Shown: one piece after another, positions 1 through 64,000 of the stretch | Layout of the letters: every line of letters begins with the position of its first letter | Position numbering within the stretch: the stretch's first letter is position 1 | NCBI GenBank assembly: GCA_021292165.1 | Contig: CM037879.1 | Coordinates: 18,251,525 to 18,315,524 of the forward strand | DNA from: Shinisaurus crocodilurus | Lineage: Eukaryota > Chordata > Lepidosauria > Squamata > Shinisauridae | Direction: 5' to 3' | DNA: 64,000 bases | Translations under genes and position numbers: made by a program | Notes under the pieces: model-generated | Told to the model about the DNA's origin: nothing | What the model saw: only the letters and a program-made list of their open reading frames with translations | The model's database searches: none

Positions 1-788
1 CATGTGCTATGGTGGTGGATGGTAAGGGAATTGTTCTTAGATGCTTCAGAAAGACGTACTAGTGAAAGGCAAATCTCAAAAGTGTGCATGGATGGATACT
101 TAAACAGAAGCTTATCCACTGCATTCTGGGGCTACGTAAACAGTCTTAAGACAGAGCCGGTGAAGACTTTCATCCTGAGTATGCTTACCCGGGAATAAGT
201 CCTATTGAAATAATTTCTATAGAGATATAAATCAGGCAGTGGCATCATCCCCTCCAGTCTACCTGCCATTTTGTGAGGTGGCAGTCGTTTGGAAAGTGCA
301 GTTCTCCATGGACTGAGGCCTTCACCCTGTTGGCCTCTCTGCCAAGAAGTTGGCTGTGGACCCTGCCTCATCTGTCTTGCTCCAGGTTCGACAGCATTCC
401 TTCTGCGACTTCCCGTAAGGCCAAATGTTTCCCCTTCCCAGCTTTTCCCAAGCACACAACAGATGATGACTCTCCCCATGTCAACTCCTCACATGGTCCT
501 TTCCCATCAGGGGACCTGGGTAGGGTGGCCACTTGTGAATTGCCAAAAAAAGAGGGAATGCATCACTGAAAAAGAGGACACCGATTTGCATAGCGTAGGC
601 CTATCAGAAATAATCATTATAATTTAAATAGAAATTCAGTCCATCTCACCATAGTGGGGAAGACCCACTCTTATGGGTCACTATGTTTAATCTGGAATTG
701 GACAGTGCAGCCCTTCAAACAGAGGACAGTCCTCTGGCAGCCCAATAAAGGACTGTCTTCTATAAAGGAGGACACATGTCCACCCTAG
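1..788. other. no recognised feature
   Basis: No gene or confident repeat is seen. The part near 690-780 holds a GGACAGTCCT-like inverted motif that may be a worn DNA-transposon remnant. Confidence 0.4.
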
Positions 789-796
789 ACCTAGGC

Positions 797-931
797 CAAG
801 TGTGGGCAGAAGGTAGATCTCCAGATGCTTGGGACTTCCGGTCCCAGAAGCCCCTGCCAGCATAGCTAATGATCAGGAATGCTGGGAGTTGAAGTCTAAA
901 ACATCTGGAGATCTACTTTCTGCCCACTCCA
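797..931. mobile_element. palindromic hAT-type MITE, 135 bp
   Basis: The two ends are inverted copies (GTGGGCAGAAGGTAGATCT on the left, its complement near 908-926) around a short unpaired middle. The 8-bp direct repeat ACCTAGGC flanks it at 789-796 and 932-939. An 8-bp target duplication and no coding capacity fit a non-autonomous hAT element. Confidence 0.75.
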
Positions 932-939
932 ACCTAGGC

Positions 940-1548
940 TAACCAACAGAAGAATGCTCATTCATAGCCTCACTTGGCAAAGGCTCGAGCAAGTCTAAAA
1001 GGGAGTGAGTAGATGCACAGTCAGCCATGCCCAGCAGTGCTTTTGTCTCTGAGGTTTGTGTCCCTTGCACACTTTTGTTAAAAAGTATTTGAGTATAAAC
1101 TACCGACCTGTACCCACCACACCAATTGTGAATTGGCGCATGGCTGTATTATCACACGAACATAAGCACTGTGCACAGTCCAAACAAGAATTGCTCGGGG
1201 CCCCCCCCACACACACACAACAGCTGCTGTTTGACAGAGGAGGGAAGCTGCTTTTGGGGATCAGGGGATGATTGTTGGAACCATAACGTGCAGTTTGTCT
1301 CAAATAAACTGAGCAAAAAGCGAATAGATCCACAAAAGGGAAGACCCCTATCATTTCATGGACTGAATCATCCCTATATATTCGATGGAGAGGACTGCAG
1401 TAGAGGCAGCTTAGGGGAGGCTGTGGAAGAGGGCTGATGAAAGCAGAAACTGATCAGACTCTTGACTTCTTTATGGCAGTTGTCCAACACTTTTTGACCC
1501 AAGATCTTCCTCAAGGGCAATGGGACTTCATGTGTCTTATTCTTGCAC
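940..1548. other. no recognised feature
   Basis: No gene or recognisable repeat is seen. Open frames here are short and show no known domain. Confidence 0.4.
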
Positions 1549-1912
1549 TCAGGGCTGGTGTCAAGAGTAGGCATGATTGGGTACCTGCTGAGGGCCCGCG
1601 TCCCAGCAGGGGCCCACTGGCAGGAGCTCCCTGGAGTTGCCCCTCCTCTTCACCACTGCAACTTGCTTATTTGCCTGCCTGCTGCTCTGGCCCAGACAAT
1701 GTTGAGAAGAAGGAGTGGTAGATGCCACTGCCTACTTGCTCACTGGTTTTCTGCTTGTCAAGCCAGCAAGTGGTAGCAATGATGAGAAAGACCACGAGGA
1801 GCGGTTAGTGACAATGGCGGTGAAAAGGTAGACTTAGTGAGGGAGGCAACCCACTGAGGGTGCCGTCAGAAACCCAAGGGCCTAAAAAATCTGGAGCCAG
1901 CACTACGTGTAC
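1549..1912 (+). mobile_element. non-autonomous hAT-like element, family A
   Basis: It starts CAGGGCTGGTGTCAAG and ends near CTGGAGCCAGCACT, so the termini are imperfect inverted repeats (AGGGCTGG type). Homologous copies lie at 2745, 12455, 16244, 25141 and 60779. There is no transposase frame. Flanking repeats are not preserved, so this copy is old. Confidence 0.7.
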
Positions 1913-2744
1913 CTCAGTTTAAAAAAAAAAACCAAAACTCACTGAGACACATATATATGTTCTTTTTTGTTGTTGGTAAGGCCTGCGATCTATCTTATTC
2001 TACATGGGAGCTGGCTATGCATGTGTATAAATCCTGCTATTAGGTTGTCAATGTTTTTAAAACAGTTTGGCTGTCACAAACAGATGTAATGTTCCAGCTT
2101 GTCTTTCTAGACAGATGTAAAATTATACTGAAATGTATGAAGGATTTATGTGATAATTAAATGACAATAATAATGAGGCCATTAGCTTTGGAGGGTGGAT
2201 TATTTATTTAAGTTTGGCTTTATTGAGAATGCCTTTTCATAAGGAATCTCTGGTTTCAAGTGCTTTTCAATTAAAATATAAAATCCTTTGGTGTGGCATT
2301 TCCCATGCATATCCCATATATAGAGGTGAATATTTGCATATGAAAATTTGATTAAAACTCTATTAGGTCCTTTCTGGTGTTTCTTTTTTTTCATATAGTT
2401 ACATTTTAAAATTATTTTCTTTGCCTTGGGGTAATCCATTTGAGGTATCAAGTAGAGGTGCTATTGAAATTTGTTAATAGCATTCAGGTTCCATCAATTC
2501 TGAATATTGTTCCAAAAATTCAGTCGTTTTAGTGAATCTGCTATACACACGGACTTTGCGTTCTTAAGTTTTAGTGTTTTCAATGCCACATCAGTAAGCA
2601 TTCTATATTTTCTGCAATATCTGTTCTTCTCCAAATCACTTTCTGAAATCTCACTTCAGCACACAATACCATCATTTTGTGTCTCACAAATTCTATTGAG
2701 AATGTTTACTACCCAATTTACTTCTGTTTCATTCGTGTTAAGAC
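1913..2744. other. AT-rich stretch without recognised feature
   Basis: AT-rich sequence with a short A-run near 1921. No gene or confident repeat is seen. Confidence 0.4.
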
Positions 2745-3626
2745 TACTGCCGGCTCCAGGTTTTTGAGGGCCCTTGGGCAAGACAACCTCAGTGGGTCCG
2801 CTCCCTCACTGTCTCTACCTTCTCACTGCCATTTTGAACAAGTGGCCTTCTTCCTCATCCTCTTTCTCATCAGTGCTACCACTTGCTTGCCTGACAGACA
2901 GAGAGCTAGTGAGCAACAGAAATATCGGAAATTATTGGTATTAATCTAGAGGTCTGTCCAAAACTAGCATTGCTATCAATAATGGAGAAAGTTATTTGTG
3001 ACCAAAATACGAAGGAATTAATTGTAAACTTGTTAACTGCGGCTAGGCTAATGATGATAGAGAGAAAATGGAAAGTACAACATGTCTTTTTGATTACTGA
3101 TTGGTATAAGGAAGTATGGGATATAGCCCTAAATGATAAATTAAACCTGTAATATCAAAATGCAAAAAGGGACAGTTAAAGAAAAATAATTTTATGGATA
3201 TTTGGAATCAATTATTAGAGTATATATTAATAAAGGGGAAGCGGAGTATGCCTTGTCAGGATATGTTATATTTTTGGAATATGGAAGGTAATTAATTAAC
3301 GGGATGGAAGTATGACAATTGGTCCCTAGGAGAGTGGGGGGTGGGATGCACTTTATGATTTTGTGTATACAGGTTTAGTTGTGTGTTTTTGTCATATTGT
3401 GTTGTATTTAGGTTTTATAAAAATTAAATATACTATATTTTTTTAAAAGAAAGAGAGAGAGCCAGTGAGCAAGTAGGCAGTGGCAGCTGCAGCTCCTCCT
3501 CCTCACCACCGTCATCGTCTGGACCAGACCAAGAGGCAGGTTCTAGGGGCTCTTTTTAGTGGGGCCCTACTGGGGTGTGAGGCCTCGGCAGGTACCCAAG
3601 CATGCGTGCTCTTGACACCAGCCCCG
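2745..3626 (-). mobile_element. family A hAT-like element split by an L1 insertion
   Basis: Minus-strand copy of family A: ...GCCGGCTCCAGG on the left and ...GACACCAGCCCC on the right. The 8-bp direct repeat GTTAAGAC is perfect at 737-744 of the third kilobase (2737-2744) and at 3627-3634. Without the L1 insert it is about 340 bp, matching the other copies. Confidence 0.85.
2917..3456 (+). mobile_element. 5'-truncated L1-like LINE, 3' end
   Basis: A 540-bp insert splits the family A element. A 16-bp target duplication (GAGAGCTAGTGAGCAA at 2901-2916; one mismatch at 3457-3472) marks its ends. The open frame at 2970-3152 resembles the C-terminal end of L1 ORF2 (an NLLTAARLMMIERKWK-like stretch followed by a tryptophan-rich part). 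The tail is A-rich. Length, truncation and long target duplication are what L1 retrotransposition produces. Confidence 0.8.
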
Positions 3627-3634
3627 GTTAAGAC

Positions 3635-4200
3635 TATGGAAGAAGTGCTCAGACTACGAAACCCACAATGAAGTGTGATGATGATAGAAACATTTGGTAC
3701 GATGCAACCATCAGCGGCAACGTACGTGTAAGGGTCCTAAATTAAAGAATGATTGAGAAAGCAGCTAATCACGGGATTGCATAAGCAGCTGGCAAAGTTC
3801 TAAATTGCCAGTGGGACAACAAAAAATCTGTTTCATGGATCTGGAAAAACTGAGTTGACGATGGGATTCCTCCGTTCCTATCTACCAGGAATGCATGACA
3901 AGTTCCACAAAGGCATCAATTCAGTATTTTTGTTTGCTTTTTAAATCGTACGCTTTCTTTAGGGGCGCAGTATCTTCATGTGCGGCGTAGAGATTTGATA
4001 AATAAAAAATAAGTCTAATTATATGATTTGTAACTTTTGTCATCATTTAAAAAAAAATAAAAAAATACACCTGCTACAAATGCCAATACTGGTGACACAC
4101 ATGCAAAGACAAATATTAACTTCACATGTATGGATACAGTAGGAGCACCATCCTGCCAAAGTCAAGCACGAAGTACCATTGATTTCAATGGGAAAGTTAA
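3635..4200. other. no recognised feature
   Basis: AT-rich with no gene. Short A-runs lie near 4050. Confidence 0.4.
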
Positions 4201-4204
4201 CACT

Positions 4205-4302
4205 TGCTGAACAATGCAATCCTATGCATATCTACTCACAAGTAAGCCCCACTGAGTTTAATGGGAGTTACTCTCAGATAAGTATATATAGGACAGCAGC
4301 CT
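4205..4302. repeat. short palindromic repeat of the GCAATCCTATGCA type
   Basis: It has the pattern CAATCCTATGCA ... GTAAGCCCCACTGAGTTTAATGGGAGTTACT ... near-complement. Related units lie near 5288, 10617, 18735, 34110 and 49165. It is probably a small DNA-transposon derivative; the superfamily cannot be told from here. Confidence 0.5.
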
Positions 4303-4400
4303 ATATCGCTCCCATTGAAATCAACGGAGCAACAAGTGCTTATCGTTGGGCGGATCATGAAGATATTTGGTGCTGCTCTCCTGCCATTGACTTCCTAACA

Positions 4401-4746
4401 CAGGAGTGGAGAACCTCAGGCCTGCGGGCCAAATCCTGCCTCCTGGGGTCCCAATCAGGCATGCCAGGGGTGTCCAGATGGCCATGCCCCCCTTTCCCCC
4501 AACTACCTATGGTTTGGTTGTTTCCCGGCTTTTCTGCAGTTTCTTCTTCATTCTAAAAGGTCGAAATGCCTCTCCTAAGGCTCAGTTGCTGGCAGTAACA
4601 GTGTTAAGCTAAAATCTGCTGGTATTTTTGGTGTTTGGGCCCCCGTCCCCTTTTGCCTTTGCTCCACCCACCACTGGAACGCGGGCCCCAAGAGGTTCTC
4701 CAAAATTGAATTGAGCCCTCAGACTGAAAGAGGTTCCCCACCCCTG
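4401..4746 (+). mobile_element. hAT-like element, family D
   Basis: The ends are inverted: CAGGAGTGGAGAACCTCAGG on the left and AGAGGTTCCCCACCCCTG on the right. It has no transposase. Copies or fragments occur at 18390 (minus), 46755, 56644, 58320 and 62024. The flanking 8-mers match only in part, which fits an old insertion. Confidence 0.75.
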
Positions 4747-4799
4747 TTTTAAAGCTACAAATACTGCACAACCCCCAGCCAAAATTAAGCTACGTATAT

Positions 4800-5250
4800 T
4801 AGGGCGCAGTCCTATGGCTGCCTGACCTTGTCTGGGGGGGGCGGATAGGATAGGTCGGAGTCCCCACTGGAACCTCGGAGGTCGCGGTGCAGACTCCATC
4901 TGTGGAGTGCCACACACCCCACGCTCGCAGCCGGTGCGGTTCTTTCCATGCCAAGCTGGTGCAGTTCTTTCCATGCCAGCTGGGATCTGAAGATGGAAGA
5001 CTGTCTTCGGTACTGGTGTGTGTGTGTGTGTGTGTGTGGGGGGGTCGTTTCAAGGGGCCGGGAGGGGAGGAGCAAGGCACTGCCATCCTCCGTGGAATCC
5101 TGGCAGTGCCTCTGCCTCTCCTCCTCACGAGCAGGGGGGAAAACATTTAGATAGCTGAAATCGGCCATCTAAATGTTTTGGAGGGCAATGGGAGTACCGC
5201 CATGCTCCTCCCCTCTTCCATCGGATGCCCATAATCCTCCAGGTTCAGAG
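4800..5250 (+). repeat. hairpin-bearing repeat, copy 1
   Basis: Shares order and sequence with 8157-8490: a left end with CAGTCCTATGG, a GGATAGGTCGGAGTC block, an internal stem-loop, then GGTTATGGGTACCCACATT. The stem-loop at 5140-5179 pairs AAAACATTTAGATAG with its complement around GAAATC. A GT microsatellite lies at 5016-5038. Confidence 0.6.
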
Positions 5251-5287
5251 GGTTATGGGTACCCACATTGGATGGGCCTGCTCAGGA

Positions 5288-5384
5288 CTGCAATCATATG
5301 CACACTTACTGGGGAGTAAGCCCCCTGAACTCAATAGGGTTTACATCTGAGTAAACACATGCATGGGATTGTGCTGCACTCTAC
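5288..5384. repeat. short palindromic repeat of the GCAATCCTATGCA type
   Basis: Starts ACTGCAATCATATGCACACT and ends CATGCATGGGATTGTGCTGC, with the GTAAGCCCC...CTCAATAGGG middle typical of this family. Confidence 0.5.
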
Positions 5385-6515
5385 ACTGATGTCAAAAGAA
5401 TTTATTTATGCAGTGGCTTAACTCAATCAGACTTAACTGGGGTTAGCGTTATCTGAATCAGGACCACTTCCACATGTATAGAATGAGATTGGGTGAAACT
5501 CTATGATGGTCTTGCTGTGACCTTTCTTTGCCTGTACCGAGGGGTACAAGCAACTGAGTGTTCCACTCACGCTAATGGCTGATGAAAGAGCATTCGCTGG
5601 TTGTGCTGAAGGGTGCAATGTCTAAGACATGAGTAGACGTTCTGGTGGGAAAAAATTAATTTTTCAACAAAGGAGACATGAGGGCAAATAACTCATTTGA
5701 AAGATTTAAAAAAAGGTTAATTGACTAATAGGCAAATAGGATTAAATATTAACATGTGGATTACTTCAATATGGCTCTACAATACTAGCGAGGGTTTAAA
5801 CTCAGTGATGATTTTGGGGTAAAAGGAGATGGAAGTGGAAGAGAAAGGATGAAAATGAAATTACAGCAGAAAATGAGACAGAATATTGGGAGGGTATAAT
5901 AAATGCCAACATAAAGAAAGTGATTTAGCACAGGAATTGAATGTGCTATGGGCAAGCCATAATTGCCTGGGGGTTCAGGAACCTGCAAAAACCTGTTTGA
6001 TCAGAGATTATATTGGGACAAACAAAATGGGGGTATGAACTGCATAGGGGTGTACATTCATCTAGAACAATAAAAGAGGATGTGTGCCTATCTGTCTGTC
6101 CGTCTGTCCATCAGGGCAATAGCACCAAGACTGTGAAACTTAGACACCTGAAATTCGGCCTGCATACTAAGGGCACCCTATGGGTTTGTACTTCAGGGTT
6201 ATTCTGTTTTTAAAATGCATTGATTGATTTTAGTTCATTGAAATGTGTCCATGTGGTTGAACTCTGCAGTAACATCTTGAGCCACTAGAGGCAGACTTCC
6301 CTAACCAGCCCATAGCTTTGTACTCCATACAGTTTGAAGCCAGGGAGATTAGTAGGTCAAGGAACACAGTTATACAACTTCCCCTACCCCCCTGCTGTGG
6401 GGCAGCCCCACCCAGAGGAATGGACTGGGCAGACCCACCCTCTCAGGGGACTATAGGAGTACACCATGGTAGGGGCTGGGCCTAGGGATGACGGTGGACA
6501 TGGCTTCACTCAGAT
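5385..6515. other. no recognised feature
   Basis: No gene, no confident repeat. A short CTGT-rich run lies near 6090-6110. Confidence 0.4.
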
Positions 6516-6519
6516 GGGA

Positions 6520-6720
6520 TGGGTACAATGGGCTGGTTCACACAATCAAAACAAGGCTTGTTGTGAGCCATGGTGCATGCTGGGTGTGATTTGCATAATC
6601 ATCGCCTGGCTGTGGTGTATCGTGTCATCCGAACCTGGGCGGCATGGCTTGTTGGAGGGTTAAACGATCCTCAAAAAACCCCTACAACAGCCCATGGGTA
6701 ATTTGAGGGTTGTTTAAGGA
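6520..6720. repeat. probable foldback element remnant
   Basis: Contains partly inverted segments (GGCTGGTTCACACAATCA, CAAGGCTTGTTGTGAGCC, CATGGCTTGTTGG) resembling the foldback elements near 41160 and 53161. The boundaries are unclear. Confidence 0.3.
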
Positions 6721-7839
6721 GCCTTTTCTGTGGAGAAATTGGGTTGGTAGTTGAATTTATACTTTAGATCACTAACAGGATCAGATGATGAGTTTTTATC
6801 ATTTTCAATATTGCGGAGTAGATATCAGTTATCAACTAGTGCTGGGTGGCAATATATTCAACTACAGCACCTCTTGGTGTCTATATATATGGGCCATCAG
6901 CGATGAGTGCTTCAGCACCTCCTATACTGTTGGAGGAATTACTGTCTCCCACTGAGGGTATTCGGAGAAGGGCCTCCTTTGAAGATCTTAGTGCATGGGC
7001 AGGATAGTATGGGATAGTACGGGAGGTGAGTATCTCTGTATTGGATATAGCTTTAAATGAACATGCAGAGGTGAAAAGCAAATAAAGCTCAGGTGCAATA
7101 GGAGAAAAAAGAGAAAAGGAAGGAAGTGCTGTGGGGAAGGAAGCTGTGGTACGAAAACGTATAATGAATATCTCAGATTTTTCTCCTAAGAATCAGTGAC
7201 TTCTCTCTGCTTCTACAGCCAAAGCTTCTCTACCTCCGCTCCATTTTCAGAGAATCTTCTCCGATATCTCGAGACTTTGTCAGATAATCACCAGGCCTCT
7301 TGTTATTAGCTCTTCATCAGATGATATCTTCCCCCTGCTTCAGAGATACCAATCCTTAATCATCTGAGAGAGTGTATTTTGCCACTAGCACTGCAAAAAC
7401 TCCCAGAGCGTCGGCGCTGCTAGAGCCAGCCCTTTTCTTGGTTGGGTGCAACAGATTGTTTCAAATCCTTAACACCAGTGTCGCAGTATTAAGCTGTCAG
7501 TTCTCAGCATTGTTTGTCACAGTTGCCTGTCCGTTACTTGAAGTGTTGGCTGTTTTCATGCCACTGGAACAGGGCACAATCGCATGGAGTATGCCTGATG
7601 CTGCAGCCGTCTAGTCTGCGTGCCACTCTTAACAGCTGCCGAGGGCTGCAGAAAAATCACCCTGAAGACTAGAGGCTGTATCATAATCGGCTCACATCAT
7701 TGACCCATAGAAAATATTCTTCTGATGGCTACCCTGGAAATATTTCTACATTGAAAGGTGTGATTTACATTTATAAAATATTTGTTTTGTTTATTGGTTT
7801 AAACTACTTACGGTATATACCACTTGATATCACAAGATC
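6721..7839. other. no recognised feature
   Basis: Frames here have no recognisable domain. Confidence 0.35.
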
Positions 7840-8143
7840 TAGGGCTGTTGCAGAAATCCACAATGGATTCAAACAGGTTCAGATATCTATGAATCCAACC
7901 TGCATATTCCTGCAGCACATCATTTTTTTCCAGGTCGTGTTGAATTTTTTTTTTTTTACTTGCTGGGGCGGGGGGGGATTTCCACAAGACTATTAAGACT
8001 AATGCACACTTGCAGAAGTGGAACGAAATTCCTGTACATCCCTTTAAAAAAAGTCTGATTCCATCAATGAATAGACAATGGGACAAAAGGCGCCTGACAA
8101 TCTGTGAAACGGAATGGATTTAACAAAACCCTTACGTCCCTTG
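7840..8143. mobile_element. MITE with TAGGG-type ends, copy 1
   Basis: Shares its length with 28060-28368 and 38046-38664: AGAAATCCACAATG near one end, a run of G or T in the middle, CACTTGCA, then CTGATTCCATCAATGA and a CRTCCCT-type end. It has no coding capacity. The ends resemble TAGGGATG/CATCCCTA. Confidence 0.6.
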
Positions 8144-8156
8144 TACGATCTCTAAG

Positions 8157-8490
8157 GGTGCAATCCTATGGCCACTAGACACTGTCTAGATGGCCATAGG
8201 ATAGGTCAGAGTCCCAGCTCCGACCTTGGAAATGTGTTCCGAGGTCAGAGCTCAGATCCCGACCGTGGAGCACCCTCCTTCCACCCTCACAGCTGGCACG
8301 GAGGGGCTGGGGGGTGTTCCGAGGGAGAGAAAGGGGACGAGTGAGGCTCTGCTGAGATATGTTGGGACTCAGCCCCACCTCCTTGTGAGCAGGGGTAAAA
8401 GACATAGACGGCCGAAATCGGCCGTCTATGTCTTTTGCAGGGCAGGGGAAGCGCAGCAGAGTTCGGGGGGTTATGGGCAGCCACATTGAA
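8157..8490 (+). repeat. hairpin-bearing repeat, copy 2
   Basis: Begins AGGGTGCAATCCTATGGCC and matches the repeat at 4800. It carries a perfect 18-bp stem at 8397-8414 and 8419-8436 with the loop AAAT (core AGACATAGACGGCCG). A third partial copy on the minus strand ends at 22103. Confidence 0.65.
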
Positions 8491-8504
8491 TAGTGCCACC
8501 TGCG

Positions 8505-9065
8505 GTTTACATAAGAAATACATAAAATACAATATAAAAGCCAATATAAAAAACAATATAAACTAATACATACATTAAAAACGTTACAGAAACAGTAAAG
8601 CAGAGTACTGCGATTATGTAAGCCTGAGTAAACAGGTGCATCTTCAAGAGGTGTCTAAAGTTCACCACAGTTTCCATCCCTCGGACCATATGTGGGAGAG
8701 TGTTCCAGAGGGTGGGTGCCACTACCAAGAAGGCCCGCTTACCTGCCTTTACTTGATGACATGCTTTTAGTCATGGGGTGACCAACGAGGCTTCCTCAGA
8801 AGATCTCAGGGATTGATTTGGTGTATATAGGAGAAGACGGTCTGCAAGGTATCTTGGTCCTGAGTTATCTAGGGCTTTGAATGTCAACAACAAAACCTTG
8901 AATATGGCTCAGTAGCTAACTGGCAGCCAGTGCAGTTCTTTTATATAGGTGTAATATGTGTATAGCCAGGTGCTGCACTAAGCATCCTAGCTGCTATAGT
9001 CTGCACTAGCTGCAGCTTCCGAACTAGCTGCAAGGGCTGCCCCACATAGTACACATTTCAGTAAT
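8505..9065 (-). mobile_element. L2-type LINE, 3' part
   Basis: Read on the minus strand, the conceptual translation across frames gives the conserved end of L2 ORF2: an LHWLPV-like part near 8930, an LRSSEEASLVTP part near 8800, then VVAPTLWNTLP and the C-terminus near 8600-8730. The 3' UTR is AT-rich. It is decayed by stops and shifts and cannot encode a working enzyme. Confidence 0.8.
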
Positions 9066-9229
9066 CTAATCATGATGATCAAGAAATAAATAAAGAAATA
9101 AATAAATATGTATGTGGGGCAGCCTCTACTTTATGATACTCATCCTTGACACACCACTTTCCTTGGAGGGAGCATTTTAAAAATTGTCTTGATGTTGAGA
9201 TGATTACAGACTCATCAAGAGCAGCTAAA

Positions 9230-9430
9230 ATGTCAATTGTGATATATTGGAAAAAGAAAGTAACACCAGTTCTCTAAGATTGGTTCTATAGATTTTGGGA
9301 TATAGCTATAATGCATAAACGTACATATTATCTTCAGGGTCCTGAAAACCAAACGTATGCAAATCAATTGATAAGGTAATGGTGATTTTTTAATTAATTT
9401 CTGGAATGATAAATTTAAAGCTGATGTACG
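9230..9430 (+). mobile_element. L1-like LINE remnant
   Basis: The plus-strand translation has the order WKKKVTPVL, DWFYRFWDIAIMHK, TYYLQGPENQ, which resembles the C-terminal part of L1 ORF2 and the fragment at 2970. It is short and worn. Confidence 0.5.
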
Positions 9431-9755
9431 TCTCTACCCACTGTTCATGTTACTCTAAGGTATCAATCTCCTTTGTAGTTCTTTCAGACTTATCTGTCTT
9501 GAAACATGGTTTTGAAAATATACTGTGGATGTATTGCTAAGAGTCCTGAAGTCCTGTTCTTTTAATATGCAACGGAATTCTCTTGTTCTGGTCTTTATAT
9601 AATGGAAGCTCGTAATGTGAATATGTGTCAAATATCTTTTTTTTAAAGTGTGTATTCTTTTGTAGAGTAACTTTAAAAAGATGGTCTTGATGAAACCTTG
9701 TATAGCATTGTAGCTAAGAGGCTGAGCTGCAAGCAAGGAAGTCCACAGCTCAAAT

Positions 9756-10021
9756 CAGAGCTGGCCCAAGACATTTTGCTGCCTGAGGCAAAGGACAAGA
9801 TGGCACCTTCTCCCATTCGAAGTACAAAAGACTAGCAGTTGAATCTTTCTTCCACACTGGTGATGGAACAGCATCCTCCCCTACACCTGAGGGCATCAGG
9901 CTAACTTAGGGAGTGCAGGGCAGATCCTGTGGCATACAAGCTCTCTCCTCCAACACCTTGCTGCCATCTCTGCTGCCTGAGGACAACCGCCTCACTCTGC
10001 CTACTGATAGGGCTGGCCCTG
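9756..10021 (+). mobile_element. non-autonomous hAT element, family C
   Basis: Begins CAGAGCTGGCCCAAGACATT and ends GGGCTGGCCCTG, an inverted repeat pair. Flanking 8-mers GCTCAAAT and GCCCAAAT match at 7 of 8. Other copies: 29037, 33626, 58622. Confidence 0.75.
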
Positions 10022-10039
10022 GCCCAAATCTCCCATCAG

Positions 10040-10135
10040 TCACGAACTCATTAGGTGGCCTTAGGCAAACCACTCTCTCTCGCAGCCTCAGTCTCCCCAT
10101 CTGCAATATTGGGGATAATAATACTGCCTCAGCTT
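10040..10135 (+). repeat. MIR-like (CORE-type) SINE fragment
   Basis: GCCTTAGGCAAACCACTCTC followed by CAGCCTCAGTCTCCCCATCT and GGGGATAATAATACTGCC matches the core region known from amniote MIR elements. No head or tail is kept. Confidence 0.6.
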
Positions 10136-10610
10136 GTGAAGTTGCAGGGGTGCAGAACATTCTTGGAGCGGGAGACCCAATTACCTGCCCCCTTGGGCCC
10201 TCCAAGTAGCATGCCTACTGACATCATCCAACCCACCCATTTTTACTTTCTCCATGTTGAGAAGTCGCATGGACTTCCATTCATTTCCTCAGCGTCGAGA
10301 AAGGAACTCAGCCAGTGATGGAATGAGCATCCTCTCCCTCCAGCGCCAGCTGAGTCCCCAGGTCTGTGCACTGCTTGTTATCCTGATGGGCTTGGTCAGC
10401 CGAGTCTGATGCCTTTCTCACCATCCCCATTGGGGGTGTCAAGAGGTGCACGGAGGAAAACTCAGCCAGAGCTAGGAGGAGGAGCATCCTCTCTTTCCAG
10501 TGCCGCCTGACTGAGTTCTCTGCTGCTCATATCCCCACCAGTCTCTCCGATCTGATTGTTCTGCACAGAATAATACTTTTGGGGTCCTACTATGTGTTTC
10601 AGTGGGAGAG
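10136..10610. other. no recognised feature
   Basis: Moderately GC-rich with no known element or gene. Confidence 0.4.
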
Positions 10611-10616
10611 ATTTAC

Positions 10617-10740
10617 GGTCCAATCCTAAACCTTTTTTTACTCCAGAGGAAGTCCGATTGAGTTCAGCAGTACTTACTCCCTTGTAAGTGCCCATACGTT
10701 TGCAGCTTCGAGCACATCCTATTGTAATCAATGGGATGTA
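10617..10740. repeat. short palindromic repeat of the GCAATCCTATGCA type
   Basis: CCAATCCTAAACC near the left end, a GTACTTACTCCC middle, and CAATGGGATGT near the right end. Diverged. Confidence 0.4.
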
Positions 10741-10893
10741 AAAGTGCTTCTCTTTGGTGAATCATGTCCCGAATTTTTAAATCACCCAAGTTCCTTAAAA
10801 AAAAATAAAGAAGGTGCAGTCTTCACCTAAAAGAATCCTTTCAGTTGCTATTAAAAGAAGAAAGATGTACATGATGTATCCTTTAAAACATAC

Positions 10894-11005
10894 CAGGCTT
10901 CCCTAACATGGTGTCCTCTGGATGTGTTGGATTACAATGCTGTCTGGTGATGGTGTGGGTTGTGTAGTCCAACACAGCTGGTGGGCATCAGGTTGGAGAA
11001 AGCTG
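10894..11005. mobile_element. hAT-type MITE, 112 bp
   Basis: Starts CAGGCTTCCCTAACATGGTG and ends GGTTGGAGAAAGCTG, with GTGTTGGATTACAATGC and GTAGTCCAACACAGC as inverted inner parts. Flanking 8-mers AAACATAC and AAAGATAC match at 7 of 8. Confidence 0.6.
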
Positions 11006-11732
11006 AAAGATACCATATTATAAAGCCAGGCATTCAAATATGCCTTTCCATTTCTGCTGAATTTCTCCTGTCTGCCCCTTGACAGTATGTCATCTTGGAT
11101 AGGTCTCTGCCTTAACCTTCCACTAGCCTGGGGGTGTTGGCAATGTGGATTGACACCACCTTGGAAGGATGTGCATTTCACTAGTAAATAGAGAATTATT
11201 GACACTAGATATGGTGCCCTGTCAACACTCCCTAGCATATTACTGTGTGGTGAACCTCTTCTAATAGGTTCGTACCCTGGAACGAACGCCACTTCCAAAA
11301 TATATGTTGGCATCCTGCCAGATTATATTACACCAATATTCTTACACTTAATATCAGCAAACTTCAAAGGCTGATTTGGGGCCCGGTATTTGGGGACTCC
11401 CCATTGCTATTTGATCCCCGAAGTCTGCCTTTGACATCAGCGCACACATTCAAAAGATAAAAGCTGCACGTGCCATCTTCTGTGACTGGTATACTATCAA
11501 TTAAAAGATTAACCATTTATTTTAATTTCACTGATTTTTTTAAAATGAGCTCATGATTAAGATGATAAATTATATAATTAAATGACATTACACAATGTAA
11601 TCATATTTTGAAATTCAGAATTTCCTATCTCAGTCATTAGAAAACTCAAGCTCCATGGGTATGATCCTTCCCATTGCAGTTGCAGTACCCATGAGCAGAG
11701 GGTACAGCACATTACAAAAGACCTACACAGGA
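11006..11732. other. no recognised feature
   Basis: AT-rich toward its right half. No gene or confident repeat. Confidence 0.4.
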
Positions 11733-11886
11733 CATAGATTCATAGATTCATAGATCATAGAGTTGGAAGGGGCCTACAAGGCCATCGAGTCCAACCCCCT
11801 GCTCAATTCAGGAAACTAGAGGAGGGATCTTCCATCCAAGTAACAACCAGGCCTGACCCTGCTGGGCTTTCCATGCTCAGACTCAC
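11733..11886 (-). mobile_element. 5S-headed SINE with CR1 tail
   Basis: Minus-strand copy. The CR1-like tail (TAGATCATAGAGTTGGAAG then GGCCATCGAGTCCAACCCCC) is on the left. The head on the right reads, in reverse, AAGCCCAGCAGGGTCAGGCC and TTACTTGGATGGAAGATC, close to the internal promoter of 5S rRNA genes. This copy is diverged and its head is slightly short. Confidence 0.7.
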
Positions 11887-12454
11887 AGAGAGAGGGGGGG
11901 GCGGTTCACATGAGATGGGAACCACAGGGGAGCAGAGGCCCCCCACAGTTCCCGTGTCATGCAAATGCCAGCCGGGGGCACCCCCGCAGGATGGCCGCAT
12001 GTGGGAAGCACAGAAAGTCACCATGGGCGGTAGAGGGGTAAGCCCCTGCCGTGAGAACAGTGGGCAGCCCTCCTGTGGGAGCCTCCCGTGGCTGCACAGA
12101 GGTGGCAGCCCAGAGCGGGCAGAGCTGTGGCCGCTCCGGCCTGTAGGGGCAAATGGCCCTGCTGGGCATCCTGAGCTGCGCCCCCTAGCGCTGGGAGGCC
12201 CGCGCTGCGGTGCGGGGACTGCTGGCTCCACCGCGGTCCGCCCATGCATGCGGGGCACATGTTGTCTGCGGCGCCCCGCCAGACCCTGTGGACGGCCCCG
12301 TGGTGCCCCCCCCCACTCGCCGCCTGGGTCATATGAACTTGCCCAGAGAGATGGATCAGAACCACTGCTTGCATTTTTGGACTCTCCTTGGGGTCATGAT
12401 TAAGGGGACTTTCTTAAAGCCACACTTCCAAAAATTACAAAATGCAACACTGGG
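11887..12454. other. GC-rich stretch without recognised feature
   Basis: Noticeably GC-rich with CpGs between about 11890 and 12330. Frames up to 176 codons on both strands overlap one another, share no known domain and have no splice-site support, so I do not call a gene. It may be a worn GC-rich repeat. Confidence 0.3.
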
Positions 12455-12826
12455 CAGAGCTGGCGTCACAGGTTGATATCATTGGGCACCTGACAAGGAC
12501 TCACCCTCAAGCAGGGGTCCACTGAAAAGAGCCCCCTGGACTTGCTCCTCCTCTTCACCATTGCAACTTGCTTATTGACCTGTCTGTCACTCTGGCCCAG
12601 ACCACGGTGGTGGTGAGGAGGGGAGGAGGAGCAACAGCAGATGCCGCTGCTGACTTGCTCCCTGGCTCTCTGCCTGTCGAGCAAGCAAGCGGTTGCAATG
12701 ATGAGAAAGAGAATGAGGAGCGAGAGCAGCTGGTGACCATGGTGGTGAGAAGGTGGACTCCCTGAGGAAGGGGGCCCATGGAAAAAGTCTTGCCCAAGGG
12801 ACCTCAGAAGGCTGGAGCCAGCCCTG
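12455..12826 (+). mobile_element. non-autonomous hAT-like element, family A
   Basis: Begins CAGAGCTGGCGTCACAGG and ends CTGGAGCCAGCCCTG, the clearest terminal inverted pair of this family. Length is 372 bp. The flanking 8-mers do not match. Confidence 0.75.
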
Positions 12827-13182
12827 CGCATATATGGCGCAGTGGGGCCTAGTCCCTCCCCTCTTCCCAGTGCATGGACACAGGAGCAGGTCATGCATCA
12901 GGGCAGCCCAAGAGATGGGATAGTTTTGTGCACTCCCCATTTCCCCATCCAGCTCTACCCCTCTGCTCCGGCACAGGCCTTCCATTCCCCGTGTACATCA
13001 AGGGTGGTGGTGGAGAAACAGGAGCCCCCCCCCATCTCTCTGTGAGTGCCTTGAGGTGAATGCCGGAAGTTGATTATGCACCGTATGAAGAGGTACTTTT
13101 TAAAGAGTAGGCATGGCGAATTCCTAGCCCATCTTCACCTTATGGCTAGCTTATCACACTTCCTGAGGGTGAAACAAGATGT

Positions 13183-13243
<61 letters not shown>
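13183..13243 (+). repeat. (AAT)n microsatellite
   Basis: About 20 uninterrupted AAT units, with a GAA run just after at 13260. Confidence 0.95.
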
Positions 13244-13245
<2 letters not shown>

Positions 13246-13383
13246 GGGGCATCACCAAAAGAAGAAGAAGAAGAAACGTTTCATTTGATTCTCCCCACCA
13301 CCCTCGTAATGCATGGTAGGGCAACCACTGACCCTCTAGGCCTAATTTCATGTGGCTTTCAGCCTATTTTCAAAAGCTCTCTG

Positions 13384-13838
13384 TGTAGGGATGCTTGAGA
13401 AATTCATTTCAATTTGGTTTTGATCAGGATTTACCCAGTTTGCATCTTCTGGACTGAACACAGTCTCGGACGCAATCTGCAGTCAAAGTCTGTCCATTTC
13501 TGGACACACACCCCCCCAATGTGACTCATGGACCACCCAAAAAATGAACTCAACAGCAGGCGTACATTCGAAAAATGCTCATGAAAAAAAGCGTACTTTT
13601 GAAAAATGCGCACAAATGCACTTCAATCAGTAGGGAGAAGGAATGTGTACATTTCAAAGATGTGCACAGTTGAGGTGTACATTTGGAAACCTATGCACGA
13701 AAATATGCATGGATCTTCGTGCGAGGAAAACCAGCAATGCTCGCAATCTGATATGGACTCGAAGCGGACTGAGCTTAGAGATGGAATTCGGAGACCTTCG
13801 GTGAGCTCGAGTTATGCTGATTCACACGTCCCTATAAA
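13384..13838. mobile_element. MITE with TAGGGAYG-type ends
   Basis: Starts TAGGGATGCTTGAGAAATTC and ends near ACACGTCCCTA. Inside are repeated GAAAAATGC and GTACATTTG blocks. It is non-coding and probably the same superfamily as the element at 28060. Confidence 0.45.
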
Positions 13839-14162
13839 AGACTGCGCGTGTTCAGACCACCCCCTGCTGGCTTTGGCCCCATCCACTGCTGATGTGTGGC
13901 CTCTGACAGATTACCCACGAGGGAGCATGGTGTCAACAGAAAAAGGGTCGCTCACCCCTGCCATAACGTCTAGTTCAACTTATTTCATGTTCTGGTTTCA
14001 TCACAATAATTGTTTCCCTACTAATGGCTGCTGGTTCAACGGTGTAGGGAAATGTTCAATGTAACGATTTCAGTGTAAGGTGAACTACACTTTACGGAAG
14101 GAGAAGGGACACACAGCTGCTTTTTTTTTTTAAGTGACAGATGTTTGTTGTAAGATCTAAGT

Positions 14163-14305
14163 CATGGGTGGGAGACCTGTGGACCCCTCCCAGATGTTGT
14201 CAGACTGCAACTCCCATCATCCCTCACCACTGGCTCTGCTGGCTCGGGCTGATGGGAGCTGTAGTCCAACACCCTCTGGAGGGCCACACAAGTTGCGCGC
14301 CCCTG
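14163..14305. mobile_element. hAT-type MITE, 143 bp
   Basis: TGGGTGGGAGACCTGTGGAC at the left, GCGCGCCCCTG at the right, with CAACTCCCATCATCCCTCA and GATGGGAGCTGTAGTCC as inner inverted parts. Flanking 8-mers ATCTAAGT and ATGTAAGT match at 7 of 8. Confidence 0.65.
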
Positions 14306-15452
14306 ATGTAAGTATTTTCCAGACATTTGATGAATGTTTGAGCAGGGTGCAGTATCGTGGCAGAAGGCTCCATCCCTTTGTCCTGACATATGAAAGCTCT
14401 ACCCCTCCACCACAGCCTATGCAGGCTCCGTCCTGGACATCATTTGAACATCTGAAATGAGCTGGAACACATACACTTGTTCAGATCATATGTTGAAACA
14501 AATGTGTGTAGGCTGAGGGCAGATCCTGCCAGCCCAGCCCACCCCCGTCCCCCAAAGTTCACTCTACTCAGAAAGAATACATGAAAAGAGTTCCACCTGT
14601 AAAGGGTAACTCTGAGAAAATGGTTGGGAGTTTGGGCTCTGGATCCTGTCTGGAGAATCTGAGCTTTGACTTCATTTAAACAAACAAACAAAATTTCTAG
14701 CTGCGGCGATATGCTCAAAGTATGCCAACAGCATTTTTGTTTGGCTGAGATAAAAAGTATTGCTTAAAGACACCATAAACAAAATAAGTGGAATGCTTTA
14801 AAAAAAAAATCAATCAATTCCGCTAATAATGAAAGAGTTGATAATTTCAGAAGATAGTTTCAATGGAAGAAAAGCTTGCACAATGCGTTCTATTCTAAAC
14901 TAAATGATTTTAAATTATTTAAGTGGGCCTAATGTATTTTATTTGAGGGGAAAACACTTCCAAGATTCAAATGCTGCTCTTCTTGATGTCTATAATCACA
15001 TTTCCATTGACGTTCTTCTGGAGCAGGATCAGCCTTGTCAGAAGATTACTAATGTTTTTTACAACTTGGAAGGCCTGTGTCTGACATAGCCGGGACTCCA
15101 AAGATGTCATTCCGCTAACGCAAATTACATTGCATTAGTGTAAGGAACCTCTAGTGCAGTGCCTATAGTGTTAGCGGGAAGGCTGCCCAGTCCAAACCCA
15201 GTATAAAGAGGAAGAACCATCAGAAGGAAGACGTGGGCCTGGAAGTTGCCCATCAGCAGCACCTAGACAGCAGACTGAGCAAGGCGCACAGGTCATCTGG
15301 TCACAGTCTTCCACATTATGGTGGAATATACTGTATTCCTATTGAAATTATAATAATTATTTCTAAATTTGCATCTATACATATACATTAGTATATGCAC
15401 ATTTTATGCAAATATCTGTCCTCATTTTTGTGATGTGTGTCCTCTTTATTTG
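14306..15452. other. no recognised feature
   Basis: AT-rich stretch. Near 15095-15190 a GCTAACGCAAATTAC / GTGTTAGCGGGAA pair hints at a small inverted repeat element. Confidence 0.4.
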
Positions 15453-15539
15453 TCACACAGGGGAGGGCCAGGATCTCTTCTCAATCATCCCAGTCTGCAG
15501 GACACAGAATAATGGGCTCAAGTTTCAGGAACCTAGATT
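15453..15539 (+). mobile_element. internal CR1 fragment, 5' half of a chimera
   Basis: Starts at TTTGTCACACAGGGGAGGGC and ends at CAGGAACCTAGATTT, closely matching the CR1 at 17915-18004. It has neither a CR1 5' part nor a CR1 3' end and joins a Sauria SINE tail directly. Confidence 0.75.
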
Positions 15540-15723
15540 TGGGCCAGTCACTGACTCTCAGCCTAACCTATCTCACAGGGTTGTTGTGAGGATAAAATGG
15601 AGAGGAGGAGGAGGAGGATTATGTAATCCGCCGGGTTCCTTGCAGGAAAAAACGGCGGGGTATAAATATAATAAAATAAAATAAATAAATAAATAAATAA
15701 AATAAATAAATAAATAAATAAAT
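15540..15723 (+). mobile_element. Sauria-type SINE tail without tRNA head
   Basis: From GGGCCAGTCACTGACTCTC through CACAGGGTTGTTGTGAGG to the GGGGTATAAATATAATAAAA tail and an AAATA run. The tRNA-related head seen at 38248 is absent; a CR1 piece stands in its place. Confidence 0.8.
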
Positions 15724-16193
15724 CAATCTCTGGATACAATTCACCTCACCTTTGAAGTTGTGAGGATACTTGCAGAAGAGTTTCCAAAGATGCGTGTAAC
15801 AGTTGGGAAGTCTTATGAGTAGGTACTGGAAAAAAGCTAGCCTGCGCTATACCACTGCTCTCCATATTTGCCTATGGAAAGTAGGGTTGTCATTCACATG
15901 AGAGCGAATCTGTGCAGAGAGCTCACAGACAGTGAAACGGCTTTTGGAGGATGAATAAGTTACAATCATTGAATCTGAAAAGGATGCATACATCCCTGGT
16001 TAAAGCTTGACAGGTATTTCCAGTCTCTGAATCCATGTTTGCTGACACCAGCTGTTAATGGAGATCTATCCTGGGCTGAGCATAAAGAGATGAGCCACCT
16101 CATCTTTTTGACAGTTTGTTTCTTTGTCTTTGCTGAAACTGTCATGGTGCTTGTGCACAACTGGCTGGCCCTATATTGCCAACATCATTAGGC
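15724..16193. other. no recognised feature
   Basis: No gene or repeat recognised. Confidence 0.4.
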
Positions 16194-16795
16194 TGAGAGC
16201 CAGTGTGGTGTAGTGGTTAGCGTTTTGGACTGGGACACAGGAACAGGGCCTGCATCAAGGAGACGCACCTGCCAGGAGCCCACAGCCAAACAGGGCCCCA
16301 CTGACAGGAGCCCCTTGGACTTGCTCCTCCTCCTTACCATTGCAGCTTGTGTGTTCACCTGCCTCTCACTCACGTCCAGACAACGGTGGTGGTGAGGGGG
16401 AGGAGGAGCAGTAGATGCCACTGCCTGCTGGTTCACTGGCTCCCTGCCTATCAGGCAAGCACGTGGTGTCAGTGATGAGCAAGAGAGTGAAGAACAATAG
16501 CCGCTAGTGACAATGGTGGCAAGAAGGTAGATTCAGTGAGGGAGGAGCCCCGTTGATGATGCCTTGCCCAAGGGTCCTCAAAAACCTGGAGTTGGCATTG
16601 CTCAAGAGACCCGGGTTCTAGTCCCTGTTCAGCCATGAAGCTCACTGTGTGACTTTGGGGCAGTCACTGACTCTCACCCTAACCTACCTCACAGGGTCAT
16701 TGTGAGGATAAAATGGAGAGGAGGAGGATCAGGTAAACCACCTTGGTCTCCTTGGATATAAATGTAACAAACAAACAAACAAACAAAAATAAATC
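16194..16795 (+). mobile_element. Sauria-type SINE split by a hAT element
   Basis: The head (GAGAGCCAGTGTGGTGTAG, a box A-like part) runs to 16243. The rest resumes at 16601 with CTCAAGAGACCCGGGTTCTAG (box B-like) and ends in an ACAAACAA tail. The uninterrupted copy at 38248 shows the original joint. Confidence 0.85.
16244..16600 (+). mobile_element. family A hAT-like element inside a SINE
   Basis: Begins CAGGGCCTGCATCAAGG and ends CCTGGAGTTGGCATTG. The flanking 8-mers CACAGGAA and CTCAAGAG are both one or two changes from CTCAGGAG, the sequence at this point in the intact SINE at 38295. This gives an 8-bp duplication and an exact empty site, and so fixes the family's ends. Confidence 0.85.
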
Positions 16796-16999
16796 ATACA
16801 CACATGGGTATTCTCCAGTCTGCTCATCACTTTACCCCTATTGTATTGGTAATTGGTCTTCAGCTAGTGGGTGGTGCTCTGGCCTAAACTGGGTTGCATC
16901 AGTCCTTCTGCCGCCATTTTGTTGTTGTTTGGGTTTTCTTAAGAGAAGGAGGAATACAGAAATAGAAAATAAGCAAGGGGGATGTAGGATCATGCTGCC

Positions 17000-17191
17000 T
17001 TGTACCAGCTGTACAGACCTATTTGTCCATTTGGCCCAGTGTTGTCTATTTTGACTGGTTCTCGAGGGTCTCAGGCAGAGGTCATTCCCATCTCGTACAA
17101 CTTGATCCTTTAAACCGAAGATGCCAGGGATTGAAGCTGGAGGGACATTCTGCATGCAAAGCATGTGCTCTACCACTGAGCTATGGTTCTT
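17000..17191 (-). mobile_element. tRNA-Ala-like SINE
   Basis: On the minus strand it reads CCATAGCTCAGTGGTAGAGC (box A), CATGCTTTGCATGCAGAATG (a TGC anticodon region as in tRNA-Ala), then a worn box B and a body also seen at 58517 and 59258. Its 5' end abuts the start of the CR1 at 17193. Confidence 0.75.
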
Positions 17192-17192
17192 C

Positions 17193-18142
17193 CAACTCAA
17201 AGAGTGCTTATCAACGGTTCCTTCTCAAACTGGGGAGAGGTAACGAGCGGGGTACCACAGGGCTCGGTCCTGGGCCCGGTGCTCTTCAACATTTTTATTA
17301 ATGACTTGGATCAGGAGGTACAGGGAATGCTTATCAAATTTGCAGATGACACAAAGTTGGGTGGAACAGCTAATACTCTGGAAGTCAGAAACAAAATTCA
17401 AAGTGACCTCGATAGGCTGGAGCGCTGGGCCGAAAACAACAGAATGAAATTTAATAGGGATAAATGCCAAGTGCTGCACCTAGGGAGAGGAAACCAAATG
17501 CAGAGTTACAGAATGGGGGACACTTGGCTTAACAATACTACAAGTGAGAAGGATCTTGGAATTGTGGTAGATCACAAACTGAATATGAGCCAGCAATGTG
17601 ATGTGGCTGCAAAGAAGGCAAATGCAATTTTGGGCTGTATTAATAGAAGTATAGCTTCCAAATCGCGGGAAGTGATAATTCCCCTTTACTCGGCACTGGT
17701 TAGGCCTCATCTTGAGTACTGCGTCCAGTTCTGGGCACCTCACTTTAAGAAGGACATAGACAAACTGGAGAGGGTTCAGAGGAGGGCAACAAGGATGATA
17801 AAGGGACTGGAAACAAGGCCCTATGAGGAGAGACTGAAAGAACTGGGCATGTTTAGCCTTCAGAAGAGGAGACTGAGGGGAGATATGATCGCACTCTTCC
17901 AGTATTTGAAGGGATGTCACACAGAGGAGGGCCAGGATCTCTTCTCGATCATCCCAGTTTGCAGGACACGGAATAATGGGCTCAAGTTACAGGAACCTAG
18001 ATTCCACCTAAACATCAGGAAAAATTTCCTGACTGTCAGAGCAATAAGACTATGGAACCAACTACCTAGGGAGCTGGTGGACTCTCCCACTCTGGAGGCA
18101 CTCAAGGTGCAGCTGGACAGCCATCTGTCAGGGATGCTTTGA
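17193..18142 (+). pseudogene. CR1 ORF2, C-terminal part of reverse transcriptase
   Basis: About 315 codons are open without a stop. The order is GVPQGSVLGPVLFNIFIND (fingers/palm), then FADDTKLGG, the catalytic box with the two aspartates in the F/Y-ADD form, then the thumb region and the conserved CR1 C-terminus with [26 protein letters not shown] and [14 protein letters not shown]. The AP-like endonuclease and the first part of the reverse transcriptase are missing, so this copy cannot move by itself. The frame stays open because the insertion is recent, not because of selection on this copy. Confidence 0.9.
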
Positions 18143-18235
18143 CCTGGATTCCTGCATTGAGCAGGGGGTTGGACTCGATGGCCTTGTAGGCCCCTTCCAA
18201 CTCTACTTTTTTATGATTCTATGAGTCCCTAAAAG
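17193..18235 (+). mobile_element. 5'-truncated CR1 LINE
   Basis: It has the end of the reverse transcriptase frame, then a short 3' UTR (GAGCAGGGGGTTGGACTCG) and the CR1 terminal motif ATGATTCTATGA. The 5' end is cut inside the reverse transcriptase, as is usual for CR1. It is very similar to the copies at 34706 and 56877, so this is a fairly young subfamily. Confidence 0.95.
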
Positions 18236-18389
18236 ACTAACCTGTAAAGTATTTTAAAAATGGGTGGGTCCCATGTTGTCATGAAAGATCATGGAACCCA
18301 GATTTGAAAAGGTTGGCCCCAGAGCATGGCTTGAAGGCACATGATACGGCAGTGCAGGGAAGCTCTTGAAGCCTGAGTGCAGTGCTGAA
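18236..18389. other. no recognised feature
   Basis: Short spacer between the CR1 and a hAT element. Confidence 0.4.
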
Positions 18390-18724
18390 CTGGGTTTTAG
18401 AGAAGCTCTTCGGTGGGTGTGTCACATTCCAGTGATGGCTGGGGCTAAAGGGAAAAGGGGCAGGGCCAAAGGCAAAAAAGGGTTGGGCTCCAAATACCCA
18501 AAATACCAGCATGTTTTAGCTGAAAGCTCTTCCTCCCAGGAACTAAGCCTTAGGAGAGGCATTTCAACCTTTCAGAATGGGGGGGGGGGAACCTATGCAA
18601 AAGATGGGAAACCACCAGATGATCAGGGAAGGGATGTGGCCATTGAGAGCACCCTGGTGGGCCAGATTGGGACCCCAGGAGGGCCGGATTTGTCCCGCAG
18701 GCCTGAGGTTTCCAATCCCTGTGA
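18390..18724 (-). mobile_element. hAT-like element, family D
   Basis: Minus-strand copy. Its right end CGCAGGCCTGAGGTTTCC is the complement of the family's left end. Inner blocks AGGAGAGGCATTTC and GGGGCAGGGCCAAAGGC match the plus copy at 4401. Confidence 0.7.
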
Positions 18725-18734
18725 TACAGTAATG

Positions 18735-18825
18735 GCGCAAACCTATGCATGTCTACTTAGAAGGAAGTCCCATTGAGCTCAATGGTTCTTACTGCCAGGA
18801 AAAGTGTGTATGGGATTGCAGCCCA
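18735..18825. repeat. short palindromic repeat of the GCAATCCTATGCA type
   Basis: GCGCAAACCTATGCATGTCT at the left, GAAGTCCCATTGAGCTCAAT in the middle, GTGTGTATGGGATTGCAGCC at the right. Confidence 0.55.
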
Positions 18826-18839
18826 AACATGCTGTAGGA

Positions 18840-21294
18840 AGCAGGTCTGTATCTGGTTAGTGTCTGGACAGGAGTCTGCTTGGGAACCCTATATAATACG
18901 CCATCTTGAGTTCCTTGGAAGAGAGATGGGCTAGAAATACAATAATAAAAAAGAGTGTTAATGTAATGTAATCATGGACAGTGGCTTAGGGCTGCACTGA
19001 CAGAGCTGGCCCTGTGAGCTGGGCAAAATGCCTTTAAGATACTACAGAGGGGAGCCTTACTCAGGCCAACCACATCCTCCACTTCCCTCCTTCTTCACAA
19101 GAAGCAAAACAGTAATATCCTTCCCCAGGAATTCGATAAACATGCATCCAAAATATCACTGTGAAAAATAGGCTAGAAAGAGATGGAGAATTGCAGATGC
19201 ACCCTTGCTCTTCCATGTAGAAAAAGATTCCAACCCCTTTACTACACCTGGTTTGTGCAATATGTTGATTTACAGCATGCAACAAATCTTTTCAGCCTAG
19301 CTGTGAATTTTAAGTTTGAGAAGCAGGAGAGATCTTTCCAGTGTAAATGCTTTTATTAATAGGAACTGTGCTATTGGACAAAATTAATAACATAACGCTA
19401 GCATGCTGCTAAGTTGGTTTTGAAAAATACCTTTAAAGAATATGGATACAGTGGCAAAGTAGCCCCTTGTACAATCTATTTCTTTTGATGAAATGTTTAA
19501 AAAAATGTATTATGCTTTCCATTATCATGTGATTTATTTTTATTTTTTAAAAAGAGCCATTCCAAATGCAGTGCTTGTATGTGGCAAACTTTCCACAGAA
19601 GCAATTTCTAGTCCTATTCCTGAAGCTCAGAAATGATTAGTTTATTTGACAGACTGGATGCCAGATAGCACTAAATGCCCCCCCCCATTAGTATTAATGA
19701 AGATTATCTTTACATAACCCTGTCTACAAGGGTGTTTTCTCTCTCTCTCTCTCTCTCCTGCCCCTACCTTTTTGGTATGCTCTAATAAAATTGTGTAAAA
19801 ATAAAAGATGCTAACTTAGGAGATGTTACATGCAAAATACATTGCAAGGTCAAATTCAGCCTCAACTTCATCTTTCCTTTTCATTAATGTCTTTGGAAGG
19901 AGTCTTCCAGCTCATAGGTGCTGGTGTGCTGGGATTTGATATGAAGATGTGACACCTCATCTTAAATTCCTGAACCACATTTCTTAAGTTGACAGGGATG
20001 TCAGGAAGTGTGTCTGATAAGGCTTGCTGTCCTCTCCGAGCTGACTAATCAAACATGAAGTCTTGGCAACAGATAACCAGGTTACAGTAGAACCAAAATG
20101 ACATTGCATCAACTCCATTTCATAACCTGTAGACACTAGTGCCTATCACCACTCCAGGTTGCTAACATCCTTGACACACAAATGGTATTTTCAGTCTCGG
20201 ACGTCCCCTTTTAACTCTGTATCTGTCACGGTGGGGTAAATCAGCAGCACATTTGTCACTAAATGTAAAGAACCATTAACTCTCCAGCACTTTGTCAGCC
20301 AAAGCATCCTTTGCTTGTGTACGCCGCTCACTGACTGACCTCCCCCGCCCACACCCCTGATATTCTGGCGATTTGCGTAACAGTTCAGTGGCATGAAAAC
20401 TGGTAATCTAGGGATAATGTTGAAGAAGTTGTTCAAAATTCCATGCAAAACTCTGCCCAGAAGCAGGGGCGGGGGGCGGGGTGGTGGTGGAGAAAGAAAA
20501 TGGACTGGTGCTTTAAATCTTGGAGAGTTGTTCACATCAATAATGAATTTCAAATAATTTATTCACTTCAGGAGTAAGTGGTTGGCATACAGTCCTTGCA
20601 GCTGGTTTGTTGAGATAATTGATTTCCATATAGTTTAAAGATGGGGGGTGGGAAGGGGGAAAAAAAAAAGAAATATATGACGACTACTGTGAGTTTTTGA
20701 TGGAAGCAATGAATGCCGTATCAGTTTAATTATAGCTCCATCTTTAGCTGACATGGGTTCTTTCCTATTGGAATTAAAATATTCCAGCAACTTGAAATGG
20801 AACAGCAATGAATTTTTTATGTCCTTTTACCTAGCTTGTATGCAAGCTCAGGGCACTGTTACAAGCATACTTCGAGCTTTTATCCCACTAGATAGTTAAC
20901 ATGACATGCAAGACCGGTCTGCGTGACATAGATAACTCAGGGGAACAGGAACAGAGTACATGAGAGATATTAGGATTTAGATGCAAACTGGGGGTGGGGG
21001 TAGATAAATATAAAATTCTTAGAACTTCTTGTTTAATTTCTAGGACTGGTTCCCTGCCACCATCTTCTCCCCTCCTGTGCATGAAGATTTCTAAATGGTA
21101 ATCATATTCAGGAAATGAGATGTTCTCTTTTCAGGGTATCAATATGTAAAAGAAAAGGGTGAGGGAATCATTAACAAGATGTAGTACTCATTGAGGCCTA
21201 TTATGTGTCAACAAGCTAACTTAGGTGATAAAACAAACCTTTTAGCTGAGATGTAGAGATATTAGCTATGGCGATATTGGAAACATATATTTGT

Positions 21295-21339
<45 letters not shown>

Positions 21340-21395
21340 GCTTATTGACCACTCCAGTTTAGAGATGTTCTCTTAATATTAATGGAAACAGAGTG

Positions 21396-21433
<38 letters not shown>

Positions 21434-21484
21434 ATACACATGCATACATGTGTTACGACTGGCTTCTCTTAACACATCAGCAGT
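18840..21484. other. long stretch without recognised genes, with microsatellites
   Basis: Mostly AT-rich. Simple repeats: CT at 19741-19757, GT then GA at 21289-21340, TG at 21401-21431. The frames are short and lack known domains. This is the longest stretch in the window without a recognised transposon, so it is the best place to look for conserved non-coding sequence. Confidence 0.4.
21289..21431 (+). repeat. GT/GA compound and TG microsatellites
   Basis: A GT run passes directly into a GA run at 21289-21340, followed about 60 bp later by a second TG run at 21401-21431. Confidence 0.9.
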
Positions 21485-21634
21485 TTCATAGATCATAGAG
21501 CTGGAAGGGGCCTACAAGGCCATCGAGTCCAACCCCCTGCTCAATGCAGGAAACTAGAGGAGGGGTCTCCCATCCAAGTAATAACCAGGCCTGACCCTGC
21601 TTAGCTTTCCACGCTCAGACAAGCTGAGCCAGCG
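21485..21634 (-). mobile_element. 5S-headed SINE with CR1 tail
   Basis: Minus-strand copy with tail TAGATCATAGAGCTGGAAGG at left. On the right the head reads, in reverse, GGAAAGCTAAGCAGGGTCAG and CCTGGTTATTACTTGGATGG, matching the box A, intermediate and box C order of 5S genes. Confidence 0.85.
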
Positions 21635-21869
21635 GGAGCCACAGGCCTGTTGCTTAATCGCACACAGAAATTAAATTGCAGTTTCTAAGACAAGAATATT
21701 CAGCTGAAAGTATAGAGAACCAAGCCCACATCAAACTAAGAGAATGCCATCTACATGCTAATTTAATAACGTTTCAAATGTCTGCAAGCAAATGCATCTC
21801 TCTGCCTCCTTCACCCTCCTGCTACTGAATGACTATATCTGCAGAAGCAACAGTGGTGCCATCAGAAAC

Positions 21870-22103
21870 CCGAGAGGGATATGATGGATTTGGGGCAGAC
21901 TTGTGACCTGGAACACAGCTCCCCATAAACAGGGAGAGGATTGGCGTACTGGGCGCTGATGTCATGGCAGCCCTTAACTCTGCCTTGAGAGAGCCTTTTC
22001 CATACTGCTGTATCTAGGGGAGCATGTTTCTGAGTTTGGAGCTGTGACTCCAACTTCTCCAATGGCCATCTAGGCTCTGTCTAATGGCCATAGGATTACA
22101 CCC
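21870..22103 (-). repeat. hairpin-family repeat, partial copy
   Basis: The right end is the complement of AGGGTGTAATCCTATGGCC and continues with a CTAGATGGCCAT block as at 8157. The central stem-loop is missing. Confidence 0.4.
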
Positions 22104-23103
22104 TGAGCCAAGCAAATCACAACTCAAACGTATCTTCAAAAATAAAGGAAGGTGAGAATATTTGCACTATTACTTCACTTGTCCTGAGTTTCTACCAGTA
22201 GAAAGTCCATCTTGATATAAATGTGAAGTCCATCTTGACATAATACTGATTGCTCCGAATCTTGAGATAGGGTGGAGAATAATTTAAAATAATAAAACCA
22301 AAATAAATAAAGCAGTTATGAAGCTATTCAAGAAATGCAAAAGTATAAATGAGATAAATGAGAAAAGGGATAAATGAGAAATTCAGATGAGGAGCTCATT
22401 GGAGCTGACTTGTCTGCTATGCCCCATTCTTTTGAGGAGCAAATGCTGCTGATGAAGATAAAGTATCCAAATGTGAAATCAGCAATAAAGACAGGAAACA
22501 GAAGGTTGAAAGAAGCATTAGCCTGTTGTAAACCGTGACCTCTGTCAGGGGATGAGGCCAAAGTAATAAAGACTAAACTGACCTACATTCCTATGTCAGA
22601 CTGATATTTACATGCTCCACTATGCAATATGCAGCCTCTCTAGGCTGGTATATTGATCTAATATTTATTTATTTGTACTTACTGATTTACATTTGGCTCA
22701 CAGTAAGTGTTGATGACTATTTTAAAAAATATTATTTTTTAAAAAGGAAAGAAAACTTATCTCCAAAGGAAGAGAACAAGGTTGGGGGTTGGAGCCAGAC
22801 TTAGTCATGCTTAGAGTGAAATTAATGGGACTTCAAGTTACTCATGATTAAATTGGGTCTTGTCTCATTGATTTCAATAGGCGGTATCCATGCCCGCTGC
22901 TAGCGCAACAGGGAGTTAGCGGTTCTAGAGGCGACCGGAAATGGGGTTGTAGAAGTAAGCTCCACTGATCTGTGCTGATGTAGAAACAAGCGTATCCGCT
23001 TGTTTCCGGGGTTGCTTTTAGAGCTGCTGGCTTTCGATCAGTGTGTCCCGCTTGCACGACAGACGGACTGGGAGTGTGGCTGCACTATGGGATACTCAAT
23101 GAG
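22104..23103. other. no recognised feature
   Basis: AT-rich. A weak palindromic GCAATCC-type remnant may lie at 22800-22880. Confidence 0.4.
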
Positions 23104-23721
23104 CAGCAGAGGCCAGTGGCTCCAATGTCAGAGGGGCTGTGTATCCACTCCTGCTGCGATGCATCTGTATCTGCGATGCATCAAAAATTGAAGATCTAGA
23201 GCACTACCTTCTTGAATGCCGCCTTTATGACAGCTATAGGGCACACTATTTTGCTCCCTTTCTGGAGCATATGAGTAACTTGTCACGGATGGGTAAATTA
23301 TTTTTTCTCTTAAATGGCTCTAATTGCTTTGTCTCCCAGAGGGTCGCCTTATTTGCTATTAGGGCTGCCTGTATAAGGAAAAAAAGAAGCAGAAAGGAAA
23401 ACTTTGGTATAGGCAATTTTAAACATTTTAACTTAAAATTTTATATATTTTATATTCCAAAAATGGAACTATTGTAAGGATTTTATTGTGTACCTCTGTG
23501 TATAATATTGTTTTTGAAAATGGTCTGCAGACTGATTCAATAAAAATGTTGTTGTTGTGTATCCACTCCAGATTTTACTCCGAACTCTTAAGGAGCTATC
23601 CCTGGCACTGAACCCTACCCCCAAAATAGGTTTGGCACCATGGATAGCCCCTTAAAAGTTCAGAGTAAAATCCAAAGTGGATACACAGCCCCTCTGACAC
23701 TGCAGCCACCGGCATCCACTG
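23104..23721. mobile_element. palindromic hAT-like MITE, family F, split by a LINE
   Basis: The left arm has GGCTCCAATGTCAGAGGGGC and GTGTATCCACTC; the right arm has AGTGGATACACAGCCCCTCT in complement. Without the LINE insert it is about 200 bp, like the copies at 24538 and 32668. Confidence 0.75.
23152..23555 (+). mobile_element. 3' end of a non-LTR retrotransposon with GTT-rich tail
   Basis: A 404-bp insert with a perfect 14-bp target duplication (TGTGTATCCACTCC at 23138-23151 and 23556-23569). The open frame up to about 23475 contains IEDLEHYLLECRLYDSYR, a spacing known from the cysteine/histidine motif near the end of several LINE ORF2 proteins. It ends AATAAAAATGTTGTTGT rather than in a poly-A. 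The clade (I/Vingi-like or other) is not settled. Confidence 0.75.
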
Positions 23722-23754
23722 CCGATGGGTCTCCTGTAAGCATGACTGTGTCTA

Positions 23755-24345
23755 TTCATTTCATTTCATTTCATTTATTTCATTTCTATACCGCCCCACA
23801 GCCGAAGCTCTCTGGGTGGTTCACAACAATTTATACATAAAAAACCAACAATAAAAACATACAATATAGTTAAAAAGATTAAAAACCAAATTTAAAAGCA
23901 CAGTTTAAAATGACAATACAAAATATGCTGGCTCAGCTTGTCTGAGCATGGAAAGCTAAGCAGGGTCAGGCCTGGTTATTACCTGGATGGGAGACCCCTC
24001 CTCTAGTTTCCTGCATTGAGCAGGGGGTTGGACTCGATGGCCTTGTAGGCCCTTTCCAGCTCTATGATCTACGAAATCTATGAAAGTGAATAAAACCAAG
24101 CCTACAGGTGACAATCCCCCCCCCCCATGTGCTATTTTGAACTCTTAACTATTGAATGCCTTAGCATAGAGGGAAGTCTTAACCCAGTGCAGAAAAGATA
24201 GTAAGGTTGGCGCCAGGCGGGCCTCAGTGGGGAACTTATTCCATAATTGGGGGGCTACCACTGAGAAGGCCTTCCTCCTTGTTGCCACTAACCGAGCCTC
24301 TCTTGGAGGTGGCAGTCGGAGGAGGGCCCCAGATGTTGATGTGTG
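23755..24345 (-). mobile_element. L2-type LINE 3' end, split by a 5S SINE
   Basis: The L2 tail (complement of CCCAGAGAGCTTCGGCTGTG) is at the left. At the right the minus-strand translation gives KAFSVVAPQLWNKFP, the usual C-terminal motif. Comparison with 39192-39402 shows where the SINE went in. Confidence 0.85.
23926..24086 (+). mobile_element. 5S-headed SINE with CR1 tail, inside L2
   Basis: Head from GCTGGCTCAGCTTGTCTGAG through GGAAAGCTAAGCAGGGTCAG to GATGGGAGACC; tail GAGCAGGGGGTTGGACTCG to GAAATCTATGAAA. The uninterrupted L2 at 39345-39365 supplies the empty site. Confidence 0.9.
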
Positions 24346-24537
24346 TCTGTGTTCTGTGACACTTCGTTCGAAAAAAGCAAAAACAAAATTACTGATAATT
24401 ATACGCCTCTAAAATATCCCATACTTATCACATCGACTTCCTACCTAAGTAAAACAAACAAACAAACAAACAATAAGACAAAAATACACCCTTGTGTCAC
24501 ATCCATAACATGTGAAGGACTGGATCGTACATAAATG

Positions 24538-24743
24538 CAGCGGAGGCTGGTGGCGCCAATGTCAGTGGGGGTGATGTATCCACTCTGGGCTTTAGCCTGA
24601 ACTTTAAAGCAGCTCTCCATGGCGCTGACACTATTTGGGGGTGGGGGTAGGGCTCAGCACCATGGAGAGCTCCTTTAAAGTTCAGGCTAAAGCCCAGAGT
24701 GGATACACCGCCCCACTGACATTGGCGCCACCAGCCTCCGCTG
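24538..24743. mobile_element. palindromic hAT-like MITE, family F
   Basis: Long inverted arms: CAGCGGAGGCTGGTGGCGCC at the left, its complement at the right, with CCACTCTGGGCTTTAGCCTG and its complement inside. Total 206 bp. Confidence 0.8.
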
Positions 24744-24966
24744 CAAACATATACGTAGATGATTTCTCAGCACTTGATTACTCAATTCATGAGTGCTTTT
24801 CGGGCATTAATCTGAACAGAAACAGTAGAAGGGTAAGTGGGATTATGCTTGCTACAGCTGCTGGCCCCTGCAACCCTCCCTACACATGTGTGGAGGAGTA
24901 ATGTCTGAAATAGCCTATGCATGCTGTTTAGATGAGTGCTGGCTCTGTCTGCATAATCATGTGTCA

Positions 24967-25130
24967 GGACTGGCGTCACCACCTGGTATCGTTGGGCAGC
25001 AGCAAAGGCCCCAGCACCCTGGCAGGGCCCACCACTGATGCCTGCCACATACCGCCCCTTCTCCCATACTCCAGTCAGTGTCAGGCACCTTGGGACCACT
25101 GCTATTTAAATTTCCTACAATGTCCCAGGA
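24967..25130. mobile_element. hAT-like remnant
   Basis: CAGGACTGGCGTCACCACCT and TCGTTGGGCA resemble the start of the elements at 12455 and 44321. No matching right end is found. Confidence 0.35.
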
Positions 25131-25427
25131 TGCCTCCAATTAGTGCCAGTCCCAGGCTTTTGAGGGCCCCCTGGGCAAGATACCCTCCGTGAGTCTATAT
25201 TCTCACTGCCATTGCCACCAGCTGCTGTTGCTCTTCATCCTCTTCCTCATCACTGCTACCACTTGCTTGCTGGACAGGCAGAGAGCAAGTAGGCCGTGGC
25301 ATCTGCTGCTGCTCCTTCTCACCACCACCACCGCTGTAGTCTGGGCCAGAGTGAGAGGCAGATGAACAAGCAGGCTGCAGTGGTGAAGGGGAGGAGCAAG
25401 TCTAAGGGGGCTCTTGTCAGTGGGCCC

Positions 25428-26065
25428 TGTGGCGTAACCCCACGATTCAGTTCCCTGGTGTATGTCTGCATTAGTATGTTTAGTGTGTCTAGAATGTTGA
25501 CCTGAGTGGGTGTGGTTTGTGATGTCTTGGAAAGGGTGGTGGGGAGGAGTATATAAGGAGTGTTTGAGTGATGTCAGAGTTAGTTGAGTGTTGGTTAGAG
25601 TGTGTTGGGAGTGTTAGCGAGTTTGGGAGTTAGGTTAGTTGGGTTATCTGTGTCTTGTCAGGAGTTTTGAGAGAAATCAGTGCTTTTATGAGGAGTGAGA
25701 GTATTTGGAGTTATAGGGACTTAGGTTAATTATAAAGTGTTTGGTGTAGGCAGGTTTATTTTCTGGAACTAAGATTTTGAGAATTAAAATAAACTTATTT
25801 TTTATTTTGTTTGCTACCCAAATCCTACGTGTCAGCTGGGCATTATTAACCTGCTTTACTTTTAAATCTACACACACACACACCTTTGTACCCACAGCAT
25901 CATACATTTAAAAATAGATCCTTCATAACCAGAATTAATCTTTTCCCTCATTAGTAGGGGAAAGGTTTCATTTGACCCTCCCCTTAGGTTTTTAAGTGTT
26001 GATGCTCTTGGCCTGAGAAGGTTTTATACGCCTGGTCCTAAAGTGTAAGGGGCCGTGCCGTCACA
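25428..26065 (+). mobile_element. solo LTR of a retrovirus-like or Ty3-like element
   Basis: A 638-bp unit running TGTGGCGTAA...GCCGTCACA (TG...CA ends, with the first seven bases nearly inverted at the end). It is flanked by the perfect 5-bp repeat GGCCC at 25423-25427 and 26066-26070. The interrupted family A sequence has GGCCC once. A TATATAAGG box at 25550 and an AATAAA at 25788 are in LTR order. No internal region or second LTR is present, so recombination has removed the body. Confidence 0.85.
25550..25558 (+). promoter_or_regulatory. TATA box of the solo LTR
   Basis: TATATAAGG, 122 bp into the LTR and about 238 bp before the poly-A signal. Activity is unknown. Confidence 0.5.
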
Positions 26066-26139
26066 GGCCCCTGCTGGGGTGTGGGCCCTTGGCAGGTGCC
26101 CCCACCATGCCTACCTTTCATGCCAGCCCTGCCTCCAAC

Positions 26140-26491
26140 GTAGCATCCAGGGCATTTGTGAGAAATAAAAATGGCAGCAGCTCCAAGCTGTCCAGGGCTC
26201 ATCAGCGCGCCCCTGCTGCCGCCTACCAGGTTAGTTTGCCTTGGCAGATGGGGGAAGCCCATCAACGTAAGAGGGTCCCCACCAGAGGGCACTGTGCCAA
26301 GGGTCCCCTCAAAGCTGAAGCTGTCCCTGTTGGGGGACGATTCCAGAGTTTCTGATTGGGCTGACAAATCCTAGGCAGGTATGGGCATCTCAGGCTCTTT
26401 CAGACATTACTCTGAAGGCATGTAGGCAGTATGGGCTGGGCCAGAAGCCACGAGCAGGCACACAGCCCTGCTCCCCTTTACGTGCATTCAG
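26140..26491. other. no recognised feature
   Basis: Moderately GC-rich, possibly hAT-derived (GGGTCCCCACCAGAGGGCA) but without clear ends. Confidence 0.35.
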
Positions 26492-26762
26492 CAGGGATGG
26501 GGACTCGGACTCGAGGACTCGACTCGTGAGTCGGACTGAGTCCCCCCTCTGACTCGACTCGGACTCGAGTCCCAATATTTTTAATGGGACTCGAGACTCG
26601 ACTCGGGACTCGAGACCAAGGACTCTTCAACATCCCTGGGCTGTGCCAGAAGGAGTGGAGAGGAGCGTGATTGCCAGCGAAGAGCGCATGGAAGCGAGGT
26701 GTGCCGCTGCTCGGCCACTATGGACGGCTACCAGGAGTGCAGCCCCAACAGTGTGTCAAGAT

Positions 26763-26908
26763 CAGTGCTTTTTTTCTGGAGAAAAAGGTACCGGAACTCT
26801 TGGATTACATTTCCTCGGGAGTAGATGGCGATTAAATTGTAATGCAATTAATAGAAGAAAAGGTGCTGGAACTCAGTTCCGGTGAGTTCCACCAGAAAAA
26901 AAGCCCTG
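26763..26908. mobile_element. hAT MITE nested in the hAT transposon
   Basis: A 146-bp element starting CAGTGCTTTTTTTCTGG and ending CCAGAAAAAAAGCCCTG, with the perfect 8-bp repeat GTCAAGAT at 26755-26762 and 26909-26916. It cut the transposase region, so it is younger than its host. Confidence 0.9.
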
Positions 26909-26921
26909 GTCAAGATTTATT

Positions 26922-27137
26922 TTGATTGATGTGTTGCGTACTTGGGAGAGGCAGAAGAATGACCTGAGATTACTCTGTGTGGCTGCTCTGAGTGTGTTTC
27001 TGGTTCCAGCAAGTTCATCACCGGCGGAGCGGGTGTTCAGTGAGGGTGGAATTGTGATGAGATCTCGCCGTTCCAGAATGGGGGGCCAAACATTTAGAAA
27101 ATTCATGTTCCTCAAATGCAACATGGATAAGTTTTAG
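26922..27137 (+). pseudogene. hAT transposase, C-terminal dimerisation region
   Basis: The translation contains SVFLVPASSSPAERVFSEGG followed by RSRRSRMGGQTFRKFMFLKC. This is the conserved end of hAT transposases (a proline-rich part, an S-x-x-ERVFS motif, then R-x-x-R and a short C-terminal helix) used for dimerisation. The BED zinc finger and the DDE catalytic core are missing, and a MITE lies just upstream. It is a broken relic with no expected activity. Confidence 0.85.
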
Positions 27138-27182
27138 GAAGTACAGCAAGTTTATTTTTTAAAATCATTTTTCTAAAATGCA

Positions 27183-27425
27183 ACCTTTCAGACATTTTGG
27201 GTTTGGCTGCCTCTGCCTGCCTGCCTGGGGTTCCCAGCCTCCTCTGTCTGCCTGGTCTCTTCTTGACCAGTTCAACAGTTGAATTGTCCAAGACAAAGGC
27301 CTCTGCCTGCCTGCTTTGGGGTTCCCTACCTCCTCTGCCTGCCTGGTTATTTTGGGTTTTTCTGCCTGGTCTGTTCTTGCCAAAATCAGTTGCAGAGTTT
27401 TGAAATAAAAAGGCACACCGGTGCC
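27183..27425. repeat. internal CTGCCTGC-rich duplicated segment of the hAT remnant
   Basis: Two related units (TCTGCCTGCCTG...GGGGTTCCC...CCTCCTCTG) follow each other within about 140 bp. They are probably a tandem duplication in the transposon's 3' non-coding part. Confidence 0.5.
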
Positions 27426-27718
27426 TAGAATTTATTTAAACCACACATCTGAAGTAGCTTTATTTTGTTGGGAAAAAACCCCATTGGTTTTAATAGGGAC
27501 TCGTGGAGTCAGCTTTGAGAATGACTCGTGACTCATGACTCGTGAGTCACCATTTTGGACCAATGACTTGGACTCGGACTCGAGACTCGGGTCCAAAGAC
27601 TCGTGACTCGACTCGTGACTCGAGACCAAGGACTCTTCAACATCCCTGGCATTCAGAGTAATGTCTGAATGTGTGAACTGACTCTGTGAAAAATATTGTG
27701 CTTGAGCTTGTCTCATGC

Positions 27719-28055
27719 TTTATTTATTTATTTATTTATTTATCTACAGTATCTGTATTCCGCTCCATATCTAAGTAGATTCTGGAGTGGTGAACAATAA
27801 AAAGAGAAAAACAGATAAAAGAAACAAAAACAATATATTGAAAACAAGGTAACATTAAGATGGTGGTTGGACAGCGGAGAAGTCTTCCCAGAGCAAGGAG
27901 GTCTTCAGCAGGTGACTAAAGCAGCGCAGTGTCAGTGCCTGCCTGACCTCCAGAGGCAGGGAGTTCCACGGTAATGGAGCCACCACACTGAAGGCTCTTC
28001 TCCTGGTGGACTCCAATCGGGCCAAAGGTCCACGAGGAACCAGCAGGAGCATGCC
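27719..28055 (-). mobile_element. L2-type LINE, 3' end
   Basis: On the minus strand an open frame (27855-28052) ends the ORF2: RRRAFSVVAPLPWNSLPLEV, then a typical L2 C-terminus. It is followed by an AT-rich 3' UTR and a TAAA tail at 27719-27743. Confidence 0.85.
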
Positions 28056-28059
28056 ATCT

Positions 28060-28368
28060 GTTATGGTGGAATGTTGGAGAAATCCACAATGAATTCAAAT
28101 GAGTTTGAATGTCTATGTATCTGACCTGTGGATTCTGCAGAGGACTGGCTTTTTCTGAGTCGTGTGGATTCCATGGACTTGCAGACCAGTTTTAAAAACT
28201 TTGGGGGGGGGGGGAATTGCACAAATGCGCACTTGCACAACTGGAACTAAATTCTTACACCTCCCTAAAAAAATGTGATTCTGTCAATGAGTGGACAATG
28301 GAATGCAAAATGCCTGACAATCTGCAAAACACAGACAGAACAGATTTAACAAAATTTATACATCCCTA
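28060..28368. mobile_element. MITE with TAGGG-type ends, copy 2
   Basis: Same order as 7840: AGAAATCCACAATGAATTC at the left, a G run at 28203, GATTCTGTCAATGAGTGGAC, and CATCCCTAACTG at the right end. Confidence 0.65.
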
Positions 28369-29036
28369 ACTGTTAATAGTGTGATTGTCACGGTCAGTAC
28401 TCTCTGCATTGAATTTCCTTCTGACCACATAGTTTTCAATTCCTCCCCCCCCACACACATACCTATATGTACTGTATAAAAACCTGAAACTCTCTAGAAT
28501 ACTCCATGCATCTGATGAAATGGTCCATGAAAGCATATGCCCAAATAAATTTGTTAGTCTTTTAAGGTGCCATGAGACTCCTAGTTGTTTTTGTTGCAAT
28601 AGGCTAACATGTAACTCTGGAAAATGCATCTGATGTATATTTGGATGCACATTCATTTTATGCCTGCAGTTCGACTTCCAATAAGTGTGATATGCACACA
28701 GGAGCCTATTTACACCCATGGATGTTCTTAGCTGGATTGGGATCATGATGTTTCATCTGTCATTAGTTGATGGACATGCGGTCATCAGTTGAAGAACATA
28801 CATTTTTGAACTAGCACTCACAGTCTGATGAACTAAGTGGGAAGGGAGTTCCAGGGTCAAGGAGCAATCAGTGGTAATGCTCCTTCTGTTGTTATTTGAT
28901 GGACTAAGAGAGTACCCTTGACTGGCTACAGAAGTCATATGATGGAAGAGATAGGAGAAGCTTATGGTTACTCAAATAAATACTGTATTGGCTCCTAGTT
29001 TAAGTCCACTAAAGGAATATGCAAAACCTCAAGCAA
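28369..29036. other. no recognised feature
   Basis: No gene or confident repeat. Confidence 0.4.
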
Positions 29037-29266
29037 CAGGGCTGGCAGATTTTGGGTCTTATGAAAGGGCTGGGAAATGTATCATCCTCATCCTCATCTG
29101 CTGCCAGCGATGGGAAGAGGTGCTTATGGGATTTTCTGCCTCATATTCCAAAATAACTTGCCTGGCTTTGTGTGTTGTGCAGCTTGACTTGGGTATGTGC
29201 GTGGGGTGGGTGGGTGCCATTTCTGCCATTTTGCCTCAAGTAGCAAAATATCTTGGGCTGGCCCTG
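29037..29266 (-). mobile_element. non-autonomous hAT element, family C
   Basis: Right end TCTTGGGCTGGCCCTG is the complement of the family's left end; the left end is CAGGGCTGGCAG. Flanking 8-mers TCAAGCAA and CCAAGCAA match at 7 of 8. Confidence 0.75.
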
Positions 29267-29394
29267 CCAAGCAATGGATTCCCATGCAAAATCCACTTGC
29301 TCATTTGAATGCTGCATTGTTATGTTTCTTTCCTTAATACCTACCTAGCTTCAAGTAAAGGCCCAGGATCTCTGTTCCATTCAGAGTCTCACAC

Positions 29395-29500
29395 TGCATC
29401 AGTACGCTGAGATCAGAGGCCTCCACCATCTGAAGTGTGGCGGATGATGATAGGGAAAGGACCTTCTTGGTGCTGGTCCCATTAGACTGCTTGGCAAACC
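29395..29500 (+). mobile_element. L2 remnant
   Basis: The plus-strand translation around 29405-29490 (LRSEAST..., then RERTFLVLVPLD) resembles the L2 ORF2 C-terminus. Short and uncertain. Confidence 0.4.
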
Positions 29501-31330
29501 ATCATGGCCTTTAATTGGATGTATGTAGGTGGCAGGGGCTGCCATCCCAGGACTTAAACTGAGAACCTTCAGATCTGTGTTTAGCTGCCTCATGTGGTTG
29601 CAGCACCTGCCTAGGCAGCTTAGTATCCTCAGGCCCTGGACCGCCCCTGCCCCACCAGGTGGTTATTGGGTCCTCATGGACAGGAAGGAGTATAAGAGGG
29701 CTTCCTGTTCCAGTGAAGCCTTGCTGGGGCAACAAGGTCTTCCTGAGCTCTGGTATGTCCCTGGATCCTTTGGTTGTTCTTCAGTCTTCACTTCTGGATT
29801 GCTTCTCAGTCCTGCTGCTCCAGATTGTCCTTCAGTCCTGACTTGTTCTCTTATTCTGACTACTATCTTTGTCCCATGGTTCCTGGCTTATGGCTTCCCT
29901 CAGACTACTGCCCATGACAATCACTCACATTATATACTAGGTATCTTGAGCCAATATATCTAAATAACTGCCACTGTCCATATCTCTTCATATATTTTTA
30001 GGGATGTGCGGGGATTTCATTCAGGGGGTGGAAATCTGGCGGGCTAGCCGGGCTTGACTCCCTGCACTCCATCTCGCTTACCGTACCTCTTAATTAGTTA
30101 AATTAATTCTTGAAGCCCAGAACACTCAGCTGGGATTTATACATCTGTTGCTCGGTGGGGTCTGTCCATACAGGCATCAGTTTTCTCTCTTGGTCAGGTA
30201 AGTCACAGATGCACCTGTTCTGGTAAGGGAAATAAGTTAGTCAGATGGTGCAGGACCAGTTCACCCATTTCATTATGTAGTCATCAGGGCTGAAAAGGCT
30301 GCCCACCCCCTGCCTTCGAGTAACAGCTATCCTCAAAAGAGATATCCCGCCCCTGCAAAAAAATCCTGCAGATTCTGAATCCTTAGGAAATCATAATGTA
30401 ATGCCCTTTCTTCCTGTTTCTTAACCCAATCCTCAGTTGCTTTGATATTCCATATTTGCAGATACTCTTCGTTTTTGGCAAGCTCTTTTGGGTTTCCGAT
30501 GTTTCTTTGCGACTGAGATCCTGCAAGAGCTATGAAAAAGAAGCTCCGCGTGTATCATTAGCCTGTACAAAATTCTTCTCAGGTGGCTTATTAAATGGGG
30601 GGACACAATTGAAATCAAGTTGCGTAACCTGATTGATACATTTATGTGTCACAAATGACAGAACGCGAATGTACTGAGAACTCGCTGAAATGTTCATGGG
30701 TTTATAATCCTCCAGGGAGTGCTACACATCCACACAATGTTTGTGAGTGCTCCGTGTTGCATTTGGAGCACCGATTCCACTGATATCCGTGCAAAAGCTC
30801 ATGTAGAGAGACAGGCAGAGATCTCTTGTGACTGCCTGCCTGCCAAAGCTTGGGAAGAGAAAAAGCATCCCTGCGTGGATTTGGAATAAATTATATGTAA
30901 CAAACTAGCTCTAAATGAGTCTTTTATACTCAGTAATACTGAGAGATCAGTTAAGAACATAAAAGTTGCCAAACCAGCAGTCCATGTGGCTCAGAATTCT
31001 ATTGACAGTGACCAGTCAAGATGTTGCAGGAAAGTTTGCAAGCCGGGCATAAAGGTGCTATCTGCCCTCTATTTTTAATCCTCGTCATCTGTCCGCCAGA
31101 GATATGCTTTCTCATAACATGGAGAAGTTGCTCTTGTGGGTTTTTTTTTTTTTTGCTTGTATCCCAACAATAGACCGATCCTCCAGTGCCCTGATTCAGT
31201 CAGATTAATACGCACATGCAAATAGGCGTTTGCGTGCTGATCGCCTTTCTAGATGATATCCTACATGGGCAAAAGGTTGTTGGCGTGGGGAAGCCTATGG
31301 GGTATATGTCTTTACTCTCCTTGCATGGCA
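29501..31330. other. no recognised feature
   Basis: No gene is recognised. A TAGGGATGTGCGGGGATTTC start near 30000 suggests one end of a TAGGG-type MITE without a clear partner. Confidence 0.35.
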
Positions 31331-32298
31331 TGTAGGGGGGGTGCATCGGATTTGGACGAATCCCGAATCCAGAACCTAATCGGACAAATTTGGGAGAGGT
31401 CCATATTGAAAGAGGGCTCCTTCAAATAGTTTTGGGTGATGCTGGGAAATCCATTTCATTTAAGTGGGGCAGAATTCTACAGCATTGTCAATCCAGCAAG
31501 CAGCAGCAGACTGCACCGGATTTGGGGGGTGGGGGAGTTCATGAGCAATTTGCACATTTAAAAAAATAATAATTTGGTCATGAAATTTGCTCTCATTATA
31601 ATTTGTGCAAATTGTAATTTGTGCAAATTGCATTTTTTTTAAAAAAAAGTTTGGGTCTTTTGCAAGTGGGCACCTGCACACTTACGAGGGTGTCTCCTGG
31701 CAAAGTGCAGCAAGCACCATCCCGGAACATTGAGAAAACAAGGCTACTACAAATAGGTTAAATTGTTGCTTTTCTTTCTCTGACAGCTGTCAGAAGGCAA
31801 GCTGTCAAGTGAAAGCAAAGCCGCAAAGGAATCTTTGCTCGTGAAAGGGGGTGGCCAGTAGATAACCTTCTTCTAGTTTTTATATATGGCCATGACAGTT
31901 CTCAGTGTCCTCCACCTTTCCCACCCTTTCCTGAGCCTCTAGGTGCTTGGGAAATTGGAGAGGCATGAGCTACCCCATTTACCAGAGCCATCAGTTTTGA
32001 CAGGAGCTCTCAAAACTCAGGCTTCCTTTTAAAATGTTTTTTTTTTTTTTTTTACAGGGCTAAGCAGGGTTTTTTCACAGGGACATATGCATATACATAT
32101 TACAATGTATAATTACAATTTGCTGCAAATTTCAAGACCAAATTAAAAAATCTGGAAATCTGCATTCTGGTTTGACTCGGTACAAATTGAGTTGACGCCG
32201 GTGGTGGTGGTGGTGGTGATGGAATGAAATATGGGGGGCTGAACTGGAAAAATCCATTGGATTTTCACCACCCAAACAGAATTCTCACACATCCCTAC
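31331..32298. mobile_element. probable compound TAGGG-type MITE
   Basis: GGTGCATCGGATTTGG at the left and TCACACATCCCTA at the right are imperfect inverted ends. AT-rich blocks (AATTTGTGCAAATTG) fill both flanks, with an unrelated middle at about 31690-32040. It may be one element with an insert or two elements. Confidence 0.3.
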
Positions 32299-32389
32299 GA
32301 ACACTCCTGAAGAATTGGGATTCAGAGGAGCACAGAGGCAGACAGTTTGTCTAAAAAAAAAAAAAAAAAGATACATTTCTCCTCAAGCT

Positions 32390-32639
32390 CTCCATTGTAT
32401 TGTCTGAATCCAGCTGTGCTAACAAGCCATGGCTTGTTAACCACAAACAACCCATGAAGAGAACCCATGGTTTTGTGTTGGGTTGTGAACTGTGGGTTGT
32501 TCACCATGGTTTGTTATCTAGGTAGGGTTCAGACAACATGATAACCCACATTTCAACAGCAACCCATGGTTCAATGTCAACCCACACTCAACCCATACTC
32601 AACCCTTGCGTGTGGGTTATCGTGTTGTCTGAAGCTAGT
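32390..32639. mobile_element. three-hairpin foldback element, 5'-truncated copy
   Basis: Keeps the end of the first unit (TTGTCTGAATCCAGC), the second (CTAACAAGCCATGGCTTGTT) and the third (GGGTTCAGACAACATGATAA ... GTGGGTTATCGTGTTGTCTG). Compare the complete copies at 53161 and 54563. Confidence 0.75.
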
Positions 32640-32667
32640 CACTGTGTGCTTGTTTGGAAAAAGCTGG

Positions 32668-32865
32668 ATGGCTCCAATGTCAGAGGGGCTGTGTATCCAC
32701 TCTGGATTTTACTCCAGACTTTAAAGGAGATATCCATTGTGCTGAACCCTATCCCCAAAATCAGTTTCGGCACCATGGATATTTCTTTAAAAGTTCGGAG
32801 TAAAATGAGGAGTGGATTACGCAGCCCTGCTGACATTGGAGCCACTGGCCTCTACTGCTTATGTC
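32668..32865. mobile_element. palindromic hAT-like MITE, family F
   Basis: GGCTCCAATGTCAGAGGGGC and GTGTATCCACTCTGGA at the left, their complements at the right. It serves as the uninterrupted comparison for 23104. Confidence 0.75.
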
Positions 32866-33617
32866 CCTACCAATCACTCTATCAAAGAAACTGGGTCCGC
32901 CATGATAGAAACAGAAAGCCCACTTTTTTTTCCTCAGGAGGGCATTTATATGCTTACAAGCATTCCGTTATCATATGTATTCCGTTATCATATGTTTTCT
33001 ACCATTTCAATTGCTTTGATTTCTCACTTTAAAATGAAAGGTGGGATATATGACTTGGAAGAATACGTGATCATGTATTTCCAGCCCAGTCTGAGCACTC
33101 CACTATAAACAGGTGTGGGATTGGGGAGCTACACAGCTCCCTTTAGGAAGGACAACGGAACACATGGATATCAAGAGTTTACCACAGGGGACTTGTGAAT
33201 ATCCCTTATAATCAGCTACATACAGTGTGGATAATATGAGGAGTGTCTCATCTCCTTTGCTGCACAATAGCTGCTTTTAATGTGACAGTTTCTCAGTGAC
33301 AAAAGGCCTATTGTTTGAATGTTAGATGTTTGAAAGAGTTAAAAACACAGAGAGTTACAAATCTCCAACTATGCTATGGGCCAGCAGGCTATACCTTAAT
33401 GTATCAATATTATAATAACATAATCACCGTGGAGCCTTTAGAGTCTGACCCATCAAACGTTTAATGTGACTAGATAGCTTCAGGGAATGAAAATAGATTT
33501 GCTTATTTAATTAGCTATTGCAGGTTCCATGGAGCTCAAATCCTGGGCAGGGTGGAAGGAAGTTATATTCACTTGCTCTGTTGTCAGACCAAGAGGGGAG
33601 GGAAATTATAGTTAATC
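32866..33617. other. no recognised feature
   Basis: AT-rich, no gene. Confidence 0.4.
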
Positions 33618-33625
33618 TGCCACAC

Positions 33626-33953
33626 CAGGGCTGATTCAAGACATGTTGCTGCCTTAGGCAAAGGACAAGATGGCGCCATCTCCCCGGTGCATCTACAGAA
33701 GCTGACTTGACTGGCAGTGGGATCTTACTTCAACACTGGCAATGGGATAGCATCCTCCATTACACGTGGGGCTAGTTTAAAGGGGGCAAGAACAGGTTGT
33801 GTGACATACACTGTTCTGTCCTCTAACAGAGGGGAAGAGCTGGAGAGTTTATGAGAAGAGTTGGGAGGCTTCCATTGCTGCTCCTCCCGCCTCCCGCAGC
33901 ATCTGCCAACTGAAGTGGTTGCCTCACTCTGCCTCGTGGCAGGGCTGGCCCTG
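33626..33953 (+). mobile_element. non-autonomous hAT element, family C
   Basis: Starts CAGGGCTGATTCAAGACATG, ends CAGGGCTGGCCCTG, 328 bp, with the perfect 8-bp repeat TGCCACAC at 33618-33625 and 33954-33961. Confidence 0.9.
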
Positions 33954-33961
33954 TGCCACAC

Positions 33962-34604
33962 CCACAGATCTTATTGGAAGGTGAAGCTGGTGAGGGATCA
34001 GGTGACCTATATGAACCAATAATGGGCTATGACCACTTCTCCAGCTGCCTGGACTGCGCAGCTTTTCCGAGACTCTGAACCAGTTCTTCATGCCTGGAAT
34101 TCTTCTCAGATGTGCAGTACAATCCTATGCATGCCATTTACCTGGACGCTTAAGTCTCATGATGTTCAGTGGGACTTCCTCCCTAGTAACTGCAGCCATT
34201 TCCCAAGAGGACTCAGGGCAGCTTACACCAATGTGAGATCCTTTGCACAATAGAGACTTGTGAGCAACAGTGATGGTGGCAGTGCTTAGGCTGTATTAAG
34301 CATTATGCTAAACATGCTATAGTGTAGGTATGGATGGATGGCAGGGAATGTAAGTCCTGTCACTGACTTTCTTTGGAAAACCTCCCCCTAAGAGGTTACT
34401 TGCTTTCCTCGACCACACCTCCCCTTTTTGATCTCCAGCATGTAAGAGCATAAGATGAACCTTTTGATGGAAATTATAATATTGCCGCTTAAATCAACGA
34501 GGTAATGTAACCACTAGTTACAGTGGGAGGAAAGGGTTAATTGAACAATCCACAGGGTGCATGTTTTGTAACCCCTCCTCCCTACTTCCTGCCTCTCTGT
34601 GGCC

Positions 34605-34642
<38 letters not shown>

Positions 34643-34705
34643 CTCCAACCTGATGGATGCACGGTCTGAGCTGGCTTCCTTCCAGTGATCTCCAATGAAG
34701 CAGAC
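33962..34705. other. no gene; one palindromic repeat remnant and a CT run
   Basis: A GCAATCCTATGCA-type remnant lies near 34110-34195 and a CT microsatellite at 34609-34638. Nothing else is recognised. Confidence 0.45.
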
Positions 34706-35389
34706 TCATAGAATCATAGAAAAGTAGAGTTGGAAGGGGCCTACAAGGCATTCGAGTCCAACTCCCTGCTCAATGCAGGAATCCAGGTCAAAGCATCCCT
34801 CACAGATGGCTGTCCAGCCGCACCTTGAATGCCTCCAGATTGGGAGATCCCACCACCTCCCTAGGTAGTTGGTTCCATAGTCTTATTGCTCTGACAGTCA
34901 GGAAATTTGTCCTGATGTTTAGCTGGAATCTGGGTTGCTGTAATAACTTGAGCCCATTATTCCGTGTCCTGCAAACTGGGATGATCGAGAAGAGATCCTG
35001 GCCTTCCTCTGTGTGACATCCCTTCAAGTACTGGAAGAGTGCGATCATATCTCCCCTCAGTCTCCTCTTCTGAAGGCTAAACATGCCCAGTTCTTTCAGT
35101 CTCTCCTCATAGGGCCTTGTTTCCAGTCCCTTTATCATCCTTGTTGCCCTCCTCTGAACCCTCTCCAGTTTGTCTACGTCCTTCTTAAAGTGTGGTGCCC
35201 AGAACTGGACGCAGTAGCTCAAGATGAGGCCTAACCAGTGCTGAGTAAAGGGGAATTATCACTTCACGCGATTTGGAAGCTATACTTCTATTAATGCAGC
35301 CCAAAATAGCATTTGCCTTCTTTGCAGCCACATCACATTGCTGGCTCATATTTAGTTTGTGATCTACCACAATTCCAAGATCCTTCTCA
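34706..35389 (-). mobile_element. 5'-truncated CR1 LINE
   Basis: Same subfamily as 17193. The 3' terminus (complement of ATGATTCTATGA) is at 34708, and the ORF2 C-terminus reads on the minus strand in two frames (34800-35222 and 35185-35370), so one frameshift lies near 35200. Truncation falls after the FADDTKL box region, so only the last part of ORF2 is present. Confidence 0.95.
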
Positions 35390-35739
35390 TAACACCCAAG
35401 ACTCTAATCTGCCTATATGCATCCTGCATGTATGAATAAATGGACTGTAAGTAAAACTAATAAATGTCTTTATTAGTTTTAAACGTTGTATGGACAATCC
35501 AGTTCCTTTTAAAGAGCCTTTTACCAGGGTTTAGCAACCCACGTGGTGATGATAACCAGTTTCAATAACCAGGCTACGCATAAGAGGGAAAACTCTGCTT
35601 TGTCCTAACCAGTATAGGACCGACTCCTTTCCAATATCCTCCAACACCTTTGCCTCTAGACACAAGATGCATTGACCCCTCCCACAGCTTTAATTTCTTG
35701 GGAGGGAGCTTATGCCTGAAGAATGGTAACTCTAGCAAC
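35390..35739. other. no recognised feature
   Basis: AT-rich flank of the CR1. No gene or repeat recognised. Confidence 0.4.
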
Positions 35740-35808
35740 TTGTTTGTGAACAGCCCAGAGAGCTTCGGCTGTGGGGCGGTATAGAAATGAATTAAATAAA
35801 TAGATAAC
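35740..35808 (+). mobile_element. L2 3' terminus only
   Basis: CCCAGAGAGCTTCGGCTGTG, GGGCGGTATAGAAATGAA and a TAAATAAATA tail. About 70 bp, no coding part. Confidence 0.8.
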
Positions 35809-35929
35809 TCATGCCAACACGATTTTAACAGGCTATCCCCAAAAGGCAGAACGGGAACATTCATACCCTCACAAGGTGTTGCACAAGCTGTTCTGTAAAT
35901 TATTGCACAAGGCATTGCACAAGTCATTA

Positions 35930-36095
35930 TGACTTCATTAGACAAGGTGTCGCTTGGGCTAATTGTGCTAGTGGTTGTGCAACTGTTAGCAGAATAATGC
36001 CAACTCTTGTCATTTTTCTGCTAGCATGCTGTTGGATACAACCCAGGACTAGCACAACTAGTGCAAGCGACAACTCGTGAGCCCACCCTTTAAAA
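35930..36095. repeat. probable inverted-repeat element
   Basis: GTGTCGCTTGGGCTAATTG at the left, and GCACAACTAGTGCAAGCGAC at the right as an imperfect complement. Related motifs occur near 63850. Confidence 0.35.
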
Positions 36096-36099
36096 TAGT

Positions 36100-37033
36100 T
36101 CAGTTGGCCTCATCCCTCTTGCCTCCTGATCAATAGAAGCAGCAGGAGCATATGCTGTGGGTGCCTTCAGTTTGGTGGATCTCAAGTTGGACAGGCCTGG
36201 AACATAGTCTCAGTAACTCTGCAACGAATGCCAACCACACATGAACAATTTTAAGTTAGCCCACAGACGTTTTCTCTGGAATAAACCTTACTAAGTATGC
36301 AGTTTTCCATTAGGGTTCTTCAGTGGTATGGAATTGATTAGGGTATTTTATATTCCCTCTTTGTTTATTTTGTAAAAAGTATACTTGGATAGCACACCAT
36401 TTTATGCCAGCCTTGCTTTGCATTTTTACAGTCTGCTAATTAGACCATTTTAACTAATTTGTTTGCATTTTGCATGAGCAAGTTAGGCTTTTGGATTGAC
36501 TAATGTAATTGCAGCCAGTTTCTGCCAAATACAAATTACTCTTTCTAGTGCGAGCTAGAGAGAAAAGTAAATATTTAATAGACATCAATACCCTTGCAGC
36601 ATTTTTAGAGTGTGGCTTCTTTTTTTTTTCCTATGGAAAGTTTAAATAATTTCTAGTGGTGCTTGATTGCCCTTTAATGTTCAGAAATTATTTTTTAATC
36701 TTTTTTTAAAATAATAATGAATTGGACATTTTAGCAATTCCACGAGGGTTTTGTTTCTGTACAATTTACTATTTTAAAATCCTGAGTTGCTCTAAGATCG
36801 GGGTTATTCCACATTTAATGTTAATGGGCACAACTTTTAAAGCTGAGTGCTGCTTCCTTGGAACCGTTTCTGTAGATTTGATTTGTTTGCAACATTTATA
36901 GAACTAATGTGAGACTGAAATATTTGTTACACACACACACACACGCACGCACAGCACGCACACACGCACACACAAACTTTCTTCCTTAAAGCTGGGGCAG
37001 CTATGTCTAGAACATTCCGATAAACAATTATAT
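36100..37033. other. AT-rich stretch with a CA microsatellite
   Basis: No gene or transposon recognised. A CA run with CG interruptions sits at 36931-36975. Confidence 0.5.
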
Positions 37034-37157
37034 CAGGGCTCCCCAACCTTGGGTCCCCAGATGTTGCTGGACTACAGCTCCCAGAATCCCTTGCTGGCTG
37101 GATATGCTAGGAGCTGTAGGCCAGCAACATCTGGGGACCCAAGGTTGGAGAGCCCTG
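37034..37157. mobile_element. palindromic hAT MITE, family B
   Basis: CAGGGCTCCCCAACCTTGGG at the left, its complement with AGAGCCCTG at the right, 124 bp. Flanking 8-mers AATTATAT and AATGATAT match at 7 of 8. Confidence 0.85.
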
Positions 37158-37176
37158 AATGATATAATCTTCATAT

Positions 37177-37580
37177 AATTGCAGCTGGTCCATATTGCTG
37201 CAGCCAGACTGTTGACCGGGGCCAGTTAAAGGGAGCATGTGACTCCCTTGTTACACCAGCCTCACTGGCTACCAGTCTGTTTCTGGGCACAATTCAAAGT
37301 GCTGGTTATGACTTATAAAACCCTATATGACTTCAGACCAGGCAGTTTGAAAGACTGCATTCTCCCATACAAGCCTGGATGGGTTTTAAGGTGTTTCGAG
37401 GAGGTCCTTCTTTGGTTCTTCTGCTACCATCAGAGGCATGTTTGGTGGGGAAGCGAGAAAGAAATTTCTCTGTGGCTGCTTCCAGGCTCTGGAACTCCCT
37501 GCCTATCGTGTCCCATTCTGGAAGTGGTCATTTCACCTAGTTTTCTGGGTTGTGCTAGCAAGCGCTACTTTCTCATTGTA
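37177..37580 (+). mobile_element. L2-type LINE, part of ORF2
   Basis: The plus-strand translation gives the conserved L2 order: AARLLTG, then HVTPLLHQPHWLPVCFWAQF, KVLVMTYKTLYDFRPGSL, and after a frameshift SVAASRLWNSLP-like sequence near 37480-37510. It is broken. Confidence 0.85.
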
Positions 37581-37623
37581 CTAGCAGATGTTCCTGTTAC
37601 TGCAGCAGCAGCAGCAGCATTGC

Positions 37624-37851
37624 CAGGGGAGGCTGGTGACTCCTATTTCGGTGGGGCTCCTTTTCCATTGCAGGTTTTGCCAGTTTTATTTGGAGCTTCA
37701 TAGGAGCTATCCACGGTGCTCCATGGCGGCGAACCTATTTTGGGGGGTGGAGTACAGCACCACGGATAGCTCCCATGAAGCTCCAAGTACAACCTGCAAA
37801 ACCTGCAGTGGAAAAGGAGTCCCACCGAGACAGGAGTCACCAGCCTCCCCC
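37624..37851. mobile_element. palindromic hAT-like MITE, family F
   Basis: GGGGAGGCTGGTGACTCC at the left and GGAGTCACCAGCCTCCCC at the right, with GGAGCTATCCACGGTGC and its complement inside. 228 bp. Confidence 0.75.
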
Positions 37852-38045
37852 AAGGTTGCCAACTGGCCAGAAAAAAAGGCTGGTCTGCTTCTGTCTCTTT
37901 AAAAGAAATTTGATATGTACAAATCTGCAAGTGAAGTTGTCAATACACGGAGCTAAGTGTTTCTCCATTGACTTGCTGCAGATCGAACTGCTGTTAAAGC
38001 GACAGCTACAGGGGCCCTGCAGTGAAAACCAGTGCACTGTAGTGG

Positions 38046-38664
38046 TTAGGAATGCCTGGATTTTGTTACATCTGTTCCGTCTGTGTTTCACAAATTGTTA
38101 GGCATCTTTTTGCTCCATCGTCTGCTCATTGATGGAATCAGGCTTTTTAAGGGATGTATGAGAATTTCATGGCACTTGTGCTAATGCACATTAACACTAA
38201 TTTGCACTTGCACTAATGCGCATAACCACAAGTGTGCATTATCATGAGAGCCAGTGTGGCGTAGTGGTGAGAGTGCTGGACTGGGACTCAGGAGACCCGG
38301 GTTCTAGTCCCCACTTGGCCATGAAACTCACTGGGTGACTTTGGGCCAGTCACTGACTCTCAGCCTAACCTACCTCACAGGGTTGTTGTGAGGATAAAAT
38401 GGAGAGGAGGAGGAGGATTATGTAAGCCGCCTTGGGTTCCTTGCAGGAAAAAAGGTGGGGTATAAATATAATAAATAAATTAAATAAATAAAATCACAAG
38501 TGCGAACTTATGCAAATCCCCTCCCCCAAAAGTTAAAAACTGGTTGGCAAGTCCATGCAATCCATGCATCTTGGAAAAAGCCGGTCCACTGCACAATCTG
38601 CAGGTCAGATTCTTAGAAATCCAAACTGATCCGAATCCGTTGTGCATTTTTCCAATATCCCTAG
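38046..38664. mobile_element. MITE with TAGGG-type ends, copy 3, split by a SINE
   Basis: TTAGGAATGCCTGG at the left and CCAATATCCCTA at the right. Inside, CTCATTGATGGAATCAGGC and TCTTAGAAATCCAAACTGAT match copies 1 and 2 in reverse. The Sauria SINE at 38248 sits in the CACAAGTG region. Confidence 0.7.
38248..38490 (+). mobile_element. Sauria-type SINE, complete
   Basis: tRNA-related head GAGAGCCAGTGTGGCGTAGT (box A-like) and GAGACCCGGGTTCTAGTCCC (box B-like), a body with CACAGGGTTGTTGTGAGG, and the tail GGGGTATAAATATAATAAAT. It is the best full-length copy in the window and the reference for the split copies. Confidence 0.95.
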
Positions 38665-38667
38665 TAG

Positions 38668-38870
38668 TGAATGTAGTGTCTTTCTAGCTCTGGGAGTATT
38701 CAAATCCCTACTCAGTTATGGAGCTCACTGGGTGACCTTGGGCTAATGCCTATCTCTCAATATAACCTACCATGCAGGGTTGTTGTGTGGATATAACGGT
38801 AAAGGGGTGTGTGCGCTGCTCTGATCTCCTTGGAGGAATGGTGGGATAGAAGTGTAATAAATAAAACATC
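38668..38870 (+). mobile_element. older diverged Sauria-like SINE
   Basis: GAGCTCACTGGGTGACCTTG, GCAGGGTTGTTGTGTGGAT and GGTGGGATAGAAGTGTAATA follow the order of the Sauria SINE with many changes. The tRNA head is worn. Confidence 0.65.
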
Positions 38871-39191
38871 TCACATGTATGTCCAAAGAATTTAAAGTGC
38901 AAAGTGTCCTCAAATCTCAAAAAATCATTTTAATGGAGTTATCCATTCGCTTCATCCAATATACTGTAGGAACAAACATTAAACCGGTTTTCTTCTGTAA
39001 TCAGTGAGAGTAGAACAAAAGGGAATATGCCAGGAGTAATTGGCTTTCAGAGGGCATGTTGTTACCTTATCTAAATCAGTCATAACTTGCTTTTGAATTT
39101 AAGCTAACCACAGTTTGCTGTGATATCTTAAATTGGGAAACTGTATCTTGTTCAAACTATGGTTAGTGAAAATGAGCCAGAAACAAACCAT
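38871..39191. other. no recognised feature
   Basis: Contains an AACCAT-rich part at 39105-39190 like the foldback elements, without clear ends. Confidence 0.35.
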
Positions 39192-39402
39192 GGTTTCATT
39201 CATTTCATTTATTTCATTTCTATACCGCCCCACAGCCGAAGCTCTCTGGGCGGTTCACAATAGTTTGTACATAAAAACAACAATAAAAGCATTCAAAATA
39301 GTTTAAAAGATTAAAAACCAAATTTAAAAACACAGTTTAAAATAACAATCCAAAAGTTAATAAAACTAAGCCTACGGGTGACAATCCCCCCCCCCCCCGT
39401 GC
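39192..39402 (-). mobile_element. L2-type LINE 3' end, uninterrupted
   Basis: Matches 23755-24130 without the SINE: the complement of CCCAGAGAGCTTCGGCTGTG at the left, then AAACCAAATTTAAAA, AACAATCCAAAAGTTAATAA, and a C run. Confidence 0.85.
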
Positions 39403-39627
39403 TATATCCATGCTCAGATCATAGTTTAAACCAGTGTTTCCCAAACTGTGTTCTGTGGAACCCTGGTGTTCCACAAGCTGTAAATAGGGGTTCAGTGAGA
39501 AAACATTCATGCTAGCAGTATTTTTCCCTCTAAAATATTAAATTATGTAAATATATCAAGAATAATTAATTGAATAGTATGTAGATTGTGAAAGCTTCTA
39601 TTGTGATGTTTCCAGGCGTCGAAAGCA

Positions 39628-39786
39628 CATAATGCAGGCCACATGCTGAAGCTAAGCAGGTATGAGCCGGGTCAGTGCTTGGACGGGTGACTGCCTGGGC
39701 TGCCCACATCTGTTCTCCTGCACTGAGCAGGGGGTTGGACTTGATGGCCTTCTCGGCCCCTCCCAACTCTGCTATTCTATGATTCA
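39628..39786 (+). mobile_element. 5S-headed SINE with CR1 tail, second head type
   Basis: The head is CTGAAGCTAAGCAGGTATGA, GCCGGGTCAGTGCTTGGACG, GGTGACTGCCTGGG, which keeps 5S sequence past box C (CGCCTGGG in 5S). The tail is GAGCAGGGGGTTGGACTTG ... TATTCTATGATTC. In the other copies the head stops at GGGAGACC and a CTCCTCTAG linker follows, so this is a separate subfamily. Confidence 0.75.
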
Positions 39787-40589
39787 ATAAGGACAGTCCT
39801 TTTTTAAAACAAAATTGTCCTCCCTGTTTTTGTACACAGGAAGGACACTACCGTCCTTCCTTTAACTATTACATTGCTGTTTTCTGATGAGTTTGTACTT
39901 AATCTTTAATTTTTATATTTAGCGTTTCTAACCATCCTCCTATCCTTTGTTCTGCTCTCTTTATCATTTGTTCTTTGTAAAATATAAAACATCCCCCCAA
40001 AACAAACTTGTAAAAGGCATCGCAGTAAACCTACACAGATCATCAACACCTTTTCACTTGAGTGTCTGACATGCCAGGATTAATTTCCTCCTCAAATGTC
40101 ATTAATTCATACGCAATTATTAGCTAATAGGATGATTCCCCATAATCACTATGAAGTGACAACAGTGGTCTATGTCATTGGCCATACTTGTTGTCAGGGC
40201 TGTGAAGTTCACCCGCAAACCATGCCTACCACAACCTCATTACCTCCCTCACTCCCACAACTAATGGGACGTGATTTTTTGTTTTGCAATCCTTGAGGAT
40301 CCCACACAGTCCCTCCACCAGCTTATAAGGACAAAGTTACAAGCTGTTGAGTTTATAGGCACTGGCCTCTGGCGCTTGATTCCTCTTGATGTGTGTAGGA
40401 GCCAACCTCAAGAGGAGGGCAGATTTAGACACCTCTGAACAAACAGAGCTACTTTTAATATCAGATAAGGTTTTGCCTGATAAAAGCAGGTCGGTGTGCT
40501 TTGAAATGAAATCGAAATTCTGCACAAAACTCCTCCGCACATCCTTCTACATCCTCAGAGTTGCTTTATGTTATTGCTGGGCAAATCTA
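39787..40589. other. no recognised feature
   Basis: A GGACAGTCC-like inverted motif lies at 39790-39860. Otherwise nothing. Confidence 0.4.
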
Positions 40590-40845
40590 TCAAGCTTGAT
40601 TTGATTCAGGTTCTCATTTTTCCAATACTAAGTTCATCCCCCTCCCCCCCAAAAATTGTGGATTTTTTTTAGTCTGCACAAAAAATTGTAACATTTTTGG
40701 GCACACATTTTAAACAACTGTATTCCCCCCCCCCATGTACACATTTTTGTACATGCTTTTGCCCAATGTATGTATTTTCCCCATTGAATAGATCATTTTA
40801 TGTGTATTTGTGCAAATATACACATTTATGTGTGCAAATTTCTCA
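40590..40845. mobile_element. AT-rich MITE remnant
   Basis: TTCTCATTTTTCCAATACTAAG and TGTGCAAATATACACATTT blocks resemble the element at 41633. The ends are not clear. Confidence 0.35.
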
Positions 40846-40849
40846 CCCT

Positions 40850-41165
40850 TCCATACTGTATGGTGCAGCTGCATTTGGAATACTATGTACAGCTCTGGTT
40901 GGACCATCTCAAAAATGATATTGTTGAGCTGAGAGAGGTGCAAAAAAGGGCAACCAAAATTATTAGGGGGCTGAGCACCTCGCCAATGAGGAAAAGAAAA
41001 GGTGCTTTTTTAAAAAAGTTTTTTTTTAAAGGGGGATACAGGACACCATGTTATTCACGGTGTGGTGGATGTAGATAGAGAATGAAATACATTTTTCTTC
41101 CTCTTGCATCGTACTAGAACTTGGGTGTGTGTCATCCAATGAAATTGATTGGCAGCAGATTCAGG
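40850..41165 (+). mobile_element. older CR1/L3-type LINE fragment
   Basis: The translation has VQLHLEYYVQLWLDHLKND, then EVQKRATKIIRGL, a diverged version of the CR1 ORF2 C-terminus. A GTGTGTCATCCAATGAAATT part near 41130 matches the L3-like 3' part at 43497. Confidence 0.75.
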
Positions 41166-41610
41166 CCATGTTCAAACCATGGTTTAGTGTGACATGACGA
41201 GTTGCAGTGAGCCTTGGGCATGCATGATCCTCCTCCCCTCTCTTTGTCCCCTATGGCAAGGAGGAAGACTTCAGAAATTTGTGTTTCCAGTTAGCCACGA
41301 TTTGTTATACTGTGCAGCCCCAGAACTGTGGTTAACATAAACACTGGCTAGTTTAAACAAGCCAGCTTCAGAAACCAAGTTTTGAAGCTGGCTTGCTTTA
41401 AACTAACCATAGTCAATGTTAAACACAGTTTGTTGGTCCAAATGACACAACAAGTGATGGTTAGGCAAAAGCAGAAGTGAAAACTTCCAAACTTCTCTCT
41501 TCAGGAGAACTTCAGGAGGAGGGGGAGTCAGGGAGCAGTCCGTAAACCTAAGCATATGGTGGTGGCTCATTTACACTGTGCTAAACTATGCCATTTGAAC
41601 ATGCCTTCAG
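41160..41610. mobile_element. foldback element
   Basis: CATGTTCAAACCATGGTTTA at the left and CTAAACTATGCCATTTGAAC at the right as complement. Within it, GCTAGTTTAAACAAGCCAGC and GCTGGCTTGCTTTAAACTAA form an inner hairpin at 41348-41402. Confidence 0.6.
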
Positions 41611-41632
41611 TCAAAACAAAGCACTTCTTTAC

Positions 41633-42080
41633 TAGGGATGGATGAATCTGTCAATTTTGGCTTCTCATTTTTCCATTCTTAAGTTCAGTTCATCCCAAAG
41701 TTTGAAGCTTTAAAAAAAATATATCACATAAAAATGTGTATGCCTACCTGCATTTTTGAACCCAATTTTGACTAATACAGACATTTTGTGCAAGCAATTT
41801 CCCTAAAATAATCCAATTTTTACCATTATTTTCACTAATATACATATTTTGTGTGCATTTTTTGATTGGCGAGTTCCATTGCAATGTTGATATTTTGTAC
41901 TACAATTCCCATCAACCACAACCACCATAGCCAAAGGTCAGGAATGATGGAAGTTGTAGTCCAAAATGTATGAATGGTGCCAGGTATGGGAAGGCTACTC
42001 CAGTCTATGGTCTGGATCGAGACTTAGGCTGTAATTCTCCAAGCTAAACTATTATTGATAAGCACTTACCAAAATTCGCA
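41633..42080. mobile_element. AT-rich TAGGG-type MITE with a small hAT insert
   Basis: Starts CTAGGGATGGATGAATCTG with runs of TTTTCCATT and TTTTGTG. The inner palindrome TACAATTCCCATCAACC / GGAAGTTGTAGTCC at 41900-41965 looks like a small hAT MITE. Confidence 0.4.
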
Positions 42081-42597
42081 CATTTCTCCATAAATGGGAC
42101 AGAAAGAACTTGTGGTGAAAAAAAATAAGTGGCCAACTTTGCTGACGACACCAAATTATTTCAGGTGATTAAAACAAAAAGGGATTGTGAGGAGCTCCAA
42201 AAGGATCTCTCCAAGCTGGGGAAATAGGCATCAAAATGGCAAACGTGGTTCAATGTAAGAAGTGCAAAGTGATGCCACTGGGGCAAAAAAATCCCAACTT
42301 CAAGTATAATCTGATGGGATCTGAGCTAGTGGTGACTGACCAAGAAAGAGATCTGTGGGTTGTGGTGGACAGCTTGATGAAAATGACCATCCCAGTGTGT
42401 GACTGCTGTGAAAAAAGCAAACTCCAAGTTAGGCATAATTAGGATAGGAATTGAAAATAAAACTGCCAATATCATACTCCCCTTATATGAATATCTGGTG
42501 CGACCACACCTTGAACACTGTGTACAGTTCTGGTCACCACACCTAAAAAGGGATATTGTAGAGTTGAAAAAGTGCAGAAAAGGGCAACTAAAATGAG

Positions 42598-42661
42598 CAG
42601 GGGGTTGGACTTAATAGCCTTGTAGGCTCCTTCCAACTCTATGATCTATGAAATCTATGAA
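42598..42661 (+). mobile_element. tail fragment of a 5S-headed or CR1-tailed SINE
   Basis: GAGCAGGGGGTTGGACTTAA to GATCTATGAAATCTATGAA, only about 64 bp. The doubled ATCTATGAA end is that of the 5S-headed family rather than of the CR1 LINE. Confidence 0.7.
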
Positions 42662-42758
42662 ACTCCCCTATGAGGAAAAGTTACAACATCTGGGATTGCT
42701 TAGCTTAGAAAAATGTGACTAAGGGGAGACATGATAGAAGTGTACAAAATTATGCATG

Positions 42759-43431
42759 TGTAATGGGAGTTGTGGAAGATGGCGAGGAGTGCAGTGTTGC
42801 ACTACAGTCCTGCCTCAATGCTCTGTATTATGCTCTGTATTACACTATACTCTGTATTATGCTCTGTAATATCAAGGCATGACCTTGCTATAATTGCTAG
42901 CATGTGAGTTGGCTTCTAGCCAGGACGTGCGACCTGGCTGCTGGCCAGAAGAATGACACTGCACAACAGCACAGGTGCTATCATTTAAACACAAGGTCTG
43001 CAGCCCATGGAGTTTGGTGCTAGAATTGTATATAAGACTAGCAAATGCAGAAGTGTGGGGCTTGGTAGTGGTGGTTCGTAGTGGTTGATTGTGTGTGTAG
43101 TGGTGGAGTGCTGAAGAATCAGAAGGAGCAAAGAGGAGCAGAGGAAGCTGTTCAGAGAGCCCTGCTGAAGCCCCAACGCTGAAAGCTGATACCCAGGCGG
43201 AGAGCTGCTGGAACTTGCATTCGGGTTGGTTGGAAATAATACAGTGACTGTGTAGCTAAGGGGTGGGATTTCCACCAGGGAACTTGGAGGAAGGCATAGC
43301 ATTGTTGTATTTCATGCTCAGCTTTGCAATAAAGATGTTTGGCTTTAACTTCCTGGAGGAGTATTTATTATGGTCTGAAAATCCTTCAAAGAACCTTTGC
43401 CAATCCCTTTTGAGGAACCTGTGGCAAAACA
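42759..43431 (+). mobile_element. solo LTR of a retrovirus-like or Ty3-like element
   Basis: A 673-bp unit running TGTAATGGGAG...GTGGCAAAACA with the perfect 5-bp repeat GCATG at 42754-42758 and 43432-43436. A TATATAAG box lies at 43029 and AATAAA at 43328. It interrupts an L3-type LINE whose sequence continues on both sides. No internal genes remain. Confidence 0.85.
43029..43036 (+). promoter_or_regulatory. TATA box of the second solo LTR
   Basis: TATATAAG about 270 bp into the LTR, with AATAAA 299 bp downstream. Confidence 0.5.
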
Positions 43432-43888
43432 GCATGTTGTGGAGAAAGTGAATAGAGGGACATTTTTCTCCCTCTCTCAAAATACTAGAACCTGAGGTCA
43501 TGCCATGAAGCAGATTAGTGGGAGATTCAGGACAGATAAAAGGAAGTACTTCTTCACACAGTGCATAGTTAAACCATGGGATTCACTTCCATGAGATGTA
43601 GTGATGGCCACCAATCTGGATGGCTTTAAAAGGGGACTGGACAAATTCCTGGAGGAGAAGGCTATCAGTGGCTACTAGTCCTGATGTCTATATGCTACCT
43701 CTTGTATCAGAGGCAGTATGCCTATGCACACCAGTTGCTGGGGAACATGGGCGGGAGGGTGCTGCTGCACTCATGTCCTGCTTGTGGCTTTCCTGTGGGC
43801 AGCTGGTTGGCCACTGTGTGAACAGAATGCTGGACTAGATAGACCCTTGGTCTGATCCAGCAGAGCTCTTCTTATGTTCTTATGCTCT

Positions 43889-44320
43889 TCTTAAGTGTGT
43901 GAGAAAGTAAAACTGACAAATTTATCGGTCCAGCTGGAAGGCTTTGAGTGAAACTTGAAGGAGCTCCTGCAAGTGCCAGACCAGTGTGCTTCGCTTGTCC
44001 TTCGCCTTACCCCATGAGCTGCTGCGAGGACTCAGTGAGGGAACCCGGGGTGAGCAGCTTTGGCTGCCCCATGTCCTCTCCCCAGTGGGGTAGGCAAAAC
44101 ACTTTCACTGCATGTGCCCTTCTCCAATGGTATGCAGCAAAGCTGGTTCCTATCACTTGCTGGATGGATCATCTTCTCGATGCACTTGGCAGGGACCAAA
44201 TGATGTCAGGGGGCTTGGCCCTGCCCCTTTGACATAATTCAGCCCTCGGTGGGCTGGGTGGGGCATCATTTGCCCCTCCCGCGATTTTAGCTTCCCACCC
44301 CTGAGCCAGACTGTACATCA
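43889..44320. other. no recognised feature
   Basis: No gene or confident repeat. Confidence 0.4.
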
Positions 44321-44660
44321 GGGCTTGTGCCAGCATCTGGCATCCTTGGGCAAATGCCAGAGCCTCAGCACCTCACCAGGGCACAATGCTGATGATGCCT
44401 GCCCTGGGCCTCCCATTGAAACCAATATTTGGCCTGATCTTCTGAGCAGCACTGGGCAGTTGGCTCTAGTGGCCATATGAATTTCCCACTATGCCTCTGG
44501 TGTAGCATCATTCCAGGGCATTGGAGGAAATCAAAGTGCAGGTTGATTCAGCCACCCAGTGCTGCTTGTAGCATTGCTCAAAGCACTGCTGCATGTCAAC
44601 AGAGGGAAAGGCCCACCAGATGACACTTTGCCTGAGGCCCCCTGAAACCTAAAGCTGGCT
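44321..44660 (+). mobile_element. old hAT-like element
   Basis: CAGGGCTTGTGCCAGCATCT at the left and CTAAAGCTGGCTTTAAA at the right are weakly inverted. No flanking repeat. Confidence 0.4.
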
Positions 44661-45468
44661 TTAAAGGGAAAAACTAGTACACCGGTACCTTGAAAAGGGT
44701 CCAGATCCAGAAACAAATTGGTAACCCATGCAGATGTCTTGGAATGGGTGTAAGGTGTTTCTTGCCAACGTATGCCCATCAACTTTCAGGAAGAGAACAT
44801 TTTGTACCAGCTGCGGTTTCCAAACTGTCTCCAATGGTGGCCCCATGCAGAAAATGTAACAGTAGCCTAATCCTGAAATCACCAAGGCAGAAACTAGAAA
44901 GCTTGCTTTAAAAGAAAGGGGGGGAGCCAAGGTGCAAATTCTCCCAAGTTACATTCTGTGCCTGATACAGCAAATGGTGCTTTCCCTGCATTTGTGCATT
45001 TGGCCCTGGGCATCAGTCTCTCAGTTTATTTCCTTGCTGAGATGCTGCTGGAAACTCCCGCGCTGTTGTTCCTCATGAGTGAAGCTCTGAATATGGGTCA
45101 GCATTGGGCTTTCTCCTGCAGCACTCCTAGTGAAATACTAACATGCATTTCCTATTATGCTCATCGTCTATTTGAGAAGAATTGGAATTATGTGATACTG
45201 GTTGAACATCACATTTTTTAAAAAGTTAGCTGTAATTCCCAGGGTTGCTTCTAAAGAGCCTGCCATCCAGAATCTCAAAAAGGCATTTCATCATGCAGAA
45301 CCGTATGTGTGTTCATAAGCACAAATGTATTAAAAAAATACTCTACTCTAAATTGCTCATTCAAACCGGCCACACTGCAGATTGTATATTTTTAGAGGTT
45401 GTCAACTTGCTTATGAATTGGATTTCTCTGTTGCTGCAGTTTTGAGTGCATGGGTTAAATTACTTGAC

Positions 45469-45507
<39 letters not shown>

Positions 45508-46187
45508 TGGTGGTTTATTTTGTATTTATTTTATTGTTGTACGCTGTCATGGACACGTTCTCATGGAGAGCCAGAAAATCCATTTAATAAACCATCATCG
45601 TAATTGTCTTGCCAAACAGTTTGCATTGAATTGCCCTGGACAGCAATATCCACTCTTCATGTCCTGGAAAATGACTTATTGCCTGGTGTGGCAAGATCCT
45701 GGACACTGCCATCCTCATGTTCCTGCCACTCTGCATTGTTTTCCCCATACCCTAGGGCAGCCTTTCCCACGCTGGTGCCCTCCAGATATTTTCAACCAAC
45801 TCCCATCATCCCAGCCAGCTAATGATCAGCCTTAAGGGCTCTTTGATGCTTGGAAAGTTTTTAAAACTATTGTATGTGTGCACGGCAAGGTTCTTTCTTG
45901 CCGATGTGGAGTGAGGAGGGAAGGATCTTGTAGTTTAGAAATTAACACACAGAACTTAATACTTGTGCAGCTCCTTCTGTGTGGGCTATTAACCCCTTCA
46001 ATTGCCACCTCACTGGGTACCTCTGCCACTCCTTTATTGCCACCACAGTGTTATTCCAAGAGGTCTGTCATCCAGTTTAAACAAATCTTAGTTGATTAAC
46101 CATATGAGTTTTAGTTCATTGATCTATTGGTTATATGTGTGTACATTTGCCTATGGGTAAAGCAATACTTTGGATGCAAGATTCACA
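44661..46187. other. no gene; AT run and hAT MITE half
   Basis: A TA microsatellite is at 45475-45505. A CAGCCTTTCCCACGCTGGTG ... ACTCCCATCATCCCAGCC part at 45765-45830 looks like one half of a hAT MITE. Nothing else is recognised. Confidence 0.4.
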
Positions 46188-46189
46188 TA

Positions 46190-46448
46190 TAGTAATACCT
46201 TGGATTTCAAGCATAATTCGTTCCAGAACCGTGCTTGTAATCCAAAACACTCTTATATCAAAGCGAGTCTATGGAAGGTGTGAGCGGGGCCGATTTCGGC
46301 CCGCTACGCCCGCTCGAGGTGAGCGGTTACATCCCTACACTTGTATTGCAAGACGTCGCTTGTTTATCAAGTCAAAATTTATTAAATTTTTTTGTTTGTC
46401 TTGCAAAACGCTCTCAGACCAAGTTACTTGCAATCCAAGGTATTACTG
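46190..46448. mobile_element. mariner/pogo-type MITE, copy 1
   Basis: TAGTAATACCTTGGATTTCA at the left, CAATCCAAGGTATTACTG at the right, flanked by TA dinucleotides (46188-46189, 46449-46450). A GC-rich palindrome (GGGCCGATTTCGGCCC) sits in the otherwise AT-rich interior near 46289. No transposase. Confidence 0.8.
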
Positions 46449-46754
46449 TACTTTATTTGCCTAAACGAGATGCACACATATGTTGTAGCAGGCATTGTCT
46501 TAGAAAAGGCATGCCTCCAACGCGAGACGGTGCTTGCCATCTGCAGGTTTTATAAGTACTTGTGCGAATAAAAAATATCTGTGGCCCAATTAATCAGGAT
46601 CACCTTTTTAGTTTTTTTAATTGATTAATGTAGCCCAAACTTCCCCAGTCTGGTTCCTGGAATGATGGGAGTTGCCATCCAATACATTGGGAGGGCACCA
46701 GATGGGATAAGACTGATCTAACCTATTCATTAATTTAATTTTGTAGTCATAGAT

Positions 46755-46865
46755 CAGGGGTGCAGAATCTCAGGCCTGGGGGCCACATCTGGCCTGCCCG
46801 GGGTCTCAGTACCAGCCCTCTGGGGTTCCCCAGAGGGCCATACTCCATTTGATTGCCCCCACCCC
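46755..46865 (+). mobile_element. family D hAT fragment
   Basis: CAGGGGTGCAGAATCTCAGG and GGGGTTCCCCAGAGGGCCAT match the left half of the element at 56644. The right half is missing. Confidence 0.65.
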
Positions 46866-46887
46866 CTCCCATATATACCTGCCCAGA

Positions 46888-47312
46888 TCCTAAGATCATG
46901 CTCAGCGGTCCTTCTCCGGGAGCCCCTACCAAAGGAAGTGAGGTGGGTGGCTGCTACTACAAAGAGGGCCTTTTCTGCTGTGGCACCCCGGTTGTGTAAT
47001 GAACTTCCCAGAGAGGCTCTCTTGGCACATATGTTGCATTCTTTCCAGCACCAGGTGAATACCTTCTAATTTCCCCAGGAATTTTAGTCTTCCAATCTCT
47101 GTTTTAAATCCTTTACTGTATTTTAAATCCCTGTACTGCTGCTAGGTTTTATTTTGACTTTTACTCCTATTTTATACTGTAGTTTGAAATTTTTAAAGTT
47201 TTATACTGTATTTTATGTTGTATTTTGTTTTTTTAACTGTTGTGAACCATCCAGAGAGCTTTGGCTATTGGGCAGTATAGAAATGTAATAAATAAATAAA
47301 TAAATAAATAGG
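46888..47312 (+). mobile_element. L2-type LINE, 3' end
   Basis: The translation has REVGGCYYKEGLFCCGT in one frame and RRAFSAVAPRLCNELPREAL across 46955-47015, the L2 C-terminus. The 3' UTR ends GAACCATCCAGAGAGCTTTG, GGCAGTATAGAAATG and an AAAT run. Truncated and decayed. Confidence 0.85.
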
Positions 47313-47488
47313 GCAATCTATCTGATGATACTTGCAAATATTTTAGGTGTCATAAAGCTGGCCTAAAACAAAGATGTTCTTGAGGCTGAACTCCTTATAC
47401 GTATGTTAAACCAATTAATAATAACACTGACATTTGCGTAGCTCCTTCAAGTGTTTAACGTGCTTCACATGCTTTATCTACATGTAAT

Positions 47489-48619
47489 CAGGGCCGGTGC
47501 AAGGCAGTTTGGTGCCCTTGGCAAGATCAGATATTTAGCGCCCCCCCTTCCCACTTGAGCCCTCCCTCCCTCCAGCCCTATGCCCATTATGAAATAAATT
47601 TCCCTCCCTGGGAACTGCCGAGCCCCATAGAAAAACTTTGTGGACTTTGAGACTTTTCCTTTGTGTTCACGCGGAAAGCAAAGAAGCAACATCAGCCCAG
47701 CTATGCCAGGAACTCCCAAAGGCCTTCTCCTACTCCATATATATGTAAAAGCCTGTCTCCTCCTGCGGGCAGCACAAGGGATATGAAAAAAGGATGTGAG
47801 AGAGGTGTGGTGGCGCTACCTGTGAGGAATAGAGACAAAAGGGCGTCTTGCAGCCTGTCCTACCTCGCAGGGTGGAGGTGCAGAGACACCGGTTTGACTC
47901 ATACACCTTCTGCGTTGCGGGGGGGAGGATGCATGTAGTAGAAGCATAGCAAAGAGAGAGCCCGTGGATCATCTGGTTCAAATTTAGGAGGGGCTTTACG
48001 AAACTTGCTGCTTCCCCTCCTCTCTCTATCACTTTGTTGCAATATTTCTGCCTTTTGAGGCTTTTTTCTGCCTCAACGGGCATAGGATTGCGCATGGCTG
48101 GCTGGGGAATGCTGGGAGTTGTAGGACTTCCCTCCAAACACACGTAGGATTGCATCCTAAAAGCATTTAAAACCAAAACACAGAAACAGCATGGTAAATA
48201 AAACATTGGAGCCCCAGCTAGCTTAAAATACCTTTCCCTCCCTCCCTGGTTGCTGGAAATAACTGCTTTCAGGGGACGGTGAGAGGGAGGGCAGAGGAGG
48301 TGTTTGCAGGTGCATCCTTCCCGCTGCCCACCAGCCTCCCATCATTGGCCCCTGCCTGGGAAGGTGAAGGAGGTGTTTGCAGGTGCATCCTGCCTGCCTC
48401 CACCAGCCTGTCACCTTCTCTGCCTCTTTTGATGCTGGTTGTGAGGAGGAGCCTGCCTGAAGCTTCAGCGGCATCAGATTGGAGACGGAGCCCTGAGGTG
48501 GAGGAGAGAGAGGGAGGGGCGCGCTTCTTTCGCCTCCCCTTCCCCCGTGTTTCTGGCGCCCCATTTAGCCTGGAGCTCTAGGCAGCCGCCTAGTTCGCCT
48601 AATGGTAGCACCGGCCCTG
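47489..48619 (+). mobile_element. hAT element, family E, 1131 bp
   Basis: CAGGGCCGGTGCAAGGCAG at the left, GGTAGCACCGGCCCTG at the right, with the perfect 8-bp repeat CATGTAAT at 47481-47488 and 48620-48627. The interior is GC-rich without a recognisable transposase and holds a repeated GTGTTTGCAGGTGCATCC block at 48300 and 48373. The element at 60893 is a shorter relative in the opposite direction. Confidence 0.9.
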
Positions 48620-48739
48620 CATGTAATATGTACAACAACCTTGTAAGGTAGGTCAGTATTGTTATCCCCCTATTGCAGATGAAGGGACAGAGGCCACCTA
48701 GTGAGTTCATGGCAGAGGCAAAATTATATGTTAATTTTG

Positions 48740-48972
48740 TATTTATTGTATTTATTACATTCATATCCCACCATTTCCTCCAAGAAGCCCAAAGCAGTGT
48801 ATAAGGTCCTCCTCCTCCCCATTTTATCCTCACAACAACCCTGTGAGGTAGGTTAGGCTGAGAGTCAGTCACTGGGCCAAAGTCACCCAGTGAGTTTCAT
48901 GGCCGAGTGGGGACTAGAACCCAGGTCTCCCAAGTCCCAGTCCAACAGTCTAACCACTACACTACAGTGACT
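48740..48972 (-). mobile_element. Sauria-type SINE
   Basis: The minus-strand copy starts (right) with GTAGTGTAGTGGTTAGACTG and ends (left) in the TAAATA tail. Box B-like ACCTGGGTTCTAGTCCCC is at 48903-48921. Confidence 0.9.
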
Positions 48973-49164
48973 CCTTTTAACTGAGGGACTTCCTGATGTA
49001 CAGCTCAGTCTCTTAGGCTCAGCCACTACACTAAACCAGCCCACAGTAATGTTGTAACATCTGAGGCTCTCCCTCAGTTCTCTGATTGCGATAAAAGGTG
49101 TTAGATTTTCTTTCACAATATTTCCAAGATCCACACTTTTTTAACCATCAGTTCTGCTAAAACA

Positions 49165-49290
49165 CTTCCGGTGCAATCCTATACCCACTGAACTGAACTG
49201 AATCCTAAAGCCTATACTCACTGAACTGAATCCTAAACCTATTGAACTCAGTGGGACTTACTTCTGAGTAGACATGCATAGGATTGCATT
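49165..49290. repeat. palindromic GCAATCCTATGCA-type repeat with inner tandem
   Basis: GTGCAATCCTATACCCACTG at the left, GACATGCATAGGATTGCA at the right. The ACTGAACTGAATCCTAAA part is repeated. Confidence 0.55.
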
Positions 49291-49399
49291 GTTATTCAGT
49301 CTGTTGTTATTTCTAGAGCTGATGACATGATGGCAGTCTTTTCTCTTAAGTGGTTTTCCTGTCTCTTCTCTTTTGGCGTTAATCTTTCTGTTTTGCATT

Positions 49400-49960
49400 C
49401 TTCTGCTCACCTCTGCTCTGGTTTCAATTGTCTTTCCCTTTATACACTTTATTTGCCTTGCCTCCCTTTTTCTTACTGGATTAAATGTAAGCTTCTGTGG
49501 TTCATTTCTAAGTGCCTTCATGGTCTTAGTGTTCGCTATCTCTCATCTCTGCTTTCTCTTCATCCTCTTTCTCAGTCTCTTCACTCTTCAGATACTAATC
49601 TCCCTTTTAAAAAACCCTCATCTCTCATGCACCACTTTCTGGCCACATCTTTTTACCTTGCTGTATGCCTGGAATGCTCTTCTGCCATGGATCCTTCTGG
49701 CTTCTTCTCTTCTTTTACTTAAACCTCATCTTCTTGGGCTTTTCTCTTTGGGGCTTTTTTTTTTTTTTTTACTCTTGCTTTTGCTTCATGATCCTCTCTT
49801 TTTCTTTCCTTGATTGACACTTGGCAACTTATCCTTCTTTCCTCCTAATTCCCTTTCCCTCATGTGTCATGTTTTATTATATTGTGAGCCCACGGGGTAA
49901 AGCCGTGTCTCTTATAATCTGCGTATGGTGCCAAACATAGTGATAGGTGTGGCATAGGAA
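49400..49960 (+). mobile_element. ancient L2-like LINE remnant
   Basis: A frame at 49470-49640 gives KCLHGLSVRYLSSLLSLHPL then SLHSSDTNLPF, close to the L2 region before the C-terminus. The part at 49880-49945 (ATTGTGAGCCCACGGGGTAA, ATCTGCGTATGGTGCC) resembles the 3' end of ancient amniote L2/MIR3. Overlapping long pyrimidine-rich frames are by-products. Confidence 0.5.
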
Positions 49961-50061
49961 GTAATGGTGGTGCTGGTGGTGGTGATGGAACTGAGCAGTA
50001 GGCATGAGGCGACTGCATGGGCTGATCAGGTGATGAGTCACACAGAATCCAGACTCTACAG

Positions 50062-50196
50062 CAGTGTTCTCCAACCTTGGGTCCCCAGGTGTTTTTGGCC
50101 TCCAACTCCCAGCATGCCCCAGCCAGCGTAGCTGGCTGGGGCATGCTGGGAGTTGGAGGCCAAAAACACCTGGGGACCCAAGGTTGGAGAACACTG
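50062..50196. mobile_element. perfect palindromic hAT MITE, family B
   Basis: 135 bp: two 66-bp arms that are exact complements around the 3-base loop GTA (arm starts CAGTGTTCTCCAACCTTGGG). The 8-bp repeat CTCTACAG is perfect at 50054-50061 and 50197-50204. No drift between the arms points to a recent insertion or ongoing arm correction. Confidence 0.95.
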
Positions 50197-50763
50197 CTCT
50201 ACAGAGTAAACACAGCCACTTGCTCATCACAATGAGCAGTGCTAGGTACCGAAAAGATCCTGGGCTCAGGCCTACAGCCCCCCCCCCACAAAGCAGACAT
50301 TTGCACATGCTAATTTACATATGCCCTAAAGTCTCTCTCTCTCTCTGTGTGTGTGACTTTAAAGGACCCTGTCTCTTAAGGACACCCCTATTTGTAGAAA
50401 GGGATGTATAGATGAGGAAGAGTGGGCATTTGATTTCAGAAAAAAACCTCAGACTGAAAGATTAAAGAGGGGGGCGGCGGGAGGTGAAGCACATGTGGGC
50501 AAAAAGCCAGCTAATCCAGGGGGATCAGATGCAATAGAGATCATCGGGGGTGTGGGGGTGTGGCTGTACCTATTTCAGCAAGTGCCCATGGACAGCAGGG
50601 TTTATTTTTATTTATTTATTTAATAATTTTTTATATAGTTGTAGGGAAGATGCCGCCCAGAGATTTGGGGCTCCAAATGAAAGATTTGGGGCTCCAGCCC
50701 TAGTGGGCTGCCCCCTAACACTGCCTCTAGTCATCACAATGGCCAGTTGTACCATTTCCCCAT

Positions 50764-50860
50764 CTCATAGAATCACAGAGTTGGAGGGTACCTTGGAGGT
50801 CACCTAGTCCAACCCCCTTGCTCGATGCTGGAGTATGCAACCATCCTCTCCCGCACCCAG
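50764..50860 (-). mobile_element. CR1 tail fragment, other subfamily
   Basis: CTCATAGAATCACAGAGTTGG, GGTCACCTAGTCCAACCCCC and GCTGGAGTATGCAACCATCC are the complement of a CR1 3' UTR different from the 17193 subfamily. Confidence 0.7.
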
Positions 50861-51474
50861 GCATGATTGTGCTGGGGAAGAGGGTGCGTGGAGATGACTT
50901 TCCCCACACACCCTCTTCCTCAGCTCGACAGGGCTTCTGATTGAGCCCAGTTGAGCTGGGGTAGGTGGGGGTGCAGAGATACCCTTCCCTGCATTCCCAA
51001 TTCCCCAGCATAATGGATCCTGATGCAGCTGGGATTGGGATCTCCAGGAGGGGGGAAAGTGATGTTAGCCTTTCCTTTCTGCAGCAATCCCATCTCGTGT
51101 GCGTGGATGTCTGCATGTGTATGTTTGCGCACACACATACTGCTACCAAATCACCATCCGGTTTCACTTGCCGCCCTAGTGGCCGAAAACCTTGTCCACA
51201 CCTGAACTACAGCATCCCTGACAGATGGCTGTCCTGCCTTTGGTAAAATGTCTCCAGAGGAGAGGCCGGGTACCATTACCACGCTCTGGCCAGGGAGGTG
51301 CCAGAACGTCTTGGGGGTGGGAACACGCTCCATGGGAAGGGGGGCGCAAATTCTATATGCCTAGGCACCAACTGTTTCACGTCCTGCAGAGTAGAGCTAC
51401 CACCTCTGTGGGCATCTTTGCAACACTCTACCCTTCATTTTCTCTTCCAGTAGGCTATCGGTCCCTTCTTATAA
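50861..51474. other. no recognised feature
   Basis: No gene. The frames on the two strands overlap and carry no domain. Confidence 0.4.
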
Positions 51475-51503
51475 TCATCATCATCAATCATCATCATCAT
51501 CAT

Positions 51504-51670
51504 CTGTGGCTCACGCTGGCGCAGCTTGTCTGAGTGCGGAAAGCTAAGCAGGGTCAGGCCATGGGTTATTACTTGGCTGGGAGACCCCTCCTCTAGTTTC
51601 CTGCATTGAGCAGGGGGTTGGACTCAATGGCCTTGTAGGCTCCTTCCAACTCTATGATCTATGAAATCTA
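51504..51670 (+). mobile_element. 5S-headed SINE with CR1 tail, in an ATC microsatellite
   Basis: Head GGCGCAGCTTGTCTGAGTGC, GGAAAGCTAAGCAGGGTCAG, then GGGAGACCCCTCCTCTAG and the CR1 tail. CATCAT runs flank it (51475-51503 and 51680-51692), so it went into a trinucleotide repeat. Confidence 0.9.
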
Positions 51671-51714
51671 AATCTATTCATCGTCATCATCTTCTTCGTT
51701 CTGATGGCTCTTAC

Positions 51715-51800
51715 TTTTATTTATTTATTTATTTGAATTGTACCCCACCTTTCTAACAAGACAAATAGCACCCAAGGTGGCTATTTGTTGGCGTTTATTG
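51715..51800 (-). mobile_element. LINE or SINE 3' end
   Basis: A TTTA run followed by GAATTGTACCCCACCTTTCT and CACCCAAGGTGGCT is the usual tail of an A-rich retroposon in reverse. The family is not identified. Confidence 0.45.
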
Positions 51801-51889
51801 TTTGAGCCACATGCTGAAGGCAAGAAGTGTGAAACATACTGTAGCTGGACAGACACAGTGCGCCGAGACAAAAACTTGCTGGGGGGGAC

Positions 51890-52025
51890 GGGACGATGAC
51901 TTTGGGCCAATCACTGTCTCTCAGCCTAACCTACCTCACAGGGTTGCTATGAGGATAAAATTGGGATTGGGAGGAGAACCACCCTGATCAGGGGGAAGAT
52001 GGTAAAATGGAAATATAAATAAGGT
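51890..52025 (+). mobile_element. Sauria-type SINE tail, worn
   Basis: TTTGGGCCAATCACTGTCTC, CACAGGGTTGCTATGAGG and a diverged end GGAAATATAAATAAGG. No head. Confidence 0.7.
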
Positions 52026-52214
52026 ATGTGCAGTGTGCTGAAAACAATACAAAGAAGATAATATGAAATGAAATGTTTGCAAAAAATATATATATGAAAT
52101 GTTTGCAAAATAAATGTTTGCAAATGTATTGCAAACAATACAAAAAGTAAGAAACAATACAGTAAGAAATGAAATGTTTGCAAAATGTTTGTTAAGAAAT
52201 ACTAGGGAACTGCT

Positions 52215-52254
<40 letters not shown>

Positions 52255-52260
52255 ATGATG
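52215..52260 (+). repeat. (GAT)n microsatellite
   Basis: About 13 GAT units. Upstream, ATGTTTGCAAA repeats irregularly at 52070-52190. Confidence 0.95.
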
Positions 52261-52309
52261 AAGAGGAATAGAAAATATTTTTCATATGAAAAAAATGTGG
52301 ACATCCCAT

Positions 52310-52759
52310 ATGTGAGGAACCCAGCCTCCCCCAACCAATCTTCTTGGAAATATCTTTGAACAAAGGACATCCCAGGCCTGGCCAGGCTGTGATAGACCCA
52401 ATGTCTTTATTTATATACCCCTTCCATACTGACTCAGCTTATGTTAAAGAGCTCCTGTAGAAATCACCTGGAAGATGCATGACCCAAGCTACTGACTGGC
52501 CAGTTTGAATGTTCTTCTCTGGGAGATGCTCCGCCCCCATAGAAGTACCTGTGAGTGTGAACTCTTTTATTTGGGTCCAACTGGTTGGCAAAGAGTGAAG
52601 ACAAGACCAAGCCACACTCAGAGCCCAGGAGGCTTCATCTCACTCCACACCTGTGAGCTGCATTAGTGAGTTACTCTTAGGATCCTGATAAGTAAGGCCT
52701 AGTGAGCTAGTTTGACATTACATTTTGTTTTAAAAGCAACTAACTACTTCTGTTGCATT
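52310..52759. other. no confident feature, possibly LTR-like
   Basis: TGTGAGGAACCCAGCC at 52311 resembles an LTR start and a GC-rich promoter-like part follows near 52530, but neither a clear right end nor flanking repeats are found. Confidence 0.2.
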
Positions 52760-52855
52760 CGTGGGCTGCCCCCTAACACTGCCTCTAGTCATCACAATGG
52801 CCAATTGTACCATTTCCCCATCTCATAGAATCATAGAGCCGGAGGGGAACTTGGA
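52760..52855. repeat. near copy of 50703-50783 with CR1 terminus
   Basis: GTGGGCTGCCCCCTAACACT to CCATTTCCCCATCTCATAG differs from 50703-50783 at only one or two bases. A short CR1 3' terminus follows on the minus strand (ATAGAATCATAGAGCC) and breaks off after about 30 bp. Confidence 0.8.
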
Positions 52856-53009
52856 GGAGTGTATTTGATTTCTCTTGCCTAGTCTGATGGTTGGATTCAC
52901 CCATGCACTGGACTGCTTGGCAAACACATATATAAAAGCCATAAGCTACGTATCCAGGGTATGAGTTGTTAAACGTTAATATTCCACAAGAGATATTAAT
53001 AATGCATAG

Positions 53010-53110
53010 GTGGTGGCAGCCTACCTCTGAGGAATACAGACAAAGGGTGTCTTGCAGCCTGTCCTACCTCACAGCGCTGGGGGTGCAGACTCACCAGTTT
53101 GTCACACTGA
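53010..53110. repeat. fragment like the interior of the family E hAT element
   Basis: CTCTGAGGAATACAGACAAA and GTCTTGCAGCCTGTCCTACC match 47815-47905 closely. No hAT ends are present. Confidence 0.6.
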
Positions 53111-53160
53111 GACATCTCAATGTGCTATGAGCAAGAAAAAGGGAAGTGATGCCCACACAG

Positions 53161-53503
53161 ACTGGGTTCAGACAACACGATAACCCACACTCAAGGGTTG
53201 AGTATGGGTTGAGTGTGGGTTGTTGTTGAACTGTGGGTTGTTGTTGAAACATGGGTTATTGTGTTGTCTGAACCCAGCTTAGATAACAAACCATGGTGAA
53301 CAGCCCACAGTTCACAGCTCAACAACAAACCATGGGTTCTCTTCATGGGTGGTTCATGGCTAACAAGCCATGGTTTGTTAGCTCAACTGGGTACAGACAA
53401 CATGATAACCCATGTTTCAACAACAACCCACAGTTCAATGACAACCCACACTCAACCCATACTCAACCTTCAAATGTGGGTTATCATATTGTCTAAACCC
53501 AGT
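53161..53503. mobile_element. three-hairpin foldback element, complete copy 1
   Basis: Starts ACTGGGTTCAGACAACACGA and ends CATATTGTCTAAACCCAGT. It holds three successive hairpins: 53161-53277, 53280-53385 (GATAACAAACCATGG to CCATGGTTTGTTAGC) and 53387-53503. The 5-bp repeat CACAG flanks it at 53156-53160 and 53504-53508. No coding part. Confidence 0.85.
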
Positions 53504-53509
53504 CACAGA

Positions 53510-54555
53510 GATAGTAGTATGGAGAATGTGTTAAGTTTGGCCGTAAACTTTAGTAGCAGGCAAATGTTGATTTTTCCTAATGAGGCCCTTTTGTAAAACA
53601 GACAATGGTGCATGTCTGGAAATGGTGCATAAGATGGTTTGCATTATAGTATCAGGTAGGCAGCACCCACAAATGGAATGGAAGTAGCTAATGGTGAGGG
53701 AGGTGGCAGGGGGTGGCGAGAAAGCAGTGTTAGACTGTGATGATGAGTCACACTCGGTGTCCGACAGCTCTCCACTCCTGCCTCTGAATCACACTGAAGT
53801 TCCTCGTCCTTATTAATTGCAGCTTTAATCCACCCATCCTTTTCTTGAGCTCAGATGGCAGACAGGTCATGCTCAGAGCAGATGGTTACCTCACCACGGC
53901 ACAGAGAGGGATTGGATTACATAGGTGACATGTTCAATGCATACTTTGATTTTGTAAGATGTAAGCTTGTCTATGGAGGTATTTTTAAATAAAGGAAAAC
54001 AGACAATGCCAGTAATGTCATTAACCCGAGGCAAACAATTTGTACAAAGTTCTGCCTTTATCATGTTCCCCCCTCTTTCCAGATTTTGATTTCATTTAAC
54101 CCTCAGGTCACTCTCAAGTAAGCTCCTAGAAATTACTCTACACCCAAGCTGTAAATGCACTTAGATTTAGTATTGTTTAAGTTTGCATTTCTGTTTGTTA
54201 TTAGCTACTACCCAACCCTCTGGATATAACAAATTCCGCCCCCCTTTCCCCACTGTGTAGGGTTATGCTAGGGCTATTGATCATGGGTGAGATTTGCTTC
54301 TCTGTCAATCTCTAGATAAAGAAAGGAAGGAAGGAAGTCCTTTATTTATTTTATTTTATTTACTGTATTTTTGATCCAACCGATAACAAATGTTCTCTGG
54401 GTGGATTACAAATGCAAAAGAATGCAATGAAAATACAATACAGTACAATACAATATAACAAATAGCATGGGATGTATAAGAGCCATAACATAATTTTTAA
54501 AAGTCTCTAAAATGCATGGGAGAAAAGAAAGGTATTTGCTTGGCACTGAAAAGAT
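53510..54555. other. no recognised feature
   Basis: AT-rich, with a possible LINE 3' end tail near 54330-54440 (TTTATTTATTTTATTTTATT then GGGTGGATTACAAATGC). No gene. Confidence 0.4.
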
Positions 54556-54562
54556 AACAATG

Positions 54563-54896
54563 GCTGGTTTCAGACAACATGAGAACCCACACTCAAGGGC
54601 TGAGCATGGGTTGAATGTGGGTTGTCATTGAACCTGCTGGGTTGCTGTTGAAATGTGGGTTATCATGTTGTCTGAACCCAGCTTTGCTAACAAGCCATGG
54701 CTTGTTAACCACAAGCAACCCATGAAGAGAACCCATGGTTTGTTGTTGGGTTGTGAACTGCAGGTTGTTCACCATGGTTTGTTATCTTGGCTGGGTTCAG
54801 ACAACATGATAACCTGTGTTTCAACAAGAACCCACAACGATAATTCACACTCAACCCTTGACTAGAGTGTGGGTTATTGTGTTGTCTGAACCCAGT
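54563..54896. mobile_element. three-hairpin foldback element, complete copy 2
   Basis: Starts GCTGGTTTCAGACAACATGA and ends GTGTTGTCTGAACCCAGT, with the same three-hairpin order as 53161 and the 5-bp repeat CAATG at 54558-54562 and 54897-54901. Confidence 0.85.
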
Positions 54897-55060
54897 CAAT
54901 GTAGGCACCAGGTGAGTCTCCTTAAGGAAGGCATTCCATATCCTCTCTCTTGTAGTCACCTACCTAACATTCTTCATTGGGGGCACCTGGAGTTAGGCCT
55001 CTGGAGATCACCTACGGGTCCAAGCAAGTACGTAAAGTTTGAACTAGATGTTATTGGACA

Positions 55061-55226
55061 TGGCTTACGCTGGCTCAGCTTGTCTGAGTGTGGAAAGCTA
55101 AGCAGGGTCAAGTCTGGTTATTACTTGGATGGGAGACCCCTCCTCTAGTTTCCTGCATTAAGCAGGGGGTTGGACTCGATAGCCCTGTAGGCTCCTTCCA
55201 ATTCTATGATCTATGAAATCTATGAA
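55061..55226 (+). mobile_element. 5S-headed SINE with CR1 tail
   Basis: GCTGGCTCAGCTTGTCTGAG, GGAAAGCTAAGCAGGGTCAA, TTACTTGGATGGGAGACC, then the CTCCTCTAG linker and CR1 tail ending TGATCTATGAAATCTATGAA. The head is close to intact. Confidence 0.9.
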
Positions 55227-55234
55227 ATATGCCA

Positions 55235-55603
55235 AATTGCCAGTTTGTTTCCAAGCATAAGTCACAGTGTGGGTAATTATCTTTCTAAACTCCTAAATGG
55301 CTAGGGTCCAAGATACCTTAGAGACCATCTTCCCATGCCAGCCCATAACTAAGATCAGGGGTGGGGGGGAGAGGCACCCCTGTGATGGAGGCACATTTGT
55401 CTGGGATAAGAAAAAAGGGCTCTCTCAGTGGTGGCACCCAGATGGTGAAATAGCTTGTCCCATGGGGGTCATTTGGCTGCCTCACTTACCACTTTCCATT
55501 GTCTGGTGAAAAACATTCCTGTTCTGGCAAGCTTTTGTCTTGCTGGACAGATGAGGCTTTAGATGGTGTACCATGCTTAGGGCTTTTATCCACTGAACTT
55601 GTT

Positions 55604-55638
<35 letters not shown>

Positions 55639-55720
55639 GAGAGAGAGAGTTTGGTTTTTATATTGTTGTTTTATTATGGATCGAGGTATTTTGATCGTTA
55701 TAAGCCAAGTCATGCTAGCT
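55235..55720 (+). mobile_element. L2-type LINE, 3' end
   Basis: A KKGSLSVVAPRW-like part at 55410-55450 and the surrounding translation fit the L2 ORF2 C-terminus. Compound CA, TA and GA runs at 55604-55648 lie in the 3' UTR. Confidence 0.65.
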
Positions 55721-56060
55721 CATTAGGAGAGCAAGTTTCAAATCTTTGAATGAATGAATATGGGGCTGGTGCCATAAATGGTGGACCTGTGTTCAGTTCT
55801 TCCCATCTCACCCACAATGTGTAGCGAAACTCACCTTGTGATGTGATATCAGTACATGGTGAGTTTCCCTGTCTTTACTCCAAACCGCAGGTTGCTGCTG
55901 CCAGGTACAGATAAATTTATGGCATGGCGGTGTCATGCACAGTTGCATGCAAAAAGAAGGAAGGAAGGAAGGAAGGAAGGAAAGGAAAGGAAGAGGAAAT
56001 TTAATGCATCTGTGCTTATTTATTTATGCATTTATGGGTAGTTGGTTTGCAAAAACAATA
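55721..56060. other. no gene; AAGG microsatellite
   Basis: An AAGG run lies at 55955-55992. Nothing else is recognised. Confidence 0.6.
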
Positions 56061-56062
56061 TA

Positions 56063-56313
56063 CAGTCATGCCTTGGATTACAAGTAACTTGGTTTGCAAG
56101 CATTTTGCAAGACAAGCAAATTTTTAAATATTTATTTTTTAAAAATTGACTTGATATACAAGCGACGTCTTGCAGTACAAGTACTGTAGTACGGCTTAAA
56201 TTAAAAATCTCTGTACAAATTTTTTTGGGGGGAATTTCATTTTGATATACAAGTGTTTTGGATTACAAGCACGTTTCCGGAATGAATTATGCTCTCAATC
56301 CAAGGCATGACTG
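56063..56313. mobile_element. mariner/pogo-type MITE, copy 2
   Basis: CAGTCATGCCTTGGATTACA at the left, CAATCCAAGGCATGACTG at the right, flanked by TA on both sides. Same family as 46190, with a different middle. Confidence 0.85.
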
Positions 56314-56876
56314 TACACAAAACCAGTTTTCAAAACAGCAGACTTAAAACAGAGTATTGAAAACCAAAAAGAGCAGTCTGCAGTCACAAATTAAAAACCA
56401 TTAAATGCCAGGCAGGATAAAACTGTTTTTGCCTCCCACCTAAAAGTCATTGGGGACTAGACTGACCTCCCTTGGGCGAGGATTCCCTAACTGGGCTGTT
56501 CCTGCAGAAAAATCCTGCTTGCATTCCCACCAACCAAACCTCTTTCTGCAGTGGGACATATCGCAGGACCTGAGAAGAGGAACGCAGCTGGCAGGCAGCT
56601 TCACATTGGAGGAGGTAGACTTTCAGATATCCTGGCCCTAAGCCAGGGGTGCAGAACATCAGGCCTGTGGGGCAAATCTGGCCCTCTGGGGCTCCCCAGG
56701 GGGCCATGCCCCCTCCTACTGGCCCCACCCCCTTTCCCCAACTACTGATCATTGGCGGTTTCCTGGCTTTTCTGCAGTTTCCCCCCATTCTAAAAGGTTG
56801 AAATTTATTTTATTTTTATTTATTATATTTATACCCCACCTTTTTTCCTGCAAGGAACCCAAGGCGGCTTACATAA

Positions 56877-57945
56877 TCATAGAATCATAGAAAAGTAGAG
56901 TTGGAAGGGGCCTACAAAGCCATCGAGTCCAACCCCCTGCTCAATGCAGGAATCTAGGTCAAAGCATCCCTGACAGATGGCTGTCCAGCTGCACCTTGAA
57001 TGCCTCCAGAGTGGGAGAGCCCACAACCTCCCTAGGTAGTTGATTCCATTGTCTTATTGCTCTGACAGTCAGGAAATTTTTCCTGATGTTTAGGTGGAAT
57101 CTAGGTTCCTGTAATTTGAGCCCATTATTCCGTGTCCTGCAAACTGGGATGATCGAGAAGAGATCCTTGCCCTCCTCGTGTGACATCCCTTCAAATACTG
57201 GAAGAGTGCGATCATATCTCCCCTCAGTCTCCTCTTCTGAAGGCTAAACATGCCCAGTTCTTTCAGTCTCCTCATAGGGCCTTGTTTCCAGTCCCTTTAT
57301 CATCCTTGTTGCCCTCCTCTGAACCCTCTCCAGTTTGTCTATGTCCTTCTTAAAGTGAGGTGCCCAGAACTGGACGCAGTACTCAAGATGAGGCCTAACC
57401 AGTGCCGAGTAAAGGGGAATTATCACTTCCCGCGATTTGGAAGCTATACTTCTATTAATACAGCCCAAAATTGCATTTGCCTTCTTTGCAGCCACATCGC
57501 ATTGCTGGCTCATATTCAGTTTGTGATCTACCACAATTCCAAGATCCTTCTCACTTGTAGTATTGTTGAGCCAAGTGTCCCCCATTCTGTAACTCTGCAT
57601 TTGTTTTCCTCTCCCTAGGTGCAGCACTTGGCATTTATCCCTATTAAATTTCATTCTGTTGTTTTCGGCCCAGCGCTCCAGCCTATCGAGGTCACTTTGA
57701 ATTTTGTTTCTGTCTTCCAGAGTATTAGCTGTTCCACCCAACTTTGTGTCATCTGCAAATTTGATAAGCATTCCCTGTACCTCCTGATCCAAGTCATTAA
57801 TAAAAATGTTGAAGAGCACCGGGCCCAGGACCGAGCCCTGTGGTACCCCGCTCGTTACCTCTCCCCAGTTTGAGAAGGAACCATTGATAAGCACTCTTTG
57901 AGTCCGATTCTGTAGCCAATTGTGGATCCACCTGATAGTTGTGTA
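56877..57945 (-). mobile_element. 5'-truncated CR1 LINE inside the SINE
   Basis: Same subfamily as 17193 and slightly longer at the 5' side (WIHNWLQNRTQRVLING precedes the GVPQGS part). The terminus at 56878 is the complement of ATTCTATGAT. It interrupts the SINE between GGCTTACATAATC and CTCCTCCTCTCC. Confidence 0.95.
56959..57945 (-). pseudogene. CR1 ORF2, C-terminal part with a frameshift
   Basis: The minus-strand frame is open from 57972 to about 57260 with GVPQGSVLGPVLFNIFIND, FADDTKLGG and the [16 protein letters not shown] region. It then shifts near 57265 (a lost base in the ERLKELG part) and again near 57180. Endonuclease and early reverse transcriptase are missing, so it is inactive. 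Confidence 0.9.
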
Positions 57946-58319
57946 TCCTCCTCCTCTCCATTTTATCCTCACAACAACCCTGTGAGGTAGGTTAGGCTGA
58001 GAGTCAGTGACTGGCCCAAAGTCAACCAGTGAGTTTCATGGCCGAGCGGGGACTAGAATCCGGATCTCCCAAGTCCCAGTCCAACACTCTCACCACTACG
58101 CCACACTGGCTCTTCTAAATGCCTCTCCTAAGGCTTAGCATCTGACAGTAAGAGTTTTATGCTAAACTATGCCGATGTTTTTGTTATTTTGACCCCACCC
58201 CTTTTGCCTTTGATCCTGACCACGACTGCAGTGTGCCCCCCCCCAAGAGCTTCTCCGAAATAGAATTCGGCCCTTGGGCTGAAAGAGGTTCTGCACTCCT
58301 GCCCTAAGCTTGTTAGGAC

Positions 58320-58491
58320 AGGGGTGCTGAACCTCAGGCCCACGGGTCAAATCCAGCACCCCTGGGGCCCCCTTGCCTTTGGCCCCACCCACCACTGGAA
58401 TGTGGTCCCCACATGTGGAATGTGGAATATGACCAAGAGCTTCTCCAAAGTTGACTTCGGTCCTCAGGTTGAAAGAGGTTCCCCACCCCTG
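58320..58491 (+). mobile_element. internally deleted family D hAT element
   Basis: CAGGGGTGCTGAACCTCAGG at the left, GAAAGAGGTTCCCCACCCCTG (last 20 bases) at the right, only 172 bp because the middle is missing. It begins 10 bp after the neighbouring family D copy's repeat. Confidence 0.8.
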
Positions 58492-58516
58492 AGTTAAAAG
58501 GATGAAGTAGGAAGAG

Positions 58517-58613
58517 ACTGGAAATACCTCTGCCTGAGACGTTGGGGGAGCTATTGCCAGTCAAAGTAAACAAGACTGGTCTAGGTGGGCAAATAGGTTG
58601 AGCAGCTTCCTAT
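58517..58613 (+). mobile_element. 3' part of a tRNA-Ala-like SINE
   Basis: CCTCTGCCTGAGACGTTGGG, GAGCTATTGCCAGTCAAAGT and GAGCAGCTTCCTATGATC follow the body of the SINE at 59258. The head is missing. Confidence 0.6.
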
Positions 58614-58621
58614 GATCAGAA

Positions 58622-58890
58622 CAAGGCTGGCCCTACCATGAGGCAGAGTGAAGCTGCCGCTTCAGGCAGCAGATGCTGGGAGGCAGCAGCCAGGTGTTGG
58701 AGGACACAGCTGTGTGTCAAGCAGCCTGTCCTGTGCCCCCTAAGCTAGCCTGCTGCCTTCAGGGGTAGTGGAGGGTGTTGTCCTATCCCCAGTGTTGAAG
58801 GAACAGTCCAGTTGGTTTTTGTACATGGAATGGGAGAGGGTGCCATCTTGTTTCTCGCCTCAGGCAACCAAATGTCTTGGGCTGCCCCTG
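58622..58890 (-). mobile_element. non-autonomous hAT element, family C
   Basis: CAAGGCTGGCCCTACC at the left, TGTCTTGGGCTGCCCCTG at the right, with the perfect 8-bp repeat GATCAGAA at 58614-58621 and 58891-58898. Confidence 0.9.
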
Positions 58891-58898
58891 GATCAGAA

Positions 58899-59257
58899 TT
58901 AAACCCAATGAGGGTGCTTCAATCAGCCCCACTGCTTCATACTTGTACATCCATCTTTAAATTATACTTCAGTGCTCCATAGATGTTACATCTGTCTTCA
59001 AATTATAGTAAGGGGTTCAGACACACACACCCATGCGAATTGAAAGTATGCATGAGAGGGCTCTGTGGGCCATCTCAGCCACCTATCATGCATGACAACC
59101 ACATACCCCCCACCACCACCATCTGCACATTTGGCCAGCACATGAAGGGGTTCTACACGCATACTGATGTACATGTGTAGAAATCCTCCACATGAGAAGG
59201 GATCCTGATTGATGTTTTGTTCCGAATCAAGTAAGTCGTAGCATCTCATCTCTAAAA
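58899..59257. other. no recognised feature
   Basis: No gene or confident repeat. Confidence 0.4.
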
Positions 59258-59570
59258 GGAAGAACTGTTGCTCAGTAGTGGAGCACATGCTTTGCATGCA
59301 AAGGGTCCTGGGATCAATCTCCAGCATCTCTAGGTAGAGTTGGCAAAGACTCCTGCATGAAACCCTGAAGAATATAGCATAGACTAAGACTGAGCAAGAT
59401 GGACCAATGGTCTAATCCAGTGTTCTCCAACCTTGGGTCCCCAGATGTTTTTGGCCTACAACTCCCAGCATGCCCCAGCCAGAGTTGTAGGCCAAAAACT
59501 TCTGGGGACCCAAGGCTGGAGAACACTGGTCTAATCCCATACAAGGCAGCTTCCTGTGTTCCCTCTCTGA
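59258..59570 (+). mobile_element. tRNA-Ala-like SINE split by a hAT MITE
   Basis: GTTGCTCAGTAGTGGAGCAC (box A), ATGCTTTGCATGCAAAGGGT (TGC anticodon region), GGGATCAATCTCCAGC (box B), then GATGGACCAATGGTCTAATC, the MITE, and CAAGGCAGCTTCCTGTGTTC. Confidence 0.85.
59418..59528. mobile_element. palindromic hAT MITE, family B, inside a SINE
   Basis: CAGTGTTCTCCAACCTTGGG at the left, its near complement at the right, 111 bp. The 8-bp repeat GTCTAATC is perfect at 59410-59417 and 59529-59536. The middle is shorter than at 50062 and a few arm mismatches are present. Confidence 0.95.
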
Positions 59571-60589
59571 GTCTTGGAAAGCTCATCCCTTTAAATCATG
59601 CCCGCAAGAGTCATCTGTAGGTTACATGGAACACAGTATCACTTATGAAACAAGAATGTAGCATCTAAAAATTACACATTAGGAAGTTGTACAGGTTACT
59701 GATGCCTCAGGACATCTTTAAGTCACACTTCAGCGAATTATAGAGTTATCTTTGGATAGCCATCAGACCAAGTTGTCTTACACAAATGAGCAAGTTTTCT
59801 GCACTTCGAAATGTGTCAGTAATCTCCAAACAGCAATGAGGAGGCACTGGAGATTTCAACAAAAGACAATCACTCCTATTTGAATTCACATAAATTTTAC
59901 CTGTGAGATTCAGGGGCTATTTCCACACTGAAATGCTCAATTTTTGAAGTAAGCTTATCTCTTCTCCCCCCCCCCCCCTGGGTTCAGCAATTATTTCCCA
60001 AGTGTCAAATCTGATTCCTTCTAATCTGGTTCTTTTCTTTCTTTCTTTTTTAGGTACAAGATTCAACAGGAAAATCTTTTGCCCATGAACTACTCTTCAT
60101 GACCTCTAATTTGAGGTTGGCCACAGGGCTGAAAGAAACAGGAGTTTTCTAGGAGTTCTGTGGAACAGTCATGAATATGATCCACCATATGATCTCAATA
60201 TACTTCATATTCTATTTACATCTGTAAAAGGAAGACCAAATATAATAATACACATAATACATTGTACTCAATGTTTCAGCTGGGAAAGAAGAGTTACCAT
60301 TTGGAACTGGCTGGGGGATTATGGGAGTTGTGGTCCAACACATCTGGAGGGTGCCATGTTGGAGAAGGCTGATATATAGAGAGACTGAGCTAGGGTTACA
60401 ATCCTGTATACATTAGATGGCCAGAAGGAGGAGGGGGGCATATAGGGAAGACAAACATGTCTAACTCCAAAAGGGGTGTGGGGGGTGGCTTTGTGTGAGA
60501 GCGAAGGCAATGGAGCTGCACCTGGCGCCAGCAGCGCAATTGTTTCAACATCTGCTCAGAATGCTTTGTTTACCCAGGCATTTTAATGG
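59571..60589. other. no recognised feature
   Basis: Includes a pyrimidine run with AG at 60020-60053 that looks like a splice acceptor, but no frame beyond it has support. A hAT MITE half (GATTATGGGAGTTGTGGTCC) lies near 60316-60360. Confidence 0.35.
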
Positions 60590-60765
60590 GATGATCTCGT
60601 CTATTCTCTTGTATTTGCCGCCTTCTCTGTTTTGACGATGGAGATGATGTCGTTTTAGTGTTTGTGTAGCATTTGAATCATACTTGTACACCGCCCTGGC
60701 ATCTGCAAGGATACAAGAAGGTTTTTAATACATTAAATAAATAAACAAACAAACAAAGTCAGACT
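60590..60765 (+). mobile_element. probable LINE 3' end
   Basis: TTGTACACCGCCCTGGCATC then TACATTAAATAAATAAACAA is the kind of tail found on L2-related LINEs. No coding part is recognised. Confidence 0.45.
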
Positions 60766-60892
60766 TCAGGGTGAGTCTCAGGGCTGGCATCAAGGGTAGG
60801 CAGGGTTGGACACCTGCCAAGGGCCCACAGCCCAGCCGGGGGGGTGGGGCTGAAAAGAACCCTCTGGTGTTGCTCCTCCTCCTCCTCACCAT

Positions 60893-61515
60893 CAGGGCCG
60901 GCGCTACCACTAGGCAAACTAGGCAGTTGCCTAGGGTGCGCGGCTGAAGAGGGCGCAGAAACGCTGCGTTCCTCTTCGCTGCCGCTGCGCCGCCCCTGCC
61001 AGGCCTCCACTGCGCCGCCCCCGCCAGGCCTCCGCCTCTCTGCCCGCCCGCCGCCGCCGTGCCTCCCCCGCCCTCCTGTCCCACTCGCCGCCGCGCCTCC
61101 CCCCGCCCTCCCGCTCGCCACCGCCGCCGCCGTGCCTCCCCCCCGCCCTCCCGCTCGCCGCCGCCGCCACCACCATCCAACCCCCCCGCCACCTACCTTC
61201 TCCGCGTTGCGTCGCTTCTGGAGCCCCACCCGCGTTGTTTTGGCGGGAGGAACCAGGGCAACAGGGCTTAAACAGCCCTGTTGCCCTGGTTTCCCCGGCA
61301 AAAAACAGAGCACGGGGTCCCGTCGGGTCACTTCCTCCTCCTCCTTGGAGGCGGCAGCGGCAGCAGCAGCAGCAGCCAGGGCGGGGGGGAAGGTAGGTTG
61401 GTGGCGGCAGCGCAGGGTTTTTTTTTTTGCAGAGTAGGGCCCCCCCATGGCATGAGAGGGGGGGGCGCTAAATATTATTTCGCCTGGGGCGCCAAACTGC
61501 CCTGCACCGGTCCTG
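60893..61515 (-). mobile_element. GC-rich hAT element, family E, 623 bp
   Basis: CAGGGCCGGCGCTACCACTA at the left and CCTGCACCGGTCCTG at the right, with the perfect 8-bp repeat CTCACCAT at 60885-60892 and 61516-61523. Both ends match those of 47489 in reverse. The interior is very rich in CCG/CpG. Long frames through it on both strands are compositional. Confidence 0.9.
61251..61291. repeat. perfect stem-loop in the family E element
   Basis: Two 18-bp arms (AACCAGGGCAACAGGGCT and its complement) around TAAAC. Confidence 0.9.
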
Positions 61516-61759
61516 CTCACCATTGCAACCTGCTGCCTGTTGCTGTGGCCCAGAGGGCGGTGGAGGTGAGGAGGAGGATCAGGAGATGCCATAGCCTATT
61601 TGCCCACTGTCAAGGATGCAAGTGGTAGCAGTGATGAGAAAGAGGATGAAGAGCAAGTGCAGCTGGTGGCAGTGGCAGTGAGAAGGTGGACTCGCTGAGG
61701 GCGGGCGGCCCATTTATGGTGGTCCCGCCCAAGGGCGCTCCAAAACCTGGAGCCAGCAG

Positions 61760-62023
61760 CGGCGACTTTGATTCTCTCAGGAGAGCTTCAAGGAATCAGC
61801 GCCACCTGAATGTACCCCTCTTTTCTTTTTCTTTTTTTGTGCTCCTCAGTGTCTTTCTCAGCCTTTGTCTGTGGGGATCTGGCTGATTCCATTAAGCAGC
61901 AAAAATGTGGAGCTTCTCGTTTCTGGGGAGACTTTACATTGGGCCTTACACGCTGACGGAATGGATGAGGGGGTGGGGACACAGGACTGGATGGGCTAGC
62001 CCTGCCCCTGTGGCAGCGGAGTA
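61760..62023. other. no recognised feature
   Basis: No gene or repeat recognised. Confidence 0.4.
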
Positions 62024-62260
62024 GAACCTCAAGCCCGGGGGCCAATTCTGGCCCTGCTGGGGTCCAAATGTGGCCCGCAGGAGTTCTCCAGAGGGCCGTG
62101 CCCCCTTCCCCTTCCCCGCACCCCACCCCCCTTTCCCCAACAAAAATGGGGAGGAGGGGTGCAATTTCCAGCGATTCCTCCATGTCCCAGAGATCTGATC
62201 CTGAGGGTCCCCCAATGTTCTGGAGAAGATTTGGAGGGAGGCATAGGAGGGTGCGGAGAG
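62024..62260. mobile_element. family D-like hAT remnant
   Basis: GAGTAGAACCTCAAGCCCGG and GTTCTCCAGAGGGCCGTGCC match the left half of family D. The right part is unclear. Confidence 0.5.
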
Positions 62261-62447
62261 GAGAGGATCGGGGAAATTGCTGACAATCACCCCATGCCCA
62301 TTCTGCTGATGGAAACCTTAAGTCGGCAGAAGGAAACTAGTTGGATCCACTCTCCTCCCTACTGCTTGCGCTGCTCTCATAAGGAGAGGAACAAAAGCAC
62401 ACGCCCAACCATATGCAAAGAACACAGTCTGCATTGTGCCCTTAGAC

Positions 62448-62831
62448 CAGGGGTGGGCAACATGCAGCCCGCAGGCTGCATGTGGCCCCCACAGCCATTT
62501 TTGTGCCTCCTGCTGCCACTTCCACTGAATTTGAACACGTGGTGATTTTGCAAGGAAACACATCACACAGGGAGCATGCGCCTTGTCTGCAAGGGCAATC
62601 ATCCTCTCAGCAGCCTCCCAGGAGTGTGATTCTGTGATTCTGCATGCAAACCAGATGCATGTTCCCTGCATGCCTTGTTTCCTTGCAAAACCAGACTCCC
62701 CCCCCCCCCCGCCATGGCAGCAACCAGCAAAGTCAGTGGTCGTTTCAGCAACAGGCTGGGGTGTGGCCTCTGGTAGGCTCTTGGGGGGGGATAATGTGGC
62801 CCCCGCAACCACTGGAAGTCACCCACCTCTA
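62448..62831 (+). mobile_element. hAT element with CAGGGGTGGGCAAC end
   Basis: CAGGGGTGGGCAACATGCAG at the left, GGAAGTCACCCACCTCTA at the right, 384 bp. Flanking 8-mers CCTTAGAC and TCTTAGAC match at 7 of 8. The left end is typical of Charlie-like hAT elements. No transposase. Confidence 0.75.
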
Positions 62832-62839
62832 TCTTAGAC

Positions 62840-63119
62840 TGCACCAACACTCACCTGTTTGATGGTGTTATTCCCCTGGCTGCTTCCTCTGCACCATTGC
62901 TACGTCTAACATGATGATGTCACTGGATAATGGGAACTGAAATCATTAGCCATGAAATTGGGCTGTACGATTATGTCATTTGTGGCAATGTAAATGAATA
63001 AGCAACTTTTTTTTAATAAGGATTAAAAAAAAATTCAAAAGGGGAAAGGGTGAGGGAGGGTTTTTTGTTTGTTTTTTATTTTGGTCGCTGAAAATGTTCA
63101 TGGAAAAGTGTTGATTGAT
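62840..63119. other. no recognised feature
   Basis: AT-rich spacer. Confidence 0.4.
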
Positions 63120-63498
63120 TTTTGTCTAAGTCCTTCAAGGGCTTCCGGATCGTCACCTTGAAGTGGTGAGTGGGCTTGCGTGTTCCGATGAATCCTGTGA
63201 GCAATGCCGTCGGGAGCTATGTACTCCCAGTAGGGTCACCCATGGCGGTAAGGTCCGGGGAGAGGAACCAGACAAAGAACGATCCAAAACATAAAGTCCT
63301 CAACGGCAGAACAGGCGGAAGATAATTAAACCTAAATTACAACGGCTGTGAAGGCGGATGAAGGCTGCAGCAGAGAATGGTTTTCCAATCGTCAGGGTAA
63401 CCGTGCCATTGGATCTCTGCCGTACTCTGTCAAGTTTGTGTGGTGATTCGTTGTGCACCGATCTCCCCACATAAAACAGTTTCACGCACAGGCGTCTT
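63120..63498. other. unclassified repeat-like segment
   Basis: The composition is unlike its neighbours: CpG-bearing, with GGCTTCCGGATCGTCACCTT, GGGTCACCCATGGCGGTAAG and CCTCAACGGCAGAACAGGCG. It has the look of the 5' region of a non-LTR element, but I cannot name the family or place its ends. Confidence 0.3.
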
Positions 63499-63561
63499 CC
63501 AACCCAACCCATCCAACCCAACCCAACCCAACCCATCCAACCCAACCCAACCCAACCCACA
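63499..63561 (+). repeat. (CCAAC)n minisatellite
   Basis: CCAACC units interrupted twice by CCATC, giving a higher-order period of about 30 bp. Not the vertebrate telomere hexamer. Confidence 0.9.
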
Positions 63562-64000
63562 CAATCTTCTTTAGAATTTCCTCCTTTTATCCCGGAAGAC
63601 AATCTTACTCGGTCACGAGTGATCGCCTGATGATGATGATGATGTCCATTACTATGGAAGAAACCAATCCACATAGCCATTCTTGTATGCATGAAGATTG
63701 GCTGTCTCCACTGAAATGAGTGGGGATGGCCACATGCATAGAGATCTTGATCATATGATGGGTGTGTGTACACGGTATGGAACTGGCAATGAAACATCTT
63801 TGCATTGGGAAGGATCCAACTGTGCACTCCTGCTGGTGCTTTTTGACATTCCGCTGGCATAAACCAACGCTTGTGCAATGGAACTAGCACAACGGGAAAA
63901 AGTGGTGCTTTGCCTCTGGCAAATAATGCTAGTAGGAACACACCATTGAATCCTTCTCATTGTACCAATCTGACAGAGATGAGGAGGTTCAGTTTAGCAT
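63562..64000. other. no recognised gene
   Basis: A long minus-strand frame crosses this part and the CCAAC run, but its glycine/tryptophan repeat is only the translated minisatellite. Part of it may be a repeat related to 35930. Confidence 0.4.

Follow-up and report, generated by a model that had tools for sequence, protein, structure and literature searches.

A SINE family joining a 5S rRNA-derived head to a CR1-derived tail in the genome of Shinisaurus crocodilurus

Results and discussion

Five related copies in the window

At positions 23927–24084 of the 64,000-nucleotide stretch of Shinisaurus crocodilurus DNA analysed here (the window), a 5S rRNA-like sequence is followed closely by sequence resembling the 3' end of a CR1 LINE, raising the question of whether these two parts form one mobile element or merely lie beside each other. 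A preliminary description of the window had proposed a single SINE with copies at 11733, 21485, 23926, 51504 and 55061, and BLAST with the index copy placed five copies near all of these positions, the other four being 91–97% identical to it; two of the five, 11739–11882 and 21484–21650, lie on the minus strand. The copies of this family (family A), with a tail-only SINE listed last, are:

23927–24084, plus strand: index copy, 5' truncated, its first base being consensus nt 18
11739–11882, minus strand: family A copy, found by BLAST with the index copy
21484–21650, minus strand: family A copy, found by BLAST with the index copy over 21484–21633, beginning at consensus nt 1
51504–51670, plus strand: family A copy within an (ATC)n tract, found by BLAST with the index copy over 51515–51670
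55061–55226, plus strand: family A copy, found by BLAST with the index copy over 55069–55227
42594–42660, plus strand: SINE truncated at its 5' end to the tail alone, inserted in an older CR1-like repeat

The index copy reads GGAAAGCTAAGCAGGGTCAG ... GGATGGGAGACC CCTCCTCTAG TTTCCTGCATTGAGCAGG. Elements are about 165–175 bases long, and the consensus of 175 bases was built from 39 near-full copies taken from the window, eight loci 3 kb long and 20 others 10 kb long. The copies from outside the window that underlie our statistics were all drawn from the initial 1.8 Mb of a single chromosome (C1), in which segmental duplications are present: within the first few Mb of G000:C1, duplicates such as L009/L013 and L011/L015 are 97–98% identical, and motif spacings repeat among the matches. 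Among 120 listed of 211 RAG1 matches, the gene of this genome shows 94% identity to Elgaria multicarinata, 89% to Podarcis, 87% to Anolis sagrei and 84–85% to the gecko and snakes, which marks the host as a squamate and most probably an anguimorph, the group of Elgaria; a search for a mitochondrial gene gave 0 matches.

The head derives from 5S rRNA

The following features were assigned in the 5' half of the index copy, the promoter boxes being placed by hand within limits that we take to be those of the 5S internal control elements:

23937–23996, plus strand: 5S rRNA-derived head, 5S nt 34–92 (BLAST, 86.7% identity to human 5S)
23954–23968, plus strand: A box equivalent, 5S nt 50–64 (hand-placed)
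23971–23976, plus strand: intermediate element (IE), 5S nt 67–72 (hand-placed)
23984–23996, plus strand: C box, 5S nt 80–92, covering 13 of its 18 positions from the 5' side (hand-placed)

With human 5S as query, BLAST matched all five heads in the window (E 2.5e-14 to 4.1e-9), together with a further site at 39648 (E 1.4e-9); a seventh site, at 18839, matched weakly (E 6.6e-4). The consensus head scored 95 against human 5S, compared to 21.6±4.0 (maximum 42) for 2000 dinucleotide shuffles, and 98 against the genome's own 5S, compared to 20.0±4.0 (maximum 38) for 1000 shuffles: the likeness of the head to 5S thus lies far above chance, and the chance-level similarity that the preliminary description had named as refuting its reading is not what we observed. 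It spans 5S nt 23–96 in the consensus and retains the A box (14/15 matches to human 5S), the intermediate element (6/6) and most of the C box (all 16 aligned bases identical, of 18 positions); outside the boxes, 20 of 26 aligned bases equal human 5S over nt 23–49. As in 5S-derived SINEs, the homology to 5S rRNA includes the internal control region. TTTT is absent from the consensus, and the 5S likeness of its first 30 bases is not significant (P 0.41). The head contains only part of 5S, and none of the window copies was matched by the Rfam 5S model, even with E values of up to 10 allowed.

The tail is shared with a co-resident CR1 LINE

The 3' half of the index copy and the LINE copies in the window that share this tail are:

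24008–24064, plus strand: CR1-derived tail of 57 bases, identical between the SINE consensus and the majority of LINE copies
24065–24084, plus strand: SINE-specific terminal repeat, consensus TGATCTATGAAATCTATGAA, LINE counterpart CTTTTCTATGATTCTATGA
17180–18224, plus strand: 5'-truncated CR1 LINE with reverse transcriptase (RT) ORF 17180–18142, tail shared with family A
34706–35255, minus strand: 5'-truncated CR1 LINE, tail shared with family A
56877–58035, minus strand: 5'-truncated CR1 LINE with ORF 57244–58035, tail shared with family A

Across these 57 bases, from TTCCTGC to CTCTA, the SINE consensus is identical to the majority of 26 ungapped LINE copies, and the exact 57-mer is found in 13 of 35 LINE copies. 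As in CR1-mobilised SINEs, the 3' end of family A is therefore homologous to that of a CR1 LINE of the same genome; where the preliminary description gave 65–75 bp, 57 bases are shared with the LINE, and a terminal repeat specific to the SINE follows them. This terminus consists of a ATCTATGA repeat related to the LINE octamer ATTCTATG, with the octamer type itself seen in a second family (family B, below) and in one family A copy (L027).

We assign the partner LINE to CR1 on its ATTCTATG repeat, its 3' hallmarks and its RT homology, a classification by likeness rather than by tree. The ATTCTATG repeat corresponds to the AUUCURUG motif described as typical of amniote CR1 (PMC5729268). For the RT ORF 17180–18142, similar proteins with an RT domain (PF00078) occur in squamates and birds: among the 120 matches listed, identity reaches 80% in Rhineura, 77% in Podarcis and 75% in Anolis, with birds standing first by E-value. 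Genome-wide, the LINE body-tail junction occurs 51,383 times with up to three mismatches (reversed-pattern control 0). LINE copies are 5' truncated at many lengths, and the main ORF is frameshifted in the one long copy that was translated. Three copies are 98.5–99.2% identical over 2.5–3.2 kb, the longest pair sharing 99.2% over 3.15 kb, and the 35 copies reaching the LINE body show a median identity of 96.1% to one of these.

The tail keeps a hairpin, as in CR1-mobilised SINEs, with pairing in 36–38 of 39 copies at each of four stem positions. Its outermost pair is G-C in 21 copies, A-T in ten, G-T in five and unpaired in three; since the copies share descent and segmental duplications contain some of them, this covariation possibly reflects a single compensatory change and is probably one subfamily change counted many times.

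One junction joins both parts throughout the genome

Between the two parts lies a short linker:

23997–24006, plus strand: linker CCTCCTCTAG, separating the 5S part from the CR1 part by about 10 bases

The exact junction GGGAGACCCCTCCTCTAGTTTCCTG is present in 29 of 42 two-module copies, with near-variants in five and no match to the pattern in eight; the 42 include one family B copy (39649) and some copies in duplicated segments. Searching the 2.19 Gb genome for the 34-base head-linker-tail junction with up to three mismatches returned 82,977 occurrences and none for the reversed-pattern control, and a head motif of 20 bases was counted 51,790 times (reversed-pattern control 0). The expectation that many copies would share one linker is hence borne out. 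Part of this linker, the CTAG within CCTCCTCTAG, may be LINE-derived; similarity of the linker to that of family B (P 0.29) and to the LINE (P 0.97) is insignificant.

Family copy numbers given here are pattern counts. Taking some 83,000 copies of about 165 bases, family A would amount to near 14 Mb, or 0.6% of the genome. Median divergence is 3.2% (2.7% at non-CpG positions; n = 37 copies), values that are lowered because an exact match to a head motif was used to choose most of the sampled copies; the five window copies, which were not picked in this manner, diverge by 1.2–5.0% (non-CpG). A further 20 C1 loci, chosen by exact junction, yielded 26 matches to the consensus at 90–100% identity. 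Family A is fairly young and very abundant, and the SINE copies and sampled LINE copies are of similar age. In viral, bacterial and archaeal genome contigs the junction was absent, which says little about its distribution because these collections hardly contain lizard DNA. A search with a peptide of 44 residues, translated through a family A copy in antisense, gave one candidate, with none at E up to 10.

Some copies are arranged in tandem: three arrays, L029, L030 and L031 (G000:C1:2588200-2588950, 2895300-2896300 and 3358200-3358900), each hold three family A units, the first truncated, with periods of about 170–180 and 244 bases.

Ends and insertion sites

We analysed the ends of family A using 32 copies, free of near-duplicates, each of which extends to nt 30 as well as nt 150 of the consensus. 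Starts fall at consensus nt 1 in 15 copies and at nt 2–22 in the remaining 17. Agreement between copies drops outside the 175-base consensus, and because it stops at the element ends, the copies are not pieces of some longer repeat, the circumstance that the preliminary description had named as refuting its reading. The elements are short, dispersed in many copies, discrete in their ends and flanked by sequence that differs from copy to copy, as SINEs are.

Target-site duplications were not found in this set: the longest boundary match averages 2.19 bases, compared to 2.30±0.19 for shuffled flanks, with one exception (L025) showing a 7-base match. Because such duplications are absent, it is the structure, the 5' truncation and the empty sites that speak for retrotransposition. 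Paralogous empty sites, in paralogues 74–99% identical, were identified for four of the 42 copies. For the index copy, one lies in the window:

39194–39405, plus strand: paralogous repeat, empty at the site of the index copy

The site of the index copy is also empty in L024, and both this insertion and that at L023 took place without duplication and with almost zero loss of target sequence. At L027 about 11 bases or more were lost, depending upon the paralogue used, and at L018 about 17–20 bases. The two LINE insertions examined are similar: L022, which lies inside a SINE, shows no target-site duplication and a loss of about 8 bases, and L015, compared to its 98% identical duplicate L011, shows none either and a loss of about 24–27 bases, CR1-CR1 recombination being possible in the latter case because the site sits in another CR1. 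The likeness of SINE and LINE insertions is consistent with one machinery serving both, though it is no proof of this.

These results bear on an alternative, namely that fragments of 5S pseudogenes lie beside CR1 fragments by chance, or that the copies are pieces of a longer repeat. Both ingredients are common, with 179,777 first-look 5S candidates in our 5S gene survey (47 of which were scored) and the LINE junctions counted above. Against this explanation, a single junction is repeated in some 83,000 places, with none for the control, and the same junction stands between unrelated flanks and is missing from four empty paralogues. Chance adjacency and origin from a longer repeat are thus refuted by a shared junction with unrelated flanks, and we regard this explanation as having next to no likelihood.

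Proposed mode of amplification

Family A is very likely a SINE transcribed by RNA polymerase III and mobilised by CR1, a reading of transcription and mobilisation drawn from sequence features. The type 1 internal promoter in the 5S head (A box, IE and C box) would direct transcription by RNA polymerase III via TFIIIA/TFIIIC. The 3' part of the transcript would carry the CR1 hairpin and the terminal repeats; this part would be bound by the RT of the genome's own CR1 LINE and copied at a nicked site.

Alternatively, the SINE could have been spread by another LINE (L2, for example), leaving the CR1-like tail as a relic. The terminal repeat of family A does differ from the LINE octamer, and the squamate SINE Squam3 is described as having an L2-like 3' end and few target-site duplications (PMC7983390). 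Against this, the consensus equals a co-resident young CR1 over 57 bases and keeps the hairpin, the SINE copy L027 terminates in the LINE-type repeat, and both examined LINE insertions likewise lack target-site duplications. We therefore consider spread by another LINE improbable and retain CR1 as the likely partner.

A second family and the question of repeated capture

The additional 5S match in the window belongs to a rarer family of the same general plan:

39615–39788, plus strand: SINE family B copy, head of 5S nt 48–99, CR1 tail with the ATTCTATG octamer

The family B junction occurs 3,478 times in the genome (up to three mismatches; control 0). Its head aligns to 5S nt 48–99 without gaps at a score of 68, compared to 20.8±4.0 (maximum 38) for 1000 shuffles. 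Ten loci and the window copy are 88–97% identical to the family B consensus, these loci having been picked by an exact 34-base match and two of them (L052 and L053) having like flanks.

Families A and B could both descend from one older 5S-CR1 SINE, with family A having lost about 11 bases after the 5S part. The order of modules is identical and the linkers can be aligned with an 11-base gap, but the similarity of these linkers is insignificant (P 0.29) and the family A head is nearer to 5S than that of family B (scores of 95–98 versus 66–68); family B in its present form is therefore not the source of family A. In sum, we give a common ancestor slightly less than an even chance.

A third arrangement was observed at L016:7723-7822 (G000:C1, ~1,282,722), where 5S nt 17–117 at 90% identity is followed directly by tRNA-SINE-like sequence. 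We take this to be a 5S-tRNA chimera with a plan like that of AmnSINE1.

It is conceivable, if rather doubtful, that the CR1 machinery captured 5S more than once in this lizard lineage, as nt 23–96 in family A and as nt 48–99 in family B, both on the same CR1 tail; the 5S-tRNA chimera exists separately from these. Were this true, 5S-CR1 fusion would be a recurrent route of SINE formation, matching for 5S the swapping of tRNA heads that has been proposed for SINEs of passerines.

The genome's own 5S genes as possible donor

Our survey located an array of 5S genes on C3 that repeats about every 0.9 kb, more 5S on small contigs and two genes on C5. All seven array genes read (L060–L066) carry A at nt 63, whilst the C5 gene read (L059) and human 5S carry G. 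The family A head has A63, as does the main array; its alignment score is 98 with the array gene and 96 with that on C5. This single base points to the 5S of this lineage as the putative source of the head. The two gene types (G000:C5:69739357-69739475 and the C3 array) also differ at two bases close to the 5' end and in their flanks.

Relation to known SINEs

Both 5S-headed and CR1-tailed SINEs are already on record, as the preliminary description had stated (PMC5998507, PMC5753468, PMC5729268). Our searches of the open-access literature found no SINE combining 5S with CR1, and the accessible text of PMC13295347, PMC8303610, PMC4316615, PMC4054807 and PMC8010984 names none. Within these searches the pairing of the two known modules looks new; a description of family A in a library only is quite possible because repeat libraries (Repbase/Dfam), supplements and closed journals lie outside their scope.

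The passerine SINEs TguSINE1 and PittSINE likewise set an RNA-gene head on a CR1 tail with a hairpin and an 8-bp microsatellite, as described in PMC5729268. Unlike family A, their heads derive from tRNA-Ile and tRNA-Asp, and the scheme given for PittSINE contains a target-site duplication, whereas none was found in family A (PMC5729268). In tuatara, tuaCR1-SINE1a/b are, like family A, CR1-mobilised SINEs of a lepidosaur, and about 6,900 ncRNA-like elements overlap one of them (PMC7116210); they could be the nearest relative of family A.

Family A shares its 5S rRNA-derived head with the SINE3/5S class, which includes fish SINE3, AmnSINE1 and DeuSINE (PMC5998507, PMC5753468). SINE3 elements have a central region after the 5S part, whereas in family A only about 10 bases precede the CR1 part. 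This spacing also rules out family A as an AmnSINE1 or Deu-SINE, in which a central Deu domain lies between head and tail. The 5S-Sauria-RTE SINEs, a RepeatMasker class for which our open-access searches found no paper, have a squamate 5S head, a Sauria SINE body and a Bov-B/RTE tail, not a CR1 tail.

Around ten SINE families are reported in reptiles, among them Squam3 with a tRNA head, a CORE domain and the L2-like 3' end (PMC7983390); with its 5S head, its CR1 tail and no room for a body, family A is not Squam3. In the diamondback moth, PxSE4 and PxSE5 begin with a 5S-derived part in which the A, IE and C boxes are present, and PxSE5 shares 84% identity with a LINE over its terminal 43 bp at the 3' end, a LINE-like tail as in family A; unlike family A, these elements of 389 bp have a long body (PMC8010984).

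Family A thus joins a less common promoter source, 5S, to a CR1 tail in a fairly young and very abundant family. Because the likely donor 5S array and the partner LINE share one genome, it offers a good natural case for the study of SINE birth and of the 3' requirements of CR1, and its copies, in their tens of thousands, are candidate presence/absence markers with which lizard phylogeny could be studied.

Other elements in the window

A near-perfect palindrome of 85 bases (a foldback element) at 50087–50171 matched several microRNA models below their gathering scores, with weaker matches to these models at 823, 14193, 37060, 41890, 58267 and 59435. At 59261–59332 a tRNA model matched with 29.5 bits (threshold 29), probably marking the head of a tRNA-derived SINE.
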